A DNA stretch of 64,000 nucleotides from Paramacrobiotus metropolitanus (Eukaryota > Tardigrada > Eutardigrada > Parachela > Macrobiotidae). The DNA is taken from positions 1,240,001-1,304,000 of the forward strand of contig NW_026570231.1 of assembly GCF_019649055.1 (NCBI RefSeq), given 5' to 3'. The notes under the pieces were generated by a model that saw only the letters and a list, made by a program, of their open reading frames with translations, ran no database searches and had not been told where the DNA came from. Within the stretch, counting starts at the first letter, position 1, and every line of letters starts with the position of its first letter. This document shows positions 1 to 64,000 of this stretch, piece after piece. Made by a program: the position numbers and the translations under genes.

Positions 1-135
1 TGGAAAGCAAAAACTCTCATACTCGCAGCCCTTGTGGGGCTGCAATTTCGGCTACAATCCGGTAAAATTAACCGAAAGTTCAAGTTCTAAGCTAGTTAAC
101 CATAGTACCAGTGTTAATTAATGTTACAGTATCAG

Positions 136-1487
136 TTATGCTGTCGTTTGTTGTCGCCGAAGAACTTGTTCCACATACTGTTTTCTCGCCGGATGAGTAT
201 CGCCATCTTTATTACGATAAAAAGCAGTCCAAACCGGCGAGCCAGCAAACATTCGCATGCACTTCATGTATTGGTTGCTGTCCAAACTGAACCGGTGGTA
301 GGCGCCTTTCGGAATGTTAATGAAGTCACCTTTTTCAAAAACCAAACGGATCCATTGATCGGTCTGCACGTCCCGAACATCCCAATAGCCATTTCCATCC
401 AGGACAAACCGCACTTCATCATCACCATGTATGTGTTCATCATAAAACATTCGCATCTGGAGCGTAAAATTGCTGATTTTACCTAAATCTTTTTTTCTCG
501 CGATCGTATACGATATGCATCTCGTGTAAAGACTAGCAGTATATTATACTGTAGAAATTAAAATATTACACAGATTGTGATACACCTAATTAATTTGCTT
601 ATGACCAGTAAGTCCTGTAAGGTGACTGTAAAGTGAGTGTAAACTTACAAGTGCATCGAACTTGTCTCCTAATCCTTTTGGGGACACGTCAATGATGTCG
701 CGATAGTCATATTGATCCAAATTCGGAACTGAGCGCTTAAGGGTTTCTTCTTGTTCTTCTGCAGATATTGTCAATTGCACCTAGTAATTTACGATAAATT
801 AATTAATCTGGGTACGGTTTTGTATTGTAACACTGCTTTGCCGTAGTACAATGCCATAGTAGAATATATAAAATGTTACGATCGAATTAAGTTGTTAATT
901 ATGTAATTTATGTTGTATATTATGCAGTGTTAACCAGATGTTGATTTTTATCGTATCAGTGAATTATGGTTAACATTATACAGTGCAAAACTTATGGAAC
1001 GCATGCGAAACTACTTTAAGCGAGAGAAAACAAAAATTTTTTTGAAGTTTTTAGTATTCGTTCTATGCATGCGCCATTAGTTTAATGGAGTTTTACGTAC
1101 CTTTGTCGTCTATCCCAACTACGTCTTAACTTTTAAATGTCGGTAAAAACGAAAAACGGAAATTATATAAGTGGTCACTAAAGTGGAATATTTTAAAATT
1201 GCAGTTGAAATCCGGTCAAATCCCTGGACCTTACGAAAACGTTCGAACGTACTGTAAGTACTTATGAAATTAACAAAGTGAAAATTAATGAAAATCTAAC
1301 GTGAATCACCACTTACTTTCCGGTATAAAACGCCGGTACGGCGGAAAAGCTCTTCCGGTGTAATGGTTTCATCGCCCTCAGGAGTTTTGTCAAATTTCTT
1401 GGATTCGTTGGGCGCTTGGTCCAAGCTCTGATCCCTTAGCCAGTATATGCGAGCGCTAATTTGAGGCTGACGGTGAGTGTGTGCCAT
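136..1487 (-). CDS. ADI1: Acireductone dioxygenase (methionine salvage)
   Basis: Three exons, 1317-1487, 649-780 and 136-456, all joined in phase 0, encode 207 residues; both donors are GTAAGT. The enzyme oxidises acireductone in the methionine salvage pathway in the cytosol/nucleus. It is a cupin with one metal. The ligands are visible as HIHGDDE (His109, His111, Glu115) and GAYHRF (His155), with the family block GYWDVRD between them. The start is the only in-frame ATG (1487) before RIYWLRD, and RTGVLYRK aligns with the usual GVLYWKL. The acceptor of exon 3 lies directly before ATGCGAATG; an upstream AG at 481 would break the frame. Length is slightly above the vertebrate protein, owing to a longer N-terminal segment. 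Family assignment is very secure; the exon 3 border is the only soft point. Confidence 0.95.
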
Positions 1488-2110
1488 AATTATATATATC
1501 GTACAACATCCAGAATGTTAGATATGTAATATAAGTACTCTTATACAAAAAATGACCAGATGACCATCAGGTCGGTGATTCTGAAGTGAGCCCGTAAGTT
1601 ACTCCGCTAATTACTTCTTAAAAGCGTCGTCCAGATGGCACAGAATTTACTTTACCGCTTTGTTGGAACCACATGTTTTTATGTCGCTAACTACAGAAGA
1701 TAATGTTTGGACTGTACACCGCCGGCTCACTAAATTGTTGCACAACCAGTTTATTTTGAACTTGCCGAGTTATAAGTAGTTATATAACCCACGTTAATGT
1801 AAAATGCTTACTTGGGCTAAGCTGTACTTTTTGTGGAAAGCTTTTGAATCAGACAATAGAGCAGCACTTGCCCCAGGTTTATCTCAAAGTGGACAAGTTG
1901 ACAGCTAAACAGCCTCAACATTATTATAACAATAATTTGGATAATAATTATCCAAATTGTTAATAAAAATGCGCAACAAGTGTCTGCTAGTTGCTACTGG
2001 CTAACTAATAACTAATCTAATACGGTATTTATAAAACTGCAATAGTCTGCGATAGACCAAAACGCATAATTATGTTAGCAACTTATGGTTAGCATAATAC
2101 TAGTATGCTA

Positions 2111-2239
2111 ATACCTAACTCTCGGCAAAAGATGCTGCACAAAATGCAGGTCTATGACATTAATATTGATAATATATTATATTATAATTATTAATGTCAT
2201 AGGCCATCTGTGCAGCATCTTTTGCCGAGAGTTAGGTAT
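2111..2239. repeat. Perfect 31-bp inverted repeat forming a long hairpin (MITE-like)
   Basis: The 31 bases at 2111-2141 (beginning ATACCTAACTCTCGG) are the exact reverse complement of 2209-2239. A second exact 13-bp pair, CTATGACATTAAT at 2152-2164 and its complement at 2190-2202, lies inside around an AT-only loop. The whole 129 bp can therefore fold on itself. It resembles a miniature inverted-repeat element or an extruding cruciform. I see no clear target duplication at its ends. An adjacent palindrome (TTAGCATA, spacer, TATGCTAA; about 2091-2112) abuts the left arm. Confidence 0.85.
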
Positions 2240-2752
2240 CAGTTTTTTCGTTTTATGCATAGAAGTATCTGAGCCCGTGCGGTATTAAAAGTGCAGTGCT
2301 TGTACTGTTGTACGTACTTCAACGCCTGTATTTGGAGAACAAAACAATGAAATTCGGAAAGTTTTACTTCCGGTGTGTCTCAATCCCTCGTCAGAAATAT
2401 TATATAGTTTAATAACAACTTTTGAATTAGCCTTAGATATTACAGATTACCTCCTTTTTTATATAAAACTTACGAATATGAAACATTTAGATATGGATAT
2501 CAGATACCATTTTGTATTTATTTCGGCATGTTTCACATAACTAGTTTTACACAAAAAATCCAACATCCGAGACATACTTTCTCATGAAAACACCAACATA
2601 GTTAAGAAAAAAAATCGATTTGGATAATCCGCTAGAAGCATAAACGGAAAACTGACAAGAGGACAGAAATTGCAAAAGAGCCAGCATGGATAGCATTAGC
2701 GACTACTAAATGCATAACAAGTTAATCATCACCACGATGGCAAGGACAATCA

Positions 2753-4680
2753 TGGATGTCGACATCCACGCACTTCCCGGTGAATTCGCGTCTGGCAAGG
2801 GACCTGGAGAGCAATACTTCATCTGCACTGCAAAACATATTAATTTTGAAACATCAGCATGGTTATCTTACTTACAATATGATATTTTCAGATGCACAAC
2901 AATTTCACTCAAGTTTTACTTGACCGCAACAGATGCTGCATTCCAGATCTACTGCATTCAAGAACGATCATTTGTTATAGAAAAGCGCTGCATGTTAGGA
3001 CTTTTAATGCACCAGCAACAAAATTGCTGTGCATGTCGACATGCAGTTTTCAAACAAAACCTCTTAAATTAAAAATTTGTGTTTTTGTTAACGGAGCATT
3101 TGGCCAATAAATAAAGCGAATGGAAAAATCGAAATTTCGACATAAACATTCTGTAATGTTTTAGAGCCAACTGCAATGGTCAGGACAGTGCAACAACAAC
3201 GCATTAAATTCATTTATTATTTTTTAAAAATTTATTATTTGAAAAAGAAACAGAAAAATGGCAAAAATAAGTTATGGACCCTTCATATACGCACCACCAA
3301 TTACGCACTGACTGCCACTTTTGAAACAGGCATGTCGACATGCAAATAAGCAATAAAAAGACATATGCATGTCGACATCCAAATAAGCAACAAAAAAGGC
3401 TTAAATCAACTCAAATTTTAATACGTTAAACTTGTCCCTGCTGCACTTTAAAATACCTAAAGAAAACTTCTTTAGTAAAAAATCTAGTTTCTGCTCGCTT
3501 CCTATGTTTAAGGTACCAAAAAGGACTAATATTCCCTTGAATCGAAATTCATTTTATCGTTTGGTAGCTGAAAATAGCGCTCTACTTCAGAATTGCATTA
3601 CCTGTTGCTTTACTGCATGTCCTCGTGCACATTTGTCCATCTAAGCAGAGCCTCCCAAGGATCTGGAAATACAAATGCACACACTAATTTGACACGTGCT
3701 AGCTTTATGACGTTTAAATTGGAAACTTTTCGATAAGCTCTTACCCTAAAACTGGTCCAAAATTGCTGTGGGTCCTCGCATCATTGCAGACTGTGTCGAA
3801 TGTTGCACTTTTATCCATAAGCATGCCGTGCGTGACAGTACCACGCATAAATCACTGTCGCGCATAAATATCAACACTAGCTGCGTTTTGTAAATGTTTT
3901 GAAATAAAATTTGGCTGTCGACAGCCATAAAACAAAAAACGTCAATGATTCAAAACAAAATACCAGAAACCATTTCAAAAGCACAGATAAAAAGTCGAGA
4001 ATTGCCATTACCAAAACTGGCTGTCAAAATCAGCTTGGGCGCAACGGCTCTGAACGTGAACTTGTGGTGAGCACTGAAACTGTAATGCAGCCAATCAGAA
4101 GCAGCATGAAAGTAGCCTACAGTGAGCGTAGTCGGCAGCAAAAGTAATGCAGCCACCGCGTGGGCAATGTCAGGTATTTTACAGTTAACGTCTTGCCTCC
4201 AACTAAGTAAACTGGAGCAGTTTGTTTTTTTGTTTCTAAGGACGTTTGCTTCTCTTTTGCGATTTTTGCTTTTGAGGATAATTCTTGTCGGTCAACCGAT
4301 CATGTCCTTGCTCAGAAACTATGCCTTTGATAATTGATTACTTACCAAGGTTCTGCAGAAAAGCTTTGATGCTCTATAATGGCGACACATGTATCAAAAT
4401 CGCTTTTTAGGTTATGTGGCGAAGCGAGGCGAGGCGATTAATGTCGGTCGACCGACAAAGCTTTCGCTTTAGCTGCACTATCTTAAATTGTTATTTGCAA
4501 TGAACCAGAACCGCGACGGTATTGGGACTGTTGGCAATTAACATGGGCGGTCGTAGTGCTGATCTTGGAATTTGGCTGGTTTATTTTTTTTATTTTTCTG
4601 GAATTGTTTCTTGCTAAGCGACTACTTACATGATGGTCGACCGACAAAGTTTACTTACATGATGGTCGACCGACAAAGTT
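2753..4680. repeat. Cluster of GTCGAC-centred palindromes with a tandem copy
   Basis: Eight palindromes share the core GTCGAC but have different symmetric flanks: TGGATGTCGACATCCA (2753), GCATGTCGACATGC (3031 and 3330), a related copy at about 3366, GGCTGTCGACAGCC (3913), GTCGGTCGACCGAC (4443), and two GGTCGACC copies (about 4635 and 4664). The last two sit in a tandem direct repeat of period 29 (4624-4680). The cores at 3330 and 3366 are each followed by a similar AAATAAGCAA tail. The GTCGAC core is uncommon elsewhere in the window and rarely palindromic beyond six bases there. Confidence 0.7.
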
Positions 4681-5647
4681 TTTGTTCTTCTTGTATGGAG
4701 TCTGCTTCTGTTTAACGTTTTGGCTAAACAGTTGCGAAGACGCGGGTACGAGTTTCGAATAAATTTTGTAACTTCGATATGTTTTCGTATTGATATAAAT
4801 CATTACATAAGATCTGCTGCCAAAATCATGCCGTCGGCACATTTTATGATAAACGGCTTAACATTTGAGGTATATTGATACAGTTTAGAACAAACTTTTT
4901 GACAAGGGAATAAGAAACAAAATTCAATTCCTATGTACTATCGAGTTTGTTGTTATCGAGTGTATGACTGTCAAAAAAACTCTATAGTAATGCCAGACAG
5001 CTGACAGAATGATATGCAAATCTGAAATCCGTATTTGCTTCCGCAGCTTCCGCTCAGGCAAGAACTTACCAATAGCTGCAACTGTAGTACTATAGTCTCA
5101 CACTATAGTAAGTAAATTCTGTTTAATTAATTCTGTTTTTGTAACAAAATTTGTAACCTAGTAATTGTTATTCGTTCAATACCGGCACGGTCAATGGCGA
5201 ACTGAACAAATAAGTACTTACAATTAGGTACTAAAGTACTGTACTAGTTAGTAGTACTAACTTAGTACTCTGTAGTCTGTACTTGGCTCAGGTAAACGTG
5301 AAAAAGATTTGATCCGGAAAATTCGTCAGGTGGCAGCTACGTTTAGCAAAACACTAGTAGCAGCGTAACTGAATCATACATAGACCATGCTAGTAGGATA
5401 GAAGTCCCGCACTACCAGTCAACGCAGCGGCTAAAAATCCTAAACAGGCTAAACTCCAGAAAAACAAGCGCACAAATGACAAAGAGTCCGAAGAGTTTTA
5501 AAATCTGATGATTGATCTGTTCTTTTGATGTGACGAGTCTTATTATAAACTCCGAAATGCTGGATCACCATTAATTCAGTAACTCTGCACACGTGATTAG
5601 TGATTGGTATTCCACGCTCTTGGCAGTCACATCGGTACCAAACCGAG

Positions 5648-6250
5648 ATGCATTTTCATCGTTTGGTTAATCTTCTGGACAGATTACCTTTACATCTTAG
5701 GCATTCGATATTCACAGTGCCGCTGCTCGGGTCCAGAAATGGTTATACTCTGTGTACATGTAAATCCTTTTCCACGGCGATCCCATCCGTGGCTATCGCG
5801 CAGCCTGATAAATCGCCATCCTCTTCTACAGACGACCGACCAGTGCAGTTCTCGACTAGCCGAGCCTTCCTCCACAAAGTCTTTAAAGTGGATAAGGATA
5901 ATGCAAACACTGTCAACTCTCGGGTCGTGGCTGTGAGCCTACTGGTGTTTATGGTATATTTCTTTTATCTGCGCGAGGAGAACGATCTGGACCGCTACAT
6001 GGAAACTCCGCTGTGGGATCGAATACCCGGGTTGGAAAAACAGACGGTCATGGTTCTCATTGAACAGCTCGAAAAGGCTGGCAAAGATCCCAGTCTGGCA
6101 AAAGCCAGGCTGGCTGAATTGCAGGCCGAAGAAGCTGCCGGGATGGCACCGCACTTCCGGAAACCTCGATTGGTTTCCATTCATCCACCGGAATATACTC
6201 CTGCGAAGGAGCTAGAACATCGCAAAGCTGCACAGAGTGGAACATCATAG
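5648..6250 (+). CDS. Unassigned single-pass, probably mitochondrial protein (200 aa)
   Basis: A single-exon frame of 200 residues from ATG 5648 to TAG 6250. The N-terminal 45 residues are rich in Arg, Leu and Ser without acidic residues (beginning MHFHRLVNLLDRL), as in mitochondrial targeting peptides. One membrane segment lies at about residues 93-108 (VVAVSLLVFMVYFFYL). It is followed by a charged, helical soluble part with REENDLDRYMETPLWDRIPG and a Lys/Glu-rich stretch. I do not recognise the family; the layout resembles small inner-membrane assembly factors or complex subunits, which is inference only. The upstream in-frame codons lack an ATG. The gene converges on the 3' end of SDAD1, 445 bp away. 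Confidence 0.75.
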   Translation: MHFHRLVNLLDRLPLHLRHSIFTVPLLGSRNGYTLCTCKSFSTAIPSVAIAQPDKSPSSSTDDRPVQFSTSRAFLHKVFKVDKDNANTVNSRVVAVSLLVFMVYFFYLREENDLDRYMETPLWDRIPGLEKQTVMVLIEQLEKAGKDPSLAKARLAELQAEEAAGMAPHFRKPRLVSIHPPEYTPAKELEHRKAAQSGTS

Positions 6251-6695
6251 TTGTGGTTTCTCTTGCTTTACAATTGATGTGATCGTCTCTGCTGTATTAA
6301 GTGGCACTAGCCTATCCCGCCTATCAGCCTATGTAATGTTGTGATTTTGAACCGAATAATATTCTGTCGGGTTTTTTTCTCCACCTGATCAGGCTGATCA
6401 TAATATTAGTGAACTGCACTTCGATATTTGCAGCAACAGTGGTGAAATTTTTATCATTTATACTGTTCTAACGAGTAAGTACATTAAACGTATCACGCAC
6501 CGTGATGCCAGTCCGTGTTTTTAACCGCACTGATTTTCAAGAAATTCCAGCAAGCGCAGTTTTTTCTGAAGTCTATTTCAAAAGATCCACAAAACTTCGC
6601 ATGCTATTTAAAAACCAACTGCGAAAGACTTAACAGCGTAGCTTAACAATGAGCGGACCATTAAGCGTCCACACCGGCGATTGAAGAAGTGTCCC
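6251..6695. other. Convergent 3' intergenic spacer
   Basis: 445 bp between the ends of two converging genes; presumably 3' UTRs of both. No further gene or repeat is visible. Confidence 0.5.
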
Positions 6696-9600
6696 TCACT
6701 TCCTCTTCAGCTGTTTCAAAAGAGCATTTCGAAAAGCAATCTGCAAACCAAAAGCACGAGCCATAAAGATATCAATCGTGAATCGTGATCGACAGCAACA
6801 GACTGCTAAGTATCGAAGATAATCGACACATTTATGTATTGTTCATGAGCTAAACCAACAATCATATGACAGTTACAATTGTAAGTGTATTTCCAAAATA
6901 TGATCACAATACGTTTAAAAGCGCAATGCTTCTGGCAACATATCAAAGCGTCCACTTGCTAGTATCTGTCTTGTAAACGTTGTGCGATCACAAGGCCGCT
7001 ATAAATTTTTACCTGCTTATCTCGGAAAGACCGCTTCTGTTTTCCTCGCATTTTTTGTTTCAACATCACAAAATTTTTCTTTCGTTGTTTCTGTTTATTG
7101 GTCGTACTGGCATGAGGATTCAGTTTTGGCTTAGGCTTCCCGAACGCACCACGATCTTCACGTGCAACCTAGAATTATTGCAGTCACTCACCTATTCAAC
7201 TTTAAAAGATACCATAGTTAACATGAATAACCAGCTGTAGGAAAAGACGTACTTTAACACCGGCAACTTTCTCAGCTTTTGTCTCTTTAGGTTTTTTGGC
7301 CAGTCGTTCAATATCCGAAAGGGAAACAAATTCACTAAACGACAAAAGCACCACTGTCAGCAAAGTCGGAAATTAATTCGATCAAAAAGACGCCAGCGAA
7401 ACTTTTTTGTATTTTTCGAAGTATACGCTCACCTAGGTTCCTTTTCAAAGCCTGCTTCAACGGCAGCCCGTTTTTTTCCTTTGTTAAGGCTCAAAGTTTC
7501 CGCAATTTTCTGCTTTTTAATCACATCAAACTCCTTTTGAGTAAGAAAACGTGTGGATGACACCACCGCTGCTTTTTCTGCACGAGCTTCTGCAGACAGT
7601 TCCTAAACAGGAAAAGGCATGTATGAACTATTATGCATTTCATTGAACTATGTATTATGAACAATTATGCATGCATACATTTCATGTATGAACTATTATG
7701 CATTTCATTCTAAAACGCATAGAGTAGTTGTACCTCAACTTCAGGATTTATGTAGCCTGTCGTTTCTTCGTTATCAGACTGGGCAACATCAACCCACTCT
7801 CCATCATCATTGTCAGCATCCTCATCCTCGCTGTCCGATTCCCATTCACCCTCAGCTTCATCAGCATCTATAAAGAATTAAAAAGTGCACGAGATGCCGA
7901 CATACGAGAAACGTACAAGGTGAAAAAAAGGGACAAAAACGTAAACAAAAAACGTAAATAAAACGTAAAAGATCAGAGTAAAATCGTCGTTATTGCAGTA
8001 GCTATCCACAATACACCACCGCACAACCGGCTGGTCCAGAATTACGAGTACTACCATACCATACTGAACTCGTATAAAAACACATCATTAAAATGTTTCG
8101 TTGAAGAACTCACTCGCAAAATTCACAAAAAAGACTAAACGCAGAAAGTGAAAACAAAGTTCACATAATACCGTAAGAATCTCCTGGATACCTCAGTTTG
8201 AAAAACGCAGAAGATAATGAACGAAAAACTGTTTCATGGATAAATAAAAATATTTGTAACTATAAACATGGTATTTCATGCTGGCGGTATTTTCTGTAGA
8301 TGTAGTTAAAACTTCACTTTGAATAAATCATTTGGAAAAGTTTTCATGATTTATAACGAGCCAGGATAAGTATTCTAGAATCCTTCTTGATCATTAGTTC
8401 GAATTTACGGAAGCGTACTCTCTTCGTCGGATGGCAACATTTCAGCCCCTTCTATATGCCCTTTAGCATTGGTTTCCCCAAAAGCTTTCAACTTAAGCTG
8501 ATCCATAGTAAGCGTCGGCTTTCCCTGCAGTTTGAAAAAATCGAATAACTCCTAATTTGTAACCCATTTAATCGGTTTAATCATAAACTCACCCGATCTT
8601 TGCGTTTCAGCATGGACGGATCCACATGCCGATATAACTGCACCAAAGATCGGGCAGCACTCACTACATTTTTGTTGCGATATTTGCGATACTGTGCCAA
8701 GTCCTGTAACAGCTCTGGTGTCATGGCAAATGGACAGCGAGCGCACATCTCTCTTATGGAATTAAGCCTAAAACACAAGTACAAAAATTCCATTAAGGCG
8801 TTAGACGAAAAGTAATACACAGAAGGTGCTTTACCCAACAGCAATCACTTCCGCCGAATTTCTTTCTGCCACGAAATTATCTGCCACAACTTTAACCAGA
8901 GGTTGTGTCGTCTGTAATTACCAGCAAATCAAATAATAAGTGTTCATCAACTACGACTATCCAGAAAATTTACATCTGGAGGGACCATATCGTGCGTGGC
9001 TTGAGCAGCATACAAGAGAATTTTTGTAACTTCTGCAAGGAAAAAACCAAAATGAAAGGCAATGCACACACGTAAAAACAGATATTTTCCGATGTCAAAG
9101 GCACCGAAACTGCATAAACCACAAGACTTTTTGTATTCCGCGCTGTACCTCGCTGGTGTGGTTGAAGGAATCGCTGGACATACGGATAGAAATTCAGAAC
9201 GACGAGCTGGAACGTCAGTGTGTTAATTTTATCAAGTGTTCGTTTTAGAAACCGCTTTCCACAACTGCGTACTTTATGAATCCCAATCATTCGGGAGATG
9301 AAATCCATAAACAACAATTTCGTTTCAAACTGCGCATTGCACTTCTCCATCTTTTTGTAAACTGCTTCCGCAAAACCTACAAAGATGCCATACAAAAAAA
9401 TAAAGATTTATATCTACGTCTTCGAAATTTTAACCCACTCGAACATTACCGCGCATGCCTGAAGTCCTAAGAACAAAGTCGCTTACCTTGAGGATCATAA
9501 ATCATACGCAAAGCAGAAAAATCAAAGATTTCTGCTTTCTTTTTCTTTGAGTTTTTCTAAAATCAAGAAAACACACTTATGAGGTTACATGCGTATGCGA

Positions 9601-11257
9601 TTACAGTCAATAAAAATTCACCGGAATTACTAGTAATGCAAGAGTTACTTGCCTTAATCTGTCGCATTCCTCGCTCAAGACGTTTTTGACGTTTATTAGT
9701 TTTTTTGCCTACACGATGAGCCATCATCAGCTCTTTTGCTGTTTTCACGTCTCCCTGAAGTAAACAAACATAATAATAATAAAAGTTTTTTCCTGCAAAA
9801 CGACAACAGTAAGAACTAGTACTGAGCGTACGACGAGACCCGTACTTCTGAATCACTTCCATCATCATCATTTTTTTTCGATTCATCAGTACTTGTAAAG
9901 AAGCGTAATGCAGTATGGATCAACTACCAAAAAAGAAAAGAAATATGTCACAGAAGATAACAAACTTGCAGACCCGCTGCACCACTAACCTTTGCAACAT
10001 CTGAGAGGCATGCTTGTCCAATTATATTAACCGCCTTCTGATCTTTCCATACTGATTTCCGGTATAAATGTATCACAGATTCCTAAAAACAATAAACGTA
10101 GTGAGTGCTGAAATAAAAGGTATTAGTCAATAGCTCAAAGTTAGCCTTGCAATGCGGACTGCAAATTTTCCTTACCAGCGCCACCAATCCTACTGTTTGG
10201 TGTCCTTCCTTAATTTTTTCCAGGAATAAATTCTGTATCCTCTAAGAAAAAACAGCTAAGTTTCGCATGTTTTTCTGGAAAAATGATATGCAGCATTACC
10301 GGTGAGTCGTTGATAAACGTACCGAATTGACTTTCTGGTTCTTGTGTTTTGCATTCATTGCCTTGATCATGGACACAATTTGCTCCGACAGCATTGCACG
10401 AATGTGCTTATCTTGAGATTTTAGCATTTCAAAAAATAATGGAAGGATCTTTTCCGCGTCGACAATGCCACGCTTGTGCAAAAGCATCAGCCCTTTGCAC
10501 AAAGCCTGCACAGACACATTGCAATTTTTCAATTGTAGTACAAATGCTACATATCAGCCATTTTAAACTGCAGTTTAGTATCAGATCATCGCCACAATGA
10601 AACCTTCACAACTGCACACACCTGCCGTGTTCCCGAACTGACGCTGTTGTAATGCTCTTTTAGAAATGTGTATATATTCTCCGAGAACTCCCTTGCTTTG
10701 TCCGGGTAGCAATGCGATACATGTGCGAGAAATAATATGAGGCTGTCAAAATGACCATGGTCCTCGTTTGGATTGCTGGCGTAGATTTTCAGGAAGGATT
10801 CAAACTGTCGCAGTTGCTGGGTATACTAAAAGAACATTCCACATATTAAACCACTAAAATTTAAGGAATAATATCACAAGCGAGTGACAAATGGTAAACC
10901 CAAGATCAGAAAATCTAACGAGCACTGCCACTGTGATACCATTGAGGCACTGACTGTATGGTGTTACCACTGTTACCGTGTTACGGTAAAGCATTTAACT
11001 TAATCGTTATTACTTACCCTTCTGCCTTATTTAAAAGAAATTAGCCTAGAACGAGGTACTAATAACAGCGAAGTATTTACAATTTCTACACCATTTAGTG
11101 CTATTCCGAAGCTTTATTACCGGCAATAAAAAATAATTAGCCAAATTGTGCGAACATTAGAAAGTACCTCTGATTCATAAGTAATGGGATCGCGCTTGAT
11201 GAGGTTCTGAAGCTGCGGTAAATTTCCGCCGAACCGCTTTTCTGCTCTTGTTGCCAT
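6696..11257 (-). CDS. SDAD1: SDA1 homologue, 60S ribosome biogenesis factor
   Basis: Nineteen exons give 690 residues, matching the length of animal SDAD1: 11168-11257, 10622-10825, 10300-10505, 10176-10239, 9990-10082, 9846-9923, 9653-9754, 9487-9556, 9273-9376, 9149-9206, 8974-9032, 8835-8911, 8593-8767, 8419-8524, 7734-7867, 7433-7602, 7253-7334, 7013-7168, 6696-6740. Every junction keeps phase. Conserved blocks include NLPQLQNLIKRDP at the start, NAKHKNQKVNS, NFYPYVQRFLQPHQR, CARCPFAMTPELLQDLAQY, an acidic tract (7734-7867), FVSLSDIERLAKKPK and a basic C-terminus. Yeast Sda1 is nucleolar and is needed for 60S export. The intron 9557-9652 uses a GC donor (AAG/GCAAGT). Confidence 0.97.
7618..7710. 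repeat. Short direct repeat in an SDAD1 intron
   Basis: The segment CATGTATGAACTATTATGCA followed by TTTCATT occurs at 7618-7644 and again at 7683-7709, separated by a related sequence. It lies wholly inside the intron between the exons 7734-7867 and 7433-7602. Confidence 0.6.
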
Positions 11258-11912
11258 TTTAAATGGTCAGCCACGAACAGGCCGGGTTCGCACAAAAAAC
11301 AAGTCGTCTAGCAGGATCCTATTCCCGCACGATCAAAGATGAATCAGGCCGGTTTCCACAACACCTCCGGGAGCTCACCATCAGAAAAAATTCAGTGCTC
11401 GTACGCGGTACGATGATAAATCACCGGGCAAAAATGCGCAACACCGTCGATAGAAGAACTAACGACCAAAAACTTTAAGGAATACCTTTTTTCAAGGGAG
11501 AATAAGAGCAGTATATTACTGAATTATAAATCCATAATCACTTCGAAATGCAATTAAAATTAATTTTCTCAGGCAAAAACTGAAACTTAAAAAATACTCG
11601 TATCGAATTAATTTTGGATCTCGGAAACAGCTGGCTTTCATACGTATTTACGCACTTCCGCTGCAGCCTGCAGTTGTGTTACAGAGTTCTTGCTGTAAGC
11701 GACGGTGCCAAACTAATCTTATTTCCTACGGCGTGGTATTTGATGGCTGTTCTTGCATTCCCTGTAACATAAATCCGACAAGTTTTGGGGTGTCGGGCTT
11801 AATATGCTGCTGCTATCTACAGTACTTGAGGCGCTAGTGTTTGTCTTTGTAAAAACAAATTCTGCGATTCCACAGAATTATCTTTTGACTTTGTTTTGGA
11901 TCCCTGTAAACA
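11258..11912. other. Head-to-head intergenic region (SDAD1 / small membrane protein)
   Basis: 655 bp between two divergent start codons; likely a shared promoter region and 5' UTRs. No coding sequence can be supported here. Confidence 0.5.
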
Positions 11913-12922
11913 ATGGCTCCGGGACAGGCGGCCACACTGGACCCGATGTGCGCACCGGGAACGCTGCCGTCACGCGGTGGATCAGCCATGAATGCCCAAG
12001 CACTGCACGAACGATACGGTCCTAACTTTGGTCCTGGATCTACGGAATACGGGCGAATGGTGGATCGTCCAGGACCTGGACGTCCCTTGGTTGTCCCTTA
12101 CACACGGACTGCGGAGATCTTGCAGTTTCCTTTTAGACTGCACTGGGAACGTAACTGGGTGTTCCGTTACATGTTCTTCGGTTGGCTCGCCGGATTTCCT
12201 ATTATTTACAAGATTCATCAAATGGGTAAGTACTTACGGTTAAGAACTACTTTATTAAAATGGCATTCATCGTTACTGCTTTTTTATGGAGTTATCAGCG
12301 CATGGTGGCCTGTAGCGGCCGTCGCGAGGCCGACTTCGTATGCAATGGTGTAACTGATTATAACCTTTTTAGTGCAGTTATTGAATTCTGCGGCTTGTTT
12401 TGAAACGATGATACTAGTGATTAGTCTCACGTCATTCATTTAATAATTTCACATCCAGTTACAGTACTTCAAGCTTTGTTTATTAGTTCTCTTTTTCATG
12501 TAAAAATGTGAGGTAATGCATTATACGTTCGGTTTGTAAGTTTTTATCTCGTCGTTTATTGTATTATAGCTAACAGCCCCGAAAACGTGCAGAAGTGGAA
12601 GGAAATCCGAAAGAAATGGGTTGAAGGTAATTCTGATTCTCTTTTTGTAACACGAATATTGTTGGTGAACTTGTTGGTACAGTAAACTCGGTGAGATTGA
12701 ACAACTGTAAATATTGAACGCCCGTACAGGAACCGGCGCGTCTCGTAAACTGCAAACGCTATTGCGAATATTGAACAGTTGCTTACATTAAACACTTTCA
12801 AGGAACCGTAGGTGTTCAAATTACACAGGTTTTACTGTATAATTTGACTTCATTTAATTAATGTCAGTTGGACTCAGTGGGCTTTCTTGTTTTCAGAGGC
12901 TAAAGGAAATGTACACCATTGA
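11913..12922 (+). CDS. Unassigned small single-pass membrane protein (131 aa)
   Basis: Three exons, 11913-12225, 12570-12626 and 12897-12922, joined in phases 1 and 1. The start ATG follows AACA. The first 60 residues are rich in Gly and Pro. A membrane segment (residues 83-100, VFRYMFFGWLAGFPIIYK) is preceded by aromatic and basic residues and followed by a charged tail (NSPENVQKWKEIRKKW) that ends in VHH. A polyadenylation-like AATAAAG lies at about 13072. Size, single membrane pass and charged tail recall accessory subunits of mitochondrial respiratory complexes, but I could not match it to a named subunit. The exon structure is well supported by phase; the function is unknown. Confidence 0.75.
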
Positions 12923-13788
12923 TTCAAAGAAAATGTGCGCTACCACCCTGATGCTGATACTATGAGTGAGAGTGTTTTAGTATGTTCGGCTAGTTTTATG
13001 AAATACGATGTACTTCGGTAGCGAGTAGGCGAAAATTAATGTATTTGGAAATGATTGGTTTGATTCGGCTTAAATAAAGTCATGATATGAATCTGGCGAT
13101 TTTATGCAGCTCTTGTGCTCTAGTTAGATTGTCACTATTTTGTAGTTTATAATAATCGGCAAGCAAAAAAGTTAGTATTCTGGAATACTGCGGTGTCGTC
13201 AGATCGGTGGCGAGTCGGTGACAGGATCATATGTGTAATCGTATCACTGAAATAACTGGATATCATCATGTCGCCGTCGCAAGACGTTAACCGCTCCGGG
13301 ATGCCCTCATTTGAGCTCGTTGGATGGAAACTGGGAGCGTGCATTCATCGATTTTTTCAGATGTATAGTTAATAGTTGTACTTACTTTTGAAGCAAGCGT
13401 TACAGCTCCACTTTGCCGGAGTGTGGCGAATGATTCTACACTTCGGACAGTCGTGTCTCGTTTTGTTGCTAGATGCAGTGCGACTTATATATAATCGCTT
13501 GCTAAAATGGATCATTCTCTGAGTTCGCTCAGGCTTATTCGTAAAGCTAAATCATCTGCGGAGCCAGACAGCAGTTTGATTCGAAGAGGAATGCCGACTT
13601 TTGAGAAAAATTTGGCGACTGGTAGAGTACGTAACAGATCGCAAAATTTTGCCTGAATGCCGTCTAAAAAATTATCATTATTGTCCGTTTACGGTGTAGT
13701 ACTGATGTACAAGGCGCAGTTATGTACACCCGATCAACGATGCTAAAATGATGTATAGCGGGTAGCCCTCGATTATTCAGTATTTATC
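12923..13788. other. Intergenic
   Basis: 866 bp containing the 3' UTR of the upstream gene and the promoter side of the ankyrin-like gene. No gene or clear repeat seen. Confidence 0.5.
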
Positions 13789-15486
13789 ATGGATAACAGC
13801 CAGGCAATTTTGGATATTAAGTATACCACCGCTCGGGAAATATACGCGCTGTCAAACGCTGGCGAAATCTCGATAACTGATTCGAGATGGGAATGCGCAC
13901 TGGTCGCTGCAATTGCGAAGAATGACATACAGTTGATTGAAGCGATTCTTTGCTGCGGAATTCCAATGACCCATCCGATACTAAATATTATTTCTCCGGA
14001 ACAAAAAGAAGTGGCGGCGTTATGCAAGAAATTCTACCCCGATATCTGGATGGCCGTGCGAACCGGAAACGTGAAACAAGTGCGATGCCTGGTAAACCTC
14101 TGGCATAAAGTTTCCCTGACTCGAAATGGTCGAACTCTTTTCCATTTTGCTGTGGACAATGCCAACCCATACATCATCAGTCTGATCGGCGGCATCGAAG
14201 CCACGATGGATATTGCGCATTTTGTTCTGGCCGGTGATCTGGAGCGGTTACGCGCCGTTCGGAGCAACGGTCGCTACATTAAAAGGACACTGAAGCATTT
14301 CGGCCACAGCTGTGCACCGATCCTGTATTTTGCCATTGTACAAAATGATTTTCAGTTGGTGGAAGAATTGTGCCTTTACTTCTGCTCTAAAGGTGATGAC
14401 GAAATGTTGGACCAATACGGCGAAGATATTCCTCTTCTGTTCGTGGCCTTACAAAACGCTGTCGACACATCAATTGTCAATATTTTGGCATCGCATATGA
14501 ATCGGCATCTGTCGAATGTGTGGTACCAGAGTAAAAATATTCTGCAGTTCAGTATTGACCTCCACGTTCCCGTGGAATGTTTTACCCAAATTTTGCTGCT
14601 GGGTGGCGGGAAACTCCTTGCCGAACGCGATGTATTCAACCGGTCTGTGATCGATTATGTAAAATCACAAGAAATTTGCCCAAAATTAGCCGAACTGTAC
14701 CGGACAGCAGTTGACAATGTAGCGGAGGTGTGGATGCGTAACAAGACTGTCGATATCGGTTGGTTGGCGGGGAAAGGATTCGATTTTTCTGCCATAACAT
14801 CGGATCAATCAAAGTATGGAGAAGTGTTAGTAAGCGTCCACCTTATACAGCAAACCATCTCTAGTATGAGCTTCTGCATCGATACCGGTAATTTTCAACA
14901 ATTCTGCTATTTGGAAAGTCTCCCGATACCCACGGAGGAAGTGTGGCCGGATGTGGTGTGGTACGGTTGTCCAATTGGGACTGGTCAAACTCTGCTACAC
15001 CGGGCGGTCGTTAAAAATCGCGCCGATTTTGTGGATCTCTTCTTGAATCACGCAAACGTAGCTGATATTCCCCTTGACAATTTTGGAGCATCCGCATTAA
15101 GCTACGCCTGTGCCGACAGTGAATGTGGCGAAATAGAGCGGAAGCTACTGTGCAGTGGATTTGGCGAATACAGCATGGATAAGACGGGACACGATTGTGC
15201 CTCGTACCGCATGAAGCGCGACACACCGGAAATGAAAGTTTTTCTGTCAGAACTCTCAACTGGCTATTACGGTGCATCGCTCTTGTCATTGCCATGGACC
15301 ACTGATTCAGGCGCAATAATCCAGAACGGTAATAATATGCGTGACTGGGGATCCGTACCAACTGATGCCGGAAACAATGAGATACACGGCCTTGACGATG
15401 CTCACGATCGTACCACGCTTTACCCAAGGCGCTCTGTATCCGAATCAGTTGGGTCACAAAAGAATTCCTGGTGTATTATAATGTAA
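13789..15486 (+). CDS. Intronless ankyrin-like protein with C-terminal CaaX box (565 aa)
   Basis: One uninterrupted frame of 565 residues from ATG 13789 to TAA 15484-15486. Several segments have the ankyrin pattern: NGRTLFHFAVDN (about residues 111-122), and GQTLLHRAVVKNRADFVDLF followed by FGASALSYACADS in the C-terminal half. N-terminal helices such as ALVAAIAKNDIQLIEAILCC are also repeat-like. The last residues are SWCIIM, a CaaX sequence; methionine at the last position usually predicts farnesylation. There is no signal peptide or membrane helix, so membrane association by prenylation is the likely localisation (inference). Neighbouring genes of this size have many introns, so lack of introns is unusual and could reflect retroposition or a young gene. 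Many invertebrate ankyrin proteins are lineage-specific; I cannot name this one. Confidence 0.85.
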   Translation: MDNSQAILDIKYTTAREIYALSNAGEISITDSRWECALVAAIAKNDIQLIEAILCCGIPMTHPILNIISPEQKEVAALCKKFYPDIWMAVRTGNVKQVRCLVNLWHKVSLTRNGRTLFHFAVDNANPYIISLIGGIEATMDIAHFVLAGDLERLRAVRSNGRYIKRTLKHFGHSCAPILYFAIVQNDFQLVEELCLYFCSKGDDEMLDQYGEDIPLLFVALQNAVDTSIVNILASHMNRHLSNVWYQSKNILQFSIDLHVPVECFTQILLLGGGKLLAERDVFNRSVIDYVKSQEICPKLAELYRTAVDNVAEVWMRNKTVDIGWLAGKGFDFSAITSDQSKYGEVLVSVHLIQQTISSMSFCIDTGNFQQFCYLESLPIPTEEVWPDVVWYGCPIGTGQTLLHRAVVKNRADFVDLFLNHANVADIPLDNFGASALSYACADSECGEIERKLLCSGFGEYSMDKTGHDCASYRMKRDTPEMKVFLSELSTGYYGASLLSLPWTTDSGAIIQNGNNMRDWGSVPTDAGNNEIHGLDDAHDRTTLYPRRSVSESVGSQKNSWCIIM

Positions 15487-15691
15487 AATAAAATTGATTA
15501 CCGTAATACGTTTAATGTTTTGCACTTACACTGCGACGTGCGAAATACAGACACGTTCGCAAGCCGCAAAAAAGCAATTCGATATAAATAAATAAATGCG
15601 TCGAATGGTCAACTGCTGAGATACAAAATAATTTTAATGATTTACAAATTTATTTACCTACTCACAGTAAATAGCATACTCGTACCTATTA

Positions 15692-15700
15692 AAAACATAC
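15692..15700. repeat. Left target site duplication of the MULE
   Basis: AAAACATAC, identical to 18766-18774. Confidence 0.85.
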
Positions 15701-18700
15701 ACGCGTGTCTGTGCTCTGATCCAATCCTGCTGGAGGGCTGGGATCTGTGTTATTCACTTAATTCGGTTCATTATATGCACTTAGCGTCTCGCGCTCAGTA
15801 GCAGTGTTTACAGCGTTACACGTCTCGACATCCATTGGAATTTGTGGTTTCTTAGCGTGTGTGGCATCCGTTTTCCGCACTCAGATAATAAATGTTTTAA
15901 AAAAGCCATCCAAGTTATCACAATGTTCCTTTTATTGATAAAATTTACCATGTAAAGACTATAAGATAATATAAAATACTGGCACCTGCAAAAATATAGT
16001 AATTATGAGTTCCGTGTGAAGGATCAGCAACATTTAAATAAGTAGCTTGTGGATCTCGAGCCATAATGTTTCGTAGTTTTTTGTAATGCTTTGCTGAAAA
16101 CTAATTAAGGAATATATTGCTGAACATATTACTGGAAAGGCGTATTATGATACTCCTACAGCAGCATAGTTAGTGAAATCAAGATGATAAGGCCCACCAC
16201 AGTCCATTTGTAATGTTCTCCCGCTTGCCAAACACGCTAGCAAATAGCTCTAAAATTTTCAGCATAATAACGCGGTTCAAAAATAATATTCTTTTTGTCA
16301 GCAGAAACTTTTGACAGAACTAAGATGAAAACTCGGGTTATGACTATGCTGAAAACTACGATCAGCACTTATGATAATACTTTGATTAAAACTAACATTT
16401 GTACTCTGGTTTTCAAACTTGAGATAACTTGATATTTGCGAACTCTGACTACTGCTACCAAAAACCCAAAAGTTCCACCGTCCACAAAATATTATAAAAC
16501 TAATTAAATTTATTTTTCATGTTCAGATGCGAAATGTGTTCAGCTAGAAAGGCATTATAACAGAAGTAATGTATCATAACAGAGCTTATTCCAGTTAAAG
16601 AATTAAAGAAAATGTACGAGTGTTATATAATATTTATTTTGTATTAGTTGTTTTTTTGGCAAACCAAAAGAGTGCTACAAATTAAGAATGGTGTAATTCC
16701 AAGCAGAAATACGACATTATTAATTTAAAGATTTTAACCTAAGAAGTCTTTGGTATTGTTTGCACATTTGACTTTGGCTCGACAATTATCAAAACAATTT
16801 TTTATCCTGTACGTCTGCGGAAATCTGCTGTCTGGAATCATTGGATTTGCTCAGATCTAACAGATAAATGTCGGTTGAGAAACCAGTTAAAAAAAAAGGC
16901 TGATTAAAAAGTTATTGCAGCATACCAAATTTTTGAGTTAATTATTTGCAAATAATTATGTAAGTTTTTTGTTTTAACTGTTTTTGGAAGTGACAAAAAC
17001 GTTTGCGGGCTACGCTATCTTTTGTATACGCTGCCGAATAGCGAGCCTTTTCGAATTTGATGAAATTTATGTGAAAAGTTTTTTAGAACGTTATACGCAA
17101 GTATTCCGCTGGCTTGAAACTTTTATCAACACTACTATGAGCACTCGGGTTAAGATTCTGCTTTGAACTAGCATCACCACTCGGGTTCATACTCAGATCA
17201 AAACTAACATTAGCACTCGGGTTAAGACTTTTGCTAAAGCTAACAGATTTTTATCTTTACAACCAAATATACATTTAATAAGTGAATTTTTAGCTTCTGG
17301 ACTAATTAATGTTGCGCTACACAAAAATAGTTTTTGCGAAATGTTTTATAAAGAGTAATTTTTAGTTGGAAACTTTGGCATGAAAAAAATTGGCCATAAA
17401 ACATTTCGCCGACTCGTCACACAGACATTTCGGCATGTTACTGTAGTGCAAACGTTTTCTGTGTACGCTTCAGTTGAATAATCACATTTGAATGTGTTGT
17501 TTCATGTTGTCTTGTGCTTCCCTGTTTTTTTTGCATATTTCTTGCTTTTCTCTAATATTTTTTTGTGATTTTTATAAGCTTGTTGGCTTTTTCGGCTTGC
17601 TTTAGTTTAATATATTTTTGTAGATTGCATACGTTTTCTAACTTCTCAAGTGATTTTAAAATTTGGATTTCTTAGATTTGAAGCTGAAATAGCCGCGTGC
17701 CAAGATTTCGCTATGCTAAAATGAATTTATAGTAAAGTGTCTTATGTCGATATGTCCTTATGCCGAAATGTACGTACATCATGCGGCTATCCCTTGCGTA
17801 GATACTACTGAAAAAATTTTAACTGAAAGCGTTAAGTTTAGTCTTTTTAAATAGCAAAGATAAAGATGAAAACGTTTTCGCTGCGAAAATTTACTTGAGT
17901 AATATTTCTGCAGAAAATTTGCCGAAAAAATCTGAAGTCAGTTTGTCGAATGGGGAATTGTTAAAGCCAAGCAAAACGATTGTTAAGCTGAGCGTCTGCT
18001 TCCCACAATTTTAACAAGAGCCTTAATCAGAGTGCTGTTCTTAGTTTATAACTGATTATAAACCTTCGTAATCATGTTAGTTCAAATCGAAGTCTTAACC
18101 CGAGTGCACATGTTAGTGTCGTTAAAAATTTTACTTGACTGTAGGTTGTAAGGTAAATTCGGGTTTTCAAGCTTCTTTTGTAATTTCCGGTCTTCTTATT
18201 CTTTGCGGGCGCGATTTGCAATATCCGTTTAATAAGTTTGGAAAAAAACCGACAGAGAAAAATTTCATTGCGTGGCTGAACTTGCTTAAATACTGTACGC
18301 TGATACATCGTACGCCTGGTTGCTTTGTTTAAATTTCTTTTCAGGTGAAAAATGATAGCACAGCTGGGATAAAATAAACATTCATGAACATTCATAAGAA
18401 GTAGTGCAACAGAGAATGCAGATTTGTGGATGAGTGGATAAGTTGCGCTGTACACATCAAGGTTCCTCACACTTGGATAAGAACCAATTTGAAAATGCGC
18501 ATTTACGATTGCAATTTAAAAATTGATTATAGGTAGTCGGCGATGATTTTCACTTGTTGAGGTCCGAAATAAAAAACTTTAATTTTACCTTGTTTGATCA
18601 AACTTAGACTTTGCACAGCGACAGTTTCCAATGGATTTCATGCGAGAGTGGACGTGTAATTGCTGTACTAAGCACGAGACGTTAAGTGCACAAAATGAAC

Positions 18701-18765
18701 CGAATTAGGTGAATAACTCAGATCCCAACCCTCCAGCAGGATCGGATCAGAGCACAGGCACGCGT
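15701..18765. mobile_element. Mutator-like (MULE) non-autonomous DNA transposon, 3065 bp
   Basis: The element starts ACGCGTGTCTGTGCTCTGAT and ends with the near-exact reverse complement. The terminal inverted repeats are 15701-15840 and 18626-18765, 140 bp each. About the first 95 bases are highly similar; the rest is patchier and both end in CCATTGGAA. The flanking nine bases AAAACATAC at 15692-15700 are repeated exactly at 18766-18774, a 9-bp target site duplication. Long TIRs plus 9-bp duplications are typical of the Mutator superfamily. No transposase-like frame is present in either strand; the longest frames (for example 18072-18470, -) show no motif. It is therefore probably non-autonomous. 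A perfect duplication and similar TIRs suggest a fairly recent insertion. Confidence 0.88.
16321..18120. repeat. Iterated ACTCGGGTT motif inside the MULE, in both orientations
   Basis: The phrase GCACTCGGGTTAAGA and variants occur at about 16330, 17142, 17176 and 17214 on the + strand. They are often followed by an AAAACTAACATT-like tail. The phrase occurs inverted (TCTTAACCCGAGTGC) at about 18091. This is an internal set of short repeats between the terminal repeats. It could be a transposase-binding or subterminal array, or a relic of internal rearrangement. Confidence 0.6.
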
Positions 18766-18774
18766 AAAACATAC
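18766..18774. repeat. Right target site duplication of the MULE
   Basis: AAAACATAC, identical to 15692-15700. Confidence 0.85.
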
Positions 18775-19179
18775 TGTGCTCGAATCATCGTATGTGACTC
18801 AGGAGACTTATAGAATGGAAAATTAAAATAAAGCATGTAAACTTAACTTGTTAGTTCTCACGATGGATGCGTTTATCTATAGTCTTGCAAAAGTAATATA
18901 AACCCACTTTGATTTCGTCAGTCGTTTATGGAAGCCGTTTTATACACATTTAAACGGAAACAGTTAATTTTAGGATCAAATTCTTTTTAATAATGCGCTC
19001 AATACACTGTACTCGGTTCCTACATACTTTATGCCCGGCACTGCAACACAAATCAAAGCGCAGAACATCGGGGTTAAAATTAAAAACTCACCAAACCCAA
19101 ACATTTTTCCGCAAACATTCTTATTTCCCATTCACCACTGAGGCACAAGATTACATACGCGTATTTGTGAAAAAAACAG

Positions 19180-19616
19180 CTACTGCTTGGCAGGAAAGTG
19201 TCCAGCCTGCTGGGCAACTGCGAGTGCTGCTTCATTCTGTAACGTCTGATATTCCTGAAACCGCATGGACACTCTTTGGTTAAGCTTAAGGTACTTTTCC
19301 ACACAATTCAGTGAGCAGGAATCTTCGGGATCCAGGACTTTGCGCGTTGTGAAATCATGTACACAACTGTTGAAACACAGCTCGCTCAGCTTGTTATACG
19401 ATAAGAGAAATTCCCGCAACTGCTTGACTTGCTCCTGCTGTTGCTGCATTAGCACATTATCTGGCTGCGGAGAAGGTTCTGCCACAAAAATAAAACAGAA
19501 AGATTGAAACATTGCGCTGTAATAAAATACATACAAATCATACATTAACTACCAATTCTGAATAAGACGTATATATCGGCTCATAACAATAACTCACTTG
19601 TGCTGGAACCCCACAT
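19180..19616 (-). CDS. TIMM9: Mitochondrial import chaperone Tim9
   Basis: Two exons, 19598-19616 (MWGSST plus one base) and 19180-19478, encode 105 residues. Tim9 pairs with Tim10 in the intermembrane space and escorts hydrophobic precursors to TIM22. The twin CX3C motif is present (Cys41/Cys45 and Cys61/Cys65), with the family strings YNKLSELCF and QRVSMRFQEYQ. The donor is GTGAGT, and the split codon AAA restores the frame. The protein is somewhat longer than the usual near-90 residues because of a Gln-rich N-terminal insert (QQQQEQ) and a longer C-terminus. It lies head to head with MRPL14. Confidence 0.96.
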
Positions 19617-20092
19617 GACAAAATTTTCCGGTCTTCCAAATACCAACAAAGTGCAACAGTCTGAGTTATGACAATCTTATGCCGAACGCAAGCTTTCTTC
19701 GAATATACTAAGTACCAGTAAGCTGAGCAAAAACCAGCAGATATTGGAATAATTTATTAACGATAAATTACTGGGAATACTCATAAAATTTGGAAAAACA
19801 AAAACTCACAAGTACTTGTGCAGTAAGTACTTACTCGTATGATTGCATAAAATAATAAACGCCAGTCAGAGTGCATTCTCGATTGTCCGACGTCTACGGG
19901 TGGTCGTCATAAACTACAGTACGGTATTTCTAGAGAGTAGAGACTGTCTGTTTCACGAGACCTCGCTACCTGCAAAATGTAGCTTCCTGCAAAATGTAGT
20001 TTACTTAATTAAACTTTAAGTTCAGAATTTTTGTTAGCTGCAAGAGCAAGTTCCATTTGTAATCTGTTAAAGTTCTTTGCATCCTTGGCGCG
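19617..20092. promoter_or_regulatory. Shared upstream region of TIMM9 and MRPL14
   Basis: 476 bp separate the divergent start codons of two nuclear genes for mitochondrial proteins. A bidirectional promoter is likely from the arrangement alone. No specific binding site can be assigned from sequence. Confidence 0.4.
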
Positions 20093-20590
20093 ATGGCCTT
20101 CACAGAACTTCTTTCACGAACTTTATCGTGTACTTTCCGCTCCTTGATAGCGAAACCACCATGGAATGGCTTGGGTTCTGCTTACATGCGACCATTTTCT
20201 ACATCCCATCCACTGGAAATGGTCCAGAAGTTAACTCGCATGCGAGTTGTGGATAACAGTGCTATCGGCCAACAAGCGATGGCTGCCGGAAAGCCACCCA
20301 AAGTGATTCATGTGTATCGACGACAGATTCGGAGAAAACGTCGGGCGACGGGTACCATTGGGCACAAGGTCCTGGTTGCAATCATGGGACAGAAGAAGCG
20401 TGGATACGTTGTTGGTGTTGCTCGAGAACAGGAAGACCAAATCCCCCGATTCGATACCAATAATCTGGTTTTGGTGGACGATAACGGATCGCCGCTGGGA
20501 ACTCGGATTACGGTGCCTATTCCTATGTTACTACGATCCAAAACCGGTGACATTTCCAAGATTCTGGCCATTGCGACAAAGTTTGTGTAA
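20093..20590 (+). CDS. MRPL14: Mitochondrial large-subunit ribosomal protein uL14m
   Basis: Single exon of 165 residues. After a mitochondrial presequence of about 40 residues (MAFTELLSRTLSCTFRSL, then the RPFSTSHP cleavage-like region) comes the L14 fold, with RMRVVDNSAIG, KPPKVIHVYRR, GHKVLVAIMGQKKRGYVVG and the conserved acidic turn NLVLVDDNGSPLGTRITVP. The protein is a core rRNA-binding component of the mitoribosomal large subunit near the L19 interface. The ATG at 20093 gives the full presequence. A polyadenylation-type AATAAAAT lies at about 20776. Confidence 0.97.
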   Translation: MAFTELLSRTLSCTFRSLIAKPPWNGLGSAYMRPFSTSHPLEMVQKLTRMRVVDNSAIGQQAMAAGKPPKVIHVYRRQIRRKRRATGTIGHKVLVAIMGQKKRGYVVGVAREQEDQIPRFDTNNLVLVDDNGSPLGTRITVPIPMLLRSKTGDISKILAIATKFV

Positions 20591-20899
20591 TCGTAATTTC
20601 GCCATCGATTATCCACATATACCAAAGCATTTGAAATTTTTCATTTCTGACCAGTTTTTTGGGAGCCGTTTATTACGTGTTCAAACAATTTGTCACAGCC
20701 TTAATTTGGAAGCAATCGAATATGTAAACTATCTAATGCGTTAGTCAGCTAGTGGGATTTGCAGGGTGTACAGTAAATAAAATCTGTTATAAAAAATAAA
20801 CAATCCGTAAAACAAAAGGGCATATGCTCATATAAAATCGTAAAAGAAGTAAAACCATATAAAAATTATCCGGTAAAGATTATCATCACAGTCCCAGCA
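20591..20899. other. Convergent 3' intergenic spacer
   Basis: 309 bp between MRPL14 (+) and the PHD-SAM gene (-): 3' UTR sequence, AT-rich, with no other feature. Confidence 0.5.
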
Positions 20900-23522
20900 T
20901 CAGAAAAAAGATTTCCTCCACACACACACAGCATAATGGAGCTTCACTGCAACTCCAAGGCTGAGGCCAAACATATCAATAAATTGATTCCGGTTAATGC
21001 AGACCAGAGATGCTCCGGTTAAACGCTGAAACACATCATTTTACGTTAGAATGCTGCTGAACTTGACTTCAATTCAGATTTTTTGTGATCTTTCAAAACT
21101 TGAAGTCGAAGACTGAACTTGAAGACTGAAAATAAACTTGAAGACTGAACGATTTTCTGACAGCTGAGGTCGAAAATCCCACAAAGTTCAACATTACAGT
21201 TCTTCTACAATAATATTGTACGCTCACCCTGCAATTAAAGAAATACTTCATCAGTTAAAGTGAAAATTAATTTCTTACGTTGTTACGGATTAACTCCGCA
21301 AGTTGCGGATTGGAATCGGCAAACTGCGCAGCGCATCTGTCGGATGTCCATTTTGCAAGCTCACGCCGATGCCGCCTTATCTCTTGGCATTCTCGAAGTT
21401 CCTCTTCACGCAACTGTTCTTCCACTTTCTGTTTCGCAGGCTGCCAGTCTTCGTACTCCTCCGGCGCTAAGTTGCTAACATTGCAATCGAAAACTCAATA
21501 ACGTCATCGTTACGTGACTTACGTCAAGCTTTCCGAAACTTGCGAAAGGTAAAAAATTACCAAAATTGTCCAAAAATAAAATCATTTGCAAGACCAATAT
21601 TCAAGTTTATAGTGTTGCATAATCCTTTGTTTAATTATGATCCAAAAGGTAATAAATGTAGCATTGAAGGTGACTGACTACAGGCTGCAGAATCATTGTC
21701 TGTGAGAGACTGTTACCCTTTCAACAAATTTCCATAAGTACTCGGTCCGGGCACAGCCCCACTGATCATATCTTCATATTCATGGGCAATGGAAACTTTC
21801 ACCACAGACGAGGTATCTGGTGGTTGCGGTACAGCATTTCCGCCTGGGATGAACACTACTGTCATATTAAAAATAAGAATAAAAATAGGTAGAAACCATC
21901 TTGTCGTTTACCATCGGCATCTTTGCCATTTTTCAACAAACATCCTAGTCCATTCTCCACCGATCTTTCTAGTGAAATCTTTTCATTGGTCACGGCTACG
22001 GTAACCAATGGGTATGACTCGGGTGGAGGAATACAGGTCTCCGCCTGTAGTTTACAACGGTAGCACATCCAGTCTACATCAAACAGTTAATCAAGATTAC
22101 GCTAACCGACACCAATATATAAGCACGCACTCGGAGCAAAACACCGATTCCGTCCTTTGAGTTCTTCGGAGTTGGGATCAACAGGTGGGAAGTTGCAGCG
22201 CAAATGAAACAACGAATCGCAACGAGGGCATATAATCATGTTCTGAAAAATACAATATTCACAGTAATAATAATACCATCGGTCGGCTGCTCGGACAACG
22301 GAATGAAATAAAACTGAAGAGTTACTCTATCTGTAAAAGCATTTCCTTTTCCGCACGTGGCACATCTTTTGCATTCACGGCACTTGAACCGATCTCTTAT
22401 CAACGAAACGGTGTCCTTGCTGTATGGAAGACAGTCGGCGTGTGCTAAAAAAAATTAACAAGTGTATTTGCGAAAAGAAAAATATAACCAATGGATTCAA
22501 AAACCATTTTTTCGGAACCCACTTATACCGGCGTCAATCTAGTTCTACTACCTAAGTATTTTCACCATGCAGTGGCACCAACCCAGAAAATCACCTTTAA
22601 AACTTCAAGAACTTTTCCGATCAGCAACGAAAGCTCGATGAAAAACCAAAGCGCTGACAAGTTTATAGGCAGACAATAATTAATAAGAAACAAATTTTAA
22701 ATCACACCGCTTAAACAAACGCTTTCAGTTTTACCAAAAACTTCGACAATCCATATACAGCTGCTAGCCTGACAGATGTATTTATTTACCGAATACTCAA
22801 TACCGTGTTCATGTTAGTTGTCGCTGCAACAACCAATAATGTCTATTTTCCGCCGTATATATTGTGACGAAAAAATTAATAAAATATTTACATTGCCCTG
22901 ATCGGTCCTGTTGCATGACCAGAAAAATCCAAATCCACAAAGGTCGAAAGAAAACTGTTATGCATTAAGCCCTTACAGTACGTAGTTCCTCACCTATGTA
23001 TGAGCAATTACGACCACAGCAGCGCAATACCGTTCCGGCCTTCCCATTTATTACAGAAGTGGTTGCGTTGCAAACGCAACATATCGGATCAGGGATTGGT
23101 ATATCGATGATTTTTTCAGGCTGCAACAGAATCTCCTCTTCGGGCGCCTTCCCGTTCACACCCGTAAGAGCAGGAGGAATCTCCGTATCGCATGCCAACA
23201 ACTGTTGTTCCTTGTTAATCACCGCCGCATGAAGGGGTTTTGTCGACACTTTGTTTCGCGGAGTCTTCGGTTTGACCGAAGTGTCATCGCTTGAATGTTT
23301 GGGCGCAGGCGTGGCAAAATCCTCGACGAAATCGGGTCCCAATGATTTACGGACACGCTAAAACATGACATGACATTCTGCATCGTACACAGCTGCACTC
23401 AAAAATTTCCTTTAACTCACTTTACGACTGCTTTCCCGGGTAGGAAGAATAACAACTGGCGGTTTGGTAGAAGCTTTAGCTCTTTTAGATTGGATTTCTT
23501 TCTTCGCAATTGGCGGATCCAT
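20900..23522 (-). CDS. Tandem PHD finger plus SAM domain protein, paralogue A (435 aa)
   Basis: Eight exons: 23421-23522, 22994-23357, 22326-22444, 22131-22242, 21912-22073, 21717-21843, 21279-21474, 20900-21025. Intron phases are 0,1,0,1,1,2,0. A basic N-terminus and a disordered linker precede two adjoining C4HC3 fingers. The first uses CCVC (about 126-129), RCCGRNC, HADC and CREC. The second uses CATC, CPRC, HLRC and CYRC. This side-by-side layout resembles the DPF/PHF10/KAT6 double PHD that reads histone H3 tails. The C-terminus (about 370-432) reads KWTSDRCAAQF, then LTGASLVCINRNQFIDMFGL and LGVAVKLHYAV, the pattern of a SAM oligomerisation domain. The function is probably chromatin reading, which is inference. 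A close paralogue lies at 28759-31585. A triplicated ACTTGAAGACTGAA-type repeat sits in the last intron (about 21100-21153). Confidence 0.85.
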
Positions 23523-26500
23523 TGTCAGAAATCGGTGGCTGTTTAGGGAATCCCACACGCCGAAGGCCCAATTCAATACAGTACGTACGAACACTACACA
23601 AGTTCGGTGCGGAATGCGTTGTTAAGGCACCTAGCCAGTTTAATCAACTAATTTACTTGTTAATGCACACATGGTATAAACTATAAACTGGTTTCAACTA
23701 CAGTAATTAATCAATAATCAACATAAACGGCACAAAAGCTACCAACTTCTGTCAAATCTTTGAAACCAAAAGAACACTCCCTGCAGTCAGCGGGAGCACC
23801 ACAACAATACGCTATCTGACTACTGAGAAAAACGCTTCGCGCTATCTGTCTCAGTGCCAGACTGCCAGTTGTGTTCCACTTCGCACTGGGATGAGACTGC
23901 AGTTGCACGGCAAACTAAAACACCCAGTCAGTCACCAGTGGCGGTAAGCTCCGTCGCCAAAACTTAACCATATGATTGATGATGATAAATATGCCGATTG
24001 CTGATAAAAAGTGAAACTTTAGCGGCAAAATGGCACTTTTAACACAAGAAATTTGCTGAATATTTTTGACAGAATGCTACCGTAGCATTTAACAGTTCTA
24101 AGACAGTAAAAACTTCATGACCTACACCCTTCACAACGCTTTCATCCAGTCATACGTAATGTAAATGTGTAAATATCTGTAGTCAGTACTGTGCTGTCGC
24201 TTTAGTCGGCACTCGGCGAGTCGGCAGCATCTCTGGAGAACAAGAGGCCAGGAGCTGCTGATGAAAGAAAAACGTGCAGTCTCACGTACGGACCATCACT
24301 GACTGGAGGGTGCGGCCCGGACCTGTACCAACGACTGAGTATAATCCCGGCCGGCAGTGGGCCGATGACGCCAAAGCGATGGCGCCAAAGGAAGCAATGT
24401 GGCCGGATAAAATCTACAACCGTGGCGATTTTGAAATCCTATTGTAGAAGTCGATACTTTTCAAGAAAACCAACACGAGGGGACGCCATGGCCACTTGAC
24501 GTACTATGGTAACGCTATCCGTGGAGAGCTGAACCGCCCGAACGTGACACCACGGCGAGGTCACGTCGATTGGAATCGAAAGGCGTATGATGCCGTTTTC
24601 CTGACATTAACGATACTGAAAATCCTGTTTAATCTGATAAAATAACTTCTGGCGGCATATATGACATATATGGCGGTAATATAATAATTTAAATGAAATA
24701 ATTTAAATAATTCGAATACGATAATTTTCGTTGACCGGGCGGATGAGCGTGGAACTGCATATATGGCCACCATGGTTCCATGCAGTTGCAAGTTTAGCGC
24801 GGGACGGAAACGGACTACTTATGAATGTCGGTAAGCGGTCATGAAGGGCGCCTTTGCATAATGGGTGGAAAATAACCGAACCGCAAGCTCCCGGAATCTC
24901 CTCTACTGATCATGATGCTTGGCACGCGGCCGGATGAACACTTTCCCACTGAGATGTAACCTGCCGCACTATCGATGTCGTCTTATACGAGTATAATTAG
25001 TGTCTGTTCGTACACTGCCGCGACTTCCACTCACGCCAGAGCAGCATTAGCACAAGGCGATCGAGCGAGACATGCAAGATCCTAGCATCTCCCAAGGACT
25101 ATTTGTTCTTAGTGTCACCGGTGGGAGCCGGCTTCTTGGCCTACAAGTAAGGACCATTCAGACCAGAATTCGAAGCCACCCGGTTTATATAATGAACTAA
25201 GAAACGCATTCAACGAAATTTCAGCTGGGAACAGGGGGAACGCTAGCAACAAAGTATCTGCGTCAACGGATCATATCAGCAAAGAAATCAGTAACCACTG
25301 GTGTCTTACTGTCTTGATAGTAATTGACATTGAGCCGTTCTACATCTATACTTTGAAGTATCCATTGTACATACAGATACTATTTATAATAAATGCATTA
25401 TTATCTTTTAATTCAATTTCAAAGCAGTAGTGTCTGGTTCATCAGTGTGATTTGAGAATCGTATTAAAGGATAGTGGTACCCAACTTTATTAAAGGCGTT
25501 TAATGTATGTAAATCACTCTGTGAATTGTGCACTTCGCGGTGTTACGAACATTGGAGTTTATGTTTATCAAAGCAAAGCGCTGCTGCATACTGCGGAATG
25601 GTGTGGAGAAGCTGACAAACATAACCATTCCGGCGTTTCCGATGTTCACTGGACTTGGATGGCCCTTCCGGTGTGACTGCGAGGTTTGGGAACGCAAGCG
25701 CAGAGCAGCTAGCTGCACATAAAATAAAATATAATATGCAGCCCGAAAGGTAGTGTAGCTACTGTATATAGGTACAATATACAATACCTAGATAATAATG
25801 TACGCCGTACACGTAATTCTTCCTCCCTTCAAGACCCTGTATCTTTCAGGCTTCAGGGAATGGCGAAAACACTAAATATAAGTAACAAAGCGATAGTCTG
25901 CATCCCCAACAAATAGACACATCCCAGACATTTATCAATTCCAGTCATGTTAATTTTTTTCGTTTGATTCATTGACATGAGGTCGTGAAGTTCTGTCGTT
26001 AAGGTAATGCTTTGCGCATTTGCCGTTTTTGGATTTTTTCGCAACCAGCGATTAAAATTATACAGACGCCGTAAGTACAAGTGCTGTACTTCAAAGTTTG
26101 CATCGCCGAACCATTTTCGGATCATCCCTAATCGGCTGCTAGCTTGATGCTCAAGACTTTCGTAAAAATATCAAGCAACATGAACCCAAGCTTCAAAAAT
26201 GTACAGAGTACGTGTTTTTGTAACTTTGGACCATATCAGTAGGATTCTATTGTGGCCGGGATTCGCGACGAGTCGGCGACCACGAGTTGTCGCAAACTCA
26301 TGATCACTTGTCAACCAAAAAAAACAGCATATTACTGTAACTGAGCACACCAAGACATACTTAATTATACATATCACAATACGAAGTGTCGCATCGCAGT
26401 TTCAGATTTTATGGACTTATGGTACAGGCATTTCTAATGTTTGCAATTACAATAATACAATTAATTTCATACCATGCCTCGATTGTTTGCGTATGTTTGT

Positions 26501-28758
26501 ATAGTATTCATCACAATGCATCATCATTAATACAACAGTTAAATTAAAATTAATTATGCAGAATTATTTAGTGGTTCAACTTTCAAGGAATTTTCACAAG
26601 TCTTTGTTATGAAGGACGAGATTGGTTAAGTACAGTATTAAGTATAGCGGCCACTATATAGATATTAGCCGTAAACGGTACTAGGTAGTTAAGAGTAGGT
26701 AGGTAACGATAAGAACCACAGAATGGAGACAGTAGATACAAGTTATGGCAGAACCTACAGTAGTGAAACGAGGGTACTGCATTAAGGCGGCCGAAAAAGA
26801 ATTCACCGGCCGAAACCGAAGGTTACTATAGTACATTTTTGCAGCGCATAAAGAATAAATTAATTAAAGAAACGTATTTGGAAACCTTTTTTTGGGTTAG
26901 TAAAGGCTAAGATTAGTTGTAAAGTACTAATAATTAGGTATCAATTATATAATTCAAATAATTTAATTTTTACATGAGCTGTGAGTGTGTGAGAGTGCAG
27001 TGAGTTTCGTGTGTTTTTCCCCGTGAACTGTGCTTACGGACGCCATGGGTCGAGTCTGCTGTTTCTCGCAACAAAAAATCAATTCGTTCGGTTTAAGCAG
27101 AAAAACGCTTTTAATACGAGCTTCATTACTCATTAGTATCCCTTTGCGTAACTTATTGAGATGACATTTTCCGAATCTAGTTTATACTAATAATTAGCGT
27201 GCTCGTAATCATAATTAGCGGGCGACGTTGGAAAAGGATCCACGGCAAGACAGAACTTCGAGCGTATGCAACTTGGAGCCGACCAGATCGAACGTTAACC
27301 TGCAGGTTTGTCTAATACGCGTATTTGCATGGTACGTAGATTATTAATACGGATGTGGAAATCTCTTCATAATTAGTTTACTGCACAAAGTTTTCCTTTA
27401 GTATTTCCGTTTGTTTTTGTGCTCTAGCTCCTCAGTTTATTAGTCTAAGTTACCGTTGAGGTGGTGAATACGAGCTCTGTCTTTAACCCTGGAGTTGAAC
27501 AGAAGGTACTGAATCAACTTGCACGTGCACGGTCATGGCTTGGTTTATCCAAATTTTACCTGCTTCCTAGTAATTACGTTTTTCGACACAACGAAACACA
27601 CATTTAGAGATGAAAAACCACACAGTTACGTTTACGTACGCAGTTTGTTTATTCCAGCTAACTTCTTGTGGTGAGAATTGGCAAAACACTTGCTTTTGGA
27701 GATTTGCTGTGTATCGTATAATATTGTTAAGTATTGTACCGTATGTTTTGTATGTACCGTATAGTACGATCTGTGAGATTGAGAATCATGAGATTCCTGA
27801 TCATTTCTGGCGTTCACTAAATATTGAGGCTTTTGTCATTTGTTCGTTTTTTCGTTTTCATTAAAACGAGAATTGTTTGCCAGGTTGCTAACTTCTCGGT
27901 GTTCCCAACCGGGATATGGTACACAATACACAGTACTAGCTAGTATGAGGCAGGAAGACGATGTGCGATGCAGGAATGTGTATGGTGTATGGCGAGCATG
28001 AACATTTTGAGACACCGTGAAGGCGTAAACAAAGTCCGGTGTTTTTTCCTTGATAATTCTACGCGCGTTGCACATGCTTTTGTTCCTGTTTGTCTCCCCA
28101 AATTGCTTCGTGTTTCTTACGTCATACCAGTCTATCATAAGTAAGATGATTATGGATTTGTCTGTGTGCATAGAGAGCAGTTATCATAATGACAGAGAGC
28201 AGTTTAATATCATGACTTTTCATAGGGCTCCTAGCAGGAAATATACCGAGTAGGCGAGTGCAGATAAAAAATACTTATATAAATGTTTATAGAATTGTTG
28301 ATATTAATTGGATCATTGTTGACTGCTACAATATTAACTGTTTTCAAAATTAACAGTCTGTTATAGACTATTCTGTTAAAACATTAACAATGTAAGTCCA
28401 GTACTACACACCACCAAAGTGCTACTACCGATGCGTTGTACCCATGGTTTTACTTTGAAGTAACTATGAGTAACACCCGTACGTTGAAATGAGTTGCAAG
28501 GGATTAATTTGGCGTTACTGCTGCATGTACGTCTGCAGCATTCACATCCCTACTCATCCAATGTAGTCTTATATTTTCATGGAATTCTGTATAATTTTTA
28601 GGTATATGTGCACAATACGATGCTATATTCCCTTTGCAGGTGCGAAGGAAAAACACTTTTCGAATAAAGGCTGGGCTTGCAGGGAAAGTCCAGAGCAATA
28701 TTCTTATACGCTATATGAATCTCTGCTGAAGGTGGCTAATTGTAAGCCAAAACAAGAA
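23523..28758. other. 5.2-kb gene-poor region between the two PHD-SAM genes
   Basis: No intact gene can be supported. A more GC-rich stretch at about 24180-25150 has long coding-like readings broken by stops (listed separately). A small frame at 25853-26125 (-), 90 codons with a hydrophobic C-terminus, has no recognisable family. An ATG in good context at 27045 opens a 39-codon frame to 27164 (+) after a GT-rich leader; it could be a small peptide or an upstream exon. The middle and right parts are AT-rich with no clear repeats. The two ends should carry the promoters of the divergent paralogues. Confidence 0.45.
24270..24840 (+). pseudogene. Possible degraded coding sequence, family unknown
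   Basis: From about 24285 the + strand reads as one frame (…TDWRVRPGPVPTTEYNPG…DKIYNRGDFEILL). It meets one TAG at about 24447 and continues in the same frame (KSILFKKTNTRGRHGHLTYY…DWNRKAYDAV). A second readable stretch (FVDRADERGTAYMATMVPCS) lies at about 24727-24830. Base composition is clearly more GC-rich than the surroundings. This looks like a decayed gene or transposon fragment. I recognise no domain, and chance cannot be excluded. Confidence 0.3.
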
Positions 28759-31585
28759 ATGGAAGTGACCCAACGAAAAAGTAGCCGAAAGGTAATAACG
28801 GTGATGAAGTTCAGTGTAAAATTGTTCGAGATGTTTCAGCTGTGTGGAAAGATCAGTGGATAAAATCTGTGCACAGCATAATCTGTTGCTTAATGGGTCT
28901 CTTTCTCAGACAAGTAACTTGTAGGGCAACAAATGAAAGCCGCCGCGGAAAACTCCAGAGTAAAGGTGTAACTGTAGACATTTTAAAGTCACGTCTGCTG
29001 TCTTTAGCAGATGGCAGAGCGCTTAAAATGGAGGTGGTATCTTCCTTACTCGTACCAATTGTCAAACTATAACGCTGCTTACACGTTAGAAAAACGGGAG
29101 ATCGAGCTCTACTGTGCTTTTCCGAATCTTCCGGTTTCTGCTTTTATTCTTGTTTAATTCTCGTTTTACAACTCGGAAGTGTCAGTCACTCCTGGGGTAA
29201 TAAATACGGTAGACGTTTCATTGTACGTACAACATACTGCCAGAGTTATTTGGTTCTAAATTCTTTTTAAATTATAATTTCGTGTTGGATTATTCGAAAT
29301 CTTTGTGATACCAGTATCTTTGTGATAGCAGTTTTGGGATCTAACACAAGTATTTTCTCTGTGCTTTTATAAACAAGGCAGGATGATTTAAAAATAAAAG
29401 TTTTATCTCCTTCTTTTTTGTTATTTATGTACTGTCAAAGCATGTTTTCTGATAAAATTTTTACAAGTAGTACTTTTAAATCAAGATTTGCAATTGGCAC
29501 GTAAAGGAATAAGATGTCATTAATTTTTTAGCCTGTGCCAAAAGCTTTGCCACCGGGCTATGTGGATCCACGATATGCCAAGCAGTTCATGGCAGATATG
29601 GAGAAGCAAGATCAGCTGATGGCCCCTCTGCAAACACCGGCCAGGCGCAGCCGTGTAGTTGTGCGCCGGCGAGTAGTCGTACGGAGATCAGCTGCACAAA
29701 CCCATCTTCCCAAGCAGCCGGCACCTACCACAATGCCGTGTTTTATATGCAGAAAGGCTTTTTTGCCGGAAGATCTCGAACGCTGCGAGAATTTGAACTG
29801 CACTTCCGCTGGTACGTGTTTCAACAGTTTTGGTCGCTTTAACTGAGTAATGTACCATAAAATTATCATATTACTGTTATCAGTCTCAAAAACTTGTTAA
29901 GTATTGCTCTATGGAATCACATGCTACATATTGACGATACTGTAACTGAAATTCGGAAGTGCTAATTTCGGATGAATTGACGTTGAAGCCGTTGTAATAA
30001 GTATACGGATATAATTATATTCGTAATAAATATAGACTGTATGCTATTCGGCATTTTGTTTTGAATGCTTATACTGCACAATGCCTGTTCTCTTAAGATT
30101 GCCGTGCAGCAGTCATTGCCAAAAGCCGCAAAAATTCGTATTAATTTGTGTCTTTGTATGGTAGCTTGTGGTACATGCAAGCATATTGTTCCGGCCACAG
30201 CTGAAAGATTCGCTCATAATGGAATTCCCCGTTATATCTGTCTGAAATGCGTTCGATGTGGGTTTTGTGGGAAATTCACGGACTGGACTTCGCGGGTAAA
30301 TTGGAAAATTACTTTAGTTAATCTTCTTTTGGTGCCTTTACGTGGCACTCATATGCAGTCATGAACTTGAAGTGTAGCTAAACTTCTGATTTGCAGGAAA
30401 TTTTGCGATGCTCAAAATGTGCTGTCAGCGTCATCCATCTCAGTTGTTTCCGGACATTGAATATTGGCTCCGAGGATTTTCTACGTATGTATCGTGACGT
30501 CCAACCGGCAAAATGTTTTACATACTGCAAAATATTTTGTATGGAAATCGTTATTTTGTGCAGACTGGACATGTACGGATTGTAACTTCAGCATCATGAA
30601 AAAGTTCATCGGGTGGAATGTGGACAAGGCTACAACAACATCGGATATCGCGTTGCCTCAGCAGAAAACTACCGGTAGGGTCGTTGCTTTACCTCAGAGG
30701 TGGAATTGCGTGCGGTGATTTGAGAACGTTATCGTTTTAGGAAACACTCTGAACTCATGTGTTCCGGAGAAATCGGTCGCCAAACTCGTGCCCTCTCAAA
30801 GGTACTGATATGAGCTATAGTGGATTATATAGGGATTAGGGATTCGACAGACAACCAACAAAACTATACTTAATGTTACTCATCTTCGTAAAAACAATAG
30901 AATTAATTAATATCGTATATTGTAAGATGTTAGTCGAATATTGATGGCATACGATTTTGATTCTAGCGAATTTTTTTCGCTCTAGCATGGCGAGTGAGGC
31001 GGAGGTGTCTCGACAATTGGTTCGTGATCTCTTTCTACCCGTATCTGACAGCAGTGCCATTAAGGTCTCAGAAGAAAAGCGCAAAAAGAAAAGAAAACTG
31101 AAATCTGTCGAAAAACCGTTTTTGTCTGGTGCGACTAACGCGAAAGCAGTCTGCCGAGAAACAGCAAAATGCAAATGGACGATCGAGCAATGCGTACAGC
31201 ACTTTGGACAGTTTATGCCAGAATTTGGAGCGGTTATTGAAAAGCATGTAAGATTTGAGCAGCTTCTGCAAATTATTTTGAATTTTTTAACATTCATATG
31301 TCTAATTTCGGATGCTTAAATAAATTTCTTTTGCTGTTACATTTTTTACTGTTACGCATTAATGATCTCAAGTTCGTCGTTTTCATAGACAGTTGCTCCT
31401 GTTGCTTTTTTATTTCTTCCGGTTTGCCGATGTTACGAATACAGAGATAATGATTTGCAGGACTTGACTGGTGCCGCTTTGTATCTCATTCAACGGAATG
31501 ACTGCGTAACGAAACTGGGACTTCCGGTTGGGATTGCCGTAAAATTTCATGCCAGGATTTGCGAATGGCGCGGAAGTCATTTCTA
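28759..31585 (+). CDS. Tandem PHD finger plus SAM domain protein, paralogue B (363 aa)
   Basis: Eight exons: 28759-28791, 29532-29811, 30165-30295, 30397-30484, 30564-30674, 30741-30801, 30986-31247, 31460-31585. Intron phases 0,1,0,1,1,2,0 are identical to paralogue A, and the last exons of both are 126 nt. The first coding exons of both end in SSRK. PHD1 has CFIC (residues 81-84) and CENLNC, then ACGTC where A has AHADC, so the zinc-binding His is replaced by Cys. PHD2 has CGFC, CSKC, HLSC and CTDC. The C-terminal SAM is clear: KWTIEQCVQHF, then LTGAALYLIQRNDCVTKLGL and VGIAVKFHARI. A basic KRKKKRKLK stretch may be a nuclear signal. The start is inferred by matching A's exon 1; an upstream non-coding exon or earlier ATG is possible. 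Confidence 0.82.
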
Positions 31586-32578
31586 GTTCCAGTTACTGTT
31601 CATAAGATACTCTTTGGTAGAGGATGTTTCCGGGTGTACAGTTTTGACAGTAACGCTTCTAGCACATATCGGTGCGGTTGTTTAAATTTGGTGCTTTCGT
31701 TTACATAGTAAAACGATGCCGTTCCCGTTTTTCTGTCTTCTGAGGTCAATATTAGAACGGTTTGCTTTATATTATATGTTGGCACAGATTTTTCGGGATA
31801 TTTTTTTGGTACTTCAATAATACCGATCGAGGTACTTGTTCTTTACGTGCACTTGCAGTTTATAAAGCGTTTTGAATGCGGATCGCTTCTGTAATGGTGT
31901 GCAGTTTCTGTTCATTTAAAATCGTATTATTTTCTTGAGTTCGCTGCAAAAATGGTGGAAATTAAACCTCCTGCGATGCGGAAATGTCCGAACACGTTGG
32001 CAATGTATCGCCCAGCTGCCGGCACTTTTTGCTTAATTATTTGTCGATACTTATTGTTAATTATAGATACTTTACTTGATAATTACTTAACTTTACTTTA
32101 TAATTAACTTAATTTATAATTAATAAATTTATAATTAATAATATTATTAATATGTAATACTTTACTCAATAATTAATTCTGCGTATTGTACAATTAATTA
32201 TATACCTGACCGTTTTCTTCGTTAAGGCGTTGACAGTTAACACATGGCCATTCAGTGTTTGCACACAGAGTGCAGATATGTGTTTACGTAAGTTACGTTT
32301 ATCTGTTAATGTTAATTTATGTTTTGAAGGGACGCTGCCCCGTTACGTAAAATAGCGAATATAAATCAAACTACGCGTTTTATAGCGTGGTATTTGCACA
32401 TTAGCAGAGGCTGAAGTAAAGAAAGAACACTAAGCAAAAACGGAGTCTGTACATCAGCAAAGGCTAACGAAATACGAAACGGAAATGACAAAAACTGCGA
32501 AATAGATCTGTACAACTATACATTATTACCCAGAAAAAAATCAGCAGAGCTTGATCAAAAATCAAACAATAACGAAAA
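31586..32578. other. Convergent intergenic, AT-rich core
   Basis: 993 bp between converging genes. The segment 32040-32200 is nearly pure A/T, made of reiterated TAATTA/TTTATAATTAA words. It is low complexity rather than a defined repeat. No gene seen. Confidence 0.5.
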
Positions 32579-35500
32579 TCACGAGCTCTTAGCCTTTCTC
32601 GGGGCTCCCCGTCGCAGGGTGCTGGTGCTCGCATTGGAATTATTCCTCTTCTTAATAATCCATAGTGTTTCACCAGCGGTGTTTCCATCTTTATCGACCA
32701 TATCGGTCGACATACTGCCATCCTCAGCGTTAGGACCCGCTTCTTCTATTTTCTCTGCTGTCGTTTTCTCTGGAGACACAGGCTCCTGTGTACTTACGGG
32801 GATGTTAGCTCGTGAATGTCCAGCATTATTTGCTGCCTCCTTTGTCACAGATTTCTTCCCTCTTTTCGCTTTGGCTCGGGTCGGGTCTTTGGCTTTCTTT
32901 TTTGTAGTTTTTGTCTTTTTGGCTGGTGGTTCGCCATCAGTTTCAGCTTTCCGTTTTCCGGTATTCTTTGTCGGCGAGATAGCTGTACGTTCTTTCTTCA
33001 TACCATGTTCTCGCTGCATGTGTGTACATAAGGCTTGATAATTGTTTTGTTTGGCAAAACTGCAACCTTGTATGGGACACACGAAGATGAAAGTAGGATT
33101 AGGGTGTGTTTTTTGGTGTGCTTCCAGGACATGATTGCGCATATGCAGTAATACAGTATTGGAAAATCCACAGCCCGGCACAGGACACCAGAAGCTTCCA
33201 GATTTCTAACAGAACGTTTTAAATTTCAGTCTAAAAGTTTTACTCAAACTTTTACATCCGTGACCAAGGAAGGGTTGCAGATGTTCAACTTACGTAAGGG
33301 CGTCCGACTATCTGCACGGGGGTGTGGCACTGATCACCTGCGGCACTTTCCTACAAGCAAAATGCAAAACGATACTCTTCTACATTCAGTCACTGCAATT
33401 CCAACAAAAAATTACCTTAGTTAATGAAACATTGGCGGGATGCAGCAGACCACTATCATCCGGCTCAGCATGCACGGACTCCACATGGTAATACAAAGGT
33501 TTAGGCGGCCAAATACATTCGTACGTGCAGTCTTTCATTGGACAGGTAACGACAATCGGCTGTCTACGATCCACACTAGTGTGATAGTGCGCGTAATGCC
33601 TCAACAGTTGGGTTTTGTCCGCTCCACTAAAAGGAGGTTTCGTGCAACCTGGGAATAAACACTGCAACTGGAATGGTTTGACAAGCGTTCCCGGATGCAG
33701 AACCTGCAATTATAAAACCAACAAAATGCAAATACCGTAACAACTGGAGGAAGACGAAAAAAGACACGTGCCAAAACCAACTTTTATCATAAAAAATCAA
33801 TAGTACCAGTTATCTTTATAAGAAATAATTATTCATTAGTATTCACTCACGTCTTCGACACCGCTGACACGCAACTGTTCTTCTGATTTTACAGGATCAC
33901 CGGACGTCAATGTTTCTGCTTCAGCCTCTCCACCTACAGCATTTCCAGAAACTGCAGACGCCTCATCGGTTGCGTTTATCGGAGCAAGTTGTCCTGCTGC
34001 CATATCCGCCAGGGCATATTCGGGATGGCTTCTTTTAATATGTCTCCAGATGTTGGTTGAAGCCTGCTGCTTGGGCTGCTGCAACGTGGCGTTAGTAATG
34101 AAAGTACAACCCTCCACAGGACAGAGAAAATGAAATTCAGGATTTGGGTGGGTATAACGGTGCTGCTTCCAAAAATGCCGCTTCATCAGCACCGTGCTAG
34201 TAGCGATAAAGTCCTGCTTAGGACAGTCTTCAACCGGACATCTCAACGGGTCCACGATCATCTAATTTCACACAAAAGCTTATAAATTCGATTTCAATCT
34301 AAAATATCTATATCCAAAAGCAAAAACTTAGTGCGAAGTGAAGGACGAGATACCAACTATCCAAATAGGTATAATATCTACAGCATGTTGACGAATACGA
34401 TATCCCTAGTTGGAAGGCTGAGCAAATACTCGACGTTTCATAACTAAGTTCAAAAAAACCATTGATTATCAGCTTACATTGGCAGAACCTTTCATAAATA
34501 TTTTCGTTCCAAACTCTAGTGGCGCCTCAGAATCCATTTCGTCCGTCTTCGTCTGCTCAGTGGCATCAGCCACAACCGACTCTTCTGATGGCATCTACAA
34601 ACAGAAATTACCACAAGTAACAAAAGGTCAACAAAATGTCTAAAAATTCGAAAAAGCAGCGTAACAAACCTAGACTGCACTCTGATGATTACTGAACAAA
34701 AGTGAAAAAAGCAATGGTTCTCACCAACACGTCTTCCACAGGCTCGGTTGTTTCAGATGGTTGTTCCCCGGTATGATGCACCAACTGCGCCTCATTATTG
34801 GCGATATCATCACCAATTTCGCCGTCAGAGAATATCATTCCCGGTTCGGTAACAGTTGGCACGGCCATGCCGTCTACTTCAGCCGATGTAGTCTGCAGTT
34901 TTCCTGCATCCTCCATTGGAACTAGTGGTACAGCTAGGAACATTTCCGAATGGTCGGCCTTCATATGCTTGTACACTCGAAAATTCCCCACTTCGGAACT
35001 ATAATTGCAACCCTGTAAAATAATCCCCTAAAATTTCTGCAATATTCAAAGCGTTACTTTTATCACAACAAACTTTTATCTTAAGAAAATCGTATTTAAT
35101 TTAGACATCAATAATACTGGTAATCTTTCTACGGAAATATTAATTATTTATAATAACCCTCCAGATGTAAGGATTTCGTAAAGCAAAAACTACCTCCACA
35201 GGGCAGCAGTAAATAAAGTATGGGTTTGGATGTGTAAAACTGTGCAGTTTCTCGAAATGCTCCACCAGTTTCTTCATGCTGCTGTATTTAAAGAGGACTG
35301 TGCCCGCCTGGCATACCGGTAGAGGACATCTCAAGCCAAGCTTCTCCATCTGCAAATTAAAGATACATCCTGATTATTCATGTAAATTACACAACATAGC
35401 GGTCGTCTCGACTCCCGTTGTGTAAGTGGAGTACATACACTAATCGTGCCCAAAATAGGAACCGGGGTTCTTTTGATTTCGCTAGGTAAGACATCAATGT

Positions 35501-38453
35501 CCACCCCATTAAGATCTCTTTCGGTATTCGGAAGCCCTCTTGCCTATGATTGACAACGAGTTTCACGGATTTAAAATGTCCATTAATATTGTCTTCCATC
35601 AGTACCAAGTTCTGTTCCAGTTGGGCTAAATATTCCCGGTGAACATTCTTGATGTGAGTGTAAAGGGCATACGATGGTTCGTTATATGAAATGTATTTAC
35701 ATCCATCAAACGGACAAAGATAATTGAATATCGGGCTAGGATGAGTGGCTTTGTGATATTTCTCGAAGTGCTTCCGTAGCAGATCGCGATCCCATGCTCG
35801 GTAGTCGGCATGTGGGCAGTCCGGTAATGGGCACCGTAATGGGATCTTTCGGGTCTAATAGCAAACAACACAACTTGTAAAAATTTGATCTATCCAGAAA
35901 AACAGCGAAACATTTTCAATATTCCAAATAATAGTTTCATCGTTTTCAGAAATGGCGAATCCAGTATTGATATCAGCTTACAGTCAATCACGAATTAAAG
36001 GCACTACCAAAAACGACAAACCATGTCAGCCGCATAGTATGTCCAAAAATTAGCTAAAAAACGACCGGATTAGCTCGTAACACTAGGTAGTAGTAAAGTT
36101 TAATATAGAGGAAAGATGCAAATGTATTTACTATGGACACCATATCTGGATGTCGGTAAAACGACGTCTTACATGAGGTGAGCCAAGGACCAGAACGTGC
36201 TGACCACGCTGTCGTTGTCCATCTTGCCGCACATTCTTGGCTTGGTTCTCAACAGGGGAAATCACCTCCTCGTCCAACTGCTGTTCCTGCAGAAAAGAGC
36301 AAGTCTGCACTAGCGAGTCTGGGTAGACCGACAAAAGTACAAACGCTGAAGGCTATTTCTAAACTAATCGTACAACAGACAAACGAAAACCGAAAAGCAT
36401 GCGGCAAAGATGATCCCGAGCATAAGAAAAACTTTATAATACATTACGAGTGCACAATCAGCTTTCCTGTGTGTCAAGGAGTAGCGACGGAAAGAGGCGT
36501 TTAAACCGCGCGGACTGTGGTACAGGCGCAGTTGACAACCTTTTACTCGTCAGCCGGCCGGTTCACCAGTCAGAATGGAGCCGAAAGGCCTCTCATGGAA
36601 AGATCGCAAAAGGCCGGATGTAATCAAACTAATCATTACTCGTAGTCTTGTACCATGGGAAGTTGGGAACGCGGAAAGCCGCTGGCTTTCGACGTGACAT
36701 GCGTGGACACACCCGCTGCCTCGTACATCAGTCGTACCTTGGTGAACGTCGGGGCCGCAGCGGAACACACCGAAGAGAGAAACTGACGAAACACAGCTTG
36801 CTAAAACCACGGTAGAACTTTATGGCGGCAGCATTTGAAATGAACAACGCAGCTTGTGGAGAAGACTAGAAGCGATATCGCCACCGCCACAGACCGGAAA
36901 CGCGCGAAAAAGTTTTTCAGGAAAGCGACTTTCTATCCAGATACACGGGGAAATGCCAATTGTGTAATGGGTACAATTTCCGATCCGGATAGCATTGTGC
37001 TTCTGTTATAAATTTTTCCTAGTACAAAATTTGTACTCGTTCCGGGATAGTTATCAAAGGTATTATATTGCCATATGGATACGAAAACACTAAACCAGTA
37101 GACAATTTAAACTCCTCTAGCCAAAAAAATGGGCGAACAACAGGTAAAACGGGGACACAGATATAATCCAATGAACACCGAGGGGCATTCAGTTACGTAA
37201 GCAACTTCCCAGAATTTTTTATCGTGAGCTTTTCTACACATTATTACCGCCACCGGCAACTGGCCCATTTCTTTACCTGCGACATTTCTTCACCATCCGC
37301 TTCATTCTCCTCGTAATGTTCGTGCTCATGATCCTCTTCCTATAAAACACGCTTCGCCAGATATTACAAGCACCAAAGTTAAACTAAATGAGCGCTCCAG
37401 AGATTCAGCATAACTACGGTGTCCTGGAACGCAACTGGTTTTTTTACGTGTCTCACCTCCGTGGCATGGTTTCCAGCGCCACTCGCGTCTGTCAGCAGTG
37501 AACCAGACGCTTTGACGTGGAGTATTCGCTTGGATAATAATCCCTGCACGTGCTCCGCCGGCTCGATCGTGGTCACCTGCACAGATGGAACAGATCCCAC
37601 GGCAATCTATACATATCCACAGATGCGATCAAAATTAAACAAACGCGTATAACAGAAGTCACAAAAAGGACTGAAAGTCAGAAAATTAAAGAAAATGCTA
37701 GACTACTATGTCCATAGTCTATGGCTATGACTTAGTCTCTTAGTCTACGAGATAGGCAGCCCGAAATACCGTACAACTCCGTTTTAACATAGAATGAGAT
37801 GCGCAATCGATTTTCAAAGACCGCCGTAAAAGATGGCCCAAGTTTTCCATTAGATAACCGACTAGAAGTCCGTAAAAACGAAAACAAGCAGCTATTAATA
37901 TGAAGTGTTAACATTTGAGTCACATAACTAAGGTCTTACGATTTTTTAATAACAAAGCAAATTACTTCTACTTCTAAAATCAGATAAAAGTTTTTTCCGT
38001 ATGAGTAGTTAAAGTAGTATCCAAAAATAAATTCCGACTTATCAAAGTTGCTGTTAGTTATCTGACGGAGTTTAATTGTTTTGCTCAAGAATATATTGTT
38101 GGAAAATAAAAGCTCATTGTCCAGACTCCATACTATGTACATAGGTCTGCGGTGCCTAAACAATTACCGCAAAATACTAATATTAAACTTACCACAGGAG
38201 TTTGGACAAACTGCACTGGATGGACATCAGCAAATGCAGAGAGTTCTTCCAAACTAACGGTTGGGAATTCCAGATTCCCATCCGCATTCTGCACCAGTCC
38301 AGCGGCTGCAGCAGCTGTAATAATTTGCTGTCCTTGGGTCACACCTTCTCCATTCGTCAATCTGTGGATATACGTCTTCAGATTTTCTATCGTTTGCTGT
38401 AGATTTATAATCGTATTGTCCTTCGCTACGCATTCCCGACAGATTTCAGCCAT
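32579..38453 (-). CDS. Ten-finger paired C2H2 zinc-finger protein (981 aa)
   Basis: Twelve exons: 38193-38453, 37457-37606, 37277-37339, 36173-36286, 35441-35854, 35194-35349, 34725-35012, 34478-34594, 33851-34261, 33416-33703, 33294-33350, 32579-33205. All eleven introns are phase 0. The N-terminus has a short coiled-coil-like stretch and an Ala run. Five modules follow, each two fingers of the form CX4C…HX4H joined by a linker usually reading THPNPxF: from CPLPDC…HFEKYH and CPFDGC…HIKNVH (about residues 203-270) to CPVPGC…HVLEAH and CPIQGC…HMQREH (about 777-845). The tail is basic (KKTKTTKKKAK), then acidic. Probably a nuclear nucleic-acid-binding protein; no named family recognised. The 3' border of exon 35441-35854 is the least certain. 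The long intron 36287-37276 holds a LINE remnant. Confidence 0.85.
36544..37000 (+). mobile_element. Degraded 3' end of a LINE-type reverse transcriptase frame
   Basis: The + strand reads SWKDRKRPDVIKLI, then after a one-base shift GKPLAFDVTCVDTPAASYIS and LVNVGAAAEHTEER. This is the pattern often seen downstream of the reverse transcriptase domain in non-LTR elements (RPDG…W…D.TCVDT.A.S…AG.AA…). Further fragments of the usual tail occur at about 36855-36985 (ETREKVF in one frame, GNANCVMGTI in another). Several frameshifts and a stop show it is dead. It is nested in an intron of the zinc-finger gene, in the opposite orientation. Confidence 0.6.
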
Positions 38454-40356
38454 TTGTTCAGCAAGCTGTCAGAATCCACTCAAAACACAACTCCAAAATA
38501 AAACGTACAGTCAAGAATAACCAGATAAAGTAATTCTTAAAACAGCATTTTAATGGGATCCGAAACCTGCCCAAAGATCCGGGGTACTGGCTTTGATAAC
38601 AGAACTGTTATCATAAAAGAAAATCCAACCATCGCAAACCGTATGCGTCTATCATCTATGAAATGTGAAGAGCTGGAAAACGCAGAGTTTCTTCGTAAGG
38701 GATGTACATAACGGCGTACCATGTGCTTTTAAACGTAATTTTTATATTTGACTGCAGAGTGTATATCAATTATAATCCACCAGTTCTGATACTCGTAGCG
38801 CGCTGAAGGTCTGCGGTACTCACCACGGCTACCGGTAATGCACTGTACTGCTTTGTTCGTTCGGATTTTTGAATTTCAGGGGATATTCAGTATTTCTTTT
38901 GTTCATAAAGGCTAATGCAACAAAAGTACTTATACAGTGACCTCTTCCCGACTTATCGAACCAGTTTCTGCTGACAAGCAAGCCTTTCTTTATGATTAGT
39001 GGTGACTGGTGGTAACCTGGCTGTTGTGCTCGAACATACGAGAAGCCAAAAGCCTGATTTCTGAACATTTTTACTGACCACTTGCACATCGCGCGGCCAG
39101 TGTACTACCGGTATATACAAGTACTAGTACAGTATCTTGGAATCAGTCATGCAGTCACTTTTGACTTGGTTTTGATTCTTGCCATTTTGCTTTCGCTCCG
39201 GAATCTCCTGCTTAATTTGTGGCATTTCTCTGAATACTCGCTAATTACCTATAAGTTCTTCGCAAACGTTGTTGCCTGCGTCAAAGTTAGTTACGCAGCT
39301 TCCGGTCAACATCGCTGTCGACCAGTCAACCTCAGCCACATTAAGCAGTAAGACATATAATTAACAGATCGTAGTAAATAAAAGTGGACAAATCAATGCT
39401 TTTGCGCAGCAGCCGAACCGGCCAATATCACATTATATAATCAAACCATTTTATTTGGCCAAAGCCAGTTCAGATGACAGTTTTTCTCTTGTGCACATTC
39501 ATTTAAAGGAACTACAATCAAAATTTCAACACCGAAAAGAACATCGTCATTGATGGTGAAAATCTACATATTGCAGGCCGTCGAATATTCTATATTCTTC
39601 CAAAACAGCTGCATTTCCTCTAACGACAGCTAATTGCGCGCTGCAGTGTCAGGAAGTCGTAAAACGAGAATCAGCTAACTTGTCGCGGATTTTTCTGCCC
39701 ACAAAACGTATAGGTATGTACCTTCGCAAAAGGCCGCTCCGAATATTCGAACGGTTTGGACTGCTACCCTACTCGTAATGGGTGGAACAGGTTTTTGCAA
39801 TATTAGTTATATTACACGTACATGCTCACACTTTACGGCAAACTTTGTTTAAGGCCGTTATGTAGATCTACAAGCAAAGTATCAGTGTATCACTAATCAG
39901 TAAGGCATAACAATCACAAAAAAAATATAATAATATGTACAAGACACTTCGATCAGAGGGATGTATGGTATACTGGAATGTGGCTTATGCCTAAGGGCAG
40001 TGCTTGCAGCATGTCTTCGTGTAGTTTATTGGAAATCATCACAGTAGATGTCCACAGGGTACGCCACAGTGAACCACGCCAAAATTAACAAGAGCCTCTT
40101 ACAGTATGAGTGGTTTACAAAATGTGAGAATTAGCAGCCTACATTAACAATTTAACATCCAGCGAGACCCTTACCTGACCGCATGGGCAACACCGCGAGA
40201 TTTTCTGTGGTGACCTTGAATTTGTTCTCTTTTATTCGCCAGTAAATATATCAATATTCCATGAATTCGTGGATATTTGTAAAGGATTAATTTTATCTAG
40301 CTAACTAAAACTTTGCAAGTTTCTACACTACTCTTAGACCGAGCATTTATTTTCAA
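38454..40356. other. Head-to-head intergenic region
   Basis: 1.9 kb between the start of the zinc-finger gene (-) and the eIF4A-like gene (+). Short frames here lack splice context. Promoters of both genes are expected; no specific elements could be assigned. Confidence 0.5.
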
Positions 40357-43300
40357 ATGTCGGCATCAGGTGCTTCGGTTGTCTTGTCTGTGTTACGCCA
40401 GTCGGATGCAAAATTTTATGAGTGGAATTCCTTCTGGAAGAAAAACATCGAGCCACTGGCATTAGCCGATAGCACAGACAAGGATGATATTCTTTTGATT
40501 GTGAGAAGTATGGTAAGCGTTTCACTATAAGGTAGTACTTGCTTGTTTGTACCAAGCTGTTTGTTACGGTAAATATATATAATAATTATGTTTAAATGTC
40601 ACTTGCATTGGGGTGAAAGCCCCCTCGAGGCAACAGGCAAAAGGTCAAAGGGCGATGAAAACAGCATCAAAATAAGCAAAGCAGGGACTGAGGCAGACAG
40701 AGAAAAACCAAGGTTTCAAACCAAACACAGCGTAGTAGTATGAACACATGTATTGTAGCAGATTAATTATTATATAAACTTATAAATTTGAAACAGAGCA
40801 AAGTTCGTTTTGAGAATTAATGAACATTGAGAAGCCGTTTACATATCAGCTGTAAGAATTCTCCAGTCAACATTCGGGAGTGCCAGAAGGACGTCAACGG
40901 CAAGCAGCTTTTTGAAGGAAAACACAACTCATTCCATAGGGATCGGAGGCAGATAAATCAGAAAACAAACAGGCAACACCTTATTGTACGAGTATAAGCA
41001 TACAAAAAGGCTGAAAGCTACGAGACTTTTACTTATGGTTAAGCGAAAACAGGATTTTTAAAAAACACGCGGCTCCGCTTCGTGACTTCGCTGTCTTGAG
41101 GTCGAGTTCTATGTATAGGCAATAATCTGAAAATATACAGTATTGAACTGATTATGTTTGACGGAACGTTTTTTGTAACTTGTTGTACTTAGGATAGCCT
41201 AACAAAACTGTTTTCTTTAATGAGCTTGCAGTACTGTAATAATTCACAAAGCACTTCGGTGCAGTACATACCTTGCACCGGTACGTATTGCACCGGTAGC
41301 TGCTGTTGTCAAATTTTACAAGTACTTTAACGTGAAAAATGAAAACAAGTACTTCGTCAGTTTTCTTCAAAAAGGCACGCACGTTGTAATCTGCCTATTA
41401 AACAATAAGATTAATGCTAGAGCAGCTTAAGTAGCTTTACCAACAGTTACAGATATGTAAGAGCATTTATTGGCTAATTGCCAAATAACAAAGAAAAAGC
41501 GCAAACACTGACTTGAAACCAGGCGACGATGTGACACTAGACAAACATCATTGAAACTGCAGTGCGAGAAAAAACGCAGCCGTACTTTGCGATTGCTTTA
41601 TTCGGCTAGTTGTTTCGAAAAAAGTGCAGAAGTGCAAGCATTTTGCAATTACCAGCGTCCAGCTCTACCGTAAACCGCGACGCGATCTATTGTATAATAC
41701 ACTTATATTATACACACTATAAGAGTAGTCACTGCTTACCATTAGTGAATCAAATTCAAAGAATCGGATTGAAACGTCCGTTTTGAAAATAATAACAAAA
41801 AAATATGAAATTTGCAAAATGCGATATTTTTTGGCGCGTAAATTTCGATGTAGCTAGTTATGCTACCGTTTAATAATTGCAGAATCAATAATAGTTGTTA
41901 CCCGGGCGCTTTTGCAAAAAAAAAACGTTCTAAACGGCTGGAAAGCGTTCTTATGGAAGCGAAACGCCGAAATATGCTAAAAGCGCCGTAAATAAAATAC
42001 TGGGCAAGTTACAATTATACAGATCAACTTCTTGATTTTTTTTCAGGAGGATATTTATCAAGAAATATGTCGATCACAGCAAAGGATGTCTTCGGTTTAC
42101 AGCCGTCCGTTTCAAAATGGGTATTAAAGAAATAAATATTACCGTACGAGTACACTTACAATTATTAAGTAGGAAGTCAATATAGCTGTAGAAAATATAT
42201 ACTTGATAGAGCAATATAGCGCAATGCAGTGCATTGTGCACGAGAATCGCTTGTCTTTTATGGTTTTACATGGTTTTTTAGCGGACAGCAAATTCGAAGT
42301 CCACCTTCTATCAGTCCCCAGTTGAGCTTGAACAGCGATGTGGATTTCAGCATACATCTTGGGTAATAAGTTACAAATAATTTCCCGTTTGGGTGCCTAT
42401 AATCCGGTGCTGTAATAACTTGCAAAATACTGCTATCAACGATTTTACTTTAACTTTGATATAACTGTCTATACTACTTCTATTATCCTATAATATCTAC
42501 AAATCCTTATGTACAAATAGCCACTATATAAAGCCAATATAAGGACTGTTCTTTGAATATGTATATATGACAATTTAACAAACAACCAACTTTAACTGTA
42601 TATAGTACGATATCAGACGCAGAAGAGAAAGACGAAGTCGAAGAATTGGTGCACTCATTCGAGCCAGGGGAACGAAGAGGAACGCTCACTCCCATGCAGC
42701 TACCTCCGCCTGACCTTTCCGGATCCCCATCTGGTGGAAATCGATCAGTTAATAAGTTCGTGCAGAAGTTCTTGTCAAACGCTTTAGATAGACGTTTATG
42801 TCTGATTTAAACAAGTATGCCTTGAAAACCATGATAATTAATAGTAATCAGCAGTAAATAATAACCAATAATTACTAATGTTAATTATCAGTTACCATTA
42901 CCTATGCAGCCTATTGTATAAAAACTTCATCGCGCTATTGTATCCTAATTACGTGTTAGCATTGCGATCAACATCATAATTATTAAACAATTCCGCTGCA
43001 TGCATATCTGCATTATATATCTGTCAGGCTATATATTTGTGTTTCCAAACTTCGCATTTGATTTAACAGCAGCATCTGCTACTGTATTGTAGACGGTTAA
43101 TTAATAGTGTTTTTAGCAAGTAATATTGCAAACTGCTTAGCTGTGTTCCATATGCTAGCGTAGTTAGCAAAAATACAAACGACCGAAATTAATTTTTAGG
43201 AAAGCGGCTCTAAAAAATTATTTGCGATCGTCCAGCGTGCAATCTTCTACGTCTGCTGAAGCTGGGTCGAATCCATCAAGGTACGAAGTACCTGCAGTAT

Positions 43301-46300
43301 CATCAGTGCGCAAGACGAACTTATGAAAACCAATTACAACAAAAAATTTAATATGCCTTTATTAAAATGTTATCGGTAATTGTTAAAAACTTTTTCGTGT
43401 TATTAACAGCACGACTTTGGTTTCTTGATAGTCGCCGAATCAGTGCGATGAAAGCGGGGCTAGAAAATGATGCAGTTTCTCTGGATGGTCAGTCGTTATC
43501 GACAGATCAGTCAGTACCCGGGAAGAACAGCCGGCACCCAACTCGTGCACGTTCGCCCTCCAGTGTATCAATGGGAAATGTCTCGACCACCGGTACTATA
43601 ATGACGGTAAGTGGATAACCAGTCAAGTAACCAACGCAATTTCACTTTACAGATTTAATAAACAGTTAGTACGTATACATTTCATTTATATTAATTAATG
43701 AACATCGCATAAATTATGTTAATACTGTAACATAATCCAGTGCTTATGTATCTGTAGAGCAACTACTTCCAAACAGTCGAAAATTACTCCGAACTGGACC
43801 TCAAGCCAGAAGTGATTCAAGGACTGGAGCTTTTTGCATCCAAAGATTTAACTCTAACGCAGAAAAGAGCTATTGCCCCGTTATTAGAAGGTATGTGTTG
43901 AACTAAAATGTGGCAAAATTTCAGAAATAGAGAGTTCATCCGGATCCGCTGACAAGCACAACATGATAAGGACAACATGACAAGCACAACATGTTCTAAC
44001 CTTTCTATTGCAATTCCAAGAATATTCCAAGAAAGTGAATCGATATCCTCCCAAAAAATCTTAATGAAGCCTTTAAATTAACCATGCACCTTATCATACT
44101 TTACGATTTTGGTATCAGAATACTACCAGTTTAATCTATTTCTTTGATGAAAGCGCGTAAAACGTGAATTAATATTATTTAAAGCGGAAAATTGCGTAGT
44201 ATTTGCCGGCTGTTCTGTTTGAAGAACTATCGGTCTATTACACAGTGTTTCTAATAATATTAACTTTTTTAACACATATTTCCGTTGAAATTCGATGTGT
44301 ATTAGGTATTTTGCTTCTAGCGACAGGTCTACCTGCGATAAACAGCACCAGTGTTTTATTGTTCAAGTTGGTAATGCTACTCAATAATCACGTTCCGTTA
44401 GTTGACGGCTTGACGATAGCTGCAAAGTAATACCGAAACAGCAGTTACAAAGTAATTGCTTTATTTTTATTGCCTAAGATTTTAGTGTACTGCTTGGTAT
44501 TCGTAAACTAAAATGCCTGACTTTTACCATATAGTTCACGCTTGGGCTTAAGCCTTTTGTATAAATTTTTGATCAGGCCGAAATGTTATTATGGAGGCAC
44601 CGGAGAGGAGCGGAAAATGCGCGGTTTGCACAACCACTATCCTCCAACGACTGGATACATCGAACTTGGAATGCCAGATTGTTATATGCACAGCTGACAA
44701 AGACTCAACAGAAAGGGTGAGAACTGATCTGGAAATTTTGTAACTTGGTCTCCGTTTAAAAAAATTGAATACTTAACTGAACAATAATGATCCGTTTCTG
44801 CTGCAGTTTCGAAGCCTTTTGAAGACCGTCGGGCAATACGTCAGACCGAGAATGCATGTGTGCGATTCTTCCTCCGTAATGAATGACATTAAACGCTTAA
44901 AGAGTGACCGGCAGATTGTCATCGCTACTCCAGAGACTCTGGAAAAGCTCTGCGCAAAACGCGTTCTGTGTACGTGGATTTTAAATTTTTCAGTGGAAGG
45001 AAGCATGTACTGAAGTATTGTAATAAGGCTTTGGCACATTAAAGTTAACTTTTATTTATTTACTTTTTTATTTTACTTATGCAGCGATGAACTAGGGTTA
45101 GCTGTTAATTATACAGCCTCTAGGAATGTTATAGACTTATAATGTCAGAATATTACCTGCCTGCTTTCACTGTTACAGATTTAAAGGAAGTGAAAATGTT
45201 TGTTATTGACGACGCAGTCAGTATGAAAAATTCACAAAATGCTATACGCGATGTTTTCATTCGATTGCCGGAAGATGTGCAGGTAAGTGCAAAAACTATA
45301 CAGCATTACGAAAATGGGGGTCTGGAATACGAGTACTGTTCACGACTTTTCTTAGAATACGAGAATAGGTATGTATATTCTTAGAATACGCATGCATATT
45401 CTTCTGTCTCGTGCACTGTAGACTGTAATGAGTACCGGCGACATGGGAGGCGACATGATTTAAGAGTAAATTAAGAGCATTTCAACATCAGATGTCGCTT
45501 TCACAGGTTGTCGTTTTCGCCCCCAAAATACCACCGGCAATGTACCGCCTCTTGAAAACCTTCGTGCTCGATCCTGTCTGCATCATGGTTGACGAAAAAG
45601 AATGGGCAGCTTCCACATCTCATGCATACTGGCACGGTTATTACAATGTGCGGAATAGTGTACGTACAAATTGTTCTAGTGTCAAAATTTTAATTTTAGT
45701 TACTTACTACCGTAAGTCACAATTTCTAATTTATTATCCTTTCTAACAATATTACCTAACGTGATGGGCGATTGTGCAGTTGTGAACTGCCCATTGGGTG
45801 ATTAACAAATCATTTTCGCAGGAATGGAAGCTAGACACTTTAAAAGCATTGTTCAAGTCCAGAGCTCTGCCATATACAGCTGGAAAATCTCTTGTGGTTT
45901 GTCCCAATCAACCAGAAACACAGCTGATAGTGACGGAGTTGAAAAAAGCCGGTTTCGTGGTTTACAATATGGTTAGTAAATGGAATATTAATTTAGTAGA
46001 CTTTATAGAAGGAGAAAAACTAATTACTTTTGTATTTCACCGACTCTAATAAAACTTGTCAAACTTCATTCAAATTTCCAAGACTACTGTCATGACTTAT
46101 TAACGGTAAGTATGTACTCATACGACACGACATACGTAATAATAAATATAAAATTATTCCCTATTTTATGCTGTGAGTACTATGTGATTTTCCTACTCTA
46201 GAGTAGGTATCAGTAGTTACAGTAATTGTGTCTGGCATACCGTTCTACTGACAATGAATGCTTTGTAGGATCAGAAAAAAAATTTACCTGAAGAATTCCT

Positions 46301-46711
46301 TACCAAGACAACCGGCATACTGGTAATGACTTTAACAACACTCAAAAATTTTTCGGAGAAAATGGGAAACCTTAGGCTAATCGTGAACTATGGGTTACCT
46401 CCTGACATCAAAGACTACATCTATACGTAAGTTTTGTTCTCGTTCTTTGGTAAAACCTTGCAATTTTTTAGCATTCTCAGTAATAAAAAAAGGGTTTCAT
46501 AACAGTCCATCTTTATAAATATATTAAACTTTTTAGACTTCAACATCTGGACTATCCACAAGGGAAATACAAAGGATACGTTGTAAATTTTGTGACGCCG
46601 GGAGAGATGCTTATTCTGCAAGCTATTCATGATTACCTTAACATAACAATCGAGCAGATTGACAGCAGCGTCTTTTCTGAACTTAAAAGATATCCAGCAA
46701 AAGTGACGTGA
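40357..46711 (+). CDS. Degenerate DEAD-box (eIF4A-related) protein with long N-terminal extension (630 aa)
   Basis: Fourteen exons in consistent phase: 40357-40512, 42047-42120, 42282-42362, 42606-42755, 43200-43280, 43432-43606, 43758-43890, 44577-44716, 44807-44969, 45179-45282, 45507-45659, 45822-45971, 46269-46426, 46537-46711. Residues 240-630 align along an eIF4A core: LTLTQKRAIAPLLEGRNVI, KMFVIDDAV, FVLDPVCIMV, EWKLDTL, RLIVNYGLP, GYVVNFVT. The catalytic motifs are broken: AxxGxGKT is APERSGKC, DEAD is DDAV (395-398), SAT is APK (424-426), and the HRxGR arginine-finger motif is replaced by QHLDYPQGK. It is therefore predicted to lack ATPase activity. The 239-residue N-terminus is Ser/Pro-rich, with an acidic patch (DAEEKDEVEEL). 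The donor of exon 4 (GTTCGT) is weak. Confidence 0.85.
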
Positions 46712-46999
46712 CGGGAGCATGCCAGACTTTACGCTACAGCTGTAACAGTATATGGTACAAAGCGTTTGTCCGACTGCGGTTTTACTTTGAATATTCATGT
46801 TCGCATTTGTTAAATGAAATTTTATTCTCCTCAGAATTTTGGTATTTTCAGTGAATCCCGAATGTGCAAGACACAGATAAAAAAAACCTTTGAACCAGTC
46901 TAAAGTTTGTCCACATGGATAAATTATCATCATTCAAACCTTCTCCGGAAGAATACGGGATCACTTAGCGGCTCTAAAAGTAGTGTTATATTTCACGCT

Positions 47000-48539
47000 T
47001 CATCTGCTCAAGTCAGCAATCTCAATCGTATCATGGGCAACGGTCAGTATTTCGGCACAGTCTTCTTTAATTAAGATAGTTTCCTCAAACTGGGCGCTTC
47101 TGCTGTTATCCACACTGATAGCTGTCCAACCATCCTCAAGAATAGTAATCTTATCGCTTCCTTCCGAAACAACCGGCTCTAAAAGAAAATCAGCACTTCA
47201 GAATCTAAACCACTGATATAAAGTAACGAACTGTCTTAGCTCAACCAATCAAAGGAAAAATTTCGGCCGCATGCGACCAAGGTTTACAGACCTATTGTAA
47301 ACACCATTCCTGTTTCCATGATAGTTTCATCGATATTGGCACGATGTATAACATCCGGCAACATATGGAAATCTTCACCGATCCCATGACCACAGAAAAA
47401 CGGAATCACGCTGTAACCGTGGTCCGAAGCCGTTTTCCTGTAGATGTAAAAGAAAATTAACTGTTATTCTGCTCGGTCATCGGCGCCGGTTCTGACGTCT
47501 GCATACTGCATTCTTTGCATAAAAAAATGAAATGCGTACTCTATTATTTCACCGATTTCGGACATTGATTGACCGTTCCGACAAATGCTAATGGCATTTC
47601 TCAAAGCTAATTCAGTGATGTGCAAGAGCTTTTCCGCTTTTTCATCGATTTCGCCAACGGGAAACGTTTTTGAGCAGTCTCCATGATATCCACCTAGGAA
47701 CACCTTAATTCTACGTCAGTTGCTCTCGACCTATATCACTTTGACATTAGAATTTACATGCAAAAACATTAATGGCAAACCGAACAAAACTTTAAAACAA
47801 CTTCATTAAAACTGTAACAAGTGCGGTGAAAGGTAATCGGCGACTAATCGCATTTCATAAGAAAATAGTAATTAGAAACCCAGTCAAACTCAATTCGGTT
47901 TAGTTTAATTTACACGCATTATTCACTCTTTTGAAGTCCAATAAATAGTCTTTATATTTTTCACTTAATAAAAATCAAACCATTTACATAATAACAACAA
48001 CTTCCCATTCCAGAAAAACTTACCGTGACATCAACATTGACAATATCTCCCGCGATCAGCTGTCGACTGTCCGGTATGCCATGGCATGCCACATTATTAA
48101 CCGACGTGCAGATAGACTTCGGATATCCACTGTAATTCAACGGCGAGGGGTATGCGTTATGCTTGACAATAAATTCAAAGGCAACATTGTCCAAGTCGGC
48201 AGTGGAAACCCCTGGCTTGACGTGTTTCCCAACATACTCCAGTGTTTTCCTTGCTAACTGGCAGGATCGCCTGATGCCTGCAAGCCGTTCTGGATTGTGC
48301 AGATCGGTCTGCTTTTTATGCTGGCCAACCGGAGTTCCATCGCCATATGACGGCGCCCGGATATGGCTAGGAACTGTCTGAATGTTGACCCACGGGCTGG
48401 GATCCTGGAAGAGCCAGGGCTGAACAATGTCATAAGAAGACGGCCGAATACTGTTTGTCGAGGTAGCGATCAAATGTTGTTTAAACTTTCTCCAAGGTCT
48501 TAGCAAATGCTTCAGTATCACAAAGCGCGAGATCAACAT
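47000..48539 (-). CDS. METAP1D: Mitochondrial methionine aminopeptidase, type 1D
   Basis: Four exons, 48024-48539, 47540-47703, 47292-47437 and 47000-47178, give 334 residues, the length of animal MAP1D. It removes the N-terminal methionine from proteins made in mitochondria. The basic presequence (MLISRFVILKHLLRPWRKFK) fits matrix import. All five metal ligands are present: Asp170 (NVDVT), Asp181 (GYHGD), His244 (CGHGIG), Glu276 (FTIEP) and Glu307 (AQFEET). The substrate-side NYSGYPKSICTSVNNVACHG is intact. The donor of exon 3 is GTCTGT; family homology fixes it in preference to a nearby GTAAAC. The gene converges on the eIF4A-like gene, 288 bp away, and is head to head with the F-box gene. 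Confidence 0.96.
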
Positions 48540-49332
48540 TCCTTGCGCTTTTTCTCTTTAGCGATCAGTTGGCCAACACATCACATTTTCTAAATAGTGA
48601 ATTGCATCAAAATTAAATCTTATGATAACATCATAATAACATTAACAACTTCATAATTATGTAGCTTTAATTCAAACGTAAACCACTCAATCCGGATGCT
48701 GCTGCAACTTGCCACTTGCCAACGAAGTTAGCAAAAAGATGCTGAGCAATGTATCGTTAGTATGTAGGAAGATGATCTAACGATAGAATAAGATACTTCA
48801 ATGAAAATCTATAGAAACAAAAAAAGTTTAAGATTTCTAAAAATAAGGTATCCCAGATCTCTCGCATCAGTCCAGCCCACGCAAACTGCGCGAGACGGCA
48901 GTTACTATAGCAACTGGATCTTTAAACGTTTCGAAACTTGTTTTGTAATTTGAACCTGTGACTTCACGGGTTTACCTGGCTCTTCTACTGACCTACTCAG
49001 TCAGTGAGTAGTCCTAGCCATCCAGTTTTGGTCCACCTATGATAATTTTGTTGGGTTCGACAGGCACGATTTTTACAGCTCATTTTTGCATTGTGTGTTA
49101 TTATTGTAGGGTGCCGAATGTGTGACTGCGGGTGTGTCCGGCGTACCAACTCAACTGTGAAAAATCTTGAGCAGACACGGTTTATAGATGGCGTGAGCCA
49201 GCCTAGACTCTGCCTTGGGTGCTTGCGGCAGACTTAACATTCACAAGCTGAGCAGTGTGATAATTATTAAGACTATTGAAAGAATGTTGAAAGAAGCCTA
49301 CTGAACTCGGCTTTTTTTTCCTGTATTTGGCC
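48540..49332. other. Head-to-head intergenic region (METAP1D / FBXO31-like)
   Basis: 793 bp between divergent start codons, presumably both promoters. No gene or repeat identified. Confidence 0.5.
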
Positions 49333-52183
49333 ATGAATTCGCCACTGGGATCGCCGCCTATGCCGCTCTTTAGTCCCGCTTGGATCAAGTGGGCTGCCAG
49401 TGTTCCCGTAGCAGCGACTCAGAAAGATCCCGAACATCGTTCGCAATATGCCGAAGACGACTGCTTCTCCAGCCTACCTTATGACTTGGTGATGAAGCTG
49501 TTTGTCAACTATCTCCATCCGTGCGATCTTGTCAACATAATGTGTCTGAACTACAGCAGCTATAAAAGGTTCCAGGACGAAAACATGTGGAAGTCCCTCT
49601 GTGCCAGGCAACTCAAGTGCAAAGCGCGAAAGGTGGACGTGCCTTACCGCTACAAGCATTGTGAATCAGGTACGTAATGCACAGTACTTACATAAAATTG
49701 CTCACTGATGTGTTTTCTGAAAGAGATTTTTTGTGATTGTGCACCCAGTTTTTCGAAAACCGCGTGCGGCATCAGTTTTCTCCAGGTTTCCATGAATTAT
49801 TAGTCGTAGATTTCGTAGATTGATATATTGGGAGCTTTTGAAGAAACGCTGGGTAGTCACAACGGGATCTGATCTTGATTTCATAACCGCATTGTGCTTT
49901 GTGTGACGGGAACATATTAACATCCGAAATGTTTATAATAAGGCTCTTCTATCGTGTACCTCAAGTCTGCAGCTTTTAATTTGTTAGAAATTTAGAGTAC
50001 GGCGACGTTCATAATCCTGTTCTTTAAACCAAATCTGAACTTTACGAAACAGCAGTTTTGTTTCATGAGGGATATCGAGTTCATGCAGTGGTGAGTGGAT
50101 GTTAGATTAACATTTTGTTAACTTCTTGACTTTTATTTGGAAGCATACTTCTACATCATATTTGAAGAATGCTTGTAGAATAAAATTTTTATAAATTCAT
50201 TTGGGTGAATCTGATCACACAAAATAAAATTTGCTAAAGTTGTTATTTTGTTTAGTGGGTGCCTGTAGCTCTTCCGTGAAGAAGCGTGAGCTGTCAACGA
50301 TGGACAGCTTTGAGGTGATTCAAATGTCACCGATGTCCTATCGGGACCTGTACACCAAATTGTTGTTTCCGTTTCGCGGATTGTTTAACCGCGTTTTGCG
50401 GGCTTCCTCGGAATCGACGCCCTGGGGCCTAATTTTGACCGTTGAGTATCGGGATGGTATTGTTTACGGTCGGCAGTGGATGTTGCCTGAAGATGCCGCC
50501 AACCACATGATTCCCGTGGCGGATTTCTCTGTTTATGTTGATGGTGCCACCGATCGCGTGGAAATTGTTAATCATCTAGTGCGCTCCAGGATTTGTCGTG
50601 ATGTCACACAACTCCGTCTGATGATATTCACCGATCAGTTCACGATGTCTGAGCATCAAAAGCCGCTGTGTTTTCAGTTTCGGCGGGGAATTGGGGAAAG
50701 TTATACTGGATGGAATGCTGAGTAAGTCTGGATGTTTAACAAAGTGCTAGTAGAAGCGCTATTTTTTTGCATTAACACACTTCTAGCAGATGGCGCCATG
50801 GCAGAAAACCGAAAGTATTAGTTGGTGTGCCTCAAATCAGTCAAATGGCTACAGTCATTAGAAACCGAATAACCACCGAATAATAATTAACAAGATAGCA
50901 CTTGAATCTGTTTCGTTAACTATTAAAACGAAACGATCATCGGTGCCCCCGTAAACCGGGTGCACAGAATTCGGCGTAGTGCAACCAGTTTTCTTCCGCA
51001 CGTCTTTGGGGTTTTGCGTCTCCCGGCAAATATTTACATGATTCTTCACAATTCAAAAAGCAGTTCAGTTTCTCTCTGAAACGCCCGGCCATGGATGAAA
51101 TAAAAAAATTTGGGACTTCTTTTTTGTTCCAAGCTGGCTAACCTCGTTTTGCATTCGGTTTCTTCTGCAAAGCATCGTCATTTTATCCAGGTTGGACGAT
51201 GAATTCGCATCATGCCGTAAATCCTGCGGTTGGTCATGGCCAGAGGACCAGTTTTTCGTCCCGGAGCGCGGTTTTTACAAAACGAAGATGAAATGGATGG
51301 ATTTACTAAGGCATGATTTGAGTTATCATCGATTTTATCCTGATTCTTTGGGGCTGCAGCCATCGAATCTTCAAGGAGTTGGTGTCATCTATGGATATTT
51401 TAAGGCTAACCTGAAAGGGCGAGGTACTCAGTTGTTCAAGGTGGGATCATTTGAGTGTTTTCTAATTATACCATTTCCGTGGATGTAACTTTGTTTATTC
51501 CATAGGTGTTTTCACCGACCCGGGGGGATTCAGTTGATGGCGTGAAGGTGCGTCAGAAATTTTATCGTAAGTGCAGATATATACATCTGAAGATGTTATT
51601 GTTGATAGGTCACTGGAGATAGTGCTCGCTCGTGTGAAATGGTCGCGTTTTGGTTCAGCTTTCGAAATGGTATTATCGTGCCTCCTGATCAGTTGCAAGC
51701 AGTCCATCAGCCTCCTGAAAGCAAGTGGAAGCAGCTCAAAAGCAAAACTCGTTCAATTACGGGCGCTGTAAAGCAGGAATTTAAACTGCCAGTGGAGATG
51801 CATCCACATATCGCATTTGATTTGTTCAAAGTCCCGAAGTACTGTTTGGGTGAGTCTTTGTTTACCAATCATTCTGTTAAGTTTGTTGAAATTACTAACT
51901 CTTGAGAAATGCTTAAATTAAACAAATATTGACAGCTGACTTTTGTTGAAATCAGGTAATAATAATAGTTGTTTGGAATTCAGGGCGATTTACCGGGAAG
52001 TGGCATCCTTACGATCTTAATCAACGCGCGGCGCTGCAGCCGGAATCCACGAAACCTACCAACGCGCAGTTGGTTGTGTTCAGTGCCAGCAGTTTCTTGA
52101 TTTTGTGGTATCATCCTTCTCCTGGAGCTATCCTTTTCGAAAAAATCCAGAGCGATGATCCATTCTTCTCCTTTGTTCAGTGA
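49333..52183 (+). CDS. F-box protein, FBXO31-like (511 aa)
   Basis: Six exons: 49333-49669, 50256-50721, 51191-51440, 51506-51547, 51609-51849, 51984-52183, with phases 1,2,0,0,1. An F-box lies at about residues 38-80 (FSSLPYDLVMKLFVNYLHPC, then MWKSLCARQL). It is followed by features of FBXO31: SYRDLYTKLLFPFRGLF right after the F-box; a central section with KVTGDSARSC, matching the family KITGDP turn; and a final β-strand segment (LVVFSASSFLILWY) at the C-terminus. The length is close to vertebrate FBXO31. The family acts as a substrate receptor in SCF ubiquitin ligases. Sequence between the landmarks is strongly diverged, so orthology to FBXO31 rather than a related F-box protein is probable, not certain. 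Confidence 0.82.
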
Positions 52184-52869
52184 TGCTCTTGTTGGTGTTT
52201 GGTAACCGTTTTTCAATTTTCCAGTTACTAATTACGTTACGCTTTGGTTGCCGAACGGAACCCGGGTTGGGTTGCTTGTTTTTGTTCTGTTTGTTACTTA
52301 CTTTTGTTCTTTCTTTACTTATAGCTGCATGGTATATAATTTTATGGATTTTATTTTTCGGAATCTTTTAATCTTTGATTAATTTTGATCTTCAGAGAAA
52401 ACTATTTTGTTGTAGCAGTTCTGGGATTGTTAGGCTGTACGCAAGTGACGATTTTTATTAAATATCGCACATCTGACGTGGATCTTTGCCTCGTAGTTCA
52501 ATTATAAAGTTGTCTTTTTATTGGTGAGTAGTTGATTGCGGGAAAAATGATGAGTAATAATGAAAAATTTCAGAACAATAGCGCCAGTGAAATTGAGAAT
52601 ACTCTACTCTTGTACGAATATATTCTTGTACGTACACTTTGAATCACAAAACCTTGATAAGACCATGTGTTTTCGAAAGCAAGCGTTTACATACTTAATA
52701 TCTGAGCGCCTGTGTGATATTTGATGACCTTATAGAAATGGCTTTAGTACTCGTACAGAGCATTAAGATTATGGCAGATGCCGCGGTCGGCGTAACAGCC
52801 AACATGTTTGTGGTTTTCTCGTAGTGAGTCGTCAGAGTCACGCATAGGCGAAGAAGGTAGATGAGAAAA
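52184..52869. other. Convergent intergenic spacer
   Basis: 686 bp between the FBXO31-like gene (+) and the next gene (-). A hydrophobic frame at 52180-52371 overlaps the 3' UTR and is likely spurious. Nothing else seen. Confidence 0.5.
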
Positions 52870-54660
52870 TTATCCTTTTTTGAGATGATAATCATTTTCC
52901 GTCATTCCATTCCGTCGAATATAATCCCGCTGTAGGTATGCGTCTTTGTAAGTGCTCGTGCTTGGTCCGTTATGGTCGTAAGTGATCAAAGACTTCATAT
53001 CGTGGTTTAAAGGAAGTTGCGGTTCTGGCCGGCGTCCGGTCAACCAGGGATATTCTACAGAATATGTGGTATGGTCCCCAAATTTTGTCAACGAAGAACA
53101 CTGACTGGGAAGTGAACAATCAACACGCCTTGAAATTCTCGCAGCAGAAGCTTCTTTAGCCTCGTGGTGGAGGCTGGAAATACATTCTTGGTCGGTTGTG
53201 TGCTTTTCCTTTATTGTATAAAAATCGGGATTACCGGCGGGAAGACTGCGCAGAAGAGGCATGGCGCTTCGCAACAAATGTTTTCGGACACTGTTAATGT
53301 TTTCCATAACGCTTTCGGAATTCGCCTGAGCTCTCTCATACTGGTGACACGAAGGAATGGAAAAGGTCAACGGATGGCGCTCATCAATGCCTAATCCATT
53401 GAACGCTTCTTTCGATTCCGTTCGCGAAAAAAAATGTCCACCACCAGAAGTAAGTGCTCCGCTTCCTTTACATGATTTCGGAGGTTTGTAATTTTCTGGA
53501 GATTTTACAAATGATTGAGAATACATGGATACATTTTCTGGTTGAGCGAAATCCGGAAAGCCGCAATCTCTTAACGTGAAACGATTTGATTGGGCGTTGT
53601 CGCATGTGTTAGTGATCGGCAAACTAGTGGGCGGAGTAATGTCTCCGTGGGGCGGTTGTCCGAGCGATCGCCGAAGACTACTTTGGTATTGGAAGGAACC
53701 GGTTCGGTCCGGATGCAAATATGCCGGTGATAAGTCTCGAAAGGAATCCTGCTGACAAACTGGAAGTTAGCGGAAGCTGCGGCTCGATCCAGAACTTAGT
53801 GACTGGTCAGTGATGCACCTAATTATTTTTACCTGGGATGTGGTGACTGTGTGCAGCGGCCCACTGCATAACGGTTGATCACGCTGCCGGCATGTTGTGC
53901 CGCGAAGCATCTGTGCTGCTGCCGAATTATGTTGTACGAATCCGGTGCTATATTCGCTAACGTATGAATCAGAAAAACGTGTTTTTGGAGTGTAATCCAC
54001 AGAGCATTGTGTTGGCGGTGTCTGAGTTTGTTTTTCTGCCTGTGCAAATTATGCAAGGTCTCATACCGCATCTTTTGGATAAGATATTCCAGCAAACACT
54101 ATGCGTTATTGAAATTATTTACAACTACAATTCTAGAAACAATTTTACTAGTTGATTTATTGTAGTTCGGTGATACCAATGGCGCATGCAACTGGATTGC
54201 TGCAGGATTTTCCTTTTCCTTGCTTCGAATACTTTTTTCGACGGACATCCATGACACTGCCGGTTTGCACTGTAAACGTTAGTACTGTACTTATTTGTTA
54301 GTTCTGTACTTTGAAAGAACTACGTAGTCGAAAAAAGCAGTTGCAAACTACGGCTGTTTTTTGCACTTAAAACTACTTATTAAAATTATTAGCAACTTAA
54401 ATTAAAAATGAGATGCAAGCATGAAGCTATAAACTCGCTTTACTAGCAAAAATTAAAGAATATCAACATCTTACCGAATAGCAAGCGTTGTAACTATCAT
54501 GATAATCCGACTCCGCCGTAAAGGACTTCGCCAACGTATATTCATAAGGATATTTGCAGCTATGCGTCGCGTTCGGCAAGCTTTGGCGAGAAAAGTTTTC
54601 GATATATTCCGATGGAGTGGTTTGCAAGAAACCGAATATATTCATCCTTGTGATGCACAT
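52870..54660 (-). CDS. Unassigned protein, possibly axonemal (about 424 aa)
   Basis: Exons 54475-54660, 53833-54039 and 52870-53751 join in phase 0. The long last exon encodes 293 residues; the tail ends NDYHLKKG. The sequence is low in hydrophobic residues and has short Tyr/Ser/Pro motifs such as YTPKTRFSDSYVSEY, HTTYSVEYPW and STYKDAYLQRD. These resemble the repeats of microtubule-inner and axoneme-stabilising proteins. The adjacent upstream gene on the same strand is a SAXO protein with the same phase-0 exon style, which supports a ciliary or sperm-tail role, though only as inference. The start is uncertain: ATG at 54660 or 54642, or a further upstream exon. Confidence 0.6.
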
Positions 54661-54769
54661 AAGCGTGAATTTGAGAATGGACTGAATTTTAAAACTGGTG
54701 GAATGAGACCAACAAAATGGCTAGGTGACTTCAGTTGAATTCTGTCTTTGCCATTGGCAATCAAGAAAT

Positions 54770-55144
54770 TTATTTATTACTATTTACGCAATACTTAATA
54801 CTAATGTAGTGTCTCAGCACAGAAACTATACCGGCTAATTCTAAAATTATATGCCCCACTGTCTGAGCGGTGAATGCGTTACAAAGTATTCCGATAAAAA
54901 TAAAAACAATTAGTTTTGCTGTGTTTCGAATACAGTACTTCTCATAAAGGTTAGCGTGAAAGATTTCACTGTGTTCACTGTTTTCGTGATGTAGCAGTTT
55001 TGGCTGCTTCATGCCGTTCATGTTTTGCATACTGGCAGGTATGCTGTAATAGTTTGTTGTTGAAAGTTGGTAAAATCGCGTTCGATGGAAGTCTCGCAAT
55101 ATACAGAAAGCACAGCTCCCGCACATTATTGCTCCGATTAGCAT
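54770..55144 (-). CDS. Hypothetical small membrane protein (124 aa)
   Basis: A single open frame with ATG, a short Cys-rich N-terminus and a hydrophobic segment in the C-terminal half (KLIVFIFIGILCNAFTA). No family is recognised, codon context is AT-rich, and there is no splice evidence. It sits between two better-supported genes on the same strand. It may be a real small gene or a chance frame. Confidence 0.25.
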   Translation of the reverse strand: MLIGAIMCGSCAFCILRDFHRTRFYQLSTTNYYSIPASMQNMNGMKQPKLLHHENSEHSEIFHANLYEKYCIRNTAKLIVFIFIGILCNAFTAQTVGHIILELAGIVSVLRHYISIKYCVNSNK

Positions 55145-55774
55145 TACTAATTACGCAGTTACTAATAAATAAACAAGTTTACTAATAAGTAAACCGGTGG
55201 TATAATTTTCTATTGATCATCAGTTGAGCTTATAGTGAAAGCTTTTTTTTGTATTTTACAGAGTTAAATTTTACGAATGCTACATTTTTTTATGTATGCC
55301 CGTTTTCAGACTGATACGAGTACAACAATGCACTATCCACGTAAACCAATACAAGGCCATGACCATGCAATATAGGCGGCACTGTGTATCAGTTTCTGAA
55401 TTATCGTTTTTTTGCGCTTTCTGAGGCGGATGGTGATGGGTTGTACAAAATGTTTCTGGAATCTGCGGACAACACGCATTTAATCGGCATGGGCCATTTC
55501 ACATTAATTATTTTTCATTTTTTAATTTTTTTAAAACTTTTACTGATGCATGATCTAACTACTACTTACACACTTTATAGAATTGAGCAGCAGTAAAACA
55601 GTAAGTGGTAAGTATTAATAAAAATAACTTTTACTGTTTCAGATAACAGGCATTCTTTTATCGTTGCTGTGCAACCATTCGGTAACCGTCGCCTGTTTTG
55701 TTTCGCCAGTTTTAAGCAGCATCAGTTTTTAATACTTTTATGCAATTAGCGCATTTAATCAAAATACTCAATTT

Positions 55775-58253
55775 CTAGGAAGATGCAACTGGAATTTGGT
55801 TTGTGTTAACCGGAGCCGTGTTAGCGGTCAAAGAAAAACGAGACTTGTACTCCGACCGTAGTAAACCGTAGTCGTCCCCATAATCCATTTTGAACCAAGA
55901 GTTTTTCACAGGCAAAACTTTCGTGACCGGCAAAGTGGCCTGGAAATCATGACATTTTACGAACATCTCAACCCATGGTGTAGTAAGGGTTAGAACCGTT
56001 GTGTGAGACGATTAATTTTATATATTTTAACCTTTGCCTGGAAATCGTTGCCGTATGTCGAAAGAGAGTCCATTTTTTCTGTTGGGTCCAGGTACGGCTT
56101 ACGCGGTCTGACGTGTCTTTCATGCATATGGTTTAACTAATTTTTGAAAATACAGTCTTAACAATATGTTTCATGAAAACAAGATATACGACTGTATACA
56201 GCATAATTATCTGAGTTGTTATAGAATATTGTTTTAACAACTACCTTATAAGTTATAACCTGTTTACACCACGAGTAATATATTGTATTATTACCGCCTT
56301 CGTGCATTCATTTTGTTAGGTTACCGGCTTTTGGGCAAAAGCTGAGGCATAACTTGATTCGTATTTTGTTTCTTCCTTTGGCATAATATATTCTGGATGC
56401 GGAATAATTGGCAATCTGCGAACGATTTCTTTGTGCGCAAAATCTTTTACATATGTCGATTGGCCTTCAAGTTTTATTTGTGGTTTTGTGTATGGTTTCG
56501 AAGGTCCTTTCTTTCGGTCAACTTGGATCTACAGATACTTATCTCATCAGACCATGTCATTAATTCTAACGTGGTTTCCCAGGGAGTACTGAATAATTTT
56601 GTAACATACGTACGGGCTTGCTCCTGTTGTAGGTGTCCTGGTAAGCCGTTTGCAGCTCTACATGGTCAGCAGGCGGTGTAAAATCGGATCGGGGAATAAT
56701 AGGGGCCACTTTCTCTGCCGCTTTCTTCTGAAAGTCGTCCGCATACAGTGACCTTTCCGTCATTTTATCTGTTGGCGCGCGATATTCCCTGACTTTATGT
56801 TCCCGTGCTTGATGCATTATCTGCCAATTGTAACACATTAGTACACATTCGTACCTCAAACACGCATTTAAATAAGTAACGTGAGTTAACTTAAAACCCT
56901 AGCTAACCGCTAACCAACCATATACAGTCATAACCATGATTACATGATAATAAGAACTTAACCATAGGCATAGCCACGAAAAATTCATAAAACTTCTTTC
57001 TTGTGCGCGTTCTATTATTTTGATAATTAATTTTATTGTGTTTTATTAAAAAAAACATAGCGCGCTGATTTACATATCTATTGCACGCAATACTAGTACT
57101 GTATATCGGGTGTTCTCGATCGACAGAATACTGGTTATAGTTATAAGGTATTACCGCCGGCTGAGACTGCATTTTAAAAGCACTGTGGTAAGTGCTGTTG
57201 GGCAGCGTTTTATTCGTTCCATCTGCTAGTCCAGGAAAACTAGAAGTCGGCTTTACAGGTGGCAAACGGTGACCGGCTTGTGCGACAAACTCTTGGCGAT
57301 AACTGGACGTCGCGTTGAATGGTTCATCGGTGAGTGTTATCTCTCCCGCTTTCGGAACTGGCCGAATCCGATCAGCCACAACCTACCAAGTATAGCATTT
57401 TACATAGAGTGAGTACAAAAAGGAAATTAATAAAAAAAACCACATCACATGTAGAGCCTTACTTTGCTGCGTTCGCACCTTATTTTCTCCACAAAACATC
57501 GCCTTATAATTAGTCTCGAACGGTTGTGGGCCACTCGGCGGGATGAAGTCCGACTGGGGTTTTATAGGTTCTCGCTTTTCAATACGGTCGCTAAAGTACG
57601 TATAGTCTTCTTTGTAATTCGACACCGGACGGATTTTCTGCGAAGGGACAGTGTACGGCTTGAAAGGACGCACCGCACGATCATAAGTGATCTGCAAAGT
57701 GCATCGGAATAATCGAAATGTTGCAATAATACCGTCCTATGTTCCCGTGCTTGATGCTGACAAAGGTCACTAAAAATGGGTCCAGCTCTAATTTTTTTAT
57801 ACCGGTTTTGCAGTAAATTCTGAGTTGTAATGGGAAGACAACTCATGGGAATCGTCTGGTGGCACAAAGTTCGCTTCATGAATGATCAACGGCCTTTTTT
57901 CTCCAGGTCGTCCGGTATAGTCTTCGTGATAAGTGGATTTTTTACGATGATTTTCTTGCAGCAAGGGCATAATCGGTTCGGCATCGTGAAGTGCCGGTTC
58001 AACATCCTGTCCTCGCTGAAACTACGAAACTGAAATCAGTAAATAGCCCGCTGGTTCAGTATCAGTTGATTATTTAGTATGGTTATAGTGAAAACTAAAA
58101 CCATAATCTGATGTCACGCATGATCAGTACTCGTACCTGTTTTTCAGCAGCGGAGCGGCCATCGTTATTTAACTCTTGTTCGCCGCCGGCAGATGTCTCA
58201 AATGAAACAGACTGAGATACGACAGTTGTGTTTTGTACAGTTTTACCGGTCAT
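55775..58253 (-). CDS. Stabiliser of axonemal microtubules (SAXO/FAM154 family), 500 aa
   Basis: Nine exons, all phase 0: 58137-58253, 57803-58015, a probable 24-nt microexon 57733-57756, 57479-57691, 57155-57382, 56614-56820, 56325-56528, 56032-56136, 55775-55966. The five middle exons of 204-228 nt each carry copies of the Mn-type microtubule-binding repeat, for example STYHEDYTGRPGEK, SNYKEDYTYF, KPYTKPQIKLEGQSTYVKDF and KPYLDPTEKMDSLSTYGNDF. Most of these exons end in a KP/PA residue pair just before the donor. SAXO proteins decorate ciliary and sperm axonemes and centrioles. The microexon (HQAREHRT) is inferred from phase, splice sites and a similar MHQAREH string opening exon 56614-56820. 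I leave the symbol blank because SAXO1 and SAXO2 cannot be separated. Confidence 0.88.
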
Positions 58254-58541
58254 TTCTGAATGGCTAATTCGAATTTAGGACAAAACTATGCACGATAGCT
58301 TTCACTACTAGTGACATTCTAATTCATATTTGTTTTACTAATTGACCTTTGCGAACAACAACGGTTGCTGTGGGACTTCATAAGCGGACACCATTTACTT
58401 AACCGCGCCTTCTTTGCCCCACATTCAAAATTATCCACAGATCTGAGTTAAAACTAAATAAAAACGAAAACATCAAAACAACCGGGATTGCAGAAGACTG
58501 AGATTTCCAGAGAGAAGATCATTTATTACATAAATCGAAAA

Positions 58542-61500
58542 TCAATAAATAGCTGCATCACCGTATTTTCGGCTGTCGGAATGAGCTGTTATCGTTTTGT
58601 TGTTCTTTATCACAGCTTGCACCACATTCAGTCCTTCCTCCGCTTTCGTCATATTGTGACCCCACGCGACCAAATCACTCAGAAGCTTTTCGGTCCAGAC
58701 ATTTGCTTTATCTAAAACAAATTCATTAATACTGTAAACCGGCCTCGCAAAAGCAGCAAAAAATACCCGTGCAAACCATGATTCAAAACATGATTCCATG
58801 ATTCAAACTCTTCGTTTAAAACAAAATGCTTAAAAACTGAATACGAGTTTTACCCAAAGAAGCTCTAAAGTAAACATGTTCAATCGGAAAAAGTAGTCTG
58901 CGAGTTTCAATGATACTGTACACAATAGGCGCACAAAACTAACGGTTACGAACCTTCATATAATTCCGGGTTGGTCGCCAGATCGGCAAACATTCTTGGA
59001 TATTCAATGGCATCTGTCACATTCATTCCAAATACTAACACATTCATAAGAACACCCAATACTCCTACAATCAATAAACCCCACTGGATGAGAAAAACGC
59101 ATGTTTGTCAAGAGAAACAATGACACTGTGATCGTTACGCTACCGGCAGGGATATGGGTTCCGTTGGATGCACCAACAGCCGTCCGGTTCGTGCATGCTC
59201 GTAGATAATGATATGCCACCGTAGGAACCATACTCGACAGCGGCCTTTTGCCTGGCTTTGGTAAATTATTCTAAAAAATTATGCAGATGACAATCCAACC
59301 GAAGTGATTAGTAAGTCGAATACAAAGGTACAAATAAAGCAAAAAAGGAAAAAATTCCCGCTCCTGGGTGGATTCGAACCACCAACCTTTCGGTACCCGT
59401 TATCATCATTTAGCTTAACAGCCGAACGCGCTAACCGGTTGCGCCACAAGAGCAACTGACAGCCTCGAAAGCCGTTTAGGCCAACAGCAAGAAAAATTAA
59501 GAACTAATCGATAAATCATTCCAGTTGATTGGTGTCGGGTACTCAATAAGGCTAATGTGGTAAGTAATAATCCAGGTACTGTTTCATATTATCTTGCTTC
59601 AGAAAAATTGTGGAAGACTAATGGCGCAATTTCTCGTTGGAAGTTGGCTGTGATCGAAGGCAATCATCAAATCGATTAACAAGATTTCAAAAAAGTTTCA
59701 TGTCAACCTCATTTTCTTGAAAAACTAACTGCATTTGAAATAATTTAAAAAACTACACTTGTACCGAATTCAAGACTATTACAATAAAGCCCTTCATTAG
59801 CGAAAGGACTGCTTACTTGCTCCTCGTCGTCCATTTCTTTCCTGGCAAAATCGCCCAGCTCATCGTTGAGAACAATTCCCCCGGAAGTCATAATTCCTGA
59901 TCCAAAGTAATAATTGACCGTCCTAAAAATGTTACTGGGAATACACTGTGCCAAAAACTCCCACAAAAATTGCAATTAAATGTCTATGCAAGCGTATCAA
60001 AACAAAATACGTGGTAAACAATTTACGTGGTAAAGCTGACGTAGACATCTTTGGAATCAACAACGGAGATATGCGAGGTTCCATAGGGTGTGGGCTGTGT
60101 TACATTAGCAGCAAGGGAGTAATTACTAAGCACTCCATCGGCTTTAATCCGTTTCCGTAGTTCCTTCGCCGTCTTTTTGCTGCAACAAAAATCACATGAG
60201 TAAAGACCGATGCAACTGGCAGACTAGCATACTCCATCATTGTATGGGCGATTTCCGGGACATCATGTTCGAAGTCCGGATCTCCAAGACGGTTCTTGTT
60301 AGCGAATTCAAACTTTAAGGACTGCAATACGATAGGTGTAAATAGTCGTAAAAATGCAGCCACCCAAATATTTACTTCAAGGTAACGGTGCCAGTATTCC
60401 GCCGTTTTAACATCACCCATTGAAAAGTTAAATCCTTCCAGGATATTTAAAGCCAAAATAAATGCTGGACCGGAACTAGGAGGTGGCGCAGTAAGGATAT
60501 TGTATGCTGGAACGACGAATGCATGTACATAATAAAATGAAAATAACACTAGAATACGTTTTCTTACCACCGAAGCTAGCGTTTAGCGGCTGTCGTTCAA
60601 CAGCTTGATAATTTCGTAAATCATCCTCCGTCAAAATTCCTTTCAATTGTCGAACCTGCCATTTTTTACCTCATTATTTTTACCATCAACTTAAAATTTA
60701 AGGGATGCTCACTTCTTGTACGATTTCAGAGGCCAGCTGTCCTTTGTAAAACTCATTGGCGCCACCTCGGGCGATTCGATCCAGAGTGTCGGCGAAATCC
60801 GGGCGGGAGATGGTTTGACCGGCTTGAAGTGGTTTACCGTCTCTGTACAGGAAGTTTTTCAATCTGGCACTCGAAGGCAAATTTTTAATGCTGTCGAATC
60901 TCCAAATATCCTTTGCTGCAATCCCAAAGCATCGAGAAGCAGAATGGCAAAAAATTCACACAAACATTTGAATACCAAGTGGAGTGGAAACTTTAAACCC
61001 ATTGCGAGCCAGATCCCTCGCGGGACTGATTAGTGCCGACCAGCTCATTTTTCCGAATTTTTTATGCGCAGCTTCCATTCCCTTCAGTTCTCCTGTAATA
61101 AGCATTCATTTCAGCTAATAACAACTCTCAGACAACTGTCATCACAAAAGTACCCGGCACGCCAATTAACAAGTGCGGTTTTTGTCTCCCAGCATCAACC
61201 ATGCCCGGAGTCAGAGCCGCAGGACCGGTTTCGCGGAAATCCAAATACCATGCGGATTTATTCCGATGATCGTACACAAGCATAAATCCCCCACTAAAAA
61301 ATCCACGGCAAATTTCAAAAAGTTTTCTCCAGCGTTATCCCGAAATTAGCGCTCTTTACCCGCCGATCCCGGAACTCTGAGGATTAACTACTTGAATACA
61401 AAATGCCGCAGCAATAGCGGCATCCACCGCAGAACCGCCGTCTTTGAGGATATCCAACCCGATATCCGAACACTGTTTAACGTCGGTTGCAACCGCTCCA

Positions 61501-62448
61501 TGTGGTAAAATCTAAAAGGAAATTTTTTTAAAATAAACTGCGATTTAATCATTTACTCATAACATATTTATAACTTTCAATAACGCGGAAATGGTGTCTT
61601 CTGGAACCGGATTTTGCAAGTAAATTTCACACAAACAAACTCAAAAAAGGATGAGTTCGTGCAAACGGAAAAGCAAATACGCGCTATCTTCAAGGAGGGC
61701 ACATATCCTGATTGCAAAATAAACTGCGACTTAATCATTTACACTGTACACATAACATATTTATTATTCTAACTTTCAATAATGCGGAAATGGTTTTCAT
61801 AATTTACAAATACACATTCGCAATGAAAATGAACATAACTGCAATTTAACGAATAAAGCAGGAATAAGAAATGCCGACCACAAAATCTAATATTACTCGA
61901 GTAACACGCGAAAAGTATTTCATATTGAAAAGTCATAACTGCACTAACCTTATAACACACAAGCATACGAGGCAATAGCCGCTGCCAAACATTCATCAAT
62001 CGCCACAGTGTGAAGTGTGAACTAACCTGCGGTGGGCCAATTAATATATGCACAATTAGTCCAATTAGGATGAGCAGCGAAATTATCGCACATGCAGCCA
62101 GAATATTTCCTAGCCCGTGGAGATCTGAGGCGGTAATGCCGAAGAGTGTCAACAGGATTTTATCGGTCCGAGATCCCGGTTTGATATTCAGAGCGTCTCC
62201 GTCGTAAGAGCTGCTGAAATGTCCGACGGTGGAGGAGAACACAGCGTGCGGAGTGTCCGGATCCAAAGAAACTTCTTCCAGGCCTACTGAATATCGAGGC
62301 CCACCCAGAACATCGTGGTTAGTCAGGATTTGCCGTTCCGTCTTAGAATTAGATTCCGCCTACATTCACACTCCATCTTTATCGTCATCACTCACATTTA
62401 ATATAGATTCTTTTAACTTTACTGTAATATTCACTCATTACTAACCAT
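58542..62448 (-). CDS. Gamma-glutamyltransferase, type II membrane enzyme (648 aa)
   Basis: Fourteen coding exons: 62446-62448 (ATG only), 62027-62359, 61360-61511, 61154-61293, 60976-61092, 60713-60915, 60568-60655, 60376-60506, 60233-60321, 60027-60179, 59817-59922, 59139-59270, 58954-59083, 58542-58711. The enzyme cleaves extracellular glutathione; it self-processes at a Thr that becomes the nucleophile, here Thr453 in GTSHISVV. Other hallmarks: GAVATDVKQCSDIG, DAAIAAAFCIQVVNPQSSGIGGG, DFRETGPA, PPPSSGPAFILALNILEGFN, GIVLNDELGDF and PLSSMVPT. A cytosolic tail of about 86 residues precedes the membrane anchor (about 87-108), much longer than in vertebrate GGT1. The intron after exon 9 is about 53 bp. 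The gene is head to head with COA6. Confidence 0.93.
59359..59453 (-). tRNA. tRNA-Asn (anticodon GTT) with a 21-nt intron
   Basis: On the minus strand the acceptor stem GCTCTTG (59453 downward) pairs with CAGGAGC next to discriminator G at 59359. The D arm (GGCGCAACCGGTTAGCGC) and the T arm (GGTTCGAATCC) match eukaryotic tRNA-Asn. The anticodon GTT is at 59417-59419. A 21-nt intron (59395-59415) sits after position 37, the usual site. Removing it gives CTGTTAACCGAA, the standard anticodon arm. Internal A and B boxes are intact. It lies within the GGT intron 59271-59816, on the same strand. Confidence 0.95.
61530..61800. repeat. Imperfect duplication in a GGT intron
   Basis: AATAAACTGCGATTTAATCA and the following text through TTTCAATAACGCGGAAATGG (about 61530-61594) recur at about 61719-61793 (AATAAACTGCGACTTAATCA … TTTCAATAATGCGGAAATGG) with small insertions. 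This is a local intron duplication of about 70 bp. Confidence 0.6.
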
Positions 62449-63122
62449 CTCGGAATGTATCAGCAGTCAGCACTGCCTGCGTCCGTGCAGCAAGCAGCAG
62501 ACGGGTGAATCTTCGTTATTCCGCAGTCTCTACTCGTCAAGCATGGACGGTGTTAGGGTTAAGGCTCTCGAGCTACAGTTCGTTCGCAAGCTTTAATCGT
62601 TTAGCTGACGCCAAAAACATCAGGACCAAAGCCACGTTACAGTTACTTAATAAAATGGTAAAGTAAAGACTGTAAAGGTAAACAATAAATTATAAAACTA
62701 AACATTTTATGAAAACAACATAAACGCAAGACCTATTCCGTGAGGCGGTTACTTACTACTGAGACGAAGCAGCTAGCTTGCTTTCAAACTGTAGGGCCTG
62801 CCAACATACCGCGATCCGGAAATGCATGAGTGTTCCCGCTGTTCCGTGTTTTTACTCGAGTCTTGCGCGTTTTTTTATTTTTTGCAATTTTGCTTACAGT
62901 TTTACTTTTGGTTGATCTTATTTTCGTTGATTTCGTTGTACGAACCGTTGGCCAACATACAGTATCAATTTTGGGTTCCTTTACCAGTACATCTGTGAAT
63001 TTGCGGTTTTGCAGCAGCTTTTGAAATACTAAATACTTCGTGTACGTATTTCAATAACTCTGTCTCTTGAATTTTCGTCGGGAAGATTTCCGTTTTATTT
63101 ATCGGACTATTCGGACTACAAC
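62449..63122. promoter_or_regulatory. Head-to-head upstream region of GGT and COA6
   Basis: 674 bp between divergent start codons, likely both promoters and 5' UTRs. A hydrophobic frame at 62830-63024 lacks an ATG and is not supported as a gene. Confidence 0.4.
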
Positions 63123-63860
63123 ATGACTAGTGCCGACAACGCTCCTGCACCAACTAAGCAAGAAAGGAAGGTTTGCTGGGATTCACGGGATAAATATTGG
63201 CAGTGCATGGACGAACATGGAGATGAGTCAAAATGTAAAGCTCTCCGGGATAGCTACGAACAAGCATGTCCTGCGCAATGGGTAAGTACTGTAAGTTTGC
63301 AGCCTCCCGTAAAGCGATACATCCCTTATAGTGTGGTATTAACCGTCAAGGCGACCGTACGTCTTCTGCTCACAGTACTAAGTCTTTGTAATCGTAAACT
63401 ATATCCTGCGAAGTGCGGACCTACGCATATAGTATTTACGATTAATTAAACACAATTTCACATATCTCGTAACATTATAAGCTGAAAGCGTTCCGTTACT
63501 TGTGCTCAATATGCTCGGGTGCCTTTGTCGGCACAAATTCATATATCGTAAGTGGCACATATGTGACAGATTTATGATTTTTGGAATTTAAGTTTAAACT
63601 AAATTACTGCCTCTGCGTCTTTGTTGTAGAATTTGTTTGAATGGTAGCATAATAGTGCGCTCGTATGTAGCTGGAGGGCTTACATTTTTCTCATCCAGGT
63701 AAAACACTTTGACCGGAAGTACGTTTATAACCAGTACAAGAAAAAGATTGAAGAAGAAGGATACGAACCGGTAACGAGCGAAAAAGTCGGGAACGCTAGC
63801 AAAGCAGCAACTTCGGCAACCGGCGCAAAATTATCTCCACAGAAAGTTGAAGGGAAATAA
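63123..63860 (+). CDS. COA6: Cytochrome c oxidase assembly factor 6
   Basis: Two phase-0 exons, 63123-63281 and 63699-63860, encode 106 residues. COA6 is an intermembrane-space protein that helps deliver copper to COX2. The CHCH-type cysteines are spaced CX9C (Cys18/Cys28, in CWDSRDKYWQC) and CX10C (Cys38/Cys49, in CKALRDSYEQAC), the spacing that marks COA6. These are followed by PAQWVKHFDRKYVYNQYKKK. The C-terminal tail (KVGNASKAATSATGAKL) is longer than in human COA6. The ATG at 63123 follows CTACAAC. The donor is GTAAGT. Confidence 0.95.
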
Positions 63861-64000
63861 TTTCTACATTGTTTTAAGTATCTGCGTCAGTGTGATAGTG
63901 CATTTGGAATACCGGCGGGAGTGGGAGTTTTAATATTTACTACTACAGTAGATGACATGCGTGTGCGAGTGCTTTGCTTTCAACGTCGAGTCATCTTTTA

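Follow-up and report, generated by a model that had tools for sequence, protein, structure and literature searches.

The gene at positions 40357–46711 (forward strand) of the window, the whole 64-kb stretch of DNA analysed here (C11:1240001–1304000; the searched assembly comprises 169.8 Mb in 533 contigs), putatively encodes a 630-residue protein related to the RNA helicase eIF4A. The source is very probably the tardigrade Paramacrobiotus metropolitanus (formerly sp. TYO): the assembly contains five DM-domain loci, as many as the DMRT genes described for that species, and two of them, on C5 at 2.135 and 2.163 Mb, fall within the 1.96–2.37 Mb interval of scaffold 5 given in PMC11191345. As the preliminary description had proposed, its 14 exons splice in frame without a stop: the open frame runs from an ATG at 40357 to a stop codon ending at 46711, and all 13 introns have GT-AG borders. 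These exons show none of the usual marks of pseudogenes: they contain no stops or frame breaks, and no splice site is lost. A methionine-aminopeptidase-like (M24) gene at 47284–48557 (reverse strand) lies tail to tail with the target gene, whose stop codon is about 0.6 kb away. Elsewhere in the window, a row of exons at 32579–35854 (reverse strand) contains similar aberrant C2H2 zinc-finger frames, one of them matched by Pfam zf-C2H2_aberr, and perhaps represents a tandem family, while a 575-codon single-exon frame with ankyrin repeats (13759–15486, forward strand) sits among otherwise intron-rich genes.

Exons 1–6 (forward strand, like all exons of the gene) encode a 239-residue N-terminal extension containing 18.4% Ser and 6.3% Pro. 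Exon 1 (40357–40512; residues 1–52) has the start codon, the highest in-frame codon score of the six, a donor reading ATG/gtaagc, and a GC content of 0.44 versus 0.34 in introns; like the rest of the extension, it has no relatives in Pfam or in the same genome. Exon 2 (42047–42120), preceded by the acceptor tttttttcag, is the least certain by GC, whereas exon 3 (42282–42362; GC 0.48) and exon 4 (42606–42755; GC 0.51) stand out more clearly. Exon 3 has GT-AG borders; the donor of exon 4, gttcgt, is weak, and in-frame alternatives lie close by at 42767 and 42773. The Ser-rich exon 5 (43200–43280; donor gtacga) is followed by exon 6 (43432–43606; donor gtaagt, GC 0.53), where the extension ends and the terminal residues GTIMT pair with GVIE of eIF4A. 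Since their combined GC (0.478) is clearly above that of the introns (0.343), the six exons, all open, are supported as exons. The earlier proposal of a Ser/Pro-rich N-terminus of 239 residues is plausible, although the reading frame is not distinguished by codon usage, the exon 4 donor is weak, and no homologue was found in Pfam or in the genome. The tail is likely part of the same protein. A search of the extension for the eIF4E-binding motif YxxxxL-phi found none.

The helicase part (residues 240–630) covers both RecA lobes of eIF4A-I. Each of its exons is supported by intron positions matching those of C48, the organism's canonical eIF4A gene. RecA1 begins in exon 7 (43758–43890), where the Q motif has lost its aromatic residue and Pro and retains only Gln (residue numbers here and below are those of human eIF4A1). 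Exon 8 (44577–44716) carries motif I, changed from AQSGTGKT to APERSGKC (G79R, T83C), and motif Ia, changed from PTRELA to ADKDST. In exon 9 (44807–44969), the GG motif reads DSS and motif Ib TPET instead of TPGR; exon 10 (45179–45282) has DDAV in place of the DEAD of motif II (E183D, D185V); and exon 11 (45507–45659), which completes RecA1 and the linker, has APK in place of the SAT of motif III. RecA2 starts in exon 12 (45822–45971), which preserves the segment EWKLDTL but carries the changes D265A, E268K, D296G and T298V. Motif IV is broken, and exon 13 (46269–46426) preserves IVNYGLP but has lost motif IVa, which is partly deleted, and motif V (TTDLLARGID to MTLTTLKNFS). Exon 14 (46537–46711) contains the C-terminus and the stop codon, and its motif VI reads YTLQHLDY rather than HRIGRGGR (R362H, R365Y), with the loss of both arginine fingers.

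These readings agree with the motif sequences originally quoted for the gene (I, Ia, II and III) and with the stated loss of the arginine-finger motif VI. The accompanying statement that almost every motif is destroyed is correct for catalysis, since none of the ATP-hydrolysis motifs I, II, III and VI is intact, but not for every residue: G81, K82, D182, TP in motif Ib and Gln in the Q motif persist. Taken together, T83C, E183D, D185V, SAT to APK, R362H and R365Y would be expected to remove ATP hydrolysis and domain closure. The RNA-contact motifs Ia, GG, Ib, IVa and V likewise depart from eIF4A, and the losses in Ia, GG, IVa and V would remove RNA contacts. A role as an RNA clamp, one of those first suggested for this protein, is therefore not borne out, the motifs that would hold RNA being gone.

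Descent from eIF4A

Sequence comparisons place the target within the eIF4A group. Pfam DEAD matches residues 273–423 (E = 2.3e-18), and a phmmer search against PDB chains returned eIF4A-I as the best match over residues 235–617 (E = 1.9e-37) and eIF4A3 as the second (E = 9e-36), which confirms that two RecA-like halves align end to end with eIF4A. In spliced alignments, all eight introns of the helicase part agree with C48 in position and phase. The E-values and these shared introns together exclude chance similarity, and the introns independently prove both the exon structure and that the gene descends, through DNA duplication, from an eIF4A gene. Identity to eIF4A is only about 28%, compared with 76% between C48 and human eIF4A1. 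Judged by its sequence and introns, the target arose, presumably long ago, by duplication of the intron-containing eIF4A gene that the organism also carries.

Several other origins were considered and set aside. A retrocopy is ruled out, as all introns are common to the target and C48. The same introns make it very unlikely that alternative exons, a possibility left open at first, would restore canonical motifs; nor does a splicing error mask such motifs, which sit in homologous exons, with exons 7 and 8 of canonical eIF4A length (133 and 140 nucleotides). The target is not an eIF4A3, which scores second and has a different gene structure: the eIF4A3 gene of this genome (C45:884277–885597, L016) has one intron in its helicase part versus eight in eIF4A, at a position that is free of introns in the eIF4A copies, and keeps every motif. 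The suggested link to an exon-junction-like complex accordingly finds no footing, as the target derives from an eIF4A-I type gene and lacks the C45 intron position. Identity with Utp25 is also ruled out, given that Pfam yields only DEAD up to E = 1, the best match is eIF4A and the introns are those of eIF4A.

Degenerate eIF4A copies in the same genome

Genome searches with the target and eIF4A, followed by spliced alignments, revealed at least four further loci that are eIF4A copies with decayed motifs: C74 (384003–385799), C19 (540923–542806, reverse strand), C162 (166628–168384, reverse strand) and a pair limited to RecA1, C8 (near 2174.5k) and C309 (near 56.4k). The members of this pair share 91–93% DNA identity over 7 kb including introns and would be either haplotigs or a recent duplicate. 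All sister copies carry the eIF4A introns, at the positions found in the target, in whatever part remains (4/4 in the RecA1-only pair). They are 35–69% identical to canonical eIF4A, leaving the target as the most diverged of the set, and have no recognisable copy of its N-terminal extension. C74 is 69% identical to C48 and reads SETGKT, TPDH and DEAE at its motifs, with R362H. C162 and C19 share 49% identity with C48 and 56% with one another; their motifs read TRSGQK and NRTGKK, DDAD and NDAD, and TRA and AKT, respectively, with R362F in both, and motif V of C19 is interrupted by an in-frame TAA.

Some losses recur across the set. R362 is missing from every degenerate copy that has RecA2 (H in C74, F in C19 and C162, H in the target), R110K is common to C19, C162, C8 and the target, and Gly79 to Arg in motif I and Glu183 to Asp in motif II are common to C19, C162 and the target. 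A tree places the target beside C19 and C162 (support 85/85), a placement that we leave undecided given the very long target branch. Comparison of the sequences suggests that decay took the same direction in several of the organism's eIF4A copies, which lost the catalytic site and arginine finger, with the two-RecA fold under purifying selection. Another helicase present in several copies is the UAP56/DDX39-like (DECD) one, with three complete loci and two matching over RecA1 only, one of the latter with changed motifs (TAGR, GPT), among L024 (C67), L019 and L022 (C14), L026 (C16) and L020 (C279).

The retention of eIF4G contacts differs among these copies and bears on whether the target could act as a dominant-negative decoy, replacing active eIF4A in eIF4F or in another MIF4G complex (CNOT1) and lowering translation, like engineered DQAD eIF4A. 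Dead eIF4A mutants are dominant negative (as cited in PMC12063893), and the EWKLDTL helix segment adjoining D265 is unchanged in the target. However, eIF4A touches eIF4G through R45, D265, E268, D296 and T298 (PMC7470955), and with R45Q added to the four exon 12 changes, all five are altered in the target. One of these, E268K, is among the four substitutions of a published non-binding mutant (D265R, E268K, D296A, T298K; PMC7470955). Four of these contacts persist in canonical C48. Retention of none in the target is not significant by itself at 28% identity. Less diverged copies keep D265 and T298, together with R45 in C74 and with R45 and E268 in C162, and the decoy reading thus fits them better than the target. 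For the target itself, the competition for eIF4G that had been put forward is not supported, and a decoy role seems unlikely. Two further candidate residues, E249 and D253 of the Pdcd4 literature, were dropped as eIF4A contacts; presumably they belong to Pdcd4 and not to eIF4A.

Selection and the putative role of the protein

The target appears to be under selection as a protein rather than drifting as a pseudogene, which supports a central claim of the preliminary description. Its 391 helicase codons contain no stop, whereas neutral drift simulated from the C48 coding sequence to the target's level of identity (300 to 400 runs) produced about 14 on average and never fewer than three. Hydrophobic core positions remain hydrophobic at 84% of sites, whereas drift would leave 63±5%; exons 7 and 8, which align without gaps, give the same picture. 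Fewer invariant residues are kept within motifs (9/57) than outside them (60/180; p = 0.012), a pattern to be expected from the abandonment of catalysis rather than of the fold. In a branch model of six sequences, omega = 1 on the target branch was rejected (2 dlnL = 15.9 under the best topology and 10.8 under an alternative one); for the degenerate pair the model gave an omega of 0.2. Because silent sites between the target and C48 are saturated (dS 43) and GC3 differs (0.46 in the target versus 0.83 in canonical eIF4A, a difference that the codon model ignores), the target omega is to be read as a bound, a rejection of 1, and not as a value; pairwise omegas of the target versus eIF4A or C162 were dropped for saturation. 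Among the sister copies, pairwise omega was 0.21 for C162–C19, likewise non-catalytic (2 dlnL = 105.6 against 1), 0.18 for C8–C309 and 0.11 for C74–C48, each rejecting 1.

Alternatively, the target may be a decaying duplicate on which selection has relaxed or recently ended, heading toward a pseudogene with no present role. The stop codon in C19, the length of the target branch (2.21 changes per column) and the weak codon bias reflected in its GC3 are consistent with such decay, and after a recent loss of function the frame would stay open for some time. Yet the helicase codons have stayed free of stops and frame breaks despite saturated silent sites, the helicase exons retain all 16 of their splice sites, and both the core hydrophobicity and the rejection of omega = 1 run counter to relaxed constraint, making this outcome rather improbable.

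The target gene is instead probably that of an eIF4A-derived pseudohelicase: an old duplicate under purifying selection, presumably expressed, whose product would act as a non-enzymatic, two-lobed protein scaffold with a Ser-rich tail. After duplication, the catalytic site and arginine finger would have been lost, with purifying selection presumably retaining the two-RecA fold as the enzyme motifs decayed; motif loss alongside a preserved hydrophobic core would fit this course. The protein is predicted to lack ATP hydrolysis, RNA clamping and the eIF4A mode of binding eIF4G, and a scaffold role is the most likely one because the contacts for all three ligands are lost. By analogy with Utp25 it would bind proteins, and its tail could be a flexible stretch used for binding or phosphorylation. 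Although the kept G81, K82 and D182, together with the Q-motif Gln, may be compatible with nucleotide binding, it is highly improbable that ATP or ADP sets the lobe positions for a protein partner in a switch without hydrolysis, considering Thr83 to Cys, Glu183 to Asp, the absence of both arginine fingers and of the Q-motif aromatic residue and Pro, and the lack of K82 in C162.

For such a scaffold, the closest known kind is Utp25/Def, a DEAD-box protein of the SSU processome that works without catalysis and, according to PMC9539457, was the first pseudohelicase to be fully validated. Utp25 (PMC9539457) resembles the target in its vestigial DEAD motifs, in having the two RecA-like lobes that are predicted for the target, and in a long extension at the N-terminus, disordered in Utp25 and Ser-rich in the target. 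Their origins are separate, as the target has eIF4A as its best match, eIF4A introns and only the DEAD family in Pfam, and Utp25 is conserved from yeast to human whereas the target is so far known from one genome. Compared with eIF4A (eIF4A-I/II), which it resembles over both RecA lobes, the target lacks the catalytic, RNA-contact and eIF4G-contact residues and would have gained the extension; its sisters share its intron positions and, where RecA2 is present, the loss of R362, but are less diverged.

Jointly, the dead eIF4A copies could form a layer of translation control in this tardigrade lineage, for example holding initiation factors or mRNPs inactive in the germ line or while the animal dries; the less diverged copies would then serve as eIF4G decoys, and the target as a scaffold with its own tail, though we regard this as a speculative and decidedly improbable extension. 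A search of the open-licence literature found no description of these degenerate copies. eIF4A is among the most conserved eukaryotic proteins. Given this conservation, and the dominant-negative behaviour of dead mutants, a genome keeping several dead eIF4A copies under selection is unexpected. The copies would offer natural separation-of-function variants of eIF4A, as well as an opportunity to study how a helicase turns into a scaffold, in an animal whose stopping and restarting of translation on drying is of general interest.
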